Part shown: piece after piece, positions 1-64,000 of the stretch | Numbering within the stretch: the stretch's first letter is position 1 | Layout: the number at the start of each line of letters is the position of its first letter | Assembly (NCBI RefSeq): GCF_037392515.1 | Contig: NC_090291.1 | Coordinates: 14,765,001-14,829,000 of the forward strand | Reading direction: 5' to 3' | Length of the DNA: 64,000 nt | From: Haliotis asinina | Taxonomy: Eukaryota; Mollusca; Gastropoda; Lepetellida; Haliotidae | Program-made: the position numbers and the translations under genes | The notes under the pieces: generated by a model | Databases searched by the model: none | Told to the model about the DNA's origin: nothing | What the model saw: only the letters and a program-made list of their open reading frames with translations

Positions 1-31
1 ATAGAACCATTTAGAGGAGGATTGCTAGAAG

Positions 32-240
32 TGAGTATGTTTAGTTTTACGCCGCACTCAGCAATATTCCAGCTATATGGCGACGGTCTGAAAATATTCA
101 AGTCTGGACCAGACAATCCAATGATCAACAGCATGAACATCGGTCATTGGGAATCGAGAACATGTGTCAACCATTTCAGCGAGCCTGACCACCTGATTCC
201 GTTAGTCGCCTCTTACGACAAGGGTGAGTTACTGAAGAAC
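32..240 (+). repeat. Repeat B, near full-length copy
   Basis: Starts with the shared head (GTTTTACGCCGC, then AGCAATATTCCAGC). It continues through the GTCTGGACCAGAC palindrome, a GATCAACAGCATGAACATCG segment, CATGTGTCAACC, and a tail reading GTCGCCTCTTACGACAAG. The same order recurs at about ten places in this window in both orientations, which defines it as a dispersed repeat. ORFs in it are incidental. Confidence 0.85.
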
Positions 241-275
241 AGTTGTAATCCGTGTACCTTCCGCGTAATTCGTTA

Positions 276-405
276 TAGTAGTAGCAGTAGTAGTAGTAGT
301 ACTAGTAGTAGTTGTAGTACTAGTTGTAGTACTACTACTAGTAGTAGTAGTTATTGCTGTTGAAGTAGTAGTAGTAGCAGTAGTAGTAGTAGCAGAATTA
401 GAAGT
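276..405. repeat. Imperfect (TAG)n trinucleotide microsatellite
   Basis: A run of TAG/AGT triplets with scattered CAG and ACT interruptions. Poly-Ser and poly-Thr frames through it are by-products of the triplet repeat. Confidence 0.95.
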
Positions 406-956
406 AGAAATAGTACTCCGAATAGTCAACGCTGATCAACGCATGTCACGTGCTTATACACGTGACTCTAACTAACAATATTACCAAATGTTATAACCAT
501 TTTCAGAGCCTTACTCGATCTTAACTGAATACACCAAAAAGACCAATTGCTAGTTTGCGTGGAGGAAGCTACAAAACATATGTAAGGGTTTACGAGTGTG
601 TAGAACTAAAAAATACTTCTAATCCTAACTTGTTATGAATTCGAAAACAATGGTATTTCAGTCTAGAATGACGGATAACGTGGCCTTTCTTTGTCATTGA
701 TGCAGCATCACAAATCTTTCTAATTCCTTGTTGCTCCTAATTTATACAGACCAAACAATAGATAGGGAAGAAGGACGATTTGGAATGATTTGGGTTAATT
801 CATTCATGATGTCAGCGTTATTGCCAATAAAGAGAATTTCCGTCACCAACTGGTCAATCCTTAAACGCTTATACTAGCAGGAACATATGACATCAGGAAA
901 TATTTTTGGTAATGATGGTTTCGTTAGTGTATCTGATACCCTTTACTGTGGATTAA
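406..956. other. No gene seen
   Basis: AT-rich single-copy-looking DNA. I see no open frame with protein-like character, no repeat family found elsewhere in the window, and no splice signals that form a gene. Confidence 0.5.
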
Positions 957-1117
957 GGGCTGTGGGGTAGCCTTGTGGTTAAAGCATTTGCACGTCACGC
1001 CAAAGACCCGAGTTTCATTCCCTAAATGGATACATTGCGTGAAGCCCATTTCTGATGTCCCCGCAGTGATATTGGTGGGCTATTGCTAAAAGCGACGTAA
1101 AACCACACTCTCTCGGG
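957..1117 (+). repeat. SINE-A copy (tRNA-like head), diverged
   Basis: Begins GTGGGGTAGCCTTGTGG, resembling a pol III A box. It has a decayed B box (GAGTTTCATTCC) and the body GTGAAGCCCATTTCTG. It ends with the shared tail ATTGCTAAAAGCG...GTAAAACCACACTC. This is the order of a tRNA-derived SINE. Confidence 0.85.
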
Positions 1118-1450
1118 ACAATGTGTTGAAGGTCCACTCACATGTACGACATAACGACAGTTTTACTCTGCCGGAAAAGAAATAGTGTGAATAATGCTAG
1201 GGCACCATGGAGGTAACAGGGTACCTCTCTTCATCCTCATTCGAACAATGGCCAGGATCCCGATCTATTTTATCAAAAGCTAACGAATGTCATAACGCTA
1301 TGAACGCTTTGTGGATCGGTTGGTTTCTGGCGAACAATGGCCATGGTCCCGATCTACGAAGAGTTCGATTGCATAATTTGTGTTGACGTTCATGTTACAC
1401 AAGAAACATCCAGCCCCTCCACCTGAGTGAGATGTGCAAGTTAGCAACAA
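1118..1450. other. No gene; short direct repeat
   Basis: No gene seen. A roughly 26-bp segment beginning CGAACAATGGCCA and ending TCCCGATCTA occurs at 1242 and again at 1331, differing at a few bases. This looks like a local duplication of about 90 bp. Confidence 0.5.
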
Positions 1451-1822
1451 CCCAGTGATCAATGACATGAACATCTATCTATATAACTGGGATACGATGA
1501 CATGTTAACCAAGTCAGCGAACCTAACCACCTGATCCCGTTGGTCACCTCTCACGACAAGCACGAGTTGCTGAAGACAGCATCCATGTAGATGCGGGTTA
1601 GAATAAATGTTGATCTTCAGTATCCGATGTTTGTTGTAAAAGACTACGAACGGAATCGGGTGGTCAGGCTCGCTCAATGACACGTATCATCGTATCCTTT
1701 TAGCGTAGATTGATGTTCATGCTGTTGATCATTGTCTGGTCCAGACTCGATTATTTCCACACAGACGCTGAATACTGCTAAATGCTGCGTTGAACTCACT
1801 CAGTCACTCACTCACTCACTCA
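1451..1822. repeat. Two repeat B copies facing each other
   Basis: 1451-1580 is the distal half of repeat B on the plus strand (CAGTGATCAA, ATACGATGACATGTTAACC, GTCACCTCTCACGACAAG). 1625-1822 is a more complete copy on the minus strand, ending in the (CACT)n tail after a degraded GTCTGGTCCAGAC box. Together they form a loose inverted pair with about 45 bp between them. Confidence 0.75.
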
Positions 1823-2043
1823 CTCACTACTTCAAGGGTTCCGTGTTGTACAGTCATCTAGTTATAGGAGGGCGTAGGATTTTGATGTCACTGGAAAATC
1901 CTATGCTACAAGTGGAGGAAGTAAACTTCACTCATGGAGGAAGTAAATATGGACGATGTCAGGAGGAAGTAAGTGTTGAGGAAGGGAAATACAACGTACT
2001 CTCTCAATGAAGGCTGCAGCATTTCGTTCGACTGGCAGTATAT
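1823..2043. other. No gene; GAGGAAGTAA motif repeated
   Basis: Short spacer in which GAGGAAGTAA recurs three to four times between 1914 and 1985. Nothing else is recognised. Confidence 0.4.
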
Positions 2044-2214
2044 TGGGGTGGTGGGGTAGCGTAGTGGTTAAGGTGTTCACTTGTCACGCCGAAGACCCGG
2101 GTTCGATTCCCCACATGGATATAATGTGTGAAACCCATTTTCTGGTGTCCCCCGACGTGATATTGCTGGAATATTGCTAAATGCGGCGTAAAACGTAACT
2201 CACTCACTCACTCG
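2044..2214 (+). repeat. SINE-A copy, well preserved
   Basis: GTGGGGTAGCGTAGTGG (A-box-like), an exact GGTTCGATTCC B box, then GTGTGAAACCCATTTTCTGG, the ATATTGCTGGAATATTGC core and an (ACTC)n tail. It is one of the two best copies in the window, with the one at 23.15 kb. Confidence 0.9.
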
Positions 2215-2365
2215 ACTAGCAGTATAAGTAAAGCAGACCCTGTTCAATGAGTCATGTGCTAGCACACATTTGAAATCCAATCAGTTGAAATTATGTTTAT
2301 TACAGATTGAGTATTTAATCATCAAAATTTAGTAAGTAGCGTGGGTGTGAACAGCAATGATTGAA

Positions 2366-2527
2366 TGAGTTAGCAAGTGAGTTTAGTTTTACGCCGCGTA
2401 AGCAATATTCCAGCAATATCATGGCGGTGGACACCAGAAATCGTCTTCACAGACTGTATCCATTTGGGGAATCAAACCCAGGTCTGCGGCGAACGAGCAA
2501 ATGCTTTAACCACTAGGCTACCCCACA
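2366..2527 (-). repeat. SINE-A copy
   Basis: Reverse complement of SINE-A. GTTTAGTTTTACGCCGC comes first, then AGCAATATTCCAGCAATATC, a GAATCAAACCC B-box complement and CCACTAGGCTACCCCAC at the end. Confidence 0.88.
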
Positions 2528-2780
2528 ATTAACATAAATATCTATGATAAATATGTAATTGTAATAACGTGTATAATATGTGCCCAAAGAGCTACAACAT
2601 TAAAATCATAAGTGATTCAAGACAGTTTCCAGAGCATCAAAGAATCAAGTGGCTAAAGATTTAGATAGACTTTAATATTTTCTAAAAAGGAATGCTATAG
2701 AAGATTTTAAATAAACTGCAAATGTTAGAGCTCTTAGGACGTCGAAGGGTGAACGAATTTTGTTCGACTCCCTTCTGAAA
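2528..2780. other. No gene seen
   Basis: AT-rich spacer with no recognisable feature. Confidence 0.4.
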
Positions 2781-2785
2781 AAAGG

Positions 2786-2960
2786 ATGGTGTGTGCATGT
2801 GTGTGGTGTGTGCATGAGTGTGTGTGGGTGTGTGTGTGTATGAATGTGTGAATGTGTGCATGTGTGTATGTGTGTGTCTGTGTGTGTGTGTCTGTGTGTG
2901 TGTGTGTGTGTGTGGCTATGTGTGTCTGTGGTGGTGGTGGGAGGAGGAGGGGGTGGGGGT
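2786..2960. repeat. (TG)n microsatellite with (GGT)n / G-rich end
   Basis: Impure TG repeat to about 2922, followed by GGTGGTGGT and a GGGAGGAGGAGGGGG stretch. The His/Thr-rich frame on the other strand is a repeat artefact. Confidence 0.95.
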
Positions 2961-3747
2961 GATGGATGGGGCGGGTTAGGGTCGCTGTCTGGCGTACATT
3001 AGTCAATAAGAGCACCAACATTGAATTCAAAGGCTCATACGATATTAATAGTTAAGAACTTAAGGTATTAAGATACAAATTCATATAGCTGTATGTCATG
3101 AATTGCCCATCAGGTTTCAACAGTATTACCACCTAAAGCTATTACATGGAGCAGATTTGACAACACATTGATAATAGTGTACATCGGAGATACCCCACGC
3201 CCCTGTCTAATCGCTACACTTACCACATGTGCCGATAGTCGATATGAACAAACATGTATTTCATTCACACCTTACACGCTTTGAAATTGACATCGAACAA
3301 ACCCAGGCAACGCATCTCCACCTCTTGATCACACATAGCGTTTTGTGTTATCAAGAGGCTAAAAGTTCACCAACAGGTTCTCATTCAAATCTTCAAATCT
3401 TTGGCATTAAATGAAACCCGTTTCATCAAACCAGTAAACCTGCTGTGCGCGGGTTGCGTGTGTAGCAACGAAGAAGCAGAGATAAGTGTTGACACATCGT
3501 AAGTCATATAAAAGGGCGATTTGTTGGTGTGAGCGTGTGAACCAGCGTTATTGCGTCCGGGTTGCCAGGCCACACGGAAGTGGTCAGCAATTAATTTGAC
3601 CATTTCTATCTAATTTGACTGATTTTAAAAACAGGGTGAAAGTATGTGTGAACGATGCTAGTTTCATAGCATCCTCTTTTATCTCATTCAACCCTCTTCC
3701 CTTGTACCTCGTCTCTGCCTTCCAACAAAGACAGTCCACCAACGGGT
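2961..3747. other. No convincing gene; TATA-like motif at 3508
   Basis: No protein-like frame. TATAAAAGGGCG near 3508 matches a TATA box in form, but no transcript start or exon can be placed beside it, so I do not call a promoter. Confidence 0.4.
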
Positions 3748-3840
3748 TAGGGGGGTGGGTCGAGGGGTAGGGGAGGAGGTCGAGGGGTAGGGGAGGGGGT
3801 TGTGGGTAGGAGAGGGGATGGAAAGGTGGGGCGAGTGGGG
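3748..3840 (+). other. G-rich tract, potential G-quadruplex
   Basis: At least six runs of three or more G within about 90 bp, with two copies of GGTCGAGGGGTAGGGGAGG, separated by short loops. It satisfies the usual G3+N1-7 pattern on the plus strand. Function is unknown. Confidence 0.6.
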
Positions 3841-4223
3841 AACATTTTAGCATGTATGCATTTTAACAGAATCTTTAATATGCTAATCTGCGGTGTGGGG
3901 GTTCTGTTGGTAGTGTTGTCACAGGCGTGCCAGTCTGCCGTTTCCAGGGAGTCCATTAATCTTGTGATAGTTGGATTAAAAGTGTAATGGATCCCTCGCA
4001 TAGATTTTTTATATCTGGCTACATGCATACTACAAACGCTACACTGGTGCATGGGAACGGTGCAAGTACAGATCGATTCTCTGTTGTCTTTTTGCTGTGC
4101 AAAGGGACGCTGGGCTCTATTAAAGACGAAGCTTGAAAATAACAACAAAAACATGAAAGTCTTTGTAGAGGTAAAGTCACATGAGTGGTAACGCTCTACT
4201 GCGCCACAAGAACGTCCTTGATA
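3841..4223. other. No gene seen
   Basis: Open frames on both strands here are short and biased by the G-rich neighbour. Nothing is recognised. Confidence 0.4.
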
Positions 4224-4375
4224 AAATGAGTGAGTTTAGTTTTACGCCGCTTTTAGCAATATTCCAACAATGTCACAGCGGGGTGCATCAGAAATGGCAT
4301 TCACACATTGTACCCATGTGGGAATTTTTGGCAGTGGGACGAGTCAACGCTTTAACCACTAAACTACCGTCCATT
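4224..4375 (-). repeat. SINE-A copy, diverged
   Basis: GAGTGAGTTTAGTTTTACGC head, AGCAATATTCCAACAATGTC, CACACATTGTACCCATGTGG, then TTTAACCACTAAACTACC. The B box is destroyed. Confidence 0.82.
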
Positions 4376-4699
4376 GATACAATAGCAGTGCACAATACTA
4401 TTGTGTGGATGTGACGAATTATGCTTATAAATGACTGACGCTCAACAACTCTCTCAACAGCGTCAGCTTGAAAATTCTGGCCATGTTCAGGTGTCTTCGA
4501 GGGTTTGAACGGGTGGATATATTTGCGAAATGCTGGTCATATCCATTTTAATTTTGTTGTGAAGTTAGGATGCTTTGCAATTCTTTTGTGCCCACAGATA
4601 CCCATCGATGTATGAATGCTGTATTCCCCCTAATGCAAGTTCCAGTAGCTCAGAAATCAGTGCCGCTTAGAGTACTGAAAAGGAGGGTCGCCGAAAACT

Positions 4700-4868
4700 A
4701 GGAGGGAGCCTATAACATTCATTGAGAGTATCGCTTAGAACATTTATAAAGAGGACCGATTGGACAAGTGATAATGAGGACCGCTTAGAGTGTTACTATA
4801 GAGGTACTCTAAGAATTTTGATAAAGAGGTGGAAACTTAGAAACTCGATAATGAGGTTCGCTTGTCAA
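4700..4868. repeat. Decayed minisatellite, period about 25 bp
   Basis: About six units of the form CTTAGA-(N)8-10-ATAAAGAGGACCG in a row (for example starting 4734, 4759, 4784, 4809 and 4834). Each ends in ATAAAGAGG or ATAATGAGG. Units differ by 20-40 percent, so it is an old array. Confidence 0.65.
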
Positions 4869-5039
4869 TACCATGCAGGTATATTTAGTTTCAAAGGTAG
4901 TTTAGTAAACAAACAGTTCGAAAGTCCTTGAATATACCACCTATCCGATAATAGCTACGTTGCCGCATTTACCCCGTTAAATTTGCATTGGTTTCAATTC
5001 TGTGTCAGTTGATCCTCAAAGGGAGAACATCAACCATAA

Positions 5040-6890
5040 AGATTTCTTATATCTTATCTGATCGTTCCGTTACACAAAGCGGGGGATAGACAGGATCCCA
5101 ATAACTACAGGGGTATTGCCCAACTTGATATACTTAGCAAAGTATTCACAAGTATTCTAGACACACGTATAAAACTCTGGGCTGCAACACAGGACATAAT
5201 CTCCGAATCTCAAGCAGGCTTTAGAGACTACAGTACCATTGACCAAATATTCGTATTAAATGGGATTGTCCATAAGTATATAAGGAAAAAACGCGGAAAA
5301 TTTTATTGTATTTTCGTTGACTTTAAGAAAGCCTTCGACACTGTTGACAGAAATAAGCTTTTATACATACTCCTCAATAATGGATTACATGGTAAAATTA
5401 GCTCTCTTTTACATTCTATGTATACTTGCACAAAAGCAGCGGTTAGATGTACGAAGTACAGTATGTCTGAAATATTTAACCCAACGACTGGAGTACGACA
5501 ATGATGTATCTTATCACCAATTCTATTTAATATGTACATTGATGAATTAGTCAACGACATCATAAATAGCGAGTACAGCGGAGCTTTTATTGATGAGACC
5601 ATAAATGCACTATCAATCCTTCTGTTTGCGGATGATGTAGCTATATTTGGTGACAGCGTTGTGAACCTGCAGAAAAAGATTGATGTCCTAGAAAAGTATT
5701 GTACTAAATGGGGACTGGAAATTAACACAAATAAGACAAAGGTTATAGTCTCCAAAAAAGGTGGCAGAATAGCTAAAACAGAAAAATGGTCAATTGGAAC
5801 AGAGAAACTAGAAACTGTCTCCTATTTTAAGTATCTGGGATTAACGCTGTCTAGTAGAAATGTATTCACAAAAGCTTGCGATGTTTTATGTAAGCAAGCA
5901 GAGAAAGCATTGTTTCCTATTAAGAAATTCATGTACAGATACAAATGAATACCGTTTGATCTTCTCTTCAAAATCTTTGATTGTAAAATCCAACCTATAT
6001 TATTGTATGGAGCAGAAATTTGGGGAACTGTTATCCGCCATGAAATAGAAAAAGTACACTCAAAATTCTGTGAAAACGTACTACACGTGGGTTATCATAC
6101 ACCGAACAAGGCGGCTTTAGCCGAATGTGGGAGACATCCTCTGCGTGTAAACTACATGTCACGAGTTGTTTCATTTTGGGTACGTCTGCTCCGGCAACCG
6201 GATTCACGTTACTCGCGTCGCGTGTACGATATGCTTAAACGTTTAGACGATAACGGGGATGGCAACTGGGCTTCGGCAGTACGGTCAATACTATTTCAAC
6301 ATGGCTTTGGTTATGTTTGGCTATAACAAAACGTTGGGAATTGTGAACTGTTTCTAAATATTTTCAAACAACGTTGTAAAGACATATACTACCAGAAATG
6401 GGCACAGGATATAAGGGACTCCAAATCACTGCACATGTACTCTACTTTCAAATTAGACATTGCTCCAGAACTGTATTTGACTGCACTCTCTTCTCAACAT
6501 CTGCGCAGAGCTTCAACAAAATTTAGATGCGGCTCCACTAATCTGAAAGTAGTTGGGTATAAAAGATCTAAAGACACTGACCTGAGTTTAGCCATGTGTG
6601 ACTAATGCAAATATACACCAGAGGATGAGTGTCATGTGCTGATGAAATGTCCTCTTTATGCAGCAGAAAGAACCGGCTATATACCAAGTATCTATTCCAT
6701 GAACCCGGATATACATAAATTTATACATCTTCTAAATACTAAGAACCATAACATTATGCTCCGTCTTGCAATTTTTGTAAATAAAATCTTGTCCAGGCGC
6801 TCTGCAGTAATTTAACACAAGATGTCATTTTGTACTATTGGCCTCATGGCCATATCTACGAAATAATATGTCTGTCTGTCTGTCTTATAT
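5040..6890 (+). mobile_element. 5'-truncated LINE (non-LTR retrotransposon)
   Basis: The element starts abruptly just upstream of the reverse-transcriptase domain, at about 5040-5058. The frame there reads IVPLHKAGDRQDPNNYRGI, the usual entry to a LINE RT domain. It ends after the ORF with a GGCCTCATGGCC hairpin-like motif and a short (TGTC)n tail at 6868-6885. Endonuclease and ORF1 are absent. The simple-repeat tail rather than poly(A) fits CR1/L2/I-like clades better than L1, but I cannot assign the clade by eye. Confidence 0.85.
5058..6815 (+). pseudogene. LINE reverse transcriptase, four nonsense mutations
   Basis: One frame runs from about 5058 to a stop at 6813-6815 without any frameshift. 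It is broken by stops at 5502, 5946, 6324 and 6603. RT motifs appear in order: NNYRGIAQ, then FVDFKKAFDTVDR (first catalytic Asp), then GVRQ-stop-CILSPILFN, where the Gly codon has become TGA. FADDVAIFGD (the YADD-type box) lies near 5628, followed by the thumb segment FKYLGLTLSS. The C-terminal part ends with a zinc-knuckle-like Cys/His cluster (CD-stop-CKYTPEDECHVLMKCPLY) near 6597-6660. With the 5' part missing it cannot encode a working enzyme. Loss by point mutation only suggests a relatively recent insertion. Confidence 0.85.
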
Positions 6891-7382
6891 TCTAAGTCAG
6901 GTCGTTTATTAGAACAAATATGGTAACATATTTAAGTGTATAAATGCATCATCGTAACTTTATTAGCATAACAGCCCAAACGTAAGGTACCTTTGGCTTT
7001 GACTAGATGTTGATAATAAATCGCAATACTTTCATTTCAAAGGTTGTATTTCTACCATGTATGTTTACATGTTCAGAGCATAATCTCTTTCCTTGTCATG
7101 ACGTCAGAAGTGTACTTCCGGGTAATCCCACACGTTATCGGGTCTTCTTTCCTTTCACATGCAGTGCCATATTTATCCTGGTCACGTGTCTCACTGCCAT
7201 GTCGGTGTGGTATACAAGGGGTTGCGATCTTACACCTAGAACACTCATATCTACATAAAGTGAAATACTACCAAGATTGTGTCAAAATCTCGCTTAAATC
7301 CATTTTTTTCACTCACCAACGCAGTCACTCATCTAGGACTCATCAACCTGATCACGACTCAGTTCCTCACGGATCATCCGTC
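6891..7382. other. No gene seen
   Basis: A short frame at 7007-7258 has no recognisable domain. Nothing else is seen before the pyrimidine-rich block. Confidence 0.4.
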
Positions 7383-7753
7383 TACATACTCACTCTCTCT
7401 CACTCCTACCCATCTCCTCGCTCGACCCAACCAAACATCCGTCCTCTCCCTTCCATCGCCTCTCTCTCTCACTCAAACGCTCTCCCGTCCACTTACGTCC
7501 ACACCGGTCCTTCCAACCAAACACCTGTCCTCTCCCTTCCATTGCCTCTCTCTCTCACTCACACGCTCTCCCGTCCACACCGATCCTCCCAATCCAACCA
7601 AACACCCGTCCTCTCCCTTCCATCGCCTCTCTCTCTCTCTCTGTGTGTCTCTCTCTCTCTCTCACTCACACACTCACCCGTCCACTTACGTCCACACCGG
7701 TCCTCCCAATCCAACCAAACACCCGTCCTCTCCCTTCCATCGCCCCTCATCTT

Positions 7754-7786
<33 letters not shown>

Positions 7787-8021
7787 GTCTCCCTCTCCCT
7801 GTCGCTCTCTCCCAATCTCTCTTTCTCTCTCTCTCTGTCTCTCTCTCCCCTCTCTGTCGCTCTCTCCCTATCTCTCTCTTTCTCTCTCCCTCTTTCTCTC
7901 TCCCTTTTTCTCTCACCCCTCTCTTTCTCTCTCACCCCTCTCTTTCTCTCTCTGCCAACTCTCTGTCTCTCTCTCATTCCCTCTCTTCCCTCTGTCTCTT
8001 TCTCTCTGTGTCTCTCTCTCC

Positions 8022-8070
<49 letters not shown>
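7383..8070. repeat. Pyrimidine minisatellite grading into (CT)n
   Basis: From 7383 to about 7750 a unit of roughly 85-110 bp is repeated about four times. Each unit contains CACCCGTCCTCTCCC, CCATCGCCTCTCTC and CCGTCCACTTACGTCC. From 7750 to 8070 it becomes an impure CT/TCTG repeat, ending in a pure (TC)n run. The long Ser/Leu-rich and Arg/Glu-rich frames on both strands come only from this composition. Confidence 0.92.
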
Positions 8071-8119
8071 GCTTACCTTCTTATCCCATCCCTGGTTTCC
8101 CCACTGATCGAGATCGATG

Positions 8120-8190
8120 CTCAAATGCTCATGTTGTTAACTGCTAGACTGTCTGGTCCAGATTCCAATACGTATAACATATAGTTATAC
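8120..8190 (-). repeat. Repeat B fragment
   Basis: Keeps GCTCATGTTGTTAACTG and the GTCTGGTCCAGA box of repeat B in reverse orientation. The rest is lost. Confidence 0.6.
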
Positions 8191-8584
8191 GGCAACATAT
8201 GACAACAACCAACATTCACGCATACTCACTACATTGTTTTCTTGTACCTGTTTTATAGCTGCTACTTTAACAACAGTGTCCTATGAATAAGGAAAACATT
8301 TTATCGGTTTAAATAACAAGAAATTCCAGGGCAGATTACAGAAATTTGATCTTGGCGTGTGTTATGTACACCGCTTTCCTGACTCTATTCAGACGACCAT
8401 TTCATGGACTGTGGTAATAGGTGCACAGTCAGCTTTGTCCATGGGCTGAGCAGGCCCTACAGCGTTGTGATCGATATCCCGCCTTCAGACGTTTACAGCC
8501 GCTTGATAGAAAAACCTTAACTGTGAATCATTAATACAAGATTCATGGAAAAATCAGCAGCTGGTGCACGTAATGGATGTGTGT
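8191..8584. other. No gene seen
   Basis: Unremarkable AT-rich DNA. Confidence 0.4.
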
Positions 8585-8740
8585 GAGTGAGTGAGTGAGT
8601 GAGTGAGTGCATGTATGTGTGTGTGTGTGTCTGTGTGTGTGTCTGTGTGTGTTTCACAGTAACACTGTATGCTTCTAGTTATGCTTCTAGTATAGCGCTG
8701 CACTCAGCAATATTCCAGCTCTATAACGGCGGTGTTGTTA
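8585..8740 (+). repeat. (GTGA)n-(GT)n block and repeat B head fragment
   Basis: GTGAGTGAGTGAG and then a TG-rich run to 8652 match the tail type of SINE-A and repeat B. At 8692 GCGCTGCACTCAGCAATATTCC and CTCTATAACGGCGG match the start of repeat B. The copy seems split by (GT)n expansion. Confidence 0.65.
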
Positions 8741-9913
8741 GTTTGCTTTTTAGCGGGGGTGAGTGGTGGGGGTGCGGGTTTAAGAGGGAAGGAGGAGAAG
8801 GGGGTAGGAGAGGAGTGGGGATAGCGTTGTTTATACTTATTGCCGTTATGTTCTGGGCTTTTGTTTTGTTTCTTTCTTTCTTTCTTTGAGGGTGGGTTGG
8901 GGGGGTCTGATAATGATTTAGTCTCCACTACACAATGACCAACGCAATCAGCATCTACGTGAGTGATTCTTTTTTGACTTGTATCAACCAAGTCCGCGAG
9001 CCTGTAACATTATATTACATGCTCGTGCATTCACGTCTTACATACAGACTGAAAGGTCTTACATCACCCAGCCACCCATAGTGTCACCGCTGTTTCTGTT
9101 TCACCTTATATCATTATACGTTCACCTCATATACTCATCAACGTATCACATAACAAGTTCGGTATGTGGCCTGCCTGTATCATACTTGTAAATTGTTACT
9201 CTTCATTATGAATCTGTTCCTCTATCGCCTCTCTCGTGACATTTTCCGGATCATATGATCCCAAGTAATATATCCTATGGTCGTCATTCATACCACGTAC
9301 ATGGCGTGGCTTAAGTGTAAGCGGGCATTCACTCGTGCACAAATACTCCATTATGACTCAACACAGTTGTTGAAATGAACAACACCAAATGTCACTCATG
9401 TGTCGCCATGGATGCATGTGTATACTATATTACATACTTGCTGGTAGTTCATTCATGTCTTAAACCTCGGTTTTGTAGTATTAGCTGGGCGCTTTAGGAT
9501 AGGCAATTTGTGAAAACGGTCGATCATTTACAGGGACTTGTTTACTTCTGGTATGTTTTAACATAGAGTTTGACTTTTATGACGTGCGAAGTTCACTTGA
9601 TGTGATATTGCTGAGATATTTCTTTACGCGGCGTTAACAGTCCTTCATAAGAACAAAAACACAATACGGAAATACATACATATAATGACAAACATACAAA
9701 CGCACACAATCATGAGATCAAATACATGTCACACATACGCACAATAAAACAAAAACAACCCATTTCTACGCCTCACGAATATGCACACAAATGTGTTTAA
9801 ACATGCTGTGCATCACGCATACACTGAACATCTACCCATCAAAAAATAACTATCGCCCTTATCACGATGGGTAAGTCAAAATGTTAAAGAGTTTGCTTTG
9901 CACAAACATCTTT
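8741..9913. other. No gene; G-rich patch and a SINE tail scrap
   Basis: 8750-8830 is G-rich. At 9600-9642 GATGTGATATTGCTGAGATA and GCGGCGTTAAC look like the tail of a SINE-A copy. The remainder is AT-rich with no gene. Confidence 0.45.
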
Positions 9914-9994
9914 ACGTGAAACCCGTGATGCGTGAAACCCGTGATACGTGAAACCCGTGGTGCGTGAAACTGGTGATTTGTGAAATCTGCGATC
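9914..9994 (+). repeat. 16-bp minisatellite, five units
   Basis: GTGAAACCCGTGATGC and close variants repeat five times end to end. The first three units are almost identical and the last two are drifting. Confidence 0.85.
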
Positions 9995-10566
9995 TTCTTT
10001 GGTTATTGCTCAAAATGGTTTAACATTAGTATAACTCGCTTCCACAAGGATAGAAATGTACATTTATGCTGTCCTATCCCGTTTCACATCTAGCTTTACT
10101 GGTTAACTTTCCTCCAGTTTCGCAAATGTTGACAATTTCTTCACTTATACAATGTCCTTAAAAATCATTGTTGGGGGGGGGGGGGTTTAACTTTCACGAC
10201 ATTCTCAGCCTTTGCTAGATACTGACCACGACATTCTGTAAAATAAAAGTACCAAAGCTGATGTTCATCTTCAAAATACGATTGAAAGCGACTTTTTGTG
10301 ATAAATAGAATATCAAATATATCGACACTCGTTGTTAGTCTACCCATGTCCCTGAAGTACTTAATGTTCCCTTCCACCCAGCCCTTCCTTTCTGCGATGT
10401 TCGAGCCCCAAATGATGCAAGCAGAGGTTTCATCTGGTTCAGGCTCAGCGTCTCCCATCTTACTGGGGCTAATTGTCATTTTAAGTGGAATTATTTGTTT
10501 TAGCAAAATTGTATATATTTATAGACTAACGGTCAGTCCAATAGTGTTGGCGTACATTTGTTCGCA
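9995..10566. other. No gene; poly-G run
   Basis: A run of 13 G at about 10171-10184. Frames on both strands across 10165-10579 overlap each other and show no known domain. Confidence 0.4.
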
Positions 10567-10760
10567 GACTAACAACTAGTCTCCAAAATGAGCACAATTT
10601 ACAGGGGGGAAATAATATAATGAAAAGGAGCCCTGAAACTTTTTTCATTTCAGCTTGAAGCTGTGGAAATCTAGACTTGCCACATTTTCTAGTCTCGCGT
10701 GGGCTTTTTGGATATATTTGCTTCGGAGTCTAGATGACAGATTAGGCGCACTAGGCTACA
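10567..10760 (+). repeat. Repeat C, copy 1
   Basis: Shares an ordered series of blocks with 15119-15300: AACAACTAGTCTC, AATAATAT(A)ATGAAA, GGAGCCC(T/C)GA, GGAAATCTAGACTTG, GGGCTTTTTGGATA-type and CAGA(T/C)TAGG. About 65-75 percent similarity by eye. No coding content. Confidence 0.65.
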
Positions 10761-10886
10761 CCATTGTGTTCCCGCTCTTTTGCACCCCACCCCCTCCACC
10801 ACCCCACCAATCCCTTTTACACTCCCATTAATTCCTTGTTACGGAAAATTCTCAGACTGACCATTGCCGACTGATGCGCCGCCACG

Positions 10887-10955
10887 TTTAAATTTAGTAA
10901 AAGTCCCAGATGCCCTGAACTGTGGAGGTTTTCATTGGTCCTTGCCAGTTCTAGG

Positions 10956-11023
<68 letters not shown>

Positions 11024-11198
11024 ACATACACACACCACACACACACACACCACACACACACACACACCACACACACACGTGTGTGTGTGTGTATATACCT
11101 GTGTGTGTGTATGTGTGTGTGTATGTGTGTTCCCAGAACTGGCAAGGACCAATGAAAACCTCCACAGTTGAGGGCATCTGGGACTTTTCCTAAATTTA
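10887..11198. repeat. Foldback element with a CA/TG microsatellite core
   Basis: Left arm 10887-10960 and right arm 11121-11198 are near-perfect reverse complements over about 75 bp, with roughly four mismatches. Shared blocks include AAAGTCCCAGATGCCCT, CTGTGGAGGTTTTCATTGG and TCCTTGCCAGTTCT. The loop is (CA)n that switches to (TG)n at about 11080, so even the microsatellite is part of the palindrome. It looks like a MITE or an inverted duplication centred on a dinucleotide run. Confidence 0.88.
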
Positions 11199-11449
11199 AA
11201 TATATATATATGCGTCACAATGTCCAGCTACCAGCTTCGGTTAAAGCTTTCAAGTTCCTGATATATGATTCCTGATACTCGTCATGCATATATATAAGCA
11301 TTGTCTTAATCGGTCGACACGTGTACATATTCTCCCAGCGCACGTACATATTTTAATAATATACACACGATTTTTAGAAAATGATGTGGCATAGCCTCAT
11401 TACACTGAAATATAAGCCATCCGATCTCTTCACATGACACTAACCCAAG

Positions 11450-11680
11450 GGAAACGTGGTCCTGTTTCAACTTTCAAATCAAAGCGTACTTTCGCGAGTT
11501 GACGCTCCACGCGAGAACCGGTATTCCCGAATCACGTGACAGACGCGCACATAACAAAGCCCGTCACTGAAGGGAATCCCTGTACTATTTTTGTCCCCAT
11601 GTGATCGCGACTCGTCTCAGCTCTCTCCGAGAAGAATTGAGGAAAGTACTTCATTTCAGTCAAGTTCAACGCCGAGAGAG
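11450..11680 (+). promoter_or_regulatory. Candidate promoter and noncoding first exon
   Basis: This block has more CpG than its surroundings (GCGAG, CACGCGAG, GACGCGCAC). It contains an exact palindromic E-box TCACGTGA at 11532 and ends in a strong splice donor, GAGAG|GTAAGTGA, with the intron starting at 11681. The segment before the donor has no long open frame and would be 5' UTR. The nearest downstream plus-strand exon with an acceptor and a real domain is the alpha-kinase exon at 26807. Joining the two across a 15-kb intron is inference. Confidence 0.35.
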
Positions 11681-13639
11681 GTAAGTGAAGATATTTTTAA
11701 GATAAACGCACGTTCATAATGTGGACTGACGAAAGAAAATCTAATCTGGAAGTAGCAAGTAACAGATGTGTTTTTCCTTGTAACGGCTGATGGCTTCGAA
11801 TCCGCCGCCTCGCGTGTCCTGCTCTACTTCAGCCCAGAGGCAGCAGAGCGTTTTATTTTAAAATTCAGGACATTTCAACATTCTCTTAAATCTCCCAGGT
11901 TGTGTTTAAACTAGCTGAATTACAATTTCTTATGATGAATATCCATTCTCTCTTTCCCGCGTTCACAGATAAGACAAAGCGTGGTTTGGTTGTTTGTTTT
12001 GATCGTTTGAAACGCTTCAGCAAACGACTGGGGGCAGACGACATGTTATTTTGCGAATTTATGACTTATTATTTGGAGAAACGTCATCAGTGAACATCAT
12101 ATTAATGAACATTGATGAAAATTACATCGATTAACATCTTCTTTCGGCTTGTTCTACTTTCCGAATTTGAATAACCCGGTATTTACTTTGTTGAGAGCCG
12201 GTTACCCTTCTTGACATAATAGTTAGTTCCGCTGACCTAAAATGTTGACTCAAAGCAAACGTGAATGGGTTAGTCCGGAGGGGTGTTGGGTTGTCGTGTC
12301 GCTGGCAGATTTTCAGTACAATGCCATTGTGAGACTATGAAAAGGACAGTGAAAGTCAGTGTTTTGTATAAATGAGATTTACAAACCATTCGCTGATGAC
12401 TAGATGACTAATGTAGTCAGTGTTACTGCTGTCATTTACGCCTGTTGGGTTCTGGTAGTTTCTATTTCTTCAGAGACATCTGAATTTTTTAAGCAGCTGT
12501 CCGCAAATTCCAGACTGACAGTATATCAATCGTGTGACATAAAGTTTTGCCGGGTTTTTTTTCAAAAGTACAAAACAATTTTCAAGTATATGATGAGGTC
12601 TTAACTACATATGATCCCACAATAAATCAAATTGCATCTTGCATGTACAGATATGGTAATAGCTAATTTATGTCCCAGTAACTGTTTTGCCTTGACCTTA
12701 TCTTCCTGAAAGCCACCCAACAGGAAAAGCAGTGATTATCATGAAATAGCATAGGGCAGAGAGTATATCCTTGCATTATCCTACTCAGTTTTATGTGCGT
12801 ACTTTGAATGTGCGCTTCAGTTTTCATGTAAGATTTCATACACGGGTGATTTCGTTTAGTTTCATGAATAGATAGATTCCTTATGAAAGCGTGTTCTTAG
12901 ACTCCAACTCACACTGGGATTGTCATTGACTTGCGCTGTCATTACGTTCTCGGAGACTGTAACCAAATTGTTTTGTTAAGCTCATGTTTTGAATGCGTTT
13001 TGGTTGAATACTGAGCAAGTAAGCGCAGCAGGGGTTATATGCATTTATAAAAGTCACTGCGTCGATTGCCACGCCGAACATCAAGAAACACTTTACAGCA
13101 TATATGTCCACGTGTTACAAAATTGAGTAAACAATTTTTTTTAAGTAGGCGTTTGTGTTTGCAAGGTTTTGATAGCCCCGTTTCATCTAACTGATTTTCA
13201 CAAGTATTTGGCCTCCAAACCGCAAGAAATGCAAATTAATTCCAACACCTGAAGCAAATTTACGTACATGCTGCTCAACTTAAAGTGTTAAAAGGACACC
13301 ATGATACCATCGGTCCTCAATCCGTGATGTAAAATGAAACCAGTGCATCGATCAAAGGCACTTATAACAAAAGTGTGTACACAGAAATTGAGCTATTTCC
13401 CGACAATGTCACATAACCAAGGGTAATTTCGTAAGCAGCTGTTAAAATACATTAATTTTGTAACTTATAAATGATCATATCAACATAGAGTAAAAGTCTT
13501 AAAGAGACATTACGCGTTGACCTGGTGTGGCTTTACACCAGCTAATGTGTTGAAGGTCGAGTCGTCTTTGATTGTGGATGCACGGAACCAGCCACGTGTT
13601 AGATGATACTGCTAGAACATTGCTATCAAAGTATGGTTT
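11681..13639. other. No gene seen (possible intron)
   Basis: AT-rich, with short frames only. If the donor at 11681 is used, this is intron. Confidence 0.4.
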
Positions 13640-13776
13640 TAGAAAATATTCAAGCAATGTCACGGCGGGGGACACCAGAAATGGGCTTCACACATTGTAC
13701 CCATGTGGGGATTTGAACCCGGGCCTTGGGCGTGACGAGCGAACGTTTTAACCACTATTCTGTCCCACCGCCTCGT
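13640..13776 (-). repeat. SINE-A copy, tail missing
   Basis: AATATTCAAGCAATGTCACGG, CACATTGTACCCATGTGG, a B-box complement GATTTGAACCC, and TTTAACCACTATTCTGTCCC. The shared terminal module is truncated. Confidence 0.82.
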
Positions 13777-15118
13777 CCATTTGAGTTAGTCCAAAGGACA
13801 ATAGTCTGATCATCGCGTTTGTTCACAGTTGATACCCTGGTCTGTAAGTAAAGAAAGGGCTGACACTGAGATTCGACAAGCGGTAGTGGGTGGTCGGGCT
13901 CCCTAGCTTGATCATAACCGAATTGCGTAGATCCAACGAATCCTTGATGCCGCCCACCATGATACTCTTGAATTACCGATAAAAGAATGTCCTTCGGTCG
14001 GTTCAGTGGACTTTTCAATTCAAAGTACAAATACATTGTCTGGCACCGGTTAAAGAGCATCACCTGAACCCTTCACATAAAACTGAAAACTCAACTTTCC
14101 CAAAGAGAAACCGTGCCCAAAGAGCCGTGAAACATCGGTCTATAGCTCTCAAGCAGTAACTACATAACAGAGTCTGGATAAGACTTTAACAAGATATTTA
14201 ATACCTTCGACAATTTACGTCTCTCCCTGGCCTATAATCACAGTTGTTGTATATACTATAATTGCACGAAGCGTATAGAATGATCAAAAGGGTATTACCA
14301 GACCGTCTTCATCAACGGCACTGTCGTGGTTGTCATAATATGACATGAGATGAAGATGACCTACACTGACCCCACCTTGCCTTTCAGTCCGAAACATCTA
14401 AGATTACTCTCACCTACAAAATCCTGTCAAAATGCCCTATAATGATTTTTTTCAATTTTTTGAAAGTAAGTCTAGATGCTCTGTCAGATAATTCTTCGTA
14501 TCAGTGTGTACAATGAACAGTTTGAATGTTATTCTACGTACACCCCAAGGTGGATGTATTTTTTTTCCCTGTGTGCTTTAATGTCTGTGAAATATTTCAG
14601 ATGCATTGTATGCTTGGATCGTAAACACCAGGTGGTAGAATAGGAGCCTATATGTCTAAGAATTTTAAAACTTAAAATTGCAGGGTAGTTCTTTTTGGGC
14701 TCACAAAGGGAGAGATTTATGGCGACCCCTGTTCAAGTAGACAAGCTGTTTATACATAGTTCTTACTCATGGACAGAGAAATAGATGTCATTTTGACAAT
14801 TTTGTCATTTTAACTACATTTGATAAAATATTCGACTTACTACTATCAATTTAGTTTGATTGAATGTAGTTTAATACCGCACTTGGCAATATTCCAGCTT
14901 TAAGGCGACTATACGCTATTGGAGACATTCGAAATTCAAAAGACATTTTCAAAACAATCGAAAGTCGAAACATCAATAACATAAACCAAGGAACGGCAAG
15001 AAAATCGAAATTTCCCAAAAATATCTGAAATATCAAAACAACGAAAATGAACTTGAAATAAAGAGAAAATGGTAACTAGGAACGTAGGCGCGGAGCTAAG
15101 AAGACAAGGTCGTAACTG
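13777..15118. other. No gene; repeat B head scrap at 14866-14910
   Basis: The only recognised item is TTTAATACCGCACTTGGCAATATTCCAGC-like sequence at about 14870, the start of a repeat B copy. A minus-strand frame at 13755-14063 partly overlaps a SINE and has no domain. Confidence 0.45.
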
Positions 15119-15300
15119 GACGAACAACTAGTCTCTTAAATGAACATATTTTACTGAAAAAAAGTTCAGGGTGAAAATACAATAATATGATGAAACGGAG
15201 CCCCGAGACTGTCCTCATTTTCAGAAGCTAAGGAAATCTAGACTTGTGTGGGTTTTCTTGGATACATTTGTTTGGCTTTCATGGATACGACAGACTAGGT
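15119..15300 (+). repeat. Repeat C, copy 2
   Basis: Block-for-block match to 10567-10760, in the same orientation and 4.5 kb away. ACAACTAGTCTC, AATATGATGAAACGGAGCCC and GGAAATCTAGACTTG are the clearest. Confidence 0.65.
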
Positions 15301-16049
15301 CGTAACTTAGAAATACTCGTACGAACTATAACGTACGAAATACTCGTAATTTCTTAAAAAAAAGTTAAGTTATTTGAAATAAAGAAACTTCGGTCCAAAA
15401 TATAACATCTGTTACCAAAGAAACACTATCAAGCTTTTGCAGGAAGCATTACACAGATATTCGTCAGGTAACAGGTTGTTTGCTAAGAAGACGGGAAAAT
15501 AGTCCACCTCCCCAAAGTTCCATATGACTTCCCAACTTTTGTAACACACTTTCGTCAAGACACCGCACATAATATAAAATAACATAATAAACAATACATA
15601 GGGCAGTGTAAACGTCCTGTACACGTCGCTTCTTAACATAAACACGCTGCGATTTAAACAACGAAATGCATGAAGGACAAACTATATTTGACGCCATAAG
15701 CAAATACAGCAAGATAGTGTTTAGGAATATAACAGGCCTGAAGTATCGTTATGTAAATGTCTGACATTCGCTGTTCACCTCATTCGGATGACGTCGTGCG
15801 TAACGCCATTCTAAGTCATAGTTAAAGCTTCGAAAACCCAAAGGCTTTTTATGACTGAATTCATCGGCTAGGACTTGTTGAGAAATATAAAAAGCTTTTT
15901 CTTCACAAGTGCATCCTAAAATTATGGTAGGAATGTTTAACAAGACTTTCGTCGATATGCTGGCGTAGAAAAGAAAGTACTCAGCTGAGGTTATGGCAGG
16001 TTTGCAGTTGGATCCCCCAGGATAGAGGAGAAATCAATCTTCGACTTAA

Positions 16050-16050
<1 letters not shown>
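15301..16050. other. No gene seen
   Basis: Minus-strand frames at 15412-15645 and 15749-15943 have no recognisable domain. AATACTCGTA is repeated at 15312 and 15341. Confidence 0.4.
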
Positions 16051-16144
<94 letters not shown>

Positions 16145-16146
16145 TG
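16051..16146. repeat. (GT)n microsatellite, about 45 repeats
   Basis: Essentially pure GT over about 90 bp. Confidence 0.98.
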
Positions 16147-17440
16147 TGACATGTAATGAATGTTTTTACTGAGTGTGTACTTTTGAAAGTAAGTAAACTG
16201 CATGTTGACTTATGTCAGACGCTTTGTCAAAAACTGGCCACAGTGCGACGAATTTATGGACTCTGGGTTTCCAGGACTATGTTGTAACCCTGTTACTTTC
16301 TTTTGTGTGTCAGTATATATCCCGAATCAAAAACCCCTTTTTGAAGTACTGCATATCACGGAAACTAAGGCAGCCAATCGGACGGTGAAGTCTTATCATA
16401 TAACGATGGCGTGAATAATTGTTTTCCATAAAGAAAATATTTGTCAGTTATTGGCGTTATCAAGAGTAATGAAATAGAGAGGCTCCGAAACATAACAACA
16501 GTCACCCTTCACTCACGATATTCACAACGTAACAATGAAAAAGAAACTGTTTTAGTCATGGATACAAAGGATAGTACAGTAAGTGACATTTATTACGAGC
16601 ACGCATATAACGAGCATACATATATTTCGAACTGTTTTACCCCACCACTTTCTGTATATATTACTCGAAGTATATACCCAACGAACTATGACTATACTGA
16701 GCTGAATTTTGTCTCTTCCAGTGTAAATGCATTTGTTTACGGGTGTATTATACGGTGTGGTTAAAGAGCAGACAAATATCAGAAGGTATCCTTAGGTCAT
16801 ACACGTTCAGATTATATGGAAAAGAGAGTCTCACATGCGTCATTTGAGGTAAGGGCTAAAAATAGAACTGACGCATCTGGAATCAAGCAACACTATCGTG
16901 TAATAATGAAGTTCATGATAACGGTAACTGTTCAAAGCGGTGTCACAGAAGCTCAAAGGTCACTGAATTGTCTCTTTGTGTGACTTTCTGAATCATAGTC
17001 GGCCTCGTGTTACACACCCACCCGTTCTTCTTCCATTGATCCTCTTTGTTCGTGAGAGCCTAGCAACCGATTGCTATTTCTAGCATTCCAATTTCATTAA
17101 CGGCTTTGCAACCTGATATTCAAGACTACACAAGTGCCGTATTCCCCGTCAAAGGGCAGATAATTTATAGTGGTGTGATCCACTTTTTAGTGCCAGTATA
17201 GGCGCCTTAATACCACGTGCGTTGTCTCTATATCGTTGGTAGAACCATTTCCTATCAAATCCACAAAACTTTAAACATTACATGACATGTCACTTCGTTA
17301 TTATGGATGTTCTTCCCTCGTTATCCCGAATGGTCGGATAATTTACGTTTCTACATCTTCATGGCCGCGAGATTCGAGATAATCGTTCATCGATAATCGT
17401 TTGATCGTTCATCGTCACTTGTGTCATCGTATCCCAACTG
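16147..17440. other. No gene seen
   Basis: Open frames at 16202-16414 and 16441-16764 lack recognisable domains and flanking splice logic. Confidence 0.4.
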
Positions 17441-17830
17441 CTTAGATCGATGCTCATGCTGTTAATCGCTGTCTGGTCCATACTCGAATGTTTACAGACC
17501 ACCGCCACACAACTTGATTATTACTAAGTACGGCGTAAAACTAAACTCACACACCGTAAAATATGAACTGAAAACTGACATGAAAGTGGGTTTTTTTCGA
17601 ACTTGATTCTAATTTACTGGTATAAATAGATAGATTAATGTTTGTGCATTGTTTAACACGGTCAAGTTCAACTGTATGACACACGGCGGTCTGTCAGCTT
17701 TCGAGTCTGGACCAGACAGACCAATGTCATACATCATAAGAATCGATCTCTGGGATACTCTGTATAGGCCGAGAGAGCCGATCGCAGCTAATCTCTTCTT
17801 AGCACAATCATGGACTGACAATCAATTCTA
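17441..17830. repeat. Diverging repeat B pair
   Basis: 17447-17555 is a minus-strand copy (CGATGCTCATGCTGTTAATC, GTCTGGTCCATACTCG, TACGGCGTAAAACTAAACTC). 17684-17830 is a plus-strand copy (GGCGGTCTGTCAGC, GAGTCTGGACCAGACAGACC, GATACTCTG). Their heads face each other, with about 130 bp of unrelated sequence between them. Confidence 0.7.
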
Positions 17831-17904
17831 AACGGTTCACCGGTGACAAAATCATATATGTGAAACACCATAGATGGAAAACAGAGCATATATGAACGAT
17901 GTGA

Positions 17905-17965
17905 CTGAGGCAGTATTCCAGCAGTCTCACGCTGTGTGGACACCAGAAATGAGCTTCCCACTGAA
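17905..17965 (-). repeat. SINE-A middle fragment
   Basis: GCAGTATTCCAGCAGTCTCAC followed by GACACCAGAAATGAGCTTCC matches the body of SINE-A only. Confidence 0.55.
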
Positions 17966-18791
17966 CTCACATATGTTGACGTGAAAATGGTCACGTTTTT
18001 TTCTTTATTCTTTTGTTCGATAATCATATTAAAACAAAGAAAGTATTGTTATCTCTGTTTACTTTCATAAATCACCATAATCCCTTGTTATTTCACCCCC
18101 GTAAACCCTATGCCCACAGCAGTAATCAACACGGCAATATGACACTACCTTGCCGGACACCAGTCTCTAAACTATATATTATCATTAAGCAGATAATCCT
18201 CTCGAGCACTGCAATTCTAATATTCCCTCCCGCTGTATATTCGGCACGTGTTTTTATCAAGCGTGAACTTTGTCATACGAGAGCATTAGCCCGTCCGTCT
18301 CCCAAATGCGACCGCTTCGCCTTGAAAGCTTTGTTCCGTCTTCGATAGCGACGGCTGGGTAAAACCAGCGTCGTCAAACACAAGCCTGCTCGGCGTCGGG
18401 GCTCGCTGGGAGCAGCTGTTCGATTTCTTTGTCAAGTATTTTGAGTATAAAATAGGGGTATGACACACAGATTGCATAGGGGGATGTTAGTGGAGATAAA
18501 CAAGACGCTACTAAAACGTTTCTTATCAGGAACGCTGAAAATAGATATGATGAAAGGTGCTACGGATGTGACTTCTCAAATTTTAAGATTTTGCATGATG
18601 CGGAATATTCATGAATTTCATTACTTGATTTCAAGATAATTTTTGTGTTTGTACATATTTTAAGTGTGAAAAATATTCACATTTTGTTTTTCAAACATTA
18701 TGCATGTTCAATGATAAACGCCCTGTGTATAACAAAATCGAGACAATAGTTTAACAGGATGTAACATATTTCCCTCAGTGTGACTGAGGAA
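17966..18791. other. No gene seen
   Basis: The frame at 18013-18348 is not protein-like. Nothing else is recognised. Confidence 0.4.
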
Positions 18792-18956
18792 GAGTGAGTG
18801 AGTGAGTTTAGTTTTACGCCGCGTTTAGCAATATTTCAGTATTGTCAGGGCCAGAAAACCAGAAATGGGCTTCACACATTGTACCCATGTGAGGAATCGA
18901 ACCCGGGTCTTCGGTGTGAGGAGCGAACGCATTAACCACTAGGGTATCCCACTGCC
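18792..18956 (-). repeat. SINE-A copy
   Basis: GAGTGAGTGAGTTTAGTTTT, ACGCCGCGTTTAGCAATATT, GGGCTTCACACATTGTACCC, GAATCGAACCCGGGTCTTCGG (B box complement) and CATTAACCACTAGGGTATCCC. Confidence 0.9.
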
Positions 18957-19860
18957 ACTTTCTGACTGAGACGAGGGACGTATATATCTATGCTCAATGA
19001 CCCGTAATTGTTAGCACAAATATTGCTCACAGTATCAGTGGCATTGCAAGCAGCGTGTTGTTTTGTTAAATGCTTTCAACATTCCTTTGACTTTTCACAA
19101 CCTGCCAAAAGGTGAATATGAAAAAACACATCTCTTATCCACCGTACCGACTCTGCAAAAGATATACCCCTAAAGACTGACGTGATATCACTTAAATATT
19201 TTTACAGGGGTGACGCTCCTTATAATTACCCTGGTTCACAAACGTATCTGACCCCAGTTTGAAAAGGAAATCCTAACCTCATTTAGAAATTGAAAAGGAA
19301 ACGTGTCCTATTTAAGGCATTGTATCTTGGGGATGGTCGCGAGAACCTTGACACAAAATGTTTAAATGTATAACCTACGCTTCACCGTTGGGAGGCGGAC
19401 ATACGGGTTAGTAAACTACAGACACTGACATGAAGTGCATGTTTCAAATTTATATGGGAGGCGTGGGATCAGTATCGTAGCAGCATGTGAAAATGTCAGC
19501 CGCTCGGTCCCGAAAGGAAGGTACATATGTGTTGCTCACAAATCTTTAATACAAAAGTTACTTATAATAGCTTAACGATATACATAAGGATTATTACAGG
19601 AAGCTTAGGTTTCTTTCCATTACGATTAACACAATTGATATGAGTTGTGTCAGCTGCGCTTAATCTCTAAGGTAATATTTTATACTTCAAATGATAATGT
19701 CTTAAAAAATAATAAATGTCAGAGTGAGCTCCATTGCTAATCTAGGTATGCCTCTTCGAAGGGCAGAATTGCTCACCATCCATGTGCTCAGCATTCAGTA
19801 CAGCCTTGGAGCAAGACTAAGCTTTTGGGTGATTTTAGCACTATTCCTGAATTATCACTA
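18957..19860. other. No gene seen
   Basis: No domain, repeat or RNA gene recognised. Confidence 0.4.
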
Positions 19861-19957
19861 GAAATTAGTTTCACAAATTCTGCCCATCAGGACTCGAACC
19901 CGTGTCTCCGGCGTAACGCGCCATTGTTTTCACCACTACACTACCTCGTCACCCATA
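19861..19957 (-). repeat. tRNA-like SINE fragment, diverged
   Basis: GACTCGAACCCGTGTCTCCGG is a B-box complement with its flank. CACCACTACACTACCTCGTC is an A-box complement. The body differs from the other SINE-A copies (AAATTCTGCCCATCAGG), so it may be a subfamily. Confidence 0.6.
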
Positions 19958-19968
19958 AAATATATGTG

Positions 19969-20106
19969 ACTATTACAGCAAAAGAAACGCAAGTCTCGAA
20001 CAAAAACAAATGAAATGTTTGAAACTAGGCATTCATGTTCGAATTCACGTCCTCTACTGAAAACCTTTATTTAAAAAGTTTCGTTTCTTTTGCTGTTCAG
20101 TATACT
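19969..20106. mobile_element. Small MITE with Tc1-type inverted ends
   Basis: The left end ACAGCAAAAGAAACG (from about 19976) and the right end CGTTTCTTTTGCTGTTCAG (to about 20100) are inverted repeats of about 20-25 bp. They are flanked by TA on both sides and enclose about 90 bp of AT-rich noncoding DNA. TA target duplication and short TIRs are typical of Tc1/mariner-derived MITEs. Related ends recur at 20830 and 37537. Confidence 0.6.
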
Positions 20107-20890
20107 ACGTTAGGATACGCTTTTTGGTTTCCCGGAGGTTGTAGCGTTGGTTCACCTACCAAGGACCGGGTTCGGTGTGACACGCTAGTGCTAGAAAAAC
20201 GATAGCGGTGTCCACCTTTCTAATATGGCTGCCAAATTGGCCTTAAATTTCTGTTTGTGGCTCTTACCTGACTATCTTGTCTTAAGAGATGGTTAGTCAT
20301 TAATGACTGTGGAAAATGGGCATCTATAGACATTACCAAGGGGATGCCATCATCACATGCACAAGTTGTGTTTAGTTCCTAGGCAGTTGCAGTAGCAAAC
20401 TGCATTCCCAGTGAGTAGTAATACAACATGGCCGTAACGGTGGCCATCTTGATATTCGTGCACTAATCGTGACAGATCTTGTTCACCATACACCATCGAC
20501 TACGGTACTCTACAGCTAGGTTCGTTGATGGGAACATGCATGGAACTATAAAATGTGCAAAATGATATTAGATACAGTCTTTCTGTAAAGTAGTGATGCT
20601 ACCCAAGACATCTTCGTTCTAGCCAATGAGACATGCCCGAATTCGTCAACTTGTGACGTGGAACTGATTGTCGACTATTCACCGCAAGAACCCAGTCAAC
20701 CATGGTTGATTTATTGCATGTATGATAAATATGAACAGCAAAAACCGCAAGTTTCGGAAAATCAAATCTCATAAAAGTAAGCGCTCATATTTGTCGTCTA
20801 TTTAAAATCTTGACAAAAAGACACAGTTGCGTTTCTTTTTCTGTTCAGAATATATTCGTTTATAGTCGCAGCGGGCGTATTCTAATATGA
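20107..20890. other. No gene; solo Tc1-type end at about 20830-20855
   Basis: GTTGCGTTTCTTTTTCTGTTC resembles the right end of the MITE just upstream. The rest is unremarkable. Confidence 0.45.
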
Positions 20891-21045
20891 TGGGGCGGTG
20901 AGGTAGCCTGGTGGATTAAGCGTTCACTCATCACGCAGAAGACCTAGGTTCGATTCCCTCATGGGCACAATGTGTGGTGTCCATTTCTGGTGGCACAGTT
21001 GGAATGCTGCTACAAACAGCCTAAAACTAAACTCTTTTACTCTGT
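20891..21045 (+). repeat. SINE-A copy
   Basis: GGTGAGGTAGCCTGGTGG, GGTTCGATTCCCTCATGGG (B box intact), CCATTTCTGGTGGCACAG, and a decayed tail GCCTAAAACTAAACTC. Confidence 0.85.
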
Positions 21046-23151
21046 ATGGACATGCCTATGTGTTCCGTCTGTTGTGACTGCTCAATACACTCGCATCGTA
21101 TCATTTAGTCTGTAAATATTTTTGTCTGTGAGTCCTATGTCCACCCCCCCCCCCCCCCCCGCCCTGAATTTTTACTCCAACGTAAAATAATAAAATCGTT
21201 TTCTCGTTAAAACTATCACAGCGTTTGTAGAAATACACACCCTCATTTGATTTAAAAAAACACATTTACACCTGCAAAGACTTTAAGTCAAAGGGGAAAA
21301 CGTAAGAAGCCTGATCTTTCTTCATCTTAATTTTCTGTAAAAAAATCCGAATAATATTATCAGCAGCACAGCAAGTCGATCTGCATCATAAATTAGTCAT
21401 TGACTATTTTTAAACGATTTCACAATTATTAAAAAAGCATAATTTTCGTTTACTGGTAATTAAAAAAAGTCAACATGCGGGACATTCATGTCTACTTCAT
21501 TGCAACTGAAATTTTTAAAATTAAATGATCATTGATTTTAATATACTGTAATAGCATGAGATTAACAAACCACTTCGACTCAACCGAAGTTTCTCTGCCA
21601 TACCATTATCCGATATTTCGATTTATCCTGCATCTTAATCATTTCTATAACAATAATCCCAATCTACTCGGATTTTCCTAAACCATAACCCTCATCTATC
21701 TAAATTACTGTCACGACCCTCTTTGTGCAACCCCGAATAAACGACGACCAAATCCCGAGTTAAGATTTTGCAACTTAAATCAAGTTACCAACTTCAGCCC
21801 CGAGAATTACCGAGACCCGTATTTTTTGTAATTAATGGCGTCGGGCGACAGTACCCTACCACCATAAGGGACGGCTGTTAATCCCCTAGCTAGCTCCTTT
21901 AAGGGGCACAGAAGTAACTCAAACACCCCGAGAGCACAGACTATCTTGTTATCAAAGCAGTACCCCCAGGGTTGCGACATTGCACGCAATGCGAGGCATT
22001 ATTTGCCTCCACACAGCGTTATCGCTGTTTACCAGATTTGGCTATTGTGCACAGCTTCCCTTGCAGTAAATCTCGTGGTGTCAAGGTCGCGCGTGTACAA
22101 AGACTTATTTCCGTTTCATTTAGACCCGCGTGTAACTCGGAGCATCGTCCTCTCCTTCCTGAATGCTTACTTGGGCATTTCATGAGACAAAGCATTCGTC
22201 ATCGCTCGTCTCTTTCCGTAAATTGTTAACCTGCCGTTGGGTTGTTCCGGAATGACACGAGTTGTCACGATCGAGTTTGATGATTACAGTATATTGTGTA
22301 ATGGTGACAGACTTAGTTTAATAATGTTAATATAGAGACAGTAAAAGAACAGACTGTTGTAATATTAAACAAAGAATAGGGGAGGTTCATTTTCCGCTGC
22401 ATTGTTATACTTGACACTTAGAGAGTGTTTTGGCAGCCTTTTTAGAAGTAAAGGGTTCGCGCCAGACAGCTGGCCTGAGTTCGATTCCTTACGTGGTCGT
22501 AATGTTAAAAAGAGGTATTAAGTTCTCCGTGTTTTACTTGTCTTCGGTTTGTACCAAATCATTGTATTTGTTATATTTTTCTATTAAAGAAAACTATTTC
22601 TGTTTATTCAGGGAAAGAAACCTTTCAAAATTTCCCAATTAGACCACAAGACCAGTGAGTGAACAGTACTTAGTATTCCTGTCAGTATTTCACTGGTTCA
22701 AATAATATTCATCGATTTACAACAAAACTATCAATACAGAACAATGTGACCACCAGGGCCAGTGCAAAGGTATCATTTAGTGGTTCTGATTCTGTTTTCC
22801 TAGCCGGGGACCTCAGGGCCAGTGTAAATTTCGCAAACTGTTTATTTTGTGGTTTTCTCACCTGACGCCCAGCAATGTTCCAGGTATATAAGCGAGGTTT
22901 GTCGTTATCGTAGACTAACATTTACAAATTACTAATTTTAAAGTCGGATTAAATGAAATTAAAGTAAATGACGTAATATCAGCACTTGCTTCGTGTACGG
23001 TTTTTTGTGTTACTGATAGGGCTCATTAGGAGACATTACCGTTTTCTGTCTCCCTGTATTTTCCCCTCTGCCCAGAACCTTCCACTATGCGTTTTACGCC
23101 TCACTAAGCATATATGGCTTCTGTCAGTAAATAAAGCATCAATTTAAGCGG
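21046..23151. other. No gene; poly-C run and a tRNA-like scrap
   Basis: A run of about 18 C lies at 21143-21160. At 22430-22500 AAAGGGTTCGCGCCAGACAG plus GAGTTCGATTCC looks like a decayed SINE-A head. Frames around 21946-22229 overlap in several phases and show no domain. Confidence 0.45.
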
Positions 23152-23322
23152 GGGCGGTGGGGTAGCCAAGTGGTTAAAGCGTTCGCTCGTCACGCCGGAG
23201 ACCCGAGTTCGATTCCCCACGTGGGTACAATGTGTGAAGCCCATTTTCTGGTGTCCCCCGCCGTGATATTGCTGGGATATTGCTAAAAGCGGCGTAGAAC
23301 TAAACTCACTCTCTCTCACTCA
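23152..23322 (+). repeat. SINE-A copy, best preserved
   Basis: GTGGGGTAGCCAAGTGGTTA, GAGTTCGATTCCCCACGTGG, GTGTGAAGCCCATTTTCTGG, CCGTGATATTGCTGGGATAT, AAAGCGGCGTAGAACTAAAC and a (CTCA)n tail. It can serve as the reference copy for this window. Confidence 0.92.
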
Positions 23323-23329
23323 ATTTACG

Positions 23330-23618
23330 AAACTGGGATACGATGACGTGTCATCCAAGCAAGCCTGGCCACCCAGTCCAGCTAGTCGCCTCTTACAAGC
23401 ATGGTTACTGAAGATCAATTCAGATTTGAAACCTAAATGAACCGTAGTGTGTGAGTTTTGTTTTACACCGCAATATTCCAGATATATGGCGGCGGTCTGT
23501 AAATAATCGAGTCTGGACCAGACAATCCAGTGAGCAACACCGTGAGCATCGATCTGTGGAATTCGGAACCGATGACATGTCTCAACCAAGTTAGCGAGCC
23601 GGACCACCCAATCTAATT
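23330..23618 (+). repeat. Two tandem repeat B segments
   Basis: 23330-23412 carries only the distal part (GATACGATGACGTGTCATCC, GTCGCCTCTTACAAGCATGG). 23450-23618 is a nearly complete second copy with ATATATGGCGGCGGTCTG, GAGTCTGGACCAGACAATCC and GATGACATGTCTCAACCAAG. Confidence 0.8.
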
Positions 23619-24857
23619 AATGGGTTACTGGAGATTCTATGACCCTAAATGAAGCCTGAAGTCCTAAGTGAAGTTTTACTAGGGTTCTCCCATTTCACTG
23701 GGGCTCCTTTTAAGTTTTTAAGGAGTTGTTTACTTCTATAGAAATTGCATATATTCAGAGACAAAGCGTTACTCTACTGTGGCTGTTGAACTCCATCCGA
23801 ACTTAGAGTACGCCATCGTTATTCGTGCATTATGTTACCCTATATCATTTCAAAGTTTACCGCCACACGCATATCGAGTCACAGAAACTTGCGTAATCTG
23901 AAAACCAGAGCTCTAAGGGGTCAGACGTCTGTGTTTACACACCACCCCCACCTATCAAAACCGTATCCCACGAAGCCTCCTGCGTTCATCTCCCCCCTCG
24001 CCAAACCCCGGGATTGCACCACGCAACTTCAATATTATTTGTCATTTTGTCAAGCTGTATTTCAATGATAACGATTCAGGCAGGCTCCTTTTGGACGAAT
24101 CTTCCAACCTACCCTTGACATTCTCTCACCTGACACACCCAAGCAGCGTCGATATGCACCTGCAGGTTAACCCCGACTAGCCCCCTACCCGGATCACCGA
24201 GAACAGTCGGGTAGATTTAGGAAAACAGGGTACAGTATCCTATGATATCGACTTCGCTTGACATCTGGGAATGTTTAGCAAATTTGTCTTCCCTCGCACG
24301 GTGAAATGTTCACCTTGAGGTCGGCATCATTCTTTTAAATACGCGAACTCTATTTTTTTCTTGCTAATCCCGAAAGCGAACGACTGAAATATTATTTATC
24401 AAACCCTTGATCACTTGAATCCCATGTGAATTTGACAAATGGATTTTGCGAGTTTGATACTTTGGCAACAGCTGTCAGTGATGTGGCAAGTCTGAACAAT
24501 ACATGCAGATGTTCAATCGCAACTGCTGGGAGTCCTTGTTGGTAGCTAATACTAGTTACCACGAGTGAGTCAGTTGCATTTAACTCCCCTTTGAACAGTA
24601 CTTAGTACCTGCGGCAGTTTGAGGTGGGGAGATCGGAGCCACGCAAGTCTCTTAGTCTCTTTAGTGAATGAATTTATTTTTGCGCTCAACAATATCTCAG
24701 GTATACCTCTGAGTTTGAGGTATTCATGCCTAACTGCGCATCTCATCTCAGTTAGCTTGGGCTTTATAAACCAACTTAAGTAAACTAACTGCTAGTACCA
24801 GCAGCCATGCATACACATGCAAGCCCGTCATCATTTGAAAGAAATAATCTGAACCGC
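23619..24857. other. No gene seen
   Basis: A frame at 23832-24068 has no recognisable domain. The rest is featureless. Confidence 0.4.
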
Positions 24858-25378
24858 GACGTACACTACATTTCACCTCACCTCACCACTCACCACACCA
24901 CACCTCACCTCACCTCACCTCACACCACACCTCATCTCACCACGCCTTGCCTCACCTCACCTCACCACACCTCATCTCACCACGCCTAGCCTCATCTCAC
25001 CACACCTCACCTCACCTCACACCACACCTCATCTCACCACGCCTTTCCTCACCTCACCTCACCACGCCTCGCCTCATCTCACCACGCCTCACCTCACTTC
25101 ACCACACCTCACCTCACACCACACCTCATCTCACCACGCCTTGCCTCACCTCACCTCACCTCATCTCAACACGCCTCGCCTCATCTCACCACGCCTCGCC
25201 TCACCTCACCACACCACACCTCACCTCACACCACACCTCATCTCACCACGCCTTGCCTCACCTCACCTCACCTCATCTCAACACGCCTCGCCTCATCTCA
25301 CCACGCCTCACCTCACCTCACCACACCTCATCTCACCTCACCACGCCTCGCCTCACCTCACCTCACCTCACCTCACAA
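24858..25378. repeat. CACCT-type satellite
   Basis: About 520 bp built from CCTCA, CCACA and CCACGCC words. These assemble into a higher-order unit of roughly 85-120 bp (CACCTCATCTCACCACGCCT recurs at least seven times). The Pro/His/Leu/Thr/Ser frames are artefacts. Confidence 0.95.
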
Positions 25379-25791
25379 GTATTGGAGCATTCTTGTTCCG
25401 ATCAAGGGTCGTATCTACAAACAACACAACTTATTACACACGTTCGTTGGGTCAGAAATTATTCCAAATGTCAAAAGCATTTTTTTCGTTTTGCATAGGT
25501 TGGGGGACGGAGTATTCTGTCGACCATGAACATTAAAAACGTTTTCAAGAGACTCTGTTACTGTTTATATAAAATATTGATGCATAATTTAAAATAATCT
25601 GGTTATAAAGTATTGAAATATATTGTTTACATTTCCAAAACAAGTAATTACAGAAACCTCTCGAAACCTCTGAAAGATCTCGGTCGATGAAGGAAGGGAG
25701 GTAACACGGAATTTGATTCGTTCCCAGTGCCCCTTTACTCGATTGGCACGCGACCTACTTTCTTTCTGTTCGAGATTAATGGACCAGCTTC
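25379..25791. other. No gene seen
   Basis: AT-rich spacer. Confidence 0.4.
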
Positions 25792-25938
<147 letters not shown>

Positions 25939-26806
25939 CTAGTATGTCGTCGTGTCGGGACAGAGTGGCTCGTCGCTGAGACATTCAATAACCAAGCTTC
26001 CCTGTCTCGATTCAACTCCGCGCGGTAATAAACAACATTCACTCTCGTAACCAACAGCCTCGACCTTCCACCCTGACCCCAATCAGTCGCTAGTTACCAT
26101 ACAGGGAAAGAGGAAGTTTGTCCAAATCTTTTTTGATACGTTGTCATGTTTATAGAGATATCTGTGTCTTTGTTTAAAATGTCCACCAGTCTCAGTAAGA
26201 TCCTTGTTTTTCCTTCGTGTAGACAGAGGGACGAGTGGGGACATTCTAATGTAGTTATCACTGAATGTATTTCCTCGTGACTTTGTCGAAATCCCTAAAC
26301 TTCCTGATGTGGAAATGGTTTGAACAGTATTTTCTTTGTGAGACACGACCCCTTGTGGCTGACAACGTCCCCATTAGCTTTCTCCAGGCACCCAGACTTC
26401 CTTGTTTACCCACTTCTAATCAAAGATCAAAGAAATAGTTTATTTTCCTGACAATGGCATATATGAATTGTTGATAATCCATTCTTATTCCCCCTTTTAT
26501 AAGATGTAACTAAAACTACATATATTTATCATAATGTTTTGTACTTATTACTCTCAATCATATTGTCAGAAGATATTATCACAACAATACTACAACGTTT
26601 TAGTGGAGCTAGAAAATAATCTGAATTAAAAGGAAGATATATTTTTCTGAAATTTGGTCCAATTACAAATGAACCACGCTGCGTGGAGAAACTTTTCTTC
26701 CTGAAGAGAACATATTGACTTACTTGTGGAGATGAACTTTGTTTATCCTTAACGTTGCTCTCATCTGATTTCTTCCTTACGTTAATGTTCGTTTCTTTCG
26801 TTGCAG
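25939..26806. other. No gene; ends in a splice acceptor
   Basis: The stretch closes with the pyrimidine-rich run TTCGTTTCTTTCGTTGCAG, with the AG at 26805-26806. This makes it the likely 3' end of the intron before the alpha-kinase exon. A minus-strand frame at 26083-26346 is not recognised. Confidence 0.5.
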
Positions 26807-27790
26807 TTGAGGACTTTAATGAGTTGCACTTCTCGCCTGACTGACGTGAGCTGTCCACAAGGATACGCCATGTTTGCCAACACCACGCTGTCATCTAGCC
26901 CGGATGAGAACGGCTGCTGCTATTGGTCCAGCTTCGACCTGACGTCATTTGCCAAAGGTCAACGTCTGAAGGCATACGTTGGCCTTCTGAACGGCAAAGG
27001 ACCTCGGAGTGGGGACCACACCGTCATTAAAATCTTTCGGGATGAAGCCGGGACGGAAGCAATGTGCAATACTGAAATCAAGAAATCCAAAACAGCGCAG
27101 TGGTTTGCAGTGCCATTCTCGGGCATGATCTGTCAAGAGTCCCCAATTCACTTTACTAGTCTCCTGAAGGCATGCATGGATGATGTATGCCTAATGAAGA
27201 ACGCCTTGTCCAGCGGCAGGAAGCTATGTAAGCAGGAATGGGTTTTGATCGAGGAGAAAATTGGCAAGAACTTTCAAAACTTCGTTAGCCATTCCGGAAA
27301 AGCCAATCCGACAACTGCTACCAGAATCCTTGAAGCGTTTGTTCACTTCACGTACCACCATTCCGGCGGGAAACTTGTCGTCTGCGGATTGGAAGGGAGC
27401 TCCGAAGGGGGCAAGACGTATCTGAAGACTCCGACCATCCATTCGGTTACCAAAGAATATGGTGGATGGGATCTGGGAGAAAAGGGAATTAAGATGGTAT
27501 TTGGAAATCATGTCTGTAACGACCTGTGCAGGGGATTCATCACGCCACGACACTTCTCAGATCGCGCGGAGCCTTCCGCCCCGTTCGACCCCGATCTTGT
27601 CAATGGCAGCGAGTTTGAAGCATCCCAGACGCCAAGATACGACCAGTTTTCTCCCTACACATTCGGGCAGTATTTCAACTTCCCTTCCCCTCCGCCCTAC
27701 CAAATGTATCCTGATCTCCGCCTCGCCTGTGCTTTCAACCAAAACGCCACACCCTATCAACCAAAATACCACCATCCAATATCAGCCTGA
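26807..27790 (+). CDS. Alpha-kinase-family protein, probable pseudokinase (last exon)
   Basis: The exon begins after the acceptor at 26806. The first in-frame ATG is at 26819, giving 323 residues to the TGA at 27788-27790; GCCATGTTT at about 26868 has better Kozak context. The fold is that of the alpha-kinase family (eEF2K, vWKA, TRPM7 type). An N-lobe with VGLLNGKG and the lysine strand HTVIKIF lies at about residues 55-73, and the hinge EWVLIEE at about 146. The C-lobe FVHFTYHHSGGKL is at about 175-187, and the zinc-site end GNHVCNDLC at about 229-237. The zinc His and Cys residues are kept. The VCDxQG motif reads VCGLEG, so the catalytic Asp is Gly and the Gln is Glu. The LTDP motif reads LKTP. 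Phosphotransfer is therefore unlikely. A Pro/Tyr/Phe-rich tail of about 70 residues follows the domain. An earlier 5' exon is probable. Confidence 0.85.
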   Translation: MRTLMSCTSRLTDVSCPQGYAMFANTTLSSSPDENGCCYWSSFDLTSFAKGQRLKAYVGLLNGKGPRSGDHTVIKIFRDEAGTEAMCNTEIKKSKTAQWFAVPFSGMICQESPIHFTSLLKACMDDVCLMKNALSSGRKLCKQEWVLIEEKIGKNFQNFVSHSGKANPTTATRILEAFVHFTYHHSGGKLVVCGLEGSSEGGKTYLKTPTIHSVTKEYGGWDLGEKGIKMVFGNHVCNDLCRGFITPRHFSDRAEPSAPFDPDLVNGSEFEASQTPRYDQFSPYTFGQYFNFPSPPPYQMYPDLRLACAFNQNATPYQPKYHHPISA

Positions 27791-30774
27791 AAATTCATCC
27801 GACACATGTAATCGCCTCATGAACATCTCCAGAGACACGAACTGCAACGACAAAACCCGAAAACAGAATATGACACCGCATCGCACCACTACATCACCTT
27901 CGCAAAGTACTGGACAGTTCCGGAGAAGACGCGAGGTTTTGCGACGTTACCAGAACATGAACGGTGACCAGCGCTTGCGTTCAACCACTATATGCGATCA
28001 TATCATGTAAGACATATCATGTATATTTCAAGATTCTTATACGTATAGGCATAAACAAGACGCAGCTACTACCGAAGCACAATATATATATTTTATATAG
28101 AATTCAACTATGCAAGATATCAAAATCACCGCTCTTCATTTGTGCGTGCTCAGCGTGAATTTCTCATAAGCATTTCAAACCCTGTTCGGTGCTTCTCTTG
28201 AGAAGTACTCATTGCCATTGTTTATCCGACGTGGAAGTCTGTGGGACCTTCGTATAAATCATCACCGTCAATGTTTATAGGTCCCTTTCGTCTCGTTTAG
28301 ATTGGTCTATATTTTCAGAGTAACAACCTCTATTGAGGGAAACTTTCTTGTCACATTGGCAGCAACGTATATTGGTTTGTAAACAACTCTTAATACTTCA
28401 GTCTTCACATGATGTATGTGTTTGTCTCAAATGAGTAAAACTTAGCGATAGGGAATCGCTTCAATGAGGCATGCTAATATTCAGTAACTGATGCAGATCT
28501 TATTGTCAGCTCCGATTGTCATAATCATTACCATATGCATTATTTCAGAAATTTCTTTCGGGTTCGAACCCGGTTTTTAGGTTTGACAGCAAAGGATTAA
28601 TAGGATGTAACAAAATGAACTTCTGAAATTGGTATTCTTTCGGATTTTTCTCCCAAATTAAGCAGATATGTCGTGAGTAAACTGGAGCGGCGTCACATTG
28701 CTTTAATATTTTGAAGGCGACAGAAAAAATTCAGAGTGGCTACTCAGTAAACAAGCGTTTCAATGAATCCAAAACTTCTCGCAAAATTTGCACGCCGTGG
28801 GACATTTCTATGCTTACATTCTCGAATTCATTTTGATTATAATGTATTGTATTCCATAATGTTTTAAAGTAAGTCAACATTTCCATGTTCTTTTTTCAAG
28901 TGACCTACAATTGGTCACTTGTGGCCTGCAGTTGGTCAAATGTAAATGTCTTTAAACGTTTCAGCGTGGTAAAACCAATTGTGTCTCGCGATACGGCAAA
29001 AATAGTTGGCTATTATTCGCCAACATCACTGTGACGATCTCAGAGGTGTTTTGTCATGGACATGTCCGAAACTATTCACTCAAACAACACAGAACCTTTT
29101 GTAGTCAAGAATCGTGACGCTTAATTTGAAGCTGGACAATTTACCCAAATCAGAGATAATACGCCAGGATGAAAACGTTTTTCAAGTGTTCCGCTTCTTG
29201 TTAACGTCAAATGTGTATATTTGGCAGCGTAAGATCTAATTTTGTATTAAGATCCAAATGACGTTGTGTATTTTATTGTTATACTTTTTGCTTTATTTAC
29301 CAACATAAATGTGTTTCATGAATTATGTCCATGACATTTCGATATGTCATTCACGACGTTTAAACCGTGTCTCATCTTTAACATATTAACTATTCTAACC
29401 GAGGATTGGATCTCAGGCCTTGAGAATAGGCAGTTGGAAGAAATCTCTATCTTGTATTACGAGATGTATGATGTCATTTACACGTGTATGTGCCCGCATG
29501 TTCATGTAATTTGTTAATACTTCGTTTGAATGCGATTGATAAGTTTAAAATTCGTCATCGTCGCGGTATACAAAGACTTACTAACAGCAAACCCTCGATA
29601 ATCTGAAACTCGTTTAACCGGTAAAACATGGAGTGTAATAAGCATGTTCTCTGTAATCCAACGTTTGATAAGGGTGTCATAACGTGGACACTAGTACTAG
29701 ACCGAATAATTCGAAGCTCAATGAGACCTTTTTTCACAATAAATCTGCTAACATGAGATGAGTATCATTATTTAGTTTCGTCTCGCTTCCGCAGCGTTGA
29801 TGCTACCAACCGTCATAGTTATTACTGAATTGTTGAAAAATGTCTTATGACCGTTGTTTTGTCCTGACCTTGTTTAATCTGGCTACAGTAAGACTCCATT
29901 ATTCTGGAAAATATGGGCACTTCAAGTTAAGGCTCTTTTCGTACTTTAATCCAGGCACTGCAAAATCCAAAAGTTTGCAGATCCGTGCACTTTATTGTCT
30001 TGATTAATTTGTTTCAATATAACATTGTCTTGATATCAGCTATTTGATTAGACAATGTGGTAAACCAGTTGAGCAATAGTTCACTTATGTGATCAAGATG
30101 ATTATGATAATAATTGCTGTGGACCATAATATGTAAATGTGATTCAAATTATGGTTATTCAGAAATGATGGCATTGACATATATAGATTTTTATGTTTTA
30201 ATTTTGTGATAAAGTGACAGATCAGTTCTTCATTGAAAAGTAATTGATTTTTAGCTTCATAATGGCAGAAGGTATAATTTTATCAAAAAATCAAAATAGT
30301 GCTATTTTATCTGTGATTTTATGTCATTTGTATTGTCTTACTTCGCTAGTTCAGCATTTCATATATATTTAATTGAAAATAAATAATGCAACTTTCAAAA
30401 CCAAATAATGCTGGTAAATCGTCGAGCCAGCAGTAAAGGGAGATAAATCCTTGAACGATTTGATCAGCTAAAACATACACAATTACCTCCCATGCACAAT
30501 ATTCGGTTGTCCTTTTTCAATGTGCAATTGTTTAAAGTCTTTTATTTCTGTAATGTTTAGCAAACTATCATGTCCGTGGATTGATACCTTAGTAGAGTTT
30601 GTTGTATTTGTGTGGTTTGTGCGATGTTAATGATTCTACAGATTGTGCCAAATAATCCTTAATTTTGTCATTCATATCATATATATACTTTTGTGACAGT
30701 ACTTACACTTCCTGTTTTTGCAGAGATTGCGGTAGAAATCCATTTATATTTTATCACTTTGTTTACATTTCCAG
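27791..30774. other. No gene seen; 3' flank of the kinase exon
   Basis: AT-rich. AATAAA occurs at 29738 and about 30381, too far for a confident 3' UTR end. GGGTTCGAACCCGG at 28560 resembles a B box but has no tRNA or SINE context. The frame at 27459-28010 is a shadow of the kinase plus read-on. Confidence 0.45.
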
Positions 30775-30863
30775 ATGAGGACAATGATCCTTCCATAGAG
30801 CAGCTAGTGAAAATGAGAAACTGTTTTGATCATTCTGGCATGTTTAATAGGAGATCAAAATAA
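30775..30863 (+). other. Exon-like segment, possible terminal exon
   Basis: The acceptor-like run TTTGTTTACATTTCCAG is followed by a 28-codon open stretch (starting EDNDPSIEQLVKMRN) that ends in TAA at 30861. It is hydrophilic and protein-like but too short to identify, and no partner exon was found. It may be chance. Confidence 0.2.
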
Positions 30864-31675
30864 GAGCCTACTTTACCATTCTCTGTTTTCCTATCAATTT
30901 AGTCATGTCTGTTGGTATCCATGGATCCCCTTTAGGTAATTGTTACTAGAAAAATCGTTAGCTTATGATACAGTAATTAGATATGGTTATGGTGTGGCCT
31001 AACCTCCATTTGAGACGCGGCAATTCTTTGGCAAGATGGATGAACTATTTGCTTGACATGCCACTAAGCAGAACTGACTCCTTAAAGTCTTGAATTCATT
31101 CATGAAGAATATTCACAAATCTGTTTCCACATATCATTGTTTTAATGAATCCAATGGTTACGGGCACATCGGCACAATTGTCATGTTTTACTGTTATTTC
31201 ATTTAACATCATTTTTAGTAAATATTACAGTTAGAATTTTAATCTGACCTGTGTTTTTGTCAGTGATGTTTTCACCTTGCTCATGTGAATTCAAAGTGTT
31301 GTGTACTTCATATCATTCCGTGTTGTCACGTGATCACTCACGTGTAGTGTGTTGTGTTGGACATGCTTTCACTGCCTTGACTACCAATGCAATGTCAGCT
31401 TCTGATTACTGGTGCTCAAACTGTACATAACAGTAAAATAAAGACTGGCTTCTACTGCACTCCTCTTTGTCGTATTTCGTCCTGTTTTAAAAACAAAAAA
31501 GTTCCCGATTGCAGCTTGCAAATACTTACTGAACCTGACAAACCCATGATTGATATAATGAACAAGGATTCATGCCCCCTGTGTAAGATGCAGTGGTGAT
31601 AACGTTAGGACGCTTGGTCCCCTGGTCCTTTGTGATCTGCATAACTTGTTCCAGGGATAACCATGAACGACCGGG
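30864..31675. other. No gene seen
   Basis: Contains two CACGTG-type sites near 31328 and 31340. Nothing else is recognised. Confidence 0.4.
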
Positions 31676-31928
31676 GTAGATTAGACCTTTAGCAACCCAT
31701 GCTTGCCATAAAAGGCGACTCTGTTTGTCTTAAGAGGCGACTAACGGGATCGGGTGGTAGAGACTCGCTGACTTGTTGACACATGTCATTGGTGCCCAAT
31801 TGCACAAATCGATGCTTATGCTGTTGGTGACTGGAGTGTCTGGTCCAGACTCGATTATTTACAGACCGTTGCCATATAGCTGGAATATTGCTGAGTGTGG
31901 CGTAAAACTAAACTCATTCACTCACTGT
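31676..31928 (-). repeat. Repeat B copy, near full length
   Basis: Reads, in reverse orientation: TTAAGAGGCGACTAACGGGA, TTGTTGACACATGTCATTGG, CGATGCTTATGCTGTTGGTG, GTCTGGTCCAGACTCG, GCTGGAATATTGCTGAGTGT, and GGCGTAAAACTAAACTC with the (ACTC)n tail. Confidence 0.88.
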
Positions 31929-32585
31929 TTCTCGGAACCGATCAACGTTGTCTGTGAATCTGTATGTGGATGGATCAACGTTTGCAATGACAATCCACAG
32001 CCTTTAGCAGCATTGGACTGGACACAGCAAATAGAGGTTGAAGCAGGAACATCCGGGTCATCATGTCCAGGCTTGACCACTGAATTCCATGCAAAGTAAG
32101 ATACAGAGTGACAACTTACACCAATCTTCACACGAATACATTGGCTTAACCTTCATATACGCTTACTGCTTCGCTCACACAGCAGCATTTCAGCTGTGGG
32201 GCACCGCCTATAACTGGCCCAATGAAGCCTTGGTTAATTTATAAGGTACTATGACACACGCTATCAACAGTCATCGTGCATGAGCTACCCTACAGCTTGT
32301 TCAGCCTGACCTCAGCTACTCTACTCTAGGTCAGTTGGAGCAAACGACAGGTCGAGTTAACTTCATTAAATAGTGGTCAGAGAATGTTAAACGGCGACCT
32401 TGTCTCGGCTGTTCGGACATGTTGATAATCAACTGGCAAAGTTGCACCCCTTAACAATAATAGACCCTACCAGCTCTGACATGGTCACGCAATGCTTTAG
32501 TATTCAGTTGATCAGGTCAAATTGGTAGTCATGCTTCTTGTTGTTGTTAAAATGTCATAAGTTGTAAATACTCACGAAAGCGGTC
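31929..32585. other. No gene seen
   Basis: The frame 31773-32099 is mostly repeat B. No other feature. Confidence 0.4.
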
Positions 32586-32720
32586 TGATATAATTCAGTC
32601 AAGTGATCAAGAACATGAGCATCGTTCTACGTTACTGGGATACGATGACATACAGCAGTCAAGTCAGCCAGTCTGACCCCCGACACCGTCAGTCGTTTAA
32701 TACGACACCCAAGTTGCTGA
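32586..32720 (+). repeat. Repeat B, decayed distal half
   Basis: GATCAAGAACATGAGCATCG, CTGGGATACGATGACATAC and AAGTCAGCCAGTCTGACCC keep the repeat B order. Confidence 0.6.
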
Positions 32721-34257
32721 AATATAAATCCGACCTTCGGTCAGTTGCTGCAACTGCTAAATGAGTTTAAGGACTTCTAGGTAAGGTAGCACTCAAGCAC
32801 CATATGTAAAAGTGGTCGATGATCGAATCTGTATCAGACAAACCAACGGTTGATGTCGTGAGCAATGACATCCTCGATATCTCCAGGGCTGGCTTTTAAT
32901 CCAATCAGGTGTCTACGCTGGGAAGTTGAGCGGACTAATCACAACTCACTTTCCCTTTTTCTAACCGATTAATCTACGCTGCTCAAACCATACAGAGGTT
33001 CTCTGAAAGAGGTAAAAAGGAGTTCGTACATACATTTTGTTTAAAGTCTCTGATCTTTCAGTTTGTCTGTATGATTTCCCACAAGTCTGAGTCGCACAGC
33101 AACAAACCTTCGCAACTGAGATCGCTACCTTTGTTCACACTGGCACCTCGGTTGTAACGGCGGCTAAGCGGATTGGCTACTATCGGGTAGATGCATCCAG
33201 GGTATAGTGGAGACTTATCAGAACGTATGCCCTGGAGATATCGAGGATGGAGCAATGAAGGAGTTAGGTTTGTTACTTGGGGTGTCTAGACCTTCAGCTG
33301 ATCGATCAAGCGCGGTTTTGAACATAATTAAGTCATTGCATGTCAGTTTCAAGTGTGTGAATCCGCCGTCACATAGCTGGTATAATGCTGAATGTGACAT
33401 TAACAACAGACAAACAAAAACGTGTGTGTGAAAAGCACTTTGTGAACCTCACATGCGCTCCATATGCACAACTCCTGACGAACAAGCAAACAATTACCAA
33501 AAATAGGGGATCAAACTCATCATAGGATCCTGGTACATCTAGGTTACGCAACTCTACACGATGTATTCCTTTGGCTTACACGACTGGGCTACACCATCAG
33601 CATGAAATACACGATAACTTTAGTGTGTCAAAGTTACACAAAGTAGTCTCAGTCAAGTGAACATAATATTTTTTATTTTACAAATTGGTCGGGAAAATAT
33701 AGCCCTCTCAAAAAGGTGATGAGTAAAGTTTTCTTTAAAAAAAGCTTAACAAGATTAACAAGAGCACAGTAGCCACGTGCACAGTCTTCTGCAGGAATGT
33801 GACCTACCATAAATGCAATAACCACACTGGTCAAGGACGTATTGAGAGAAATGACAAATTAGGAGTTTATCGATCGATCGATCGATCGATCCACCAAATC
33901 AGCTTGCCTGACCATCCGAACCAGTTTTTCGCTTCTTACTACAAGTATGCGTTGCTGGAGGCCAATTCAAACCCGAATCTTCAGTGGGTGTGCATCCGGT
34001 CGTTTTGATATATGCCTATTTCACTAAAACACCATGGGGACAACTTGCCAAAAAATGACATTACCGACCTTTTGAAAGCTCAGTTTCAGCAACTTTGTCA
34101 TGCCCAATATTCCTGCTTATCACACGTACCAATCAGGCCTCAGGTAGTAGCTTATCTAAACGGACATCGTCCCTCTGCGACATGGGCTTTATTCATGACA
34201 TCATCGCCTTGCCGTCTCGCAGCTGAATTTATTGTCTGGTTGAATATAGACTAGTGT
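32721..34257. other. No gene; repeat B relics and (GATC)n
   Basis: 33275-33402 is a badly decayed repeat B on the minus strand (CACATAGCTGGTATAATGCT). 33895-33960 is a scrap on the plus strand (CTTGCCTGACCATCCGAACC). Between them, 33868-33891 is about six GATC repeats. No coding sequence is recognised. Confidence 0.45.
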
Positions 34258-35225
34258 CCAAAAGAAACGATACCATATGTTTGCAATGACAGGAAATAAA
34301 ACCACAACAATGCAGCAATTTTAAAGTTGTACAAAACTTCATTTCAATCAAATCTTTAAAATCATTAGCACAAGCCTGCAAAGATGAACATCTCATTAAA
34401 TTATTGATCAAAAAGATAAGGGGAATTGTCTCAAAATCACGTCAGTAACGGGTATGTCCACCATGTGCATCTATACACGCCGAACCACGCCTACGGCCTG
34501 ACGACGTCAAACGTCTGATGATGTTCGGGGTGATGCTTTGCCATTCCTCGAAGAGGCATCGTTCCAATTCTTGGAGGATGACCGGAGGCACAGGACGACG
34601 TCTGATTTGCCGATCTAGAAGGTGCGTAAAAGCTCGGTGGGGTTCACATCCGGTGAACATGCGGGCCATGGCAAAACCTGAACGTTGGCGGTGGCGAGGA
34701 AGTTCAATCTTCCTGTGTGTGGCCTTGCATTATCATGCTGAAAAGTGATTCCACGAGATCTTTGTCGAAGAACAATCAACCACAACTGACTGTAAAATGC
34801 CATCACGAAAACGCTGTGCATTCAAGTCTCCTCGAATTACGACAAGCCTCGTTTTGACGTCACCACATATCTCACCCCAAAACCACTAGCCCACTGCCTC
34901 CAAAAGGTCGGACATGGTGGACACACTTGGGAGCCACACGTTCACCAAATCGTCAGTACACAAGCTGCCGACCATCGTTCCTCAAGATGCAGAATCTGCA
35001 CTTGTCAGAGAAAAGAACATGAGCCCACTCCCGCTGTTGCCAACGTCGAACTCGCCTGGACCATATCAGTCTGTTGGTCCGGTGTCGAAGTGTCAGGAGC
35101 GGTCCGCGGCAGGGATGACGTTACCGGATGTCGGAGTCTTCTGTACAAGGTCTGTCGACTGATCCTGTGACCCAGTGCTGTAGCCGCCATAGACGTCGCT
35201 GATGGGCCTGTCTGATAATGTTTGA
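34258..35225 (-). mobile_element. Tc1-like transposon remnant, transposase fragments
   Basis: On the minus strand, 35005-35215 keeps GHRISRQTLYRRLR, the end of the DNA-binding region. 34615-34821 keeps RGITFQHDNARPHTGRL (second catalytic Asp in HDNARPH) and VQVLPWPACSPDVNPTE, carrying the terminal Glu of the DD34E triad. 34442-34669 keeps LLDRQIRRRPVPPV and IDAHGGHTRY, the end of the protein. The pieces are in different frames, so several indels separate them. The N-terminal part is missing beyond 35225. The boundary at 34258 (TCCAAAAGAAACG) may be part of one inverted end. Confidence 0.82.
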
Positions 35226-35639
35226 TTTAACATGATACTGTTTATCGACGCAATATTAACGACATCGTTTAATTATATTTTCCATGTCTATTTCAATTAC
35301 ACTAAAGCGTGGAGCATATTTTAGTTATTCTTATAACGTATGAACACATAAGTGTGTCACTGTTTATGTCCTGTTTGTAGGTGTTATAAACGCGTGATAG
35401 ATACAAAATTATTAATACGGTTTCATTGCCAACCTATTCTAAATTTATGTCAGGATAAATTAAGATTTTCTACATACTGCCTACTACTCTTTTGAAATGC
35501 AAGTGATCTGTATGTTGACTCTACCGCAAAAATACGTTGGTTATTGAAAGTATGATGCAAAATATTCCAGCTACACTCAAACAGTCGTCCTGTAATGTAC
35601 TTTTACGGATATTGGCAGTCACTCGAAACGGACTTGTAT
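35226..35639. other. No gene seen
   Basis: AT-rich, nothing recognised. Confidence 0.4.
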
Positions 35640-35830
35640 TTTACCTTTACAGATGCAGCAACATGGACGGTCACTTGGGACAGATTGATTTCCACTTCCT
35701 GGTTGACGCCTCCAAGGGGATGATAACCTGACATGATCTGTCCAGTGTGAAACAATTCGATCACATGACACATGATATAAATGTCAGCTGTGAGCTGTCA
35801 GCAGTTTTTGGCAGCATATTTTGAGAGTTT
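35640..35830 (-). repeat. Segment shared with 62735-62900, possible duplicated exon
   Basis: AACATGGACGGTCAC and CACTTCCTGGTTGACGCC-type blocks match AACATGGACGGCCAC and CACTTCCTGATGGCC at 62744. Read on the minus strand both end with PSML-type codons just before a GTAAA donor-like site. Open frames exist on both strands, so the coding direction is unsure. Confidence 0.4.
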
Positions 35831-36497
35831 ATTTTAAAAACAGCATTCACCAGAGATGTACATTGTCTTCATGTATGAAATTTACCATACGTTACACTGT
35901 ACTAGGTGTGGGACACAAAAGGTTATACAAGAAAAAAGTGGTGATTTCCAAAAATTTACAATTGGGAAATATCTTATTTCGAAAAATTTCAAAACTTGGA
36001 AATATCATATTTACAAGGCTTGGAAAATCTTTGGAAATTTAGGAAGTATTTTACAGCTGGGTTTTTTTCAGTTTCTCCTTTACCCAATGATACCCATAAG
36101 CGTATAGACTTAATTACTAATATTCCATTCATCATTTTTTCTGTTAGAGTTCTTACAGGATAATGTACATAGGTGATCATGCATTTGACATATTTATTCA
36201 TGAGAATGTACTATGTGTGGGATACAAGAGGTTATCTGTACCATGTCGGATCCAAGCAGAAACATGTCTCCCTTAATATTATCAAATATACATTAGTGAT
36301 CCGATTTTTCGATAGGATTGGAAACTTATATACTCCTAAATGTCGAGTTAGATTATTAATGCTTGTATATTGTTTCTTTATAGCATAGACATCATGATAA
36401 TTTACATCAGCTGGGCTTTGAAGATATAGTGTATGCTGTCTGTTTGGTTTGTTGTCTTGTCCTGCCGCCTTTTTTTGCGATAGCATTTTAAATGTAC
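35831..36497. other. No gene; local direct repeat
   Basis: A 30-bp segment, TGTACTAGGTGTGGGACACA plus its continuation, at 35899 recurs at 36207 with five changes. The frames around it have no domain I know. Confidence 0.45.
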
Positions 36498-36662
36498 ATG
36501 GCAGGGTGAGTGAGTGAGTGAGTGAGTGTTTAAGTGAGTATTTTTTTACGCCGCTTATAGCAATATTTAAAAAATATTCACCTGAAATGCGTTGAATCCA
36601 TGTTAGGTATGGAATCTTTGTCTTCTTGGTGACGTAACCACTAGCCCACTCCACCGCCAACT
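36498..36662 (-). repeat. SINE-A copy, decayed
   Basis: (GTGA)n, TTTTTACGCCGCTTATAGCA, CACCTGAAATGCG and GTAACCACTAGCCCACTCC. The B box is lost. Confidence 0.72.
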
Positions 36663-39179
36663 CATGGTAGAGAATATGAAAACATTCGCTGGAACAGTTA
36701 AAGCATTACCCCGTGTTCAGTTGGGACTACATTCAGTGCCATAATTATTATTAATATTAATATACAAACTGTATAATGTCTTCATTATGTCTTTTTGAAT
36801 AAGCTTTTAATTAAAATTGCTTTTGTAGCTCCCGTTTGATCTACACATAAGACAATCATACTATTATCATAACCATTAAAATCTAACATGGATACTTGCA
36901 CTTTAATGATTAGTTTCACAGCTGACAGTTAACTACCAAATGGCATGCGGAGTTTGCCAACGTTTCACATCTGTAACTGGAGTAGTCGTCATTTCTCTAT
37001 AACATAACACTGGCATTCATCTCTGACCAGTTTGGTGTTTAATTGCTTGAAATAGATTCAGTTTCAGAGTCTCCAAAATGCATACGGCTGCTACACCAGA
37101 GTGGTCAGTGCATATACAACCAAATTCTTTCAACCAGTTCAAGATTTGATCTTTGTTCAACTGCATGTTTTAGATATTTTCTTCTTTCTGGCTGCCGCTT
37201 CCTTTTACCCACTTTCACTATCTTACTGTTCTCTGTCCACACCTGGTGCTTCCACTGAGAGCCCTGTCTGTGTCATTATTGTGAATGACACCAGGTGTGC
37301 GCGAACAAAGTGGGTTTTCCCCGAAATCATCACGGAGTTTACGGGCGATTCTCTGTTGGAATAGGAGGAAATATGCCTGCGTTAGACGTGTGTAGTTGTT
37401 ATAAATCTTTACCGATTGCATCAGTGATTGCAACGCCTAGTTTACGCCCATTTCGTAAATGTCTACAATATTTCCTCATCAGACATCTTGATATCTCTCG
37501 ATAGTCAGGTGGGGAAACAGCGTCCTTTACATATACTGAACAGCAAAGGAAACGCTATTCTGGCTTTTTGAAATGTTTAGGGAACCGAAGAAATAAACAT
37601 TTCATGAGATTTCATTTTTTCGAAACCACTTTTGTTCATCAGTCATCTTTGTATGAGTATGAGCCTGGCCTCAAACAACAATAGCCTATATATGCATGTA
37701 AGTTCTGTTTCATGAGGTCTCTAAATAACAGCGTGAGTATAACATTCTTATGTATACAAATGTGTTTTCCGACTTTTTGAGCAACCTGTGGAAATTATTT
37801 TGAAATTAAAACTATCCTCAAAGTTACACATGGTGATCACTCACGTCTTTACTAAAGAGACGAAATTACGTCCCCTTTCAGTAAATCATTGCTGCCTGTT
37901 TTAACAAGGCGTGTATCACTGTATGGAATACCATACTCGTGGACATTACTCATGGCTAAGTCCATGATGTTAGGTCCATGCTGGTCCCAAGCTGCATCTA
38001 TAGAGACACAACATTCACAACAATAAGGACGAGCGCCAGCGGATTGTGTTTATTATTCAATGCAATTCATACTTGATTCTCTGCTAATGGTGATCTTATT
38101 TCTGCATGGATATGTCTAACCTCATGGTATGAATGAGAGAAAAATACATACTTACGAAGTTTCTCCACATATTATCACCACTAGTTGTGATAATTGTAAT
38201 TGTATTTTTCAAGATATTAAGGATACTTCGTCTCTACTTGGCATTGAAGAAGGTGAAGTGGTGACGCATGCTTTTTCATGGATATAAACGTCTTTTATTC
38301 TGAGAAAGGTAACTTTTTGACATTGGTATTGACAGTAATGAAAGACAAGGGAGACATCAAGCAAGCCAAGTATTTCTTGCTTAAACTAATGCACCCCTGA
38401 CAGGAAGCCATCTTTATGAACATATCTAGCACGTTTTGCACTGTCATGTTAAATATAGGTTATCACGCTTGTGTGTTTTGGGGATGTTAATATCCTGCAT
38501 TAGCAATACACCTCATCGTTTCCTTGTTTAATTTGTCTTGTTCACAATTAGTATCCAATCAGTATCCGGACGATGGTAGAGTCACCAGACCCAGATGTCC
38601 TGCTCAAATTCTCCTGGCGATGAACCAGATGTCTCAAGTCTCCAGGACCATTTGTGGCTCAAGCGTTAGATCTGTCTCTGATGACAGGCTGGCTACTGGT
38701 GAGTCAGGGAACTTCACATTTGTTCGAGCCACTCTCAGGATGATGTACTTCATTGGTGTCGCAATTCTTCTCCAAGGAGAGGTCTAACTGCACAGTAGTT
38801 GTTTGTATCACTTATGTCCTTAGCCATTGGCAAATGTTTGCTCCTCCTTTTGAGGGACTGATGTCATACTTACCCCATGCCAAGGGTATTGATGAAATCT
38901 TACTCTTTCCGAGATCCAACCAAACATGGTATAGGGCTATTACAAAGGAAACATACATGTTAAACCCAATATAAACAAAGAACTTCTTTCTTTAATTTGG
39001 AGATGCAAAAAGAAATGTCCCTCCTAAAATATACATTGGAGAGAAAGAAATACCTTCCAATACAATTACAATTTGCTAATCGCCAACTCTATTCATCTGT
39101 TGGCACAATAAAACATATGCAGTTTGTATGTGAAAGGCTTTGGTGGACCAAACCCACTCTGGTGTGTCCACATTTGTTC
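36663..39179. other. No gene; one Tc1-type end
   Basis: TACTGAACAGCAAAGGAAACG at 37537 matches the ends of the 20-kb MITE, with no matching partner seen. Frames at 37043-37433 and 38524-39185 are not recognised. The last may include decayed retrotransposon sequence upstream of the gypsy pol. Confidence 0.4.
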
Positions 39180-40845
39180 GTATAATAATGGCATCATCGG
39201 AGAAGATGTGACTGACGAACAAGGGACATGTTTAACCAGAGGTATTATTAATAGACAGGTTTCCATTGTTGGGGTTAATGTAGGTAATGTTAGTCTTAGG
39301 AATATGTAAAGCTGTGCTGTTGAGACAAACGAACCTGGCTTAAATCATTCTGTTACCCCTCATGTTGATGAAGTTCAACAACAGCATCCACCTGCTCTCC
39401 CTAAGCACTTACTGGAATTGTCTGAAAGAAGCCTAACCTTTCCCCAAGCAAAGTCAGATGCCTTATCAGAGTTACTTACTAAGGTGCAAGCTGTCTTTCC
39501 AAAATTATCCAAGGATTGTGGCAGACCAGTCTAGCTGAATACCATATTCACAGATGCAATGCAAGGCCCATCAAATAGTATCCAGGGTGTAAAACCATTT
39601 GGCAAAAGGTAGACTGAAGAAAATGTTCAAGATATTGGAACATGGAGTTATCAAACCACCAAACAGTCCTTATGTAAGCGTTATAGGTTTACGTGAGGAC
39701 GTCTGATGATACCTTGAGGTTTTGCATGACTACAGGTGTTTGAATGAAGAACCAGTAAAAGATGCATGTTCCTATACCAAGGATAGATGAATGTCTCAGT
39801 GCTCTTTTGCCTAAATGCTGTCTAATTACATGCATCTAAACTCTGACTCTGGCAGCTGGACGTTGTGGAAAGTGACAACAAATTGGTCTGTATCACTTTA
39901 CAGTAGTGCCTTTTTGTCTAATAAATCCTCCATCAACACTTCAAAGAATAATTGGAAATCGTTGACATGCAGTGCGTTGAATGTTTAAATCATATAGATC
40001 ATGTAGCTGTTCCATGCAATGGTGCAGCACAGTGATAATGAAGCTGATTCTGCGCAAGGCAGCATCAAGTTGGTGTGGACATTTCCAAAATGGTAACTCA
40101 AGCAGCAACGTTTTTGCTTCATGAACTATTGCACGACAAATATCTCCAGAGAATGAATGCCTCACCAAATCCGGTATTTGTCTGCTCTGTGGATGGAAAA
40201 CTGAGAAAAGGGCATCTGCTGGACAAAAACATAGGCATTCTTCGCACCGCTTGTCAAGACCCAAGTGGGATAAAATTTCTCATCTGAACTCTTCCCTGAA
40301 AACTCTGTTGAGGCAGTGGGAAAGATAATCATATGGGTACACTGTATCGTTAATGAATACGACTAGGACCAAGTTCTGCAGCTCAGATTTAAAGAGGGAT
40401 ACTGTCCTCAGACGCTGCCATGGTATTTCCTCCTCTGAAACGACTTTGGGTAAAGTCAGACAATCGTTGTATTGGCCATACAGGATGATATATATTAACA
40501 TACTGCTCCCTCTCTCTGTGATAGATAACCTGCTAGAAAGTCTCCTACCATCCAGAGTTCACCACTGGGTTACTACTACTAATGAGTAGCTACTGGTGTT
40601 GTTGACTCTCCACAAATTCCAAAATGGTAACAAAAAGTCATTCTGGCGACGGTAGGCCATTTTACAAAGTGGGTAGAAACCACATTACCTGATCAAGAGG
40701 CACAGACAGCCGCCAATGCCTTCACTGACACCTTTATTTGTCGGTATGGATACCACTGCAAGTGCACTCTGATCATGGTCCGAATTTTGAACCTGCTGTG
40801 TTCAATGAATGTGTGACCTGTTCCACATTAATTAAACAAGGCCTG
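39180..40845 (+). mobile_element. Ty3/gypsy retrotransposon remnant (RT and integrase)
   Basis: Plus-strand translations in several frames give the gypsy order. A linker before RT reads LPKHLLELSERSLTF and LLTKVQAVFPKLSKD (39361-39530). The RT entry is VQDILEHGVIKPPNSPY (39625). The next block is LRFC plus VKDACSIPRIDECLSAL-like residues (39715-39815, frameshifted), and then YHFTVVPFCLINPPSTLQR (39890-39945). Integrase core residues are GHFTKWVETTLPDQEAQTA (40656) and, after a frameshift, HSDHGPNFEPAVFNE (40757-40800). Many stops and indels exist, and RNase H is not clear. No LTR was identified. It is dead. Confidence 0.75.
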
Positions 40846-41824
40846 CAAGCCTGAAATAGAAAAGAATATGTTTTTCGCATTAATATCTACAATTTATGCA
40901 GTTAATATATAAAATGTTAAATTTCTGTTAAACCCAGTTCGGCCTAACTGCAGTATTAGTGGGAGGAACATGGAAATGTAGAAAAGGGACTTTACTGAAG
41001 AGAGATTAGTGCAGATAATAGCACTGGAACAGAATATGGCTTTATCCAAATTAATATCTAAAGAAATTGTATTACAAAGGAAAAATTTTAAATGCCCATT
41101 TTTAAATTAAACTCAAATAAACTTAATCAAAACTACTTAAAAAATAAATAAATTTAAGATTGAAACTATTAAGGATGTAGATACCGTGTGGTCTCGCTAT
41201 CAGTAAGAAACAGGTATGAAGGCTCGTCTTAGTAGCAAATCCTTTTGGCTAATTTGCCTGGGAAAGCAAACGACATATCATAACAATTTACAGATAATAT
41301 CCAGTCTTGTGATCTTCGAGTAGTCAGGACACCTATATATTTTGAGACATTTAATACAGCTGAAAATTTGGCTGAAAGCATATTTTCTATTTCTGACTGC
41401 ACTTTAGGCTCATGGCTGCTTGTTGTAAGCACTTCTTCAGTAAACATTATTTCTGCTTGATGAAAGTCTCGAGTCCCTTATTTAACTCCCCCTTGATTAT
41501 TTCATGATCTGGTTGTTAACATATCTGAAAGACGTATGTTGACACTAAGATGAGCTGGATATTAAATCGTCATATGTTCCTGTCCGAGACGTTGACTGAA
41601 CTGGAGAAGCAACGTTTCTGTTGTATATACTTTGGACATTATACTATATGTGTCTTGCTGTCTGTGCCTCCAAGAGCCAATTGAAAAACCATACTGTACG
41701 CGACAATCATGGTGCACTGTGGATGTGGTGCAATGGAGGACGATTGTGGAGGCAATCAACTGTTCTTTGTTAAAGGAATCCGCCGTGTTTCTCTTTATGC
41801 CCAAATAATTATGGCCAGATGATG
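40846..41824. other. No gene seen
   Basis: AT-rich. Minus-strand frames at 41229-41447 and 41562-41804 are not recognised. It separates the gypsy integrase remnant from the tandem array. Confidence 0.4.
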
Positions 41825-43000
41825 GACTACACCCCTGAACCAGCGGTCAAGGCGGGGGAGCTGGTACATCAACGATTGGATCGGTGGGTGGAACTTACCA
41901 TTGTGTGTCACTACGTTATTCACATTCATGAAGACTCCTGTTACTGATATGGCTGAAATATTGCCGATGTGACGTTAAATATTAACTCACTCACTCACTT
42001 TTATTACTGATAGTATTCTATACTATTATTGCACAGACGAAGTCAGCTACCACAGCCAAGACACCTGAGCTAGAAGAAATTGACATCAGTGAAGAAGAAT
42101 CAGTTCTTCGATCCACACATCCAGGTCCTCAGCGTCAACTGACAGTGCAGTTTATTGACCAGGCGGGAGAGAGCGTCCTCAGCATCAACTGACAGTGCAG
42201 TTTATTGACCGGCTGAGGAGGGAGAAGCGTAAACGATATTGAAGATTTGGACAACGTGGATACAGGGGACTGCACAGGATTATTGGCAGGAAGATACCCG
42301 TTCACGAGACCTTAACTCAGGAGAGGAGAAACCCCCAGATACAGACATCCCTGTTGTTCTGGATTCTACCCCGAGACAACACACAGACGATGATTCATCT
42401 GGAGATGTTCCGCCTGCATCACTGCCCTCAAGATCCACAATGGAGAGACATAAGCCAAGATGGATGAGAAGTGAAATGTATGTTTTGTCAGCGCAGCCAC
42501 AACCAGAATGGATGACAAGAGCGCATTATCTTAGCTCTCTATTGGGTGAGGGTATGCTTGAGACTGATCACGATAAGGTCATGGATACACTTCTAAGCAT
42601 CATAGTTTCATCAATAAAGTTTTATATCTAACATTTCAAGTTGTTCTTTTGTTCATTAGTTTTTTATTCCTTTGTTACATATCCAATCACTGGCTCTCGA
42701 CAGTATAGCAGTATAGAGACACACCACGGTGTCACCCACAGGGTAAGTACTTAATATTTTTTATCATGTGTATAATTATCTATGTGTGAGTAAATATCCT
42801 CTCTGTGATCATTCAAGTTGATCACCCACATGATGATTACAACCATTATGTAGTGTGTTATACATTAGTGGTAATGATTTACTTATTATGAACTAGTTAT
42901 GTGTAACTGTACTTGTTGCATGTTTAGATTAATGTAAAACATTCCTTCATATATTACAGGGTGATTGACTGATCATTTGAATGACTCATTATATATACAT
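41825..43000 (+). repeat. Array unit 1, shortened
   Basis: It lacks 105 bp present in the other units (equivalent to 43219-43323), joined at the shared AAG of ACGAAG and AGAAAG. The ATG of ORF1 is also lost (ACTGATAG for ACTGATGG). ORF2 is at 42239-42631. Variants CAGGCGGG, GAGAAGCG, GAGAAACCCCC and AGAGCGCATT are shared only with unit 6. Confidence 0.93.
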
Positions 43001-43185
43001 GACTACACCCCTGAACCAGCGGTCAAGGCGAGGGAGCTGGTACATCAACGATTGGATCGCTGGGTGGAACTTACCATTGTGTGTCACTATGTTATTCACA
43101 TTCATGAAGATTCCTGTTACTGATATGGCTGAAATATTGCCGATGTGACGTTAAATATTAACTCACTCACTCACTTTTATTACTG

Positions 43186-43497
43186 ATGGTATTCTATACT
43201 ATTATTGCACAGACGAAGAAAGAAAAAGGACTCTACATAGCAATTCCAGTAAGTACCATATCCAACCAAGAACCATCAATACCGGAAAGAACAGCCAGGC
43301 CAATTCCAGCTCCTAGGAGAAAGTCAGCTACCACAGCCAAGACACCTGAGCTAGAAGAAATTGACATCAGTGAAGAAGAATCAGTTCTTCGATCCACACA
43401 TCCAGGTCCTCAGCGTCAACTGACAGTGCAGTTTATTGACCAGGAGGGAGAGAGCGTCCTCAGCATCAACTGTCAGTGCAGTTTATTGACCGGCTGA
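43186..43497 (+). CDS. Array ORF1, unknown; possible retroelement Pol tail
   Basis: A 103-residue frame with an ATG, repeated at 44468, 45750, 47032 and (longer, 117 residues) 48314. The acceptor-like TTATTGCACAG falls inside it at codon 9, so the ATG may not be used. The content is a basic proline stretch (ARPIPAPRRKS) followed by an acidic part (ELEEIDISEEE). This style is common in the tail of gypsy Pol after integrase, which fits the gypsy remnant just upstream. That identification is by style, not by a clear homology. The final 20 residues come from a local 49-bp duplication that shifts the frame to a stop. Confidence 0.3.
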   Translation: MVFYTIIAQTKKEKGLYIAIPVSTISNQEPSIPERTARPIPAPRRKSATTAKTPELEEIDISEEESVLRSTHPGPQRQLTVQFIDQEGESVLSINCQCSLLTG

Positions 43498-43520
43498 GGA
43501 GGGAGAAAGCGTAAACGATA

Positions 43521-43913
43521 TTGAAGATTTGGACAACGTGGATACAGGGGACTGCACAGGATTATTGGCAGGAAGATACCCGTTCACGAGACCTTAACTC
43601 AGGAGAGGAGATACCCCCAGATACAGACATCCCTGTTGTTCTGGATTCTACCCCGAGACAACACACAGACGATGATTCATCTGGAGATGTTCCGCCTGCA
43701 TCACTGCCCTCAAGATCCACAATGGAGAGACATAAGCCAAGATGGATGAGAAGTGAAATGTATGTTTTGTCAGCGCAGCCACAACCAGAATGGATGACAA
43801 GAACACATTATCTTAGCTCTCTATTGGGTGAGGGTATGCTTGAGACTGATCACGATAAGGTCATGGATACACTTCTAAGCATCATAGTTTCATCAATAAA
43901 GTTTTATATCTAA
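43521..43913 (+). CDS. Array ORF2, unknown; continues ORF1 in another frame
   Basis: A 130-codon open frame beginning at TTG, with no ATG until codon 67. It is therefore better read as the downstream part of a longer frame broken by indels than as its own gene. Equivalent frames are at 42239, 44803, 46085, 47367 and 48698. The middle is acidic (QHTDDDSSGD), followed by a basic-aromatic block RHKPRWMRSEMYV and a hydrophobic end. A basic KPxWM-type block near the C-terminus is typical of the end of retroelement polyproteins. It ends at TAA about 110 bp before the donor-like site. Confidence 0.3.
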   Translation: MKIWTTWIQGTAQDYWQEDTRSRDLNSGEEIPPDTDIPVVLDSTPRQHTDDDSSGDVPPASLPSRSTMERHKPRWMRSEMYVLSAQPQPEWMTRTHYLSSLLGEGMLETDHDKVMDTLLSIIVSSIKFYI

Positions 43914-44282
43914 CATTTCAAGTTGTTCTTTTGTTCATTAGTTTTTTATTCCTTTGTTACATATCCAATCACTGGCTCTCGACAGTATAGCAGTATAGAG
44001 ACACACCACGGTGTCACCCACAGGGTAAGTACTTAATATTTTTTATCATGTGTATAATTATCTATGTGTGAGTAAATATCCTCTCTGTGATCATTCAAGT
44101 TGATCACCCACATGATGATTACAACCATTATGTAGTGTGTTATACATTAGTGGTAATGATTTACTTATTATGAACTAGTTATGTGTAACTGTACTTGTTG
44201 CATGTTTAGATTAATGTAAAACATTCCTTCATATATTACAGGGTGATTGACTGATCATTTGAATGACTCATTATATATACAT

Positions 44283-45564
44283 GACTACACCCCTGAACCA
44301 GCGGTCAAGGCGAGGGAGCTGGTACATCAACGATTGGATCGCTGGGTGGAACTTACCATTGTGTGTCACTATGTTATTCACATTCATGAAGATTCCTGTT
44401 ACTGATATGGCTGAAATATTGCCGATGTGACGTTAAATATTAACTCACTCACTCACTTTTATTACTGATGGTATTCTATACTATTATTGCACAGACGAAG
44501 AAAGAAAAAGGACTCTACATAGCAATTCCAGTAAGTACCATATCCAACCAAGAACCATCAATACCGGAAAGAACAGCCAGGCCAATTCCAGCTCCTAGGA
44601 GAAAGTCAGCTACCACAGCCAAGACACCTGAGCTAGAAGAAATTGACATCAGTGAAGAAGAATCAGTTCTTCGATCCACACATCCAGGTCCTCAGCGTCA
44701 ACTGACAGTGCAGTTTATTGACCAGGAGGGAGAGAGCGTCCTCAGCATCAACTGTCAGTGCAGTTTATTGACCGGCTGAGGAGGGAGAAAGCGTAAACGA
44801 TATTGAAGATTTGGACAACGTGGATACAGGGGACTGCACAGGATTATTGGCAGGAAGATACCCGTTCACGAGACCTTAACTCAGGAGAGGAGATACCCCC
44901 AGATACAGACATCCCTGTTGTTCTGGATTCTACCCCGAGACAACACACAGACGATGATTCATCTGGAGATGTTCCGCCTGCATCACTGCCCTCAAGATCC
45001 ACAATGGAGAGACATAAGCCAAGATGGATGAGAAGTGAAATGTATGTTTTGTCAGCGCAGCCACAACCAGAATGGATGACAAGAACACATTATCTTAGCT
45101 CTCTATTGGGTGAGGGTATGCTTGAGACTGATCACGATAAGGTCATGGATACACTTCTAAGCATCATAGTTTCATCAATAAAGTTTTATATCTAACATTT
45201 CAAGTTGTTCTTTTGTTCATTAGTTTTTTATTCCTTTGTTACATATCCAATCACTGGCTCTCGACAGTATAGCAGTATAGAGACACACCACGGTGTCACC
45301 CACAGGGTAAGTACTTAATATTTTTTATCATGTGTATAATTATCTATGTGTGAGTAAATATCCTCTCTGTGATCATTCAAGTTGATCACCCACATGATGA
45401 TTACAACCATTATGTAGTGTGTTATACATTAGTGGTAATGATTTACTTATTATGAACTAGTTATGTGTAACTGTACTTGTTGCATGTTTAGATTAATGTA
45501 AAACATTCCTTCATATATTACAGGGTGATTGACTGATCATTTGAATGACTCATTATATATACAT
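44283..45564 (+). repeat. Array unit 3
   Basis: No difference from unit 2 found by eye. ORF1 is at 44468-44779 and ORF2 at 44803-45195. Confidence 0.95.
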
Positions 45565-46846
45565 GACTACACCCCTGAACCAGCGGTCAAGGCGAGGGAG
45601 CTGGTACATCAACGATTGGATCGCTGGGTGGAACTTACCATTGTGTGTCACTATGTTATTCACATTCATGAAGATTCCTGTTACTGATATGGCTGAAATA
45701 TTGCCGATGTGACGTTAAATATTAACTCACTCACTCACTTTTATTACTGATGGTATTCTATACTATTATTGCACAGACGAAGAAAGAAAAAGGACTCTAC
45801 ATAGCAATTCCAGTAAGTACCATATCCAACCAAGAACCATCAATACCGGAAAGAACAGCCAGGCCAATTCCAGCTCCTAGGAGAAAGTCAGCTACCACAG
45901 CCAAGACACCTGAGCTAGAAGAAATTGACATCAGTGAAGAAGAATCAGTTCTTCGATCCACACATCCAGGTCCTCAGCGTCAACTGACAGTGCAGTTTAT
46001 TGACCAGGAGGGAGAGAGCGTCCTCAGCATCAACTGTCAGTGCAGTTTATTGACCGGCTGAGGAGGGAGAAAGCGTAAACGATATTGAAGATTTGGACAA
46101 CGTGGATACAGGGGACTGCACAGGATTATTGGCAGGAAGATACCCGTTCACGAGACCTTAACTCAGGAGAGGAGATACCCCCAGATACAGACATCCCTGT
46201 TGTTCTGGATTCTACCCCGAGACAACACACAGACGATGATTCATCTGGAGATGTTCCGCCTGCATCACTGCCCTCAAGATCCACAATGGAGAGACATAAG
46301 CCAAGATGGATGAGAAGTGAAATGTATGTTTTGTCAGCGCAGCCACAACCAGAATGGATGACAAGAACACATTATCTTAGCTCTCTATTGGGTGAGGGTA
46401 TGCTTGAGACTGATCACGATAAGGTCATGGATACACTTCTAAGCATCATAGTTTCATCAATAAAGTTTTATATCTAACATTTCAAGTTGTTCTTTTGTTC
46501 ATTAGTTTTTTATTCCTTTGTTACATATCCAATCACTGGCTCTCGACAGTATAGCAGTATAGAGACACACCACGGTGTCACCCACAGGGTAAGTACTTAA
46601 TATTTTTTATCATGTGTATAATTATCTATGTGTGAGTAAATATCCTCTCTGTGATCATTCAAGTTGATCACCCACATGATGATTACAACCATTATGTAGT
46701 GTGTTATACATTAGTGGTAATGATTTACTTATTATGAACTAGTTATGTGTAACTGTACTTGTTGCATGTTTAGATTAATGTAAAACATTCCTTCATATAT
46801 TACAGGGTGATTGACTGATCATTTGAATGACTCATTATATATACAT
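45565..46846 (+). repeat. Array unit 4
   Basis: No difference from unit 2 found by eye. ORF1 is at 45750-46061 and ORF2 at 46085-46477. Confidence 0.95.
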
Positions 46847-48128
46847 GACTACACCCCTGAACCAGCGGTCAAGGCGAGGGAGCTGGTACATCAACGATTG
46901 GATCGCTGGGTGGAACTTACCATTGTGTGTCACTATGTTATTCACATTCATGAAGATTCCTGTTACTGATATGGCTGAAATATTGCCGATGTGACGTTAA
47001 ATATTAACTCACTCACTCACTTTTATTACTGATGGTATTCTATACTATTATTGCACAGACGAAGAAAGAAAAAGGACTCTACATAGCAATTCCAGTAAGT
47101 ACCATATCCAACCAAGAACCATCAATACCGGAAAGAACAGCCAGGCCAATTCCAGCTCCTAGGAGAAAGTCAGCTACCACAGCCAAGACACCTGAGCTAG
47201 AAGAAATTGACATCAGTGAAGAAGAATCAGTTCTTCGATCCACACATCCAGGTCCTCAGCGTCAACTGACAGTGCAGTTTATTGACCAGGAGGGAGAGAG
47301 CGTCCTCAGCATCAACTGTCAGTGCAGTTTATTGACCGGCTGAGGAGGGAGAAAGCGTAAACGATATTGAAGATTTGGACAACGTGGATACAGGGGACTG
47401 CACAGGATTATTGGCAGGAAGATACCCGTTCACGAGACCTTAACTCAGGAGAGGAGATACCCCCAGATACAGACATCCCTGTTGTTCTGGATTCTACCCC
47501 GAGACAACACACAGACGATGATTCATCTGGAGATGTTCCGCCTGCATCACTGCCCTCAAGATCCACAATGGAGAGACATAAGCCAAGATGGATGAGAAGT
47601 GAAATGTATGTTTTGTCAGCGCAGCCACAACCAGAATGGATGACAAGAACACATTATCTTAGCTCTCTATTGGGTGAGGGTATGCTTGAGACTGATCACG
47701 ATAAGGTCATGGATACACTTCTAAGCATCATAGTTTCATCAATAAAGTTTTATATCTAACATTTCAAGTTGTTCTTTTGTTCATTAGTTTTTTATTCCTT
47801 TGTTACATATCCAATCACTGGCTCTCGACAGTATAGCAGTATAGAGACACACCACGGTGTCACCCACAGGGTAAGTACTTAATATTTTTTATCATGTGTA
47901 TAATTATCTATGTGTGAGTAAATATCCTCTCTGTGATCATTCAAGTTGATCACCCACATGATGATTACAACCATTATGTAGTGTGTTATACATTAGTGGT
48001 AATGATTTACTTATTATGAACTAGTTATGTGTAACTGTACTTGTTGCATGTTTAGATTAATGTAAAACATTCCTTCATATATTACAGGGTGATTGACTGA
48101 TCATTTGAATGACTCATTATATATACAT
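46847..48128 (+). repeat. Array unit 5
   Basis: No difference from unit 2 found by eye. ORF1 is at 47032-47343 and ORF2 at 47367-47759. Confidence 0.95.
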
Positions 48129-49461
48129 GACTACACCCCTGAACCAGCGGTCAAGGCGAGGGAGCTGGTACATCAACGATTGGATCGCTGGGTGGAACTT
48201 ACCATTGTGTGTCACTATGTTATTCACATTCATGAAGATTCCTGTTACTGATATGGCTGAAATATTGCCGATGTGACGTTAAATATTAACTCACTCACTC
48301 ACTTTTATTACTGATGGTATTCTATACTATTATTGCACAGACGAAGAAAGAAAAAGGACTCTACATAGCAATTCCAGTAAGTACCATATCCAACCAAGAA
48401 CCATCAATACCGGAAAGAACAGCCAGGCCAATTCCAGCTCCTAGGAGAAAGTCAGCTACCACAGCCAAGACACCTGAGCTAGAAGAAATTGACATCAGTG
48501 AAGAAGAATCAGTTCTTCGATCCACACATCCAGGTCCTCAGCGTCAACTGACAGTGCAGTTTATTGACCAGGAGGGAGAGAGCGTCCTCAGCATCAACTG
48601 TCAGTGCAGTTTATTGACCAGGCGGGAGAGAGCGTCCTCAGCATCAACTGACAGTGCAGTTTATTGACCGGCTGAGGAGGGAGAAGCGTAAACGATATTG
48701 AAGATTTGGACAACGTGGATACAGGGGACTGCACAGGATTATTGGCAGGAAGATACCCGTTCACGAGACCTTAACTCAGGAGAGGAGAAACCCCCAGATA
48801 CAGACATCCCTGTTGTTCTGGATTCTACCCCGAGACAACACACAGACGATGATTCATCTGGAGATGTTCCGCCTGCATCACTGCCCTCAAGATCCACAAT
48901 GGAGAGACATAAGCCAAGATGGATGAGAAGTGAAATGTATGTTTTGTCAGCGCAGCCACAACCAGAATGGATGACAAGAGCGCATTATCTTAGCTCTCTA
49001 TTGGGTGAGGGTATGCTTGAGACTGATCACGATAAGGTTATGGATACACTTCTAAGCATCATAGTTTCATCAATAAAGTTTTATATCTAACATTTCAAGT
49101 TGTTCTTTTGTTCATTAGTTTTTTATTCCTTTGTTACATATCCAATCACTGGCTCTCGACAGTATAGCAGTATAGAGACACACCACGGTGTCACCCACAG
49201 GGTAAGTACTTAATATTTTTTATCATGTGTATAATTATCTATGTGTGAGTAAATATCCTCTCTGTGATCATTCAAGTTGATCACCCACATGATGATTACA
49301 ACCATTATGTAGTGTGTTATACATTAGTGGTAATGATTTACTTAATATGGACTAGTTATGTGTAACTGTACTTGTTGCATGTTTAGATTAATGTAAAACA
49401 TTCCTTCATATATTACAGGGTGATTGACTGATCATTTGAATGACTCATTATATATACATGA
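48129..49461 (+). repeat. Array unit 6, lengthened
   Basis: The first half matches the inner units. Near 48600 one more copy of the roughly 49-bp mini-repeat (GTCCTCAGCATCAACTG...) is present, bearing the unit-1 variants CAGGCGGG and CTGACAG. From there on it follows unit 1 (GAGAAGCG, GAGAAACCCCC, AGAGCGCATT). It also has private changes (AAGGTTATGG, TTAATATGGACTAG). ORF1 is at 48314-48667 and ORF2 at 48698-49090. Confidence 0.93.
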
Positions 49462-49570
49462 TGTCGGAATAGACGTCACCTCACAAACGTATCCACAGAT
49501 CGCCCCCCCCCTGCAACACTATATTATCGCACAGGCTTATTTTTTCATGTTACCAATGGATATTCTAGTA

Positions 49571-49576
49571 TTTATT
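49571..49576 (-). terminator. Candidate poly(A) signal of the TRIM gene
   Basis: TTTATT on the plus strand reads AATAAA on the minus strand, about 80 nt after the TRIM stop codon. The distance and strand are right for its 3' UTR. Confidence 0.55.
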
Positions 49577-49654
49577 CCCTGTCTGGAATCAGTATGTATT
49601 TAGAAAGGTAACAACGAGGTTTCCTTTATCATGGCTACAGACAGGCACAGAATA

Positions 49655-51273
49655 CTAGTATTCAAAGCCAAATATTTTCACACATCCTGCTGAAGTGACA
49701 TACAACAGCCCGTCATTATCCCGACAGATACCACTAGGATACCATAGTCCATCCTTACGAGTGAGGACGTCTTTGACAAACTGTCCCGATGCTGTCAGCA
49801 GAATGACCTTGTGGGAGCCACTGTCTACAAGCAGGATGTCTCCTGTGCTGGTTGTTGTGATACCACAAGGACACATCAAGGACATGTCTTCTCTGGGTGT
49901 GTAGGTGAAAATAGTTTGTCCGTCAAGGGTCGCAGATACCAAGGATTTTACTCCCCCTTCACTGACTACCACGTTTTTTCCCCTCATAACATGAATATAA
50001 AATGGGTTCCTTATCACACCTGTGCTGACTAATTTCAGAACATTTCCTTCCATATCCAGTATATCAACAGAGGCAGGAGAGTCGAATGTTCCTGTTACGA
50101 GCTGTGCAGGGTTCAGGAAGGCTAAACCACGATACTTCCTCTTTGTTTTCACAGTTGACTGCAATGTAGGTTCAGGGTCAAAGTTGATGAACGCTATTTG
50201 ATGTCTGTCTGGCAGCGTAATGGCTGCCTTACTCTCACCCACCTTAGCTATTCCCATTGGCTGAGAAGGTAGTTTAAGGTGTTTTTTCAAGGATGGTGTC
50301 TTTGGAACATAGCGTGTGCTGAGTCTGCAACTTACATAATCTATCACAGCAATTACCCTCATGGCGTTGTTAACAAATACTACATCACGCAAATCGGGAA
50401 ACATGTCTCCTCTAAAATCAATTCTTTCCAGAAGAATAGGGGAGAACCTCCGGTCACTGAGACCACCAACGACTTTGACCTCCCCCAGCTTGACACTATC
50501 CACAAATCTCATCAGCCTATATGTGTCGTTTACGAAGATCATGTTGGGTGTTTCTGGTCTCTTGTCCTCTAAGATATCTTCATCTATGGAAGCTCCATCA
50601 ACTGACGTATACACAGCAAGCATGTCTGCTACACAGTCTGACGTCACAGCTTTGTCTATGAGCTCAAAACGCTGCTGTTCCATATGGAGGTCACTCTCCT
50701 GGGCCGTTCTGTAGGCTTTCCTTTCTTGGACAAGGTTTTCAGTAAGTTTGTCAATGCGATCCAGAAGATACTTTTCCTTTCTCAAAAGAATGTCCGTAGC
50801 TAGCATACGTACTCTCCTCACTTCATCTTTCATTTCTTATGCACTAGTCATTAGTTGTTCGATTTTTATGTTCGTCGATGAAATATTGTCAGTGTAAGTT
50901 TGCATCTTCTTCTTTCGGATCATTGTTTCATTGACCAGAGCTTCTTTGACCAGCGGCATCATGGCATCAATGGTTTCAACATGATCACACTTCCGGTGTT
51001 TGATGCTGCAGCATACGGTACATACGGCCACCCTGCAGTCTTTACAGAACAGTTTGATCTTTTCTTCTTTGTGAATTGTGCACATGAAGCTCCGTACCTT
51101 TCGTTTTCTGCTGCTATGGATGCGTACATCAAACACTTCATGGTCACGCAGCAACGGCATCTTCTTATGGAGCTTGAGACACCCACCACAGAAGACTTCT
51201 TCACAAGTGGTGCACCACATTGTACCTGGGGTTGTCTGTCCATCTTGTTTGCACACGCTACACGCATCAGCAT
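49655..51273 (-). pseudogene. TRIM-type B-box/NHL protein with one in-frame stop
   Basis: On the minus strand a splice acceptor (GATTTTCAG, AG at 51275-51274) opens an exon read as DADACSVCKQDGQ. The first zinc module, C-x2-C ... CTTCEEVFCGGC ... H, spans about residues 4-40. A B-box 2 follows (CTIHKEEKIKLFCKDCRVAV then CCSIKHRKCDH). Next is a coiled coil. A TAA at 50837-50839 then interrupts the coiled coil. One codon later the same frame goes on (MKDEVRRVRM) for 392 residues, finishing the coiled coil and forming an NHL-like beta-propeller (CGITTTSTGDILLVDSGS and PSGICRDNDGLLYV near the end). Such proteins are usually E3 ubiquitin ligases with a RING in an earlier exon, which I did not find. 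The rest of the frame is clean, so the stop may be a recent mutation, an allele, a sequence error or, less likely, read-through. Confidence 0.85.
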
Positions 51274-51339
51274 CTGAAAATCCAAAACCTGTTTGAATTT
51301 TCCGTGTTATTTATTACTCATGTGTAAGTCATTGCTATT
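51274..51339 (-). other. 3' end of intron upstream of the TRIM exon
   Basis: The pyrimidine-rich run before the CAG acceptor on the minus strand. The same sequence reappears beside the second TRIM copy at 63.82 kb. Confidence 0.5.
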
Positions 51340-52165
51340 ACACACATACACATACACATACAAGTACACACTCACACACATACACATAAACATACATACA
51401 CCTACACACATATGCAAATACACACTCACACAAACATACAAATACACATACATACTGAAATAAACATACATACATACATACACATACACACACAAACACA
51501 TATAAACATATACACTCACACATACACATGCACATATATCCTGACATACACATACACACTCACAAACACAGACACATACACACGCACACTCACACAAACA
51601 GACACATATACATACACATACACACACATACATATACACATACACACACAGAGAGACACATACACACACATACACACTCACATACACACACAAACACACT
51701 CGCACACACATGCACACTTACACACATACAAAGACACATACCCACATATACACATACACACTCACATACAAATACACATACAGAGTCACATGCACAGACA
51801 CATACGCATACAAATGCACATACACTTACACACACTCAGAGACACATACACACACATACACATTCACATACACAAACACACATAAACATACATACTCACA
51901 CACATACACATACACATGCACCCTGACATAAACAGAAAAATATACATACACTCACATAAACAGAAAAATATACATATACACATACACACTCACACACACA
52001 TACACAGACACATACACACCCACACACATACACACTTACACATACACAAACACATACATAGGCACATACAAATATACATTCGCACATACACATACACATA
52101 CACACATGCACAGTCACATACAAATACAAACGCACATACACATACACGCACATACAATCATGCAT
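51340..52165. repeat. (CACATA)n-type microsatellite block
   Basis: About 825 bp of CACATA/CACACA words with AGAGACAC and CACTCA interruptions. An AACAGAAAAATATACAT word is duplicated at 51940 and 51960. His/Thr-rich frames on one strand and Cys/Val-rich frames on the other are artefacts. It sits in the intron of the TRIM gene. Confidence 0.95.
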
Positions 52166-52976
52166 GCTGACAGGAAGGCAGACAGAAAGACCAGACCCTA
52201 GGCATTCGCTTCAAGTAGTACATTTACTAGCCACCAAATGTTTAGACTCACTTGCGTAACTGTAGCCACTTACTTCGAGCACATGTTCCAAACTAGATTT
52301 TACAAAATATTTCATACTGTTTAAAGTTTGATGCATGACCCTCGTGCAGTTCACCTGCATATGGTTGTTTCAGTTGTTTCACCAAGTTAGCTGAGAAATT
52401 CATCCTCGATGTAACTACATACATATACATAACATATAGTGAATGTTCTAAGTGAGTCTAAACATTAGATATGTAGTGTATATACACTCCATAGGCTACA
52501 ACGTTTAATTAAAGACGTTCTTTATGCAAAATCCTCTGTTTGATAAAAATCTAGCTCAGTTTGAATACATTTGAGACATCAAAAACATAAAAGGGTTTCA
52601 AAATATCCCACCTATAGATTCCCCAAATTTGTCCATCAGACTATGTATCACGTGGCTTGTTTCAGATGTCTGACCCACTCCTCTGCTGGACTGACCCACT
52701 CCTCTACTGTCACCTTAGTGTACAGGACGGACATGGGATGGACTTGGCTTGTATTGCTTCAGACTGTGTTTCGGTGTATTTCAGAAGACAGGTCTTATAG
52801 AAAGGGTGATTACGCTGGGCCTGTGAACACCTCTGTACAGAATACACGGGTCAGACGATCATCTCTCAGCTTCAGTTCTGTTAGAGTGATATCGTCTCAA
52901 TAAACAATTTTATCAGCCAAATTTGAAATACACAAATGTCGACATTTGTTTACTATTTTCAGCAGCCATATTCTAC
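52166..52976. other. No clear gene; intron of TRIM or intergenic
   Basis: 52175-52200 and 52475-52510 match the window's last 100 bp (CAGACCCTA..ATTCGCT..CAA and GGCTACAACGTT), part of a segmental duplication. GACCCACTCCTCT is duplicated at 52672 and 52692. The plus-strand frame 52571-52903 has no domain. AATAAA at 52899 is noted. Confidence 0.45.
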
Positions 52977-53236
52977 AACATATGTCATATTTGGGATTTC
53001 ACTTTCTCAGTAAAGTACAAATCCTAGTACTTTTTTGGTTGAGTCCCATCCGGGATTCAAACCCGCACCCTCAGAGTCAGGCACCTAATCGCCTAGCGGC
53101 TGACTTTGTGTGCTGGCGATTAGGTGCCTGACTCCGACGGTACGGGGTTTGATTCGAGGATGGGACTCCACCAAAAAAAGTACAAGAATTTGTACTTTAC
53201 TGAGAAAGTGAAATCCCAAACATGACATATGTTGCA
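52977..53236. mobile_element. Foldback element with tRNA-like arms
   Basis: Arms of about 125 bp (52977-53103 and 53112-53236) are reverse complements. Matching blocks include CATATGTCAT, GGGATTTCACTTTCTCAGTA, AAGTACAAAT, GAGTCCCATC, TCAGGCACCTAATCGCC. The arms are separated by about 8 bp. Each contains GGGTTTGAATCCCG-like sequence (a T-loop/B-box motif; GGGGTTTGATTCG in the other arm) after GATTAGGTGCCTGACTC. Each arm therefore resembles part of a tRNA or tRNA-derived SINE. A transcript would form one long hairpin. Confidence 0.88.
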
Positions 53237-53369
53237 TTTGACCACTTTCTAAATGGCATCGTGTAGTCGTAGCCATATTTTAGTGAGTACCGGTTATATA
53301 AAGGCTTTACACATCATTGCGTATCACATGAGACGACTTACATGTACGACTTCGGGATCGGGTTGGTGC
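53237..53369. other. Short spacer, nothing seen
   Basis: Separates the foldback element from the next transposon. Confidence 0.4.
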
Positions 53370-53381
53370 AGTGCTGCTTGG

Positions 53382-53441
53382 CAAGTATTAGATGAGCCAG
53401 CGCATGGAACGCCTTTGTGACAAGCAGGCGGGGCAAGTAAT
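53382..53441 (+). repeat. Left terminal inverted repeat
   Basis: 60 bp pairing with 55540-55589. CAAGTATTAGAT and CAAGCAGGCGGGGCAAGTAAT-type blocks are exact apart from an 11-bp insertion in this arm. Confidence 0.8.
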
Positions 53442-53583
53442 ATACGTGCAGTGCATGCTGACGGTGGCGTGAAATCAGTGGGGCTACTGTTTAACACGTG
53501 TCTCGTGGAGCGATTTAGTTCAGCAAGACACCATCACGACACGAGTCATTTTTTTAATATTTGCAGATTTCAGTTAGATTAGC

Positions 53584-54426
53584 ATGTCCATGTTAGGGAA
53601 GCATGGACAAATTGTTCATGCTCAGGCCAGTGATAACAGTGTTAACATTTATATGGAAAAGACATGTGCAACAAAAGCAGACGCTATTTCAAAATGTGGC
53701 CTTGCTATTGGTCTTTCCCAGGCACCTTTAAAACGCATTAAAGCGGGAGGTGATAGGGGTGCGAGTAGGCCTACAGTTACTAGTCCCACAAAGTTGCGAA
53801 AACCCAAAACTTTAATGCTCAAACTTGATGGTTTGACCGGCGTGCAGTCCGTCAATTTGTACAAAGTTTATATGGAGTACAAAAGCCAATTGCCTACTCT
53901 AAATGTAATATATGACATGGCAAGAATTCAATTGCACTACCAGGATTCAAAGGAAAGTTTTCGAAAAAATCTGAAAAACATGGAGTTTACGTGGCACAAA
54001 ACGCAGTCAAATCATAAGGTTTTCACAGGTCAAAAAGACATCTTTGCAAAGCGTTTGAAATACTTGCGTAGAATAAAAAAATACCGAGACAAAAATCGTA
54101 CAATCATCTTTATCGATGAAACATGGTTTCATGTACACCACATTGTCCCAAAATGTTGGCAACTTGATGGTGAGGTTGTAATAAATGGGGTTCAGCCTCC
54201 ATCTGGCACCGGACCTCGGCTTATTGCGGTTCATGCCGGGTTCGAAAATGGTTTTGTACCAAATACTTTACTTGTATTTGAGTCAAAGCTCAAATCAGCA
54301 GATTATCATGACGAGATGAATTTTGAATGGGAAATAGCAGTAGAAAAGGAAATTGACAAAATCGTGATCGATCTAGGACTGACAAGTAATTCAGACACCG
54401 AGACCGATTCAGAAAGTGACGACTAA
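53584..54426 (+). pseudogene. DDE transposase, internally deleted (IS630/Tc1-like)
   Basis: A 280-codon frame from ATG at 53584. A helix-turn-helix-like N-terminal region spans about residues 25-140. It is followed by FRKNLKNMEFTWHK and a catalytic-core start RTIIFIDETWFHVHH (first Asp) at about 177-191. The fold continues through GTGPRLIAVHAGFENGFVP and ADYHDEMNFE at about 254-263. At that point a full-length member would continue for about 150 residues with the second Asp and the third acidic residue. Here it jumps to an end-type sequence (a short DLGL stretch followed by Ser/Asp-rich TETDSESDD). The deletion keeps the frame open, so the ORF looks intact but has only one of three catalytic acids. 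It could still bind its inverted ends. Confidence 0.75.
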
Positions 54427-54835
54427 GGCCCCAATTCAGTCTGTCTAAATCAGTAAACTCTATAATGGATCCAATCAGTATTTGACCCCTCTGTGGAGAG
54501 GATGCACCAGACCACCTGTCGATTATTAGGGTTATGCAATATTACCGGGAAACCGGTATATACCAGTACAGTATCTCGAGATACGATTATCGCGATGTGG
54601 CTCCAGTTCTGCAATATATTGGGTCATCCAGAGTTAGCTCCCTTTGAAATATCTGCCCTTGATTTCCGTAGCAACAAAATGTGCTCAGGTTTCATGTAAC
54701 ATTTTACAGGTGGAAATGTCTTTGTAACTGCCAAAATGCACATTCTACCAAATGCTTTGTTTTGTGCGTTTAAGTGGTTTTATATGTTGGGGAAATAAGT
54801 GACCTCAAATGGACCAATCTTTTAAGAAAAGCGAG

Positions 54836-54953
54836 ATTTATGGATGTCAGCTTCTTGTGAATAACGCGACGTTGCGGAGCGTATGCTTGTTCCCTCATCG
54901 TCATGTAGGAGCAAGCATACTCGTGTTATTCACAATAAAGAAATTGACATCCA
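54836..54953. repeat. Nested hairpin, possible small MITE
   Basis: GGATGTCAGCTTCTTGTGAA...GTATGCTTGTTCC pairs with GGAGCAAGCATAC...TTCACAATAAAGAAATTGACATCC. Arms are about 50 bp around a 14-bp loop, with several mismatches. It lies inside the noncoding half of the 2.2-kb transposon. Confidence 0.75.
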
Positions 54954-55539
54954 GATCTCTTGCCTTTCTTTCCTGCATTCCACGTCAGAGAATTGACCAA
55001 TGTTGTATTTGGACTTATTAGTAAAGCCACTGGTTCTGAGTGACCATTGCCTGTTTTATAATGGCACAAATGTTATCATATAGGCCAAAGTCTTATACAT
55101 TTTATAGACTATGAGGACATAGTAGTTAAGGATCCTAGTTACTTAGGCTCACATTTCAAGCGCAAGCAGTTCACCTAAATCGTGTTTTGTTGTTGCTGTT
55201 GTTGTTGTTTTATTTTGCAATTGTTCATGTTAACACATGTTTATGTGGGAGTGAAATGAGCATGAATCTCTGAAATACAGTAACAAACGTTACACACGTA
55301 TAGTTTAGCACTGAACGAAAAACGCTGATCATGAAATTCATGTCATACTACTAACTTTATCATTGTGTTCGCAAAACTCTGTTTGCAATACAGTACTTTA
55401 ATCAATTATTCTGCATTAAGGCTACGTATCATTTTATTTACCTGTACGCCATTAACTCTGCGATGATCGTAACTCCGATACTTTAACATAGACTTACTAA
55501 AGTCGTAGGGCTACGATCGCCTTGAGAAACGGGGCCCAG

Positions 55540-55589
55540 ATTACTTGCCCCGCCTGCTTGTTCACTGTACTGGCTTATCTAATACTTGT
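55540..55589 (-). repeat. Right terminal inverted repeat
   Basis: ATTACTTGCCCCGCCTGCTTG ... CTTATCTAATACTTG, reverse complement of the left end. Confidence 0.8.
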
Positions 55590-55595
55590 CAAAAA

Positions 55596-56107
55596 GTAGT
55601 ATAATATAACAATCAAGCCACGATTTGCACGACGAAACTGAACTTCTCAATTTTTAGAAAACAACCTGTTTCCCTCTTGTTTCAAATGGAATGTTGTGGA
55701 GGGCGTTCCCATGTGTTCAAATTGGGATCATTTGTCAGGTCGTGACTCATCTAATATTTATCAAGCAGTAGTTCATCTAAGCGGACAAACTCACATAGGA
55801 TTGTTCATGCCCTCAACCACGTGTCGTCACTCAGCTGAATTTACAGGCCATTATTATATATTAGGTGTAAGGCACAATTCATATACCATACACGTACTTG
55901 TATGCGTACATTAGTACATAAGTAACTGCACACATACATTTAGAACCGGATATAGCTTTTTTCTCACATTTCATCCAGATATACGAATATCAGACCATTT
56001 TGGCGTCACTGGTGCTACATTGTGGGCTCATTCAAATATTTGATTTAAATGTTATTGTTATCGATGTAACATATTATGAGGTAGACAAAGCTCAAGGTTT
56101 CTTTTTG
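55596..56107. other. No gene seen
   Basis: AT-rich. The frame at 55696-55914 has no recognised domain. Confidence 0.4.
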
Positions 56108-56332
56108 CGACAGGTGACTATGCTTGTCGTAAGAGGCGACTAACGGGATCGGGTGGTCAGCCTCGCTGACTTGGTTGACACATGTCATCGGTTCCCAAGT
56201 GCGCAGATCGATGCTCATGTTGTTGGTCACTGGATTGTCTGGTCCAGACTCGATTATTTTCAGACCGCCGCCATATAGCTGGAATATTGCTGAGTGCGGC
56301 GTAAAACTAAACTCACTCACTCACTCACTTTT
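56108..56332 (-). repeat. Repeat B copy, full length
   Basis: The cleanest minus-strand copy: CTTGTCGTAAGAGGCGACTA, ACGGGATCGGGTGGTCAG, GTTGACACATGTCATCGG, GATCGATGCTCATGTTGTTG, GTCTGGTCCAGACTCG, CCGCCGCCATATAGCTGG, GAGTGCGGCGTAAAACTAAA and an (ACTC)n tail. TTTTTGCGACAGG occurs at both borders, at about 56101 and 56328, consistent with a 13-bp target duplication. Confidence 0.9.
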
Positions 56333-57183
56333 TGCGACAGGAAGAATAAGTAGTCAAATGGACACAATATGTTTGCCCGCCTTGGTGTTCATAGGCAGAT
56401 CCAGAGGGGACGTCCAATGGTGCGAACCCACCTTTTGCTGAACTGTTGTTCAAATACCATTGAAACTCGTGTGAAAATGAAGAGTGCACCCACCTTTTCT
56501 CAACTGTGTGCACCCCCATTTCAGGCTCGCTGAAGTCTCTCCAGTGACACCTTCTCGTACACGTTTTCTTTCTACAAAGAAGCTGATGACCAAAGATTCA
56601 AATGAAGTCGCCAAGCCTTGGAACACATCAACATAGTCACTTTTGTTTTGTTTCAGCGATGTGCTCGTCACTTCTGTCAGTTTCCCATGTTTTTCACGAG
56701 TTCTCTGCGTACTTATTTCAAGGCTTTGTCATGACTGTAAAGTTGCCAGAGAGTGAATTCCATATTGGGCAACGGTTTTTTTTTCCTGTGCGCTTGCAAT
56801 ATTTTTTTCAACGCTGTCCAACGTTTCTTTGACGCATTGGGGCATGGCGTCTCCGGCAGCGATATTGTCTAATCTGGTCGGGTGAGATTTTGGGCCGCTG
56901 TAATCTCGGGAGGTTCAATTCATCGAGAAGGATTTGACTGTGTTTTCCCGCCAGAGTCGACAGAGAGAGTGGTTTCCTTCAGATCTGATCTCAATCACAG
57001 CGTGACTTTCCAGTCAATAAAAACCTTGAATGGTTGACATCTCATTTTAAGTCGTCGTAATAATTGTCAAGGGTCTGTTCCAAGAGTTGATCGATCATGA
57101 GATTGCTTGTGTTTGAGGTGTTCTCCGATGCTACTTCGTCAAAAATCGTCCATCGGAATGTCATCCATTTTTTCATATTGTTT
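56333..57183. other. No gene seen
   Basis: CACCCACCTTTT with a flanking TGAACTG or TCAACTG is repeated at 56428 and 56488. Frames here are not recognised. Confidence 0.4.
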
Positions 57184-57206
57184 ATATATATATATATTAT
57201 ATACGT

Positions 57207-57291
<85 letters not shown>
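57184..57291. repeat. (TA)n microsatellite
   Basis: About 80 bp of pure TA from 57210 to 57290, with a short interrupted run before it. Confidence 0.98.
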
Positions 57292-57293
<2 letters not shown>

Positions 57294-57544
57294 TCCATGT
57301 TTAACACAAATGATGTACGGACCAAAGCTTGATCCTCTGAGGGAATCTCTTTCGTCAGTTAGTAATTGTCACCAACAATTCGAGCATGTTCGATCAAAAC
57401 TAAACACTGTTCGTTCAATTTCCAAACATGGACGAGAAAAACGTCGAGTAGCTGAGCTCTTTTGCATTAGTAAATCATAAACATGTGTACTATTTATATT
57501 TATGTGAACATTTTGTACAATGACACAATTTGCAAATCACCTGT
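57292..57544. other. No gene seen
   Basis: Short frame 57301-57480 runs on from the TA repeat. Not recognised. Confidence 0.4.
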
Positions 57545-58680
57545 CTGTTTCTGACTACAAACAATTTGAAAGAGACAGTCAAACGTTTTTCAACCCCTAA
57601 GATCACGGAAGTGGAGGTGACAATCGAGGATGTTCCCAACCAGCTGTTCAGCCAAAGCACGAGGGTTCACCAGCAGAGGGTCGAGATAAATAGGCTGCCG
57701 GCGATCAAACGCATGCTGGAAACCAACGTGGTGGTCAAGAATCTCCATCTTGTCGATGGGTCGCTCAGGGTGTACCTGACCTACACGGAGTCGACCCCAG
57801 AACTTATCTGCAGGACTGGTTGCACGTTTACCACGGCAAACTGAAAGGGGAATTGACGCTGTTCCTTCTGGACGGCTGCAGTGCCAGCAGTGAAATCTTG
57901 CAATAGAGAGGCTGTTGTACCTAGCCTCCTCTGGCCAAAACATGAAGCACAACGTTCGGTTTGCTGATGCAGAAATTCTATTCAGTGTTCAGAAACCTGA
58001 GGGAGCAGCCGCGATGTATGGCCCTGTTTCACGGCAAGGACAGAGATTCGTTGCAGGAATGCTTGCAAGACATTTGATTCCGAGCAAATGAGAATGTGAC
58101 TGCGTGCAGAGACAGCTCGCAGAAATGAAGCATACCAAACTCCTGTTGAAAACCCGTGGTGTACGAAGTTTGCTAGCTTATCCAAAATCGCTAGCAAAAC
58201 TCGAGCCAAATTATAAGAAAAGTCAAGCGATATTATAACAACACCCTAGCAAAAATGTATGAACTTCTCGTCATGTGCAACTTGACTTTCATGTCAACGT
58301 GTTTCGCGTGCATCAGAGTTCATTTTATTAGACTCAAAAGTCGTTTGTTACATTACATGATGAAGTGCAACAACCTTCTTGCACAAATGACTGCAAAAGA
58401 TCATACTAAGCGACACCAAGCGATAGAGGCTGTGGCGCTCGCAGTCAACAGCAAACCCAAACACTACTTGGGCAGCCTCGATCACATTCCCGATAAAATT
58501 CACAAATTGCCTGCCAAAGACATTGGCAAGCTGTACGCAAGATACGAAGCCAGACTTGGTGTTGAAATGATGAAAACCATAGGTTTGGTCCTGACACAGG
58601 TCTACACCGTCGTGCTGTCGAACAGATGCTGCCACCAGAGGAGGAGGAGGAAGAAGAACAAGGAGTGACTGATACTGTAA
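57545..58680 (+). pseudogene. Broken gene cluster, possibly from a Polinton-like virus element
   Basis: At least two protein remnants lie on the plus strand in DNA with more GC than its surroundings. The first (57575-57842) reads PKITEVEVTIEDVPNQLFSQ and then a charged stretch with VVKNLHLVDGSLRVYLTY, and is cut by a stop at 57842. The second (58348-58620) contains LPAKDIGKLYARYEARLG and MMKTIGLVLTQVYTVV. A frameshift near 58620 then leads to an acidic end, LPPEEEEEEEQG. I recall this combination from protein families near Polinton or adinto-like elements in invertebrates, but cannot confirm it here. No polymerase or integrase is seen, so it would be a fragment. Confidence 0.3.
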
Positions 58681-59217
58681 CCTGAAAAAAGAACAATCCC
58701 GAAAGAGTAACCAACGGTCACAAAAGCAGGTTAGTTAAACAGAAGAAGAATAAAAACAACACGTTTTATCATTGCTGGACCCACACACGATAGTCATCAC
58801 TGTGACGAGAAGGTGTCACTGTGCTGGTGTTTCACATGGATTGATGACAGCCACCAAAGATATGCTCGTCAAGCAAGGCGTCATTCCGGAAGACATAGAG
58901 AAGTGAAAAACGACATTAAATGCATAACATCATGGCCACAATCACAATGGTGGCTTGAAAGTTCGGTTACAAGGTTGTCCGATGAGATGAACGGTGAACG
59001 AGCACTCCCACCATCGCAAAAGTCGACGGCATGCATCCCCAACAAAATCCTTAAAAATACGTCTCGTTCTCCTTGGACAGTTTGAAATTTCAATTCCTGC
59101 TGTCATCTCTGCACTGCCTGGAGAAAGCCAACCACCCAGCAGACTTTGCCATCACCAGTCGCTACACCGATTAGACTAGACATCTGCTGCTGAGAAAAGG
59201 CGTCTATTCAAATTTTG
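58681..59217. other. Unassigned, may be the end of the virus-like fragment
   Basis: Frames 58813-59085 (plus) and 58881-59093 (minus) oppose each other and neither has a domain I know. Composition resembles the block before it. Confidence 0.35.
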
Positions 59218-59335
59218 CATACACCGCGGTAGTAGTATTCAGGACTCGATAAGGCTTAATTTTTTCAAAAAATTAAATTAAGCCTTTGGGAGGACCTGTC
59301 ACAGTAACGCTACCGTGTATACTACTGAAGTTCAC
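59218..59335. repeat. Hairpin with a 12-bp perfect stem
   Basis: AAGGCTTAATTT (59251) pairs with AAATTAAGCCTT (59275). Looser outer matches (ACACCGCGGTAGTAGTATTC against TACCGTGTATACTACTGAAG) extend it to about 115 bp. It may be a small palindromic MITE. Confidence 0.55.
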
Positions 59336-60167
59336 ATGTCACCCAAAACATTGATGATTTAAAATGTGTTCACCAGGAAAAGTCGACTATGTAAGGATAT
59401 AATCCTTTCTTTAATCCCTTAAATAAACATCAATAAAACAACACTAAAATCTAAGACTGCCGCCAGCCGCCAGCCGCCTGAAACTAAAAATCGCCTTAAC
59501 GTGAATACCCTCGCCATCCACAGGAACGCCAAGGTGTGCAGGGGTGGATATCGGAAGATGTCGACCTGTCTAACTGGAATTCAGCTTCAACTTAACGTGA
59601 CATGGTAATCATTAAGCTACAAATGGTCGCCTAATACTTCAATGAATAAAGCGCTGTCAAATCGCCTGTAAAGCAGAATTAAGGAGTAATCGTTTTGTCT
59701 GTTCTTTTTCTTCAAATTCTATTTCTTGTCAGCTGTAGTCTCATTTAAATGCTAAAGGTACGACTAGAAGTAGAATATACACCCAGGCGGATATTTCCAT
59801 TCACAAGTTACTATGCTTTGGAAAAAGTAGTTCCAGCCAATGTCTAGCTGGCATTTATGTTGGTTAGAACATGCATCAAAACAAAGCAGGTATGGTCTAA
59901 ATGTTGTTAGTGATTATGTTGGGGTTTTTTGGTAGGAGTTAACTCTTGTTTCTGATCTCGCAATACAACTGAGGTATCAGACCACTAATCATATACCCCC
60001 AGACTTAGTTGCAAGTTTGATCTGTTGCTACTGAGGGGTGAATGTTAACATCACTGTTAATCTTTATGGCGAAAATCACCGTTCTTGTCTGATACTGTCT
60101 CTGAATTTGTGTTGTCACTCAACTTTGTAATGTCATAGTGAGACTCCATTGATTTGTGAACTAGAGA
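59336..60167. other. No gene seen
   Basis: Direct repeat GCCGCCAGCCGCCAGCCGCC at 59459-59478. Otherwise featureless. Confidence 0.4.
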
Positions 60168-60300
60168 CTGTACGGTAGCCTAATGGATAAAGCGTTGGGT
60201 CGTCACGTCGAAGACTTGTGTTTGGATATACCTACATGTGTACAATGAATCCCATTTCTGATGTCCCCACCGTTGGAATATTGCTAACAACGTCACTTAG
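60168..60300 (+). repeat. SINE-A copy, decayed
   Basis: TACGGTAGCCTAATGGATAA, GTCACGTCGAAGACTTGTG, CCCATTTCTGATGTCCCC, GTTGGAATATTGCTAACAAC. The B box is lost. Confidence 0.75.
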
Positions 60301-60329
60301 AGAGTTTACACCTAGATCTAGGCGGACAT

Positions 60330-60441
60330 CGCAGCTTGAGCTGGCAAGGTACAAAGACCATCTCAAACCTATGGACCCGATACAACAATACTGGGAGTGT
60401 TAATGCCAGACCTAGGTCTGGTCGACCTGTAGCACGACAAT
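60330..60441 (+). mobile_element. Tc1-like transposase N-terminal fragment
   Basis: The plus frame through 60336 reads KTISNLWTRYNNTGSVNARP followed by RSGRPVARQ. This is the end of the Tc1 helix-turn-helix domain and the GRPR linker (T-ISNLW-RY--TGSV--RPRSGRP is the usual pattern). The fragment then merges into the 22-bp minisatellite. No catalytic part follows. Confidence 0.7.
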
Positions 60442-61042
60442 GGTCGACGTGGATCACGACAATGGTCGACGTGGATCACGACAATGGTCGACCTGTAGCA
60501 CGACAATGGTCGACGTGGATCACGACAATGGTCGACGTGGATCACGATAATGGTCGACGTGGATCACGATACTGGTCGACGTGGATCACGATAGTGCTCG
60601 ACCTGTAGCACGACAATGGTCGACGTGGATCACGATAGTGCTCGACCTGTATCACGACAATGGTCGACGTGGATCACGATAATGGTCGACGTGGATCACG
60701 ATACTGGTCGACGTGGATCACGATAGTGCTCGACCTGTAGCACGACAATGGTCGACGTGGATCACGACAATGGTCGACGTGGATCACGATAATGGTCGAC
60801 GTGGATCACGATAGTGCTCGACCTGTAGCACGACAATGGTCGACGTGGATCACGACAATGCTCGACCTGGAGCACGACAATGGTCGACGTGGATCACGAT
60901 AATGGTCGACGTGGATCACGATAATGCTCGACCTGGAGCACGACAATGGTCGACGTGGATCACGACAATGGTCGACGTGGATCACGATAATGGTCGACGT
61001 GGATCACGATAATGCTCGACCTTGAGCACGAGAATGCTCGAC
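60420..61042 (+). repeat. 22-bp minisatellite, about 28 units
   Basis: Unit GGTCGACGTGGATCACGACA plus AT, with variants GGTCGACCTGTAGCACGACA and GCTCGACCTGGAGCACGACA arranged in a mosaic. Most units hold a GTCGAC site. The first unit (60420) still lies in frame with the GRP codons of the Tc1 fragment, so the array seems to have grown from that sequence. Confidence 0.95.
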
Positions 61043-62734
61043 CTCACGTTGCAGGCGTTTGACAGAACTGTTAAATGAAAATCAGCATATAAAGCTCTAG
61101 CTAGATGGCATATGGTCTGTCATATGAACTGTTTTATCAACAACATGTTAGAAAACAAGAAGATGCGAGCACATATGTCATGTAACTCTATCATGCACAT
61201 CCTCTTGGGTGGTCAGAATGATGTCTCGTTTGTTGAGACAAATCCCTGTAAATGACTGTTTATGTTTAGAGGTTAAGTGGCATAGCAGATCAGCAGTAGG
61301 TTCAATGGGTCAATAAATGGACATATGTAATGACTGACAGCAGTTACTGATAGGCACATTCCACAAGGGCCAAATCTTTCATTTCAAAATATGATGGCAG
61401 GAATTTATGCTACAACCGACTAATAAATAGTGTCAGAATTTTAAATCCAAATGTGTGGGGAACGGTTGATCAAACCGTACTATTCACGTTTATACCTAAA
61501 TGTTATATTCTACTGGGGATTTCTCAGGGATGTATAACAATTTCACACGTGCGATAAAGGCCGTCCAAGGGTTTCAAGTCCGTTGGTTGTAAATGTGTCT
61601 CCGAATACGTTTTTTACTTTGAGTTCGATGGTAGTGTGAGGATTATTTGTTAATTTGAATGCGACAGTAATTGAAAAATTGCCATCGTAAATGAAAACAA
61701 GAACAGGGCGGGCATTAATATGGGTTTTCATTATTTCACAGATGCTATGACGCCCTAGGCTTACACTGTCTAGTGTTCTGTCGAAGATAATGCCGTGACA
61801 ATATACTGTTTTTTTCATAGCGTTTCCCTGTTATCTCCTATCGTCAGTTCGTATTGCGTATGGAAATTAAACTGTGGACGACAGCCTTTGACCCTTGGCG
61901 GAAAACCTTCAAAAATGCGACAAATGCAGTTTTGAAGAGCTGAGTTTTTGTTGCATTATGACATTGTGACCCAGTGTGACATTTTACGAGGCTCTATTTA
62001 AAAAATTGTAGCATAACCTGAAGAGTCAATACAGGCATTCTTTCAGAATTTCATACAGTCCTTCAATGGAAAGTAATATGGCTAACGTTTTTTTTTCTCT
62101 TTTTTATATCCTTTTCGACCGATCGCCTCTAGTCAGCGCCACTTTAGAGAGGAGAAACATGTGGATGCCGATGGTGGTCACACAAGATACCGGCATTTTA
62201 CTCTCATCAAGTGGTTTTAACGGCGCCTCTCTGATTTTACCTAACACTTACTCGATAATAAGATTTTGGAGTTTTGTAAATTGATGGTTGTACTGTAACT
62301 GTGCTATGATGCCATGTTTGAATCAGATATACGAACTAAGTAGGTAAACTACAAAACAGCATAACAAGTTTCTTTTCAGGAAATACTGAACTGTCAAGGG
62401 GACATAACTCTTAGAGTCATATGCAAACACCGTCAAATGTCGCTGCATACACTTTTCACATGTTTATACGTGATGTATACATCTTGATTGTGGTTTGCTT
62501 TTCCTAAATACTTAAAAGATGTTATCACGTCGCTGACTATCCCGACATCAAGTGAGGACACATTCAATGGAATTTTCCATCCACTTTCGGTTTCGATGTA
62601 CAAAGAGTAACAATGTTATCAGATGTACAAATACCCATGTCATCACATCTATTTTTGAACGATGTTATGTGAAGTAGTATGAAATTAAAAGATTCAAATT
62701 ACGTTTCAACAGTGTTTTCGTTATTTACCTCCAC
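61043..62734. other. No convincing gene
   Basis: Only one frame, 61543-61818 on the minus strand, has an ATG and a plausible composition; see that entry. The rest is AT-rich. Confidence 0.4.
61543..61818 (-). CDS. Small ORF, 91 residues, unknown
   Basis: Begins ATG (MKKTVYCHGIIFDRT) and contains an alternating beta-like segment (VLVFIYDGNFSITVAFKL). No domain, signal peptide or membrane segment is clear, and no splice partners or poly(A) signal were found. In repeat-rich molluscan DNA a frame of this length can occur by chance. Confidence 0.15.
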   Translation of the reverse strand: MKKTVYCHGIIFDRTLDSVSLGRHSICEIMKTHINARPVLVFIYDGNFSITVAFKLTNNPHTTIELKVKNVFGDTFTTNGLETLGRPLSHV

Positions 62735-62900
62735 CGAGACCACAACATGGACGGCCACCCGGGTTTGACAGCGTCACACTTCCTGATGGCCTCGACGATG
62801 ATGATCACGTGACACGAAGTTGACAGGAGTGAATCAGTCACGCAACACGCGATATCTTGCAGCAGATATGAGAACCGCAATGTCTGCTCTGTACCGTATA
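62735..62900 (-). repeat. Segment shared with 35640-35830
   Basis: On the minus strand it reads CHVIIIVEAIRKCDAVKPGW then PSMLWSRW up to a GGTGGAG|GTAAAT donor-like site. The 35.7-kb copy has VIIPLEAS, RKWKS and PSML in the same order. It is either a dispersed repeat or a duplicated 5' exon. Confidence 0.4.
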
Positions 62901-63061
62901 TGTTAAGCTGACTGTGTGCCGGTTTACTATGGACCAACGGACCAAGCGTGAAAAACAATCAGACAATCTTCAAACTTGAGAAAACGAGCCATAAATCCAC
63001 AAATAATGCAAACGTAACAATGACATAATTAGTAAACGTTTATTACAGATGAGTAATGTAG
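62901..63061. other. Short spacer, nothing seen
   Basis: No feature recognised. Confidence 0.4.
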
Positions 63062-63142
63062 AAACACTCAGTAATATTCGAGCTTTATACCGAGGATCTG
63101 CAAATAATTGAGTCTGGACCAGAAAAACCCATGATCCCATGC
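63062..63142 (+). repeat. Repeat B fragment
   Basis: CACTCAGTAATATTCGAGC, CTGCAAATAATTGAGTCTGG and ACCAGAAAAACCCATGATCC. Confidence 0.65.
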
Positions 63143-63329
63143 AGTGACTTTTGACAATCAAGTTATTTCTGAATTCTTAGCAGTTGTCATGCTTATATGG
63201 TGCATAGCGTATGGTGACACTAACATGTAACACGTGAGCGTAGGCCATTGCATGTAGCTGGAATATTTCCCTCATGTATTGCAGCCCCTCTCTTATACCG
63301 AGGATGAACAGACTGCGGTCTCTGTGGTT

Positions 63330-63825
63330 TCATGACACTTCCGGTGTTTGATGCTGCAGCATATAGTACACATTGCCATCCTGCAGTCTTTACAGAACAG
63401 TTGTATCGTCTTATGACTACATATGATGCCTTGCCATAGAAAGTGCCAGGTTCACTGTCTGTTTGGACCCTTGCTTCGTTCACCAGAGCTTCTTTAACAA
63501 ACGGCATCATGGCATGATACGGAACATCCCACTTCCGATGTCTGTTGCTGCAGCATACAGTACACATTGCCATCCTGCGATCCTTACAGAAGAGTTTTAT
63601 CGTCTCGTCTGTGTGAATTGTGAACATGAAGCTACATACTTTGGGTTTCCTGTTGCCATGAACACGTACATCACTCACTTTTATGATCACGTGTTAGTAA
63701 CAACCTCTTGTGGAACTTAAGACACTCATCACAGAAGACTTCTTCACGAGTGGTGCACCACATTGTACCTGGGGTTGTCTGCCCATCTCCTTTGCACACG
63801 CTACACGCATCAACATCTAAATATC
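63330..63825 (-). pseudogene. Second, decayed copy of the TRIM B-box exon
   Basis: 63680-63825 matches 51130-51273 closely (CAGAAGACTTCTTCACGAGT, GGTGCACCACATTGTACCTG and GCACACGCTACACGCATCA). The first zinc module is still readable on the minus strand, although CTTREE has replaced CTTCEE, losing a Cys. The B-box 2 part is present twice: 63529-63640 and again, about 190 bp further along, at 63335-63412 (CACTTCCGGTGTTTGATGCT, CATTGCCATCCTGCAGTCTT). The frame is broken, and the coiled-coil and propeller are absent from the expected place. The intron-side sequence before the exon is also duplicated. Confidence 0.85.
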
Positions 63826-64000
63826 CAAAACTTGCTCTAATGATTCGTGCTAGTCATACAACAAACATCCACTTAATTCGACTTACAACTATATTTACAC
63901 ACATACATATATACACATATACAGACCCTAGCTATTCGCTACAACTATGAAATGTATACACTATTGGGCTACAACGTTCATATAAAGATTTTGGCAGTGC
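63826..64000. repeat. Duplicated TRIM intron segment, runs off the window
   Basis: ACACATACATATATACACAT then CAGACCCTAGCTATTCGCTA and GGGCTACAACGTTCATATAA correspond to 52140-52510 beside the first TRIM copy, but in shortened form. It shows that the duplication covered the intron as well as the exon. Confidence 0.65.

Follow-up and report, generated by a model that had tools for sequence, protein, structure and literature searches.

The tandem array at positions 41825 to 49461 of the window, the 64,000-nucleotide stretch of Haliotis asinina DNA analyzed here, is very probably a fragment of a decayed Ty3/Gypsy LTR retrotransposon, comprising the end of pol and a partial LTR, that was amplified in tandem at the place where it lay. 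The open frames and splice-like sites repeated in it are leftovers of the retrotransposon, making the array an ordinary kind of repeat, and no function is indicated for it. A recently amplified retroelement tail had been among the readings offered by the first-pass annotation, and our results support it in the form of a Ty3/Gypsy pol C-terminus plus a partial LTR, with an amplification that may well be recent.

Structure of the array

Self-comparison of the region from 41 to 50.5 kb gave its top peak at a lag of 1282, with 72% of positions matching, and the next peaks at lags of 2564 and 3846. Between 41.8 and 48.2 kb, the lag of 1282 matched 85% of positions, compared with 23 to 30% at six other lags tried. 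The array is composed of six head-to-tail copies, all on the + strand, as the first-pass annotation had it (Table 1). The exact 1,282-bp spacing that it also reported held for four of the five steps between copy starts, but not for the first, which was 1,176 bp owing to the absence of 105 bp and a further 1 bp from copy 1. Copies 2 to 5 showed zero differences over 5,128 bp, whereas copy 6 differed from them by 6 substitutions, one insertion of 50 bp, and one deletion of 1 bp. Both ends of the array carry distinct variants in their outer copies, and there are three copy types in all. The motif GATG occurs at both outer edges, at 41821-41824 and 49460-49463.

Among the best candidates scored (40 of 387 and 13 of 13), no other place in the assembly had the full unit; with this scoring, the genome-search counts given here are lower bounds. 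The other genomic places listed matched the LTR, pol, or SINE-like parts only, and for the initial ~75 bp of the unit the genome matches listed included none outside the array. The repeat near the start of the unit, which we read by eye as SINE-like, is dispersed, and 34 of the 56 stretches listed matched around its tail only, at 83 to 100% identity. Presence of the unit as an ordinary dispersed repeat had been named beforehand as an observation that would speak against its special character; this applies to the LTR and SINE-like parts, but not to the whole tandem unit.

Table 1. Features of the array and its left flank (positions in the window)
Feature	Position	Strand	Remarks
Heavily frameshifted pol remnant, RT and integrase pieces	39310..40851	+	Left of the array; Gypsy-type
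Copy 1	41825..43000	+	1,176 bp; versus copies 2-5: 10 substitutions, 105-bp deletion, 1-bp deletion
Copy 2	43001..44282	+	1,282 bp; same sequence as copies 3-5
First open frame, copy 2	43162..43497	+	111 aa stop to stop; holds pol-tail remnant
Second open frame, copy 2	43515..43913	+	132 aa; remnant of Ty3/Gypsy pol, from its extreme C-terminus
Partial LTR, copy 2	43882..44282	+	Lacks the first ~18 bp
217-bp intron-like stretch, copy 2	44025..44241	+	Bounded by GTAAGT...TTACAG; inside the LTR
Copy 3	44283..45564	+	1,282 bp
Dispersed SINE-like repeat tail, copy 3	44393..44461	+	CTCACTCACTCACT; equivalent position in every copy
Copy 4	45565..46846	+	1,282 bp
Copy 5	46847..48128	+	1,282 bp
Copy 6	48129..49461	+	1,331 bp plus GA (two bases ambiguous at the breakpoint); joins the native LTR end without a break
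LTR part of copy 6	49059..49518	+	Reaches beyond the array as far as the 3' end of the native LTR (CCCCTGCAACA)

Remnants of pol in and beside the array

The two repeated frames per unit reported earlier were recovered: the 132-aa frame is present in all six copies, and the other, measured from stop to stop, is 111 aa long in copies 2 to 5, shorter in copy 1 (68 aa), and longer in copy 6 (125 aa), with stops separating the two in each copy. A 60-aa portion near the end of the second frame matched at no fewer than 49 places, 43 of them in addition to the six copies. This match lay at the end of the frame in all five long-frame relatives examined (L057, L058, L061, L064, and L068), whose open frames measure 1,344 to 1,514 aa, and the second frame was 43% identical over 69 aa to the end of L061. 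The 132-aa frame itself had no Pfam match. The C-terminal thirds of L061 and L064 contain rve and Integrase_H2C2 domains, and L070, located by coordinates inside the L061 open frame, comprises RT and RNase H, its best match among solved structures being Ty3 Gag-Pol (E = 5e-79). In these relatives, which share the C-terminus with the array, the integrase follows RT/RNase H in the Ty3/Gypsy order.

The link between the first frame and pol runs through locus L035, direct comparisons with L061 and L064 being not significant (E = 0.04 and 0.14). The first frame was 74% identical over 35 aa to a continuous frame of L035, and this single open frame matched the two frames of the array (E = 5e-15 and 4e-13) as well as L064 and L061 (E = 1e-9 and 1e-7). 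Upstream of it lies an integrase remnant (rve, E = 3.4e-5, below the Pfam cut-off). Since L035 carries both repeated frames in one continuous frame, the two frames of the window represent one frameshifted reading frame. Of the array element's own pol, the tail alone survives.

The pol remnant to the left of the array gave two RT matches and one integrase match, in order and on the + strand, with 31.2, 28.5, and 26.9 bits, scores that were reached by 1, 1, and 3 of 200 dinucleotide shuffles. Two of its pieces had the same four elements as best genome matches, and none of the places of these elements outside the window was near the 49 pol-end places, as compared by eye. DNA comparison of the left flank with L035 and L037 gave matches of 14 to 19 bp only. 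We ruled out this remnant as the body of the array's own element because its best-matching elements differ in family; it belongs to another Gypsy family and therefore gives no evidence for that body.

The LTR part and the intron-like stretch

The last ~400 bp of the unit are a partial LTR that is dispersed in the genome at roughly 70 to 90% identity, and the LTR of copy 2 is without an internal ~400 to 440 bp present in L031, L032, and L038. Beyond the right edge of the array, the sequence can be aligned with relatives in the direction of the LTR end, and copy 6 continues into this native end, indicating that the amplification took place in situ. The LTR termini are TGTAAC...CA; several whole 10-kb locus alignments end no more than 3 bp from TGTAACAG and the terminal CA, and one (L034-L037) extends 20 bp beyond the presumed LTR end. 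Target duplications of LTR elements are usually short, 4 to 6 bp. When the six LTR loci having a 5' end were scored for flanking duplications with 3' ends chosen by eye, an exact 4-bp duplication was found in two, one with a single mismatch in two, and none in one, the 3' end of the remaining locus being not clear; loci elsewhere thus include LTRs that have TG...CA termini and are flanked by a short target duplication. The LTRs of eight loci (E = 1e-5, >90 bp) detected no 5' LTR of the array's own element in the window outside the array. With no 5' LTR found and the left pol being of another family, there is no sign of an intact gag-pol between two LTRs, and we therefore speak of a fragment and not of an element.

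The previously noted donor/acceptor pair, GTAAGT and TTACAG enclosing 217 bp, was confirmed in all six copies. GTAAGT is not unique to this site, as it has a second occurrence within the unit and 25 occurrences in the window. TTACAG is kept in all six dispersed LTRs reaching the site (L031, L032, L034, L036, L037, and L038; L031 was counted after leaving out a SINE), and the donor GT in all five aligning there (L031, L032, L033, L036, and L038), with the full GTAAGT in L033 only. Similarity to L031 was 86.8% in the intron-holding stretch versus 84.5% in the neighboring LTR stretch.

Origin of the array and comparison with known systems

We propose that a long-dead Ty3/Gypsy LTR retrotransposon once occupied the site. 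Its remains would have consisted of the pol end, with a frameshift and an internal 50-bp duplication, followed by the 3' LTR missing about 400 bp, with a SINE-like element just upstream of the pol end. A ~1.28-kb segment, beginning shortly before the SINE-like tail and ending inside the LTR, would then have been duplicated head-to-tail. The breakpoints have 2 bp (GA) in common and no more, which fits end joining or template switching, and unequal crossing-over among the copies could have led to six copies and homogenized the inner ones.

The recurrence, in all six copies, of open frames and of a donor and an acceptor resembling the consensus, together with the retention of TTACAG and the donor GT in every aligned dispersed LTR, would also suit a host gene with repeated coding exons, as had been suggested, with the 217-bp stretch as the intron removed between units. 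We regard such a gene as extremely unlikely, given that both frames are parts of one frameshifted pol tail and not a conserved coding frame joined by splicing, that the "intron" belongs to the LTR and resembles L031 to about the same degree as the adjacent LTR does, and that six near-identical pol tails with stops between the frames would yield no single protein. It is equally hard to credit that the cassette is transcribed, with promoter and poly(A) site supplied by the LTR piece and with a true intron in the 217-bp stretch, to give a putative ladder of spliced non-coding RNAs from the six units; if it were, the RNAs would be antisense towards a TRIM/NHL-like gene, the frame of which ends 136 bp past the LTR.

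The earlier idea of a new macrosatellite family of the genome draws on the long unit, the head-to-tail order, and the identical inner copies, but satellites and macrosatellites form long arrays, usually at several genomic sites, whereas the complete unit is at one site only among the best candidates scored, and its six copies amount to a local tandem duplication, so this reading does not hold up and is highly improbable. The lack of any difference among copies 2 to 5 might otherwise point to an assembly artefact in which fewer true copies were expanded to six. This is unlikely, considering that the divergent outer copies leave three copy types regardless, that the window contains no N and lies in a contiguous assembly, with 1.14 Gb in 159 contigs, and that an array of 7.6 kb is within ordinary long-read reach. 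The GATG at both edges is readable as a 4-bp target duplication, suggesting the insertion of a ready-made concatemer (by rolling circle or from an extrachromosomal circle) instead of formation in place. We rejected this very doubtful scenario because the right flank is the continuation of the native LTR, which in relatives can be aligned in the direction of its 3' end at 49518, and there is therefore no insertion edge on that side.

Read as a retrotransposon fragment amplified in place, the array illustrates clearly, at an early stage, how a fragment of a dead element can seed a tandem repeat, with few copies at a single site, no differences among the inner ones, and divergence in the outer ones. 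It is also a caution that a gene need not be present where every unit repeats open frames and splice-like sites. The array alone settles no long-standing question. Titles and abstract openings in the literature yielded no description of the array in Haliotis or other molluscs.

The array resembles Ty3/Gypsy elements in its pol C-terminus, which follows the integrase, in a relative whose RT/RNase H is nearest to yeast Ty3 among solved structures, and in the TG...CA LTR termini with exact 4-bp flanking duplications at two of six loci. Unlike them, the array copy is a decayed fragment with no assignable gag, RT, or 5' LTR, with broken frames and an internally deleted LTR. Table 1 of PMC9659126 lists tandem repeats derived from the 3'UTR, LTR, and gag regions of LTR elements, and according to the summary in PMC7004042, 9 of 11 Lathyrus satellites arose from short arrays within LTR retrotransposons. 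The array is like PisTR-A of pea, CRM1TR/CRM4TR of maize, Sobo of a potato relative, and MALREP of the swamp eel in that a segment of an LTR element has turned tandem. It differs from these in being six copies at one locus and not a genome-wide satellite, and in having a unit made of a pol tail, an LTR, and a SINE-like tail, and not of UTR or LTR alone.

Structure of the tandem array

Self-comparison of the region from 41 to 50.5 kb gave its top match at lag 1282 (72%), followed by lags 2564 and 3846, and between 41.8 and 48.2 kb matching positions reached 85% at lag 1282, against 23 to 30% at six other lags. The six-copy array is genuine and far exceeds what chance would produce, which bears out the long single-strand tandem array of the first-pass annotation. 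The exact 1,282-bp spacing also described there holds for copies 2 to 5, each 1,282 bp and identical in sequence, but not for copy 1 (1,176 bp), which differs from them by a 105-bp deletion, a 1-bp deletion, and ten substitutions. Copy 6 (1,331 bp) differs by a 50-bp insertion (an internal repeat), a 1-bp deletion, and six substitutions. Four mid-unit variants are common to copies 1 and 6 and absent from copies 2 to 5, while in the left part of the unit copies 2 to 6 are alike and copy 1 deviates, a mosaic as expected under unequal exchange.

Features of the array and the rest of the window
Feature	Position	Strand	Support
Copy starts (n = 6)	41825, 43001, 44283, 45565, 46847, 48129	+	
Tail of dispersed SINE-like repeat	44393-44461 in copy 3		Part of unit
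Frameshifted pieces of another Gypsy-type pol	39.3-40.85 kb		
TRIM/NHL-like gene	49655-51310	-	NHL repeat on 393-aa part, Pfam E 6e-7; B-box part by eye
Reverse-transcriptase fragment	5040-5948	+	Pfam RVT_1 on 5040-5501, E 7e-13
Perfect TATT array, 36.2 copies	25793-25937		100% matches
Open frame with alpha-kinase domain	26786-27787	+	Pfam PF02816, E 2.5e-29
282-aa open frame	53578-54426	+	
22-bp minisatellite, 28.4 copies	60419-61042		87% matches

Pol and LTR sequence in the unit

The two open frames reported to recur in each unit stood in part: the second (132 aa) is found in 6/6 copies, but the first varies in length from stop to stop (111 aa in copies 2 to 5, 68 aa in copy 1, and 125 aa in copy 6). 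Pfam gave no match for the second frame itself. A genome search with a 60-aa stretch near its end found 49 places, namely, the six array copies and 43 others. Frame ends were inspected at six of these 43; the match sits at the frame end in the five loci with long frames (L057, L058, L061, L064, and L068; 1,344 to 1,514 aa), and the frame of L056 is broken. Integrase core and zinc-binding domains are present in the C-terminal third of both L061 and L064, the core alone in that of L056, and L070, inside the open frame of L061 by coordinates, is a reverse transcriptase with RNase H that among solved structures comes closest to the Ty3 Gag-Pol polyprotein. L035 has an integrase remnant and, after it, a single 133-aa open frame that matches the first frame (E 5e-15, 74% identity over 35 aa), the second frame (E 4e-13), and likewise L064 and L061; the first frame gave no significant match to L061 or L064 directly (E 0.04 and 0.14, respectively). 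Because one open frame matches all of these, the two frames are a single pol tail broken by a frameshift.

The unit's final ~400 bp, including the 217-bp GTAAGT...TTACAG stretch, also occur at dispersed genome places. The LTR-related locus L031, used as a genome query, gave at least 35 matching stretches: the query sequence, two in each array copy (12 altogether), and at least 22 at 17 other places with 67 to 94% identity (76 to 83% for the five longest), so that the LTR family looks old and small, these counts being lower bounds. Compared with L031, L032, and L038, the array copies are without ~400 to 440 bp between two parts of the LTR sequence. In alignments of whole 10-kb loci, those of L031 with L032, L035, and L038 end no more than 3 bp from TGTAACAG, and a terminal CA is likewise the stop, again to within 3 bp, for L034-L036, L036-L037, L034-L038, L037-L038, and L036-L038; others end earlier, and L034-L037 extends 20 bp further. 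With LTR 3′ ends picked by eye, exact 4-bp flanking duplications were seen at L031 and L036 and duplications with one mismatch at L034 and L038; L032 had none, and the 3′ end of L035 was not clear. Judged by the dispersed copies and the LTR-type boundaries shared by the surrounding sequence, the 217-bp stretch is LTR sequence.

An amplified retroelement tail, one origin proposed earlier, is thus upheld by the second frame's match to the ends of long frames with integrase and by the LTR sequence closing the unit. A repeated-exon gene, also proposed, is not supported, since its frames are one frameshifted pol tail and its putative intron is LTR sequence. A slight chance of an intron inside the LTR is left by TTACAG, retained in 6/6 relatives reaching that site, and by the donor GT, retained in 5/5 (full GTAAGT in L033 only); each unit has two GTAAGT sites, and the window has 25.

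Formation and surroundings of the array

To the right of the array, the native LTR continues toward its end at 49518, as aligned in relatives, and because of this flank the array is taken to have arisen where it stands, from the decayed end of a single element. The copy junction (TATACAT/GACTACACC) and the two outer edges have only GA in common, which fits end joining or template switching as the first step; later unequal crossing-over would explain why the inner copies are identical and the outer ones divergent. That copies 2 to 5 do not differ at all suggests recency or homogenization. The first ~75 bp of the unit have no match outside the array among the genome matches listed.

The array is set within a nest of old retrotransposon debris, given the second Gypsy-type pol remnant nearby. 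Genome searches with two pieces of this remnant, one from the RT side and one from the integrase, ranked the same four elements best, and none of these four lies near the 49 pol-end places. The opposite-strand TRIM/NHL-like frame, split by a single in-frame stop at 50837, ends 136 bp from the array element; a second such fragment was seen by eye at 63220-63693 (-). Farther off, the reverse-transcriptase fragment has a stop followed by another open stretch, and the 282-aa frame, which we take by eye to resemble a DDE transposase, had no significant Pfam match.

Comparison with other tandem elements

Elsewhere in the genome, G000:C13:35684517-35720336 contains five same-strand integrase matches of one Gypsy-type family, the last four 8,803 bp apart, as if whole elements stood in tandem. 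Three consecutive Gypsy pol ends with ~8.0-kb spacing (G000:C1:17264233-17280454) and two 7.6 kb apart (C5:67953450-67961236) likewise resemble elements in tandem.

The Dan clade belongs to BEL/Pao. Among the LTR superfamilies of mollusc genomes, Gypsy ranks first in abundance, and the Haliotis passage of the same paper deals with the Dan clade (PMC6238403). LTR retrotransposons are a well-documented source of tandem repeats (Table 1 of PMC9659126), and such an origin is also documented in PMC7004042. Our literature search found no description of this array, which is a new but modest case of a known kind, the tandem repeat derived from an LTR retrotransposon.
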